Assembly (NCBI GenBank): GCA_020833055.1
Contig: JAJHQZ010000022.1
Span: 1-6,520 of the forward strand
DNA length: 6,520 nucleotides
DNA from: Candidatus Korarchaeum sp.
Lineage (GTDB): Archaea; Korarchaeota; Korarchaeia; Korarchaeales; Korarchaeaceae
Reading direction: 5' to 3'
Below are positions 1 to 6,520 of this stretch, piece after piece. Position 1 is the stretch's first letter. Each line of letters opens with the position of its first letter. The position numbers were made by a program, and so were the translations under genes. The notes under the pieces are model-generated. The model had not been told where the DNA came from. It did not search any database and saw nothing but the letters and a program-made list of their open reading frames with translations.

Positions 1-1124
1 AGCTTCCCTGTGTACTTCATCTTCTCCACGATCGGCTCAGCAGCCTTCCTCCTCTCAGAATGCTCCCTCAGGAACGCTTGGACTTTAGATATGAGGTAAT
101 CCTTGCACTCCCCGCATAGTATAGCTCCAGATCTGCAGTCCTCGTACCTCCTCCTCAGCTTCTGATCATCGGGCTCGAAGAATATCTCGAGCCACTTGAA
201 TACTACGCAGACTTCCGGATTCCCTCCCTTGATCCTCTGCTCCTGAGCTGTCGCCTGGCCTCCAGTTAATGCGTACTTCCATATCTTGCTCCTAACGGTC
301 TCAGGATCGTCAGTCAGGTAGACAGCTGTCTCCGGCATGCTAGCGCTCATCTTACCTGAGATGCCCGTCAGAGGGGGGAAGAACTTCCCATGTATAGCTG
401 CCGTCTTGAAGTAACCCAAGCTCTCAGCTATATCCCTCTGGATCCTCCAGTACGGGTCTTGATCTATAGCTGCGGGTATCAAGCACCTCCTCCTCTCGAA
501 GAAAGTAGGAGCAGCCTGTATAGCTGGATAGAATATTATACCTATCTTACTGCTCTCATTGAAACCGAAGACTGCCCTAGCCGTCGAAAATGTGATCTTC
601 TTTGAGATAGGGATCGCTATCTCGTATATCTTTGTGTACTCGCTGTTCTGGAATATGAAAGTCTTATCCGGGTTGAAGCCCACAGCAGCTATATCTAATA
701 TGTTCTGGATCGCCCACCTCTTCGTGTCCTCGAACTCGAACTCGGGATGTATTATGAACTTCTCATCGTCCGTGACTTGGATGTAGAGGTTCACATCGAA
801 CTTCTCCTGGAACCAAGCGGTCATATAGAAGGGTATTATGTGGCCTATGTGCATTGGCCCAGAGGGACCCCTCCCGGTGTACAGGAAGAAGCCCCTCCCC
901 TCCTCGTAATCCTTGAGGACTAAGTCATAATCCCTGTGAGAGAAGAAGAACTTCCTCCTCAGGAATATCGGGAGATCGCTTTTAGTTAACTCCATCGTCT
1001 TCTCTATTAGATCTTCAGTCAGGGGCTTCGTCCCGAACTCAAGTATGAGCTTATCGTAGTCAACGATCCCCTCGACTTCCCAAGGCGTTACCTTGAACTC
1101 CTCCTCACCGCCAAAGTGAACCAC
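1..1124 (-). CDS. trpS: Tryptophanyl-tRNA synthetase, archaeal type (3' end cut by window edge)
   Basis: This cytoplasmic class I aminoacyl-tRNA synthetase should charge tRNA-Trp with tryptophan using ATP. About 374 residues are visible. Archaeal TrpRS are roughly 370-390 residues, so only a short C-terminal piece should be missing. The N-terminus carries the segment VTPWEVEGIVDYDKL typical of archaeal/eukaryotic TrpRS. The HIGH motif is intact in GPSGPMHIGH (H92-H95, about 840-851). The KMSKS loop appears as KMSAS (K258-S262, about 339-353). A C-terminal CGECK segment also fits archaeal TrpRS. I chose GTG at 1122-1124 because the frame has a stop at 1170-1172 and no other ATG, GTG or TTG between that stop and the conserved N-terminus. 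A GAGGTG Shine-Dalgarno-like element lies at 1138-1143, but 13 nt from this GTG is longer than usual. It is transcribed divergently from the 231-residue gene. Confidence 0.95.
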   Translation of the reverse strand, partial: MVHFGGEEEFKVTPWEVEGIVDYDKLILEFGTKPLTEDLIEKTMELTKSDLPIFLRRKFFFSHRDYDLVLKDYEEGRGFFLYTGRGPSGPMHIGHIIPFYMTAWFQEKFDVNLYIQVTDDEKFIIHPEFEFEDTKRWAIQNILDIAAVGFNPDKTFIFQNSEYTKIYEIAIPISKKITFSTARAVFGFNESSKIGIIFYPAIQAAPTFFERRRCLIPAAIDQDPYWRIQRDIAESLGYFKTAAIHGKFFPPLTGISGKMSASMPETAVYLTDDPETVRSKIWKYALTGGQATAQEQRIKGGNPEVCVVFKWLEIFFEPDDQKLRRRYEDCRSGAILCGECKDYLISKVQAFLREHSERRKAAEPIVEKMKYTGK

Positions 1125-1131
1125 CTTGCAT
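1105..1131 (-). other. Possible 8-codon upstream ORF (MQGGSLWR) overlapping the trpS start
   Basis: An ATG at 1129-1131 sits 6 nt after the GAGGTG element at 1138-1143, which is better spacing than the trpS GTG has. It opens an eight-codon frame that ends in TGA at 1105-1107, out of frame with trpS and overlapping its start. The seventh codon is TGG (Trp). A leader peptide containing the amino acid handled by the downstream enzyme is suggestive, but an ORF this short can easily arise by chance. Function is inference only. Confidence 0.2.
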
Positions 1132-1166
1132 GATCCCCACCTCTCCCGGCCTACCCTTCCGGTTCC

Positions 1167-1180
1167 TTTTTATATTTTTA
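1167..1180. promoter_or_regulatory. Shared TATA-like element of the divergent trpS / 231-residue gene promoters
   Basis: The AT-only stretch ttttatattttta is a TATA-like element readable on both strands. Rightward, its centre is about 24 bp from the ATG at 1197. That gene has no Shine-Dalgarno sequence, so a leaderless transcript is likely. Leftward, a start about 25 bp away, near 1147, would leave a roughly 24-nt leader for trpS that includes GAGGTG at 1138-1143. No clear BRE is visible. Start sites are inferred from spacing. Confidence 0.5.
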
Positions 1181-1196
1181 CAGTCTAGATGATGCG

Positions 1197-1892
1197 ATGG
1201 ATTGGAAGCCAGTAGCGCTAGCCTCGATAATAATCCTAGCCCTCCTCTCCTCCTTCTACCTGTATAAGATGAGCGAGGAAGCTTCAGTTAAGGAGCTCAA
1301 GATCCTATGGCCCGATCTCGATGAAGTATCGTCAAGACTCTGCGTGGTCAACTCGACTTATCACTACCTAGAGTCAGCACTCCTCTCCTGCGAGGGATCC
1401 TGCTACTCCTTAGTCAGGTACAGGATATACTTCCCCACGGACGATGAGCTGGAGATGAGCCTCCCCTTGCAGATATTGAGGGATGGTAAGGTATTACTCA
1501 GCACTAACGTGACTGCATTCAAGAGGAATTACACTGTTTTCATACAGACAGTCGCCCTCCTCGTCAAGTTCCCCAGGGGAGCTGAGATAAAGATACTTAA
1601 TATGAGCATAAGGCCTGATGAGTGCCTCAAATCGGAGATAAGGCCTCCTCAAGTCATATACACGAGAGGCATTATAGATGACTGGATATTACTGAAGAAC
1701 GGCTTCAGGATATACAAGATATTCGATGACGTTTACGCTGCGACCTGGAGGGGGAATGCCAGTCTCACCTGCGGGGGGATTAAGGTGAACTTGAGGAACA
1801 TAGAGCCCACTAAGTGGGAGATAGCGATAATCTCGCTTAAGGGAAGGTGCGAGGTGGAGCTAAACGGGGAGAGGGCACCTATAGGGTCTTGA
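1197..1892 (+). CDS. Membrane-anchored extracytoplasmic protein of unknown function
   Basis: I do not recognise this 231-residue protein. It has one hydrophobic segment at about residues 5-23, preceded by MDWK and followed by a long polar region, which suggests an N-terminal signal anchor with the rest outside the cell. The outer part has six cysteines (C49, C65, C69, C143, C192, C218), enough for three disulfides. It also has five N-x-S/T sequons (NST, NVT, NYT, NMS, NAS), consistent with a glycosylated archaeal surface protein. No catalytic motif is apparent. The ATG at 1197 has no Shine-Dalgarno sequence and lies about 24 bp from a TATA-like element, as expected for a leaderless start. A T-rich tract beginning about 43 bp after its stop probably ends transcription. 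Its neighbours give no functional clue. The reading frame is convincing; the role is unknown. Confidence 0.8.
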   Translation: MDWKPVALASIIILALLSSFYLYKMSEEASVKELKILWPDLDEVSSRLCVVNSTYHYLESALLSCEGSCYSLVRYRIYFPTDDELEMSLPLQILRDGKVLLSTNVTAFKRNYTVFIQTVALLVKFPRGAEIKILNMSIRPDECLKSEIRPPQVIYTRGIIDDWILLKNGFRIYKIFDDVYAATWRGNASLTCGGIKVNLRNIEPTKWEIAIISLKGRCEVELNGERAPIGS

Positions 1893-1934
1893 AGAAGTTC
1901 CCCAGCTCAGTTAACTTTATATAACGCTTCTCAA

Positions 1935-1944
1935 TTTTTCTTTT
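1935..1944 (+). terminator. T-rich intrinsic-type archaeal terminator
   Basis: TTTTTCTTTT follows the stop codon at 1890-1892 by 42 bp, with another T run at 1949-1953. Archaeal RNA polymerase terminates at such T tracts on the non-template strand without needing a hairpin. It most likely ends the transcript of the 231-residue gene. Confidence 0.5.
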
Positions 1945-1951
1945 AAAATTT

Positions 1952-1959
1952 TTATATAT
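1952..1959 (+). promoter_or_regulatory. Orphan TATA-like box between convergent genes
   Basis: TTTATATA followed by TAAATAT resembles a strong archaeal TATA box, and a second TTTATATA lies at 1915-1922. Both flanking genes end here, so neither needs a promoter in this gap. If active rightward, transcription would begin near 1980, just before the paired hairpins at 1992-2027. AT-rich terminator DNA can mimic a TATA box, so activity is uncertain. Confidence 0.3.
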
Positions 1960-1991
1960 AAATATCTGAGAAGCTACTAACACTCGAAGAG

Positions 1992-2027
1992 GCCTGTTAT
2001 TCAGGCTACGATTATTATGGCATCGTA
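1992..2027 (+). other. Two abutting small hairpins; possible short non-coding RNA
   Basis: Hairpin one is GCCTG (1992-1996), loop TTATT, CAGGC (2002-2006). Hairpin two begins at the next base: TACGAT (2007-2012), nine-base loop, ATCGTA (2022-2027). Both stems are perfect. They lie about 10-45 bp downstream of where the orphan TATA box would start transcription. No box C/D, box H/ACA or tRNA pattern could be assigned. The rest of the 182-bp gap (1893-2074) shows no supported gene; a 36-codon ATG frame at 2017-2127 has no ribosome binding site. Confidence 0.25.
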
Positions 2028-2074
2028 TCTCTTCATCCAGTCTCCTTACAGGGATTTCTTAAAAATGATGCAGT

Positions 2075-2509
2075 TCACATCCCTCTCTCGGGCTTATATC
2101 CCATCTGCGTTATCTCAACGCTCTTAACGAATTCAAGGCTCTTTATCCTCTCCACTAGAGCTGATATATCGAGCTGGCAGTTCGATAGATCTGCTACTAT
2201 GACCCACTCAGCTGTCTCGCCCCTCCTTATCGTCCTGGATTCCGTCATGATTAGATCCACTCCCTCCTCGGCCAAAAGGCTAGCAGCTCTAGCTAATACT
2301 CCGGGCCTGTCCGACATAACTATCCTCATCCTATACACTTTGGCCTGGAGCTCTAGGAGAGGTATTATCCTGAGCTCCTTCTTAGATGAATTAGCGATCA
2401 ATAGGAGCTTCATGCCCTCCCTCAATCCCAGTATCTTCCTTATCTTCAGGGGGATAGTGACCCTGCTCTTCGAATCCATCACCACGAAGTCGTAGACTTC
2501 CTCCGACAT
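2075..2509 (-). CDS. AbrB-type DNA-binding / ACT-domain transcriptional regulator
   Basis: From the ATG at 2507-2509 this is a 144-residue two-domain protein. Residues 5-55 form an AbrB/MazE-like swapped-hairpin DNA-binding domain, seen in MDSKSRVTIPLKIRKILGL followed by EGMKLLLI. Residues 58-135 form an ACT domain, with the ligand-loop motif DRPGVLARAASLLAEEGVDLI and a C-terminal strand FVKSVEIT. ACT domains typically bind amino acids, so this is probably an amino-acid-sensing regulator. It is divergent from an amino-acid ABC importer, the natural target. A GTG at 2513-2515 would add two residues, but it lies inside the palindrome at 2511-2524. ATG 2509 is preferred because it falls about where transcription should start from the TATA-like element at 2535-2543, giving a near-leaderless mRNA. 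The palindrome over its own start suggests autoregulation. The exact ligand cannot be read from the sequence. Confidence 0.88.
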   Translation of the reverse strand: MSEEVYDFVVMDSKSRVTIPLKIRKILGLREGMKLLLIANSSKKELRIIPLLELQAKVYRMRIVMSDRPGVLARAASLLAEEGVDLIMTESRTIRRGETAEWVIVADLSNCQLDISALVERIKSLEFVKSVEITQMGYKPERGM

Positions 2510-2510
2510 A

Positions 2511-2524
2511 CCCACTCAAGTGGG
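2511..2524. promoter_or_regulatory. Palindromic operator site 1 (regulator side)
   Basis: CCCACTCAAGTGGG has 6-bp arms around a 2-bp centre and is followed by ATGG. It lies directly upstream of the regulator ATG at 2509, over the predicted start of that leftward transcript. It matches site 2 in 12 of 14 positions, differing only at two central bases. A protein bound here should block the regulator's own transcription. Confidence 0.6.
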
Positions 2525-2534
2525 ATGGAAAAGC

Positions 2535-2543
2535 TTTTAAATA
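2535..2543. promoter_or_regulatory. Shared TATA-like element of regulator and transporter operon
   Basis: TTTTAAATA, preceded by the purine-rich GGAAAAG (2527-2533, a possible BRE), is a rightward TATA box. Transcription would start near 2565, leaving a roughly 17-nt leader to the ATG at 2582. The reverse strand, TATTTAAAA, can serve leftward with a start near 2513. It lies midway between the two palindromes, whose midpoint is at 2540.5. Confidence 0.55.
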
Positions 2544-2556
2544 AATGTGTCTGTGT

Positions 2557-2570
2557 CCCACCTAAGTGGG
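2557..2570. promoter_or_regulatory. Palindromic operator site 2 (transporter side)
   Basis: CCCACCTAAGTGGG is the second copy of the palindrome, 46 bp from site 1 and again followed by ATGG. It covers the predicted start of the importer transcript. Together the two sites read CCCACYYAAGTGGGATGG. The AbrB-ACT protein encoded next door is the obvious candidate ligand, but binding is inferred. Confidence 0.6.
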
Positions 2571-2590
2571 ATGGTGGGACAATGGTGGGA
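2571..2590 (+). repeat. Tandem ATGGTGGGA half-site repeat over the importer start codon
   Basis: ATGGTGGGA occurs at 2571-2579 and again at 2582-2590, 11 bp apart, about one helical turn. Each contains GTGGGA, the right half of the operator palindrome. The pair covers the weak ribosome-binding region (GGTG at 2573-2576) and the binding-protein start ATG at 2582. They could be accessory half-sites, or a by-product of the start-codon context. Confidence 0.35.
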
Positions 2591-3394
2591 AGATATATAG
2601 CTGCCCTCTTGCTCGGCCTTTTATTGGGCGTAGCCGTAGGCTACGCTATCCCGAGGCAAGGGAGCTGCCTATTCGAGAGGTCTAAGTTCTCAAATGCTCC
2701 CAGCGGGGAGGTGACCATAATCTATGGGTTCGACGCTAACTACCCGCCTTTCACAGTCATGCAGCCTAATGGAACGCCAGTGGGCTTCGATGTGGACTTG
2801 ATGAATTTGATAGCTAAGAAGTACGGTTGGAAGATAGTCTACAAGCCGTGGGATTGGTCAACGATAGTGACCGCGCTTGAGAATGGGGATATAGATGTCA
2901 TCGCATCTGGAATGACATTCAATGCCGCGAGATCCCAGAAGATATGGTTCTCAGTCCCTTATTACTCTTATGTACACCAGCTCGTCGTCAGGAGTGAGGA
3001 TAAGAGGAGCTTCGATGAGATACTGAATTCCAATGAATATATAGCTGTCCAATTGGGCTCTACATCCGATGAATGGGCCGATAGGCTCCTCAAGTCCGGA
3101 TATAAGTTCAAGAAACTTGGTCTGGATTCTTACGTCTCCGCTCTCGAAGCGCTCCTCGACGGTAGGGCTTCAGCTGTGATAACTGACTCAGCTTTCCTAG
3201 AGCCTTACTTAAAGAGGAATCAAGATTTAGCGGCTAAGGTCAAGGTCCTCGGGAGCATAGGCGCCCCTTACGTATACGCTATAGCCACTAGGCCCCAGGA
3301 TAAGTGGCTGAGGGATAAGATAAACGAGGCCCTGGAGGAGCTCATGAACAGCCCGAAGTGGAATGAGTTACTGAAGAAGTGGGGGCTCGATTGA
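2582..3394 (+). CDS. Polar amino-acid ABC transporter substrate-binding protein
   Basis: This 270-residue protein should capture an amino acid outside the cell and deliver it to the permease. Residues 5-22 are a hydrophobic signal or anchor segment; no clear lipobox precedes C29. Residues 44-268 match the family 3 solute-binding fold: FDANYPPFT and GFDVDLMNLIA in lobe 1, then DVIASGMTFNAARSQKIWFSVPYY. In that stretch R117 is the expected carboxylate-binding arginine. Later come AVQLGSTSDEWA and AVITDSAF, where D202 is the expected amino-group contact. The C-terminus NSPKWNELLKKWGLD is typical. I chose ATG 2582 over an in-frame ATG at 2525. The longer form would put MEKLLNKCVCVPPKWDGGT before the signal segment and would start upstream of the predicted transcript start. 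The stop abuts the next start, so the genes are coupled. Fold and residues indicate a polar amino acid; its identity is not resolvable. Confidence 0.92.
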   Translation: MVGRYIAALLLGLLLGVAVGYAIPRQGSCLFERSKFSNAPSGEVTIIYGFDANYPPFTVMQPNGTPVGFDVDLMNLIAKKYGWKIVYKPWDWSTIVTALENGDIDVIASGMTFNAARSQKIWFSVPYYSYVHQLVVRSEDKRSFDEILNSNEYIAVQLGSTSDEWADRLLKSGYKFKKLGLDSYVSALEALLDGRASAVITDSAFLEPYLKRNQDLAAKVKVLGSIGAPYVYAIATRPQDKWLRDKINEALEELMNSPKWNELLKKWGLD

Positions 3395-4042
3395 ATGCCT
3401 TCAGTCATAGAATACATACCCTTTTTGATGGAGGGTTCCCTTTGGACCCTCTCCCTAGTGGCCCTGGGCCTCTCCCTCGGCTTCTCTCTCGGGTTACCCA
3501 TAGCCATAATGGAGTTCTACGGAGCGAGGCTGGATGCTTACATCTGGTTCATGAGGGGGACCCCTCTAATAGTCCTCCTCTCCCTCCTCTACTGGGGGGT
3601 CTTCCCGGCATTAGGGGTGAGACTAGGCCCCTTCGAGACGAGCGTGATAGCTCTGGGCCTGAGGAGCAGCGCCTATCAATCTCAGATATTCCTAAGCGCC
3701 CTTAACTCTGTGGATAGCGGTCAGATAATCGCTGCTAGGTCTATAGGGATGAGGGAGAGGCAAGTTGTGGCTTATGTACTGCTCCCTCAAGCCCTTAGGA
3801 TCTCCCTGCCGTCTTGGTCGAATGAGTACGCGATAATGCTGAAGGACTCCTCCATATGCTTCGCTCTGGGAGTCATGGAGATACTGACTAGAGCTAGATA
3901 CATCTCTGTAGCGACTGGATCAGCTCTCCTCCCTTATCTCCTCGCCGGAGTCCTCTTCTTCTCCTTAACTCACGCGGGGACTAGCGCAATAGAGCTCATC
4001 TACAGGAGGGTGAGGATCAAGGGGACTCTGGGGGCTGGATGA
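3395..4042 (+). CDS. Amino-acid ABC transporter permease 1 (HisM/GlnP family)
   Basis: This 215-residue integral membrane protein should form half of the import channel. Hydrophobic segments lie at about residues 15-38, 56-74, 81-100, 145-165 and 175-195, close to the usual five helices. The family signature FMRGTPLIVLL is present at 52-62. The EAA loop that docks on the ATPase spans about 112-133 (IAARSIGM ... LLPQA). The ATG directly follows the TGA of the binding-protein gene with no gap, and its own TGA overlaps the ATPase ATG by 4 nt. Both junctions favour translational coupling. The segment before the EAA loop, AYQSQIFLSALNSVDSGQ, departs from the usual AYxxExxRGA pattern that permease 2 keeps, so this is the more diverged subunit. 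Both permeases probably pair as a heterodimer. Confidence 0.92.
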   Translation: MPSVIEYIPFLMEGSLWTLSLVALGLSLGFSLGLPIAIMEFYGARLDAYIWFMRGTPLIVLLSLLYWGVFPALGVRLGPFETSVIALGLRSSAYQSQIFLSALNSVDSGQIIAARSIGMRERQVVAYVLLPQALRISLPSWSNEYAIMLKDSSICFALGVMEILTRARYISVATGSALLPYLLAGVLFFSLTHAGTSAIELIYRRVRIKGTLGAG

Positions 4043-4778
4043 TGCTAAGGATAGAGGACCTTAGGAAGAGGTACTCAGGAGTAGAGGTACTCAAGGGAGT
4101 CGACTTAGAGCTGAGGAAGGGGGAGACGAAAGTCATAATGGGGCCGAGTGGGGCCGGGAAGAGCACTCTGCTCAAGTGCATAAACCTCCTCGTGAGGCCG
4201 GATGGCGGTAGGATATTCGTAGATGGCGAGGAGATAACATCGAAGAGCGATGTATGCAGGGTGAGGCAGAAGATCGGCTTCGTCTTTCAGGAGTTCAATT
4301 TGTTCAACCACTTGACGGTGATGGGGAACGTAACGATAGGGCTGACGAAAGTGAAGGGTATGAGCAAGAGAGATGCTATTTTGAAAGCGAAGGAAGTCCT
4401 CAGGGCCGTTAGGATAGGGGAGGAGCTCTGGGACAGATATCCGGCTCAGCTATCGGGGGGCAGAAGCAGAGAGTAGCTATAGCGAGGGCCCTCGCTATGG
4501 ATCCTGTATTGATGCTTTACGATGAGCCCACATCCGCTCTAGATCCTCAGCTATCGATGGAAGTGCTCAGCGTGATGAGGGAGCTATCCGAGAGGGGGAT
4601 GACCAGCTTAGTAGTGACCCACGAGCTGAGTTTCGCTATCGAAGCTGCCAGCAGCATAGCTGTGATGTACGATGGGAGGATAGTGGAAGAGGGGAGGCCT
4701 GAAGAGATAATAAGGAGCCCTAAGACGGCTGAAGCTAGAGCTATGTTCAAAGGGAGGTTGAATTATGTTCTGGTATGA
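4039..4778 (+). CDS. Amino-acid ABC transporter ATPase (GlnQ/HisP type), interrupted by a one-base frameshift
   Basis: This cytoplasmic subunit should power import by ATP hydrolysis. The first frame (4039-4476) encodes 145 residues: A-loop Y12, Walker A GPSGAGKST (35-43), Q-loop Q84 and the start of the signature, AQLSGG. It then reads RSRE and stops at 4474-4476. The conserved continuation lies in the -1 frame from 4461 to 4778: QKQRVAIARALAMDP, Walker B LMLYDEP, D-loop SALD and H-loop H195. Supplying one G in the G run at 4455-4460 restores a single 246-residue protein of normal family length. All downstream motifs are intact, so decay, if real, is recent. It could be a sequence error, a true frameshift, or recoding. 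Its ATG overlaps the permease 1 stop by 4 nt, and its end overlaps permease 2 by 14 nt. Confidence 0.88.
4455..4461 (+). other. G-run slippery heptamer at the ATPase frame break
   Basis: GGGGGGC read in the upstream frame as G GGG GGC has the X XXY YYZ form of a -1 frameshift site. It encodes the double glycine of the LSGGQ signature. A -1 slip here gives exactly the conserved S-G-G-Q-K-Q-R sequence. A single-G polymerase slip or sequencing drop in the run would have the same effect. Confidence 0.4.
4753..4758 (+). promoter_or_regulatory. Strong ribosome binding site for permease 2
   Basis: GGAGGT lies 6 nt upstream of the ATG at 4765, inside the end of the ATPase gene. It fixes the permease 2 start and would allow independent initiation even if ribosomes stop at the ATPase frame break. 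Confidence 0.7.
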
Positions 4779-5400
4779 TCTGGCATCCTCATTGCTAGTG
4801 GGAACGATGAATACTTTGGAACTGCTGCTCATCTCAGCCCCCCTGGGGACGGGGCTTGGGATAGCTGTAGGGATCCTCGGCTCCAGGAAGGGATTCCTCA
4901 GCATTCTAGCTAGGGCATTCTCATCTATCTTCAGGGGGTTCCCCCTGCTAGTAACTTTATTCATAGTCTTCTTCGGCTTAGCGGATTTCGGTATTTACTT
5001 GAGCCCAACTGCTTCAGCTATAATATCCTTCATCCTCTGCAGCAGCGCCTACATATCGGAGTACGTCAGAGGAGCTATATTATCGATAGATGAGGGGCAG
5101 AGCTTAGCAGCGAAAGCTATAGGGATGAATGAGACCCAGGAATTCCTCTACATAATAGTGCCTCAAGCGGTGAGGAGGGCCCTCCCCAGCATATCCAATG
5201 AGATAGTTTACATGGTCCAGTACTCATCCCTAGCATTCGCGATAGGTGTTCAAGAGGTATACAGTGTCGCTAAGAGCTTCAACTCCCTTTACTTCAGGCC
5301 CCTGGAGATATTCTCAATATTAGCCCTCATATACCTCTCGATGACAGCTCTCGTTACCTTAGCCTTCAGGAAGCTGACTGAGAGGCTCAGAGTACCTTAA
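4765..5400 (+). CDS. Amino-acid ABC transporter permease 2 (HisM/GlnP family)
   Basis: This 211-residue membrane protein is the second channel subunit. It has hydrophobic segments at about residues 8-38, 50-73, 80-96, 140-160 and 180-203. The signature FRGFPLLVTLF is at 56-66. It keeps the canonical AYISEYVRGAILSIDEGQ, followed by an EAA loop at about 114-133 (LAAKAIGM ... IVPQA). The start is set by GGAGGT at 4753-4758. The gene overlaps the ATPase end by 14 nt and is the last of the operon. Having the ATPase gene between two permease genes is less usual than permeases side by side. Its TAA shares bases with the TAA of the convergent surface-protein gene, and no terminator is evident between them. 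Confidence 0.92.
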   Translation: MFWYDLASSLLVGTMNTLELLLISAPLGTGLGIAVGILGSRKGFLSILARAFSSIFRGFPLLVTLFIVFFGLADFGIYLSPTASAIISFILCSSAYISEYVRGAILSIDEGQSLAAKAIGMNETQEFLYIIVPQAVRRALPSISNEIVYMVQYSSLAFAIGVQEVYSVAKSFNSLYFRPLEIFSILALIYLSMTALVTLAFRKLTERLRVP

Positions 5401-6520
5401 GCTCTCCTCAGGATCCTGGATATGGCTGTTATTATCAGGGCCGATATCAAGGCCCCCAAAATGAAAGCGATCAGCTCTGATGGGGTTTTCTCCTCAACGA
5501 TAGTGACTGTCTCCTCCTTAGTCACGTTCATCGCCTTAACTTCAGATGCCACGCTCTCCTCAGCTACCTCAGTGGGGGTCGCGGGAGTTATGAATATCGA
5601 GTAAGTGAAGTTTGCTGATAAGCCATCAGATTGCCTCGCAACAATCCTTATCGTATATTTACCCTCTCTCTCATACTTATGCGTCCTAGGGAAGGGCCCC
5701 TCCTCGTAGCTCCCGTCCCCCCAGTCCCATGAGATCACTAGGGATGCGTTAGGGGTCCCCGGGAGGGCTTCCCCGTTGATAGAGACTATAGATCCGTTCA
5801 CATCTATACTGCTTATCCTTATGGATGGAGGTACCCTCTGGACGGGCTTTATGACTGAGAAACTGCATGAATCCAGTATCTTGTTCCCTTGGAGGAGCTT
5901 CAGTGTATACTTCCCTTCCCTCAGGCCCTCCAGTAATATCGCCTTGGTCTTACCTCCCTCGAGCCTACCTGAGAAGAGGGGCTCCCCCTTCCCCTCGGGT
6001 CCATAGAGGAATAGCTGAACTTCGCTCGTCACGTTAACCGAGAATAATATTCTGACTGGATTTCCGGCTATCAAGGTACCTCCATCTATTTGGGGCCCTC
6101 TACCTCCGGCTTCAGTCCAGACGTCGCCGCCTATGGATGAAGTGACCACGTGCATCGTGCAGTAATCCAGGACGTTCCCGCTGTATCCGATTAGTTTTAT
6201 CACCCTCATCCCAGGATCTATGAATAACTGATGGAATTTGTAAGTGATACCCGGGAAGACCTGGGAGCTCTTCATCACCTCTACTTCGCTACCATCCGGT
6301 CTCACGATAACTATCCTCAGGTAAGTGAGCGAGCTGACCCTGAAGAAGAAAGTCACGTTCTCCCCGACCTTAGCATAACCGCAAGTGATATTGGGGCCTT
6401 CTCCACCTCTATCCGACCATATATCCGCTGGGTTCGCCTGAATAGACTTTATCCCTTCCTGAGAGATATTGTAAGCTGAGAGGATCTGAAAAGCTAGCAA
6501 CAATAGAGCGAGTAGGGGCA
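5397..6520 (-). CDS. Surface protein with duplicated domain, PKD domain and C-terminal membrane anchor (5' end at window edge)
   Basis: The frame is open to the right edge. Its first visible residues, PLLALLLLAFQILSA, form a signal-peptide core, and the two bases before them (TG, 6520-6519) could end an ATG. The true start is therefore probably at 6521; an internal TTG at 6503 would cut the signal short. After the signal come two tandem copies of an unrecognised domain of about 92-94 residues (6144-6425 and 5850-6125). Each opens with D-[IV]-W-x-x-x-G-G-x-G-P and ends near D-[YS]-C. Next is a PKD domain (about 5589-5828) with SWDWGDGSYEEG and HKYEREGKYTIRIVA. A Glu/Thr/Val-rich linker follows, then a membrane helix (5418-5474) ending in RILRRA. 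Eight N-x-S/T sequons suggest glycosylation. It probably faces outward in an adhesive or envelope role; the exact function is unknown. Confidence 0.85.
   Translation of the reverse strand, partial: PLLALLLLAFQILSAYNISQEGIKSIQANPADIWSDRGGEGPNITCGYAKVGENVTFFFRVSSLTYLRIVIVRPDGSEVEVMKSSQVFPGITYKFHQLFIDPGMRVIKLIGYSGNVLDYCTMHVVTSSIGGDVWTEAGGRGPQIDGGTLIAGNPVRILFSVNVTSEVQLFLYGPEGKGEPLFSGRLEGGKTKAILLEGLREGKYTLKLLQGNKILDSCSFSVIKPVQRVPPSIRISSIDVNGSIVSINGEALPGTPNASLVISWDWGDGSYEEGPFPRTHKYEREGKYTIRIVARQSDGLSANFTYSIFITPATPTEVAEESVASEVKAMNVTKEETVTIVEEKTPSELIAFILGALISALIITAISRILRRA

Follow-up and report, generated by a model that had tools for sequence, protein, structure and literature searches.

The established archaeal example of programmed -1 frameshifting is the fucA1 gene of Saccharolobus solfataricus (PMC8211752), which carries an A-rich heptamer and rare codons; its frame break is also present in a second strain, and its full-length product has been detected. 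At -1 frameshifting sites the downstream structure is spaced 5-9 nt from the slippery sequence, whose Y positions are usually A or U (PMC8211752). Frame breaks that occur as singletons are regarded in the GeneTack survey as being, for the most part, indels or errors (PMC3711429). In polar amino-acid importers of the GlnHPQ and HisJQMP type, a single operon encodes an SBP_bac_3 binding protein, a GlnQ/HisP-like ATPase and two permeases of the HEQRo type. The locus described here has the same composition but differs in its ATPase gene, where this genome alone has a one-base break. Our analysis points to a one-base deletion as the most likely cause, with a one-off sequence error in second place.

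The window analysed is an entire contig of 6520 bp, one of the 25 contigs (1.39 Mb) of a Korarchaeum-like genome. Its nearest relative among the genomes compared, hereafter the sister, is a single contig of 1,590,757 bp. The operon at 2525-5400 encodes, in this order, a binding protein (PF00497), a permease, an ATPase and a second permease (Table 1). Because it combines an SBP_bac_3 protein and two BPD_transp_1/HEQRo permeases with an ABC ATPase (assessed from the unbroken sister gene), the operon is of the polar amino-acid ABC importer type. The HEQRo permease model scored above its cut-off; the nearest model for the ATPase was GlnQ, with a score under that model's cut-off. In the sampled stretches on which our genome-wide counts rest, the binding protein of this operon is the only SBP_bac_3 match.

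Table 1. Positions of the importer genes and of the features around the frame break in the window.
Feature	Position	Strand	Remark
Substrate-binding protein, SBP_bac_3 (PF00497)	2525-3394	+	true start probably nearer 2583
Permease 1, BPD_transp_1, HEQRo type	3395-4042	+	
ABC importer ATPase gene, 5' part: Walker A, Q-loop, LSGG	4039-4476	+	145-aa ORF, premature stop
G6 run + C, in-phase G GGG GGC, within LSGGQ	4455-4461	+	one-base difference from sister gene
ATPase gene, 3' part, -1 frame: signature remainder, Walker B, H-loop	4461-4778	+	96% identity, stop-free
10-bp hairpin inside AIARALAM codons	4477-4500	+	intact sister gene has it too
Permease 2, BPD_transp_1, HEQRo type	4765-5400	+	

The frame break is real in the sequence as given, and the remainder of a HisP/GlnQ-type ATPase lies in the -1 frame. 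The first ORF reads PAQLSGGRSRE and ends there, at a stop four codons past LSGG, and its product shares 94% identity with residues 1-145 of the intact sister ATPase. The -1 frame is stop-free from 4449 to 4775 and corresponds to sister residues 138-246 at 96% identity; seven of the eight substitutions that separate the 3' part from the sister fall on third positions of this frame. A preliminary description had reported the early stop, the continuation in the -1 frame and a run of six Gs, all of which we recovered, the run at 4455-4460 followed by a C.

The sister is 97% identical at the locus, and its ATPase gene is a single frame of 246 codons, one base longer at the break. Aligned with each other, the two operons show no gap other than one base at the break site. 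The five further orthologues in the genus (70-80% identity) are all intact; the two-piece ATPase occurs in this genome only and 6/6 clade orthologues, sister included, are single open frames. Methanodesulfokora records share 68-69% protein identity, in keeping with a korarchaeal placement. The break is therefore confined to one lineage with intact relatives, the distribution of a young frameshift or pseudogene. A conserved slippery run was found in none of the six clade orthologues, and the intact genes differ freely in the codons used for Ser-Gly-Gly (TCA GGG GGG, TCC GGA GGT, TCC GGG GGG, TCG GGA GGG, TCT GGA GGT and TCC GGA GGA). Conservation of six Gs in related genomes had been proposed as a check on the break; the run is not conserved. 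Six Gs occur in the sister as well, where they follow an additional base in an intact frame, so a conserved six-G count alone would be no evidence of recoding. A scan of viral contigs yielded no other copy of the break site.

The preliminary description leaned towards recoding at a slippery site, in which either a programmed -1 shift of the ribosome or slippage of RNA polymerase at G GGG GGC would yield some full-length ATPase. This reading draws on the open and conserved -1 frame, the hairpin downstream, the archaeal precedent of fucA1 and the heptamer itself, which does lie in X XXY YYZ phase as had been stated. That phase is not independent evidence. When a G run ends at the GGG GGG CAG codon boundary, losing a single base inside the run or immediately ahead of it always leaves an in-phase heptamer, and the heptamer exists in this gene because of the missing base; alone it is therefore no evidence of recoding, a caution that applies to any one-base loss at LSGGQ codons of this form. 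Of the 421 ORFs sampled from this genome, 34 also contain an in-phase G GGG GGH heptamer, and GGGGGG is found in the window at chance frequency (6 observed, 6.2 expected). Y is G here, against the usual A/U, and the slippage runs cited in the survey are of A or T and longer than this G run (PMC3711429). The hairpin folds well alone (z -2.3 for a 49-nt stretch), but it starts ~15 nt past the heptamer, outside the 5-9 nt spacing, and the intact sister gene has the same hairpin, so that by this evidence it is not a frameshift stimulator; the wider region is no more structured than shuffled sequences (z 0.07). A GGGGAGG stretch at ~4417-4425 lies ~30 nt upstream of the site, which is farther than expected for a Shine-Dalgarno-like stimulator. 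A programmed site would be expected to keep both break and slippery run among relatives, and no relative is broken. Taken together, we consider recoding very improbable. A leaky -1 frameshift of recent origin at the G-only heptamer, specific to this species and keeping some full-length importer ATPase, seems to us even less probable; if true, it would explain the continued purifying selection on the operon described below. A functional two-piece ATPase is likewise unlikely in our judgement, with the break lying within the signature motif and no relative split.

Of the three explanations originally offered, recent mutation and then sequence error survive, and programmed frameshifting or polymerase slippage is unsupported. 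We regard as moderately probable that a recent, lineage-specific one-base deletion broke the ATPase gene of the genome's only SBP_bac_3-type importer. A deletion at GGG GGG CAG would produce the heptamer as a by-product and throw everything past LSGG out of frame; the resulting 145-residue protein would lack Walker B and the H-loop, leaving the importer without its cognate ATPase. We favour this reading because the operon alignment to the sister holds a single gap, the relatives are intact, the codons at the site vary, homopolymer runs are not generally undercalled and other genes of this genome appear to be decaying. The occurrence of the deletion in the DNA of the organism, and the loss of function that it would cause, are our inference. 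The rival reading is that the organism's gene is intact and encodes an ordinary importer ATPase, the missing base being an isolated error of sequencing or assembly or a minority variant that the assembler chose; we consider this possible and hold it more tentatively. It gains from the site being a G run on a small contig (only 6.5 kb, which also counts against a young deletion), from the good preservation of both halves of the ATPase gene and from the broken operon being the only SBP_bac_3 system of the genome. Against it stands the accuracy of G/C runs elsewhere. In 325 kb of DNA aligned between this genome and the sister, all 73 comparable G/C 6-runs were of equal length in both genomes, 396/400 5-runs kept their length, and 7-runs numbered 13 here versus 5 in the sister, which makes systematic homopolymer undercalling unlikely and argues that runs of 5-7 are faithfully called.

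Broken genes also occur elsewhere in this genome. When 327 sister ORFs were compared with it, seven matches spanned more than one frame, representing six distinct genes (one appeared twice, in overlapping stretches); the reverse comparison gave 4/306 multi-frame cases in the sister, one of them being one of those six genes viewed from the opposite direction. Relative to the sister, an aldehyde ferredoxin oxidoreductase gene (L038:10901-12787; 7+1+1 nt) and a PLP-dependent enzyme gene (L049:9716-10925; 4+1 nt) carry several frame-breaking deletions, a number of which fall within or next to runs of G. A PEP-utilising enzyme has a 2-nt frame-breaking indel at its C-terminus. These multi-base or clustered lesions probably represent real gene decay. 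Substitutions over the operon were polarised with outgroups, branch by branch, giving 36 synonymous and 10 non-synonymous changes on this branch and 28 and 19, respectively, on the sister branch. The pattern on this branch is still purifying, with no sign of the relaxation that follows pseudogene formation, as expected if the break is very young; we reject an old pseudogene on these grounds. Purifying selection until very recently implies either a very young break or a one-off error, and an error explains the pattern equally well. If the deletion is real, this species may be in the process of losing the one SBP_bac_3-type amino-acid importer that it has.

The window has further features outside the ATPase gene. 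Two palindromes, CCCACNNNNGTGGG, lie at 2511-2524 and 2557-2570, 46 bp apart, between the importer operon and a divergent gene (2075-2515, minus strand) encoding a 146-aa ACT-domain protein with an N-terminus that appears AbrB-like by eye. The longest ORF of the binding protein starts at 2525, ahead of the second palindrome; translation more likely begins at the ATG at 2583, which closely follows that palindrome. The divergent layout, with a similar palindrome pair 47-55 bp apart, recurs in the sister and in each of the five other members of the genus that were compared. This recurrence suggests that the ACT-domain protein is a putative amino-acid-sensing regulator and that the palindromes are its candidate operators, and the conserved pair may be a more interesting feature of the window than the frame break. 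Additionally, ~5.8 kb of sister DNA is missing from this genome at 1892-1990 of the window; the stretch includes a gene for an FAD-dependent oxidoreductase that has a BFD-like domain, together with several other ORFs.

In the ATPase gene, as in fucA1, a -1 shift at a heptamer could join two overlapping frames, and a stem-loop lies further downstream. Unlike fucA1, the ATPase gene has a heptamer of G only, a break that occurs in one genome and a hairpin shared with an intact gene. The break resembles the singleton breaks of the GeneTack survey (PMC3711429), in which one genome is broken and homologues elsewhere are intact, and no feature was found that distinguishes it from them. We class it as a single-base frameshift of an ordinary sort, confined to one genome and of little weight as a mechanism.
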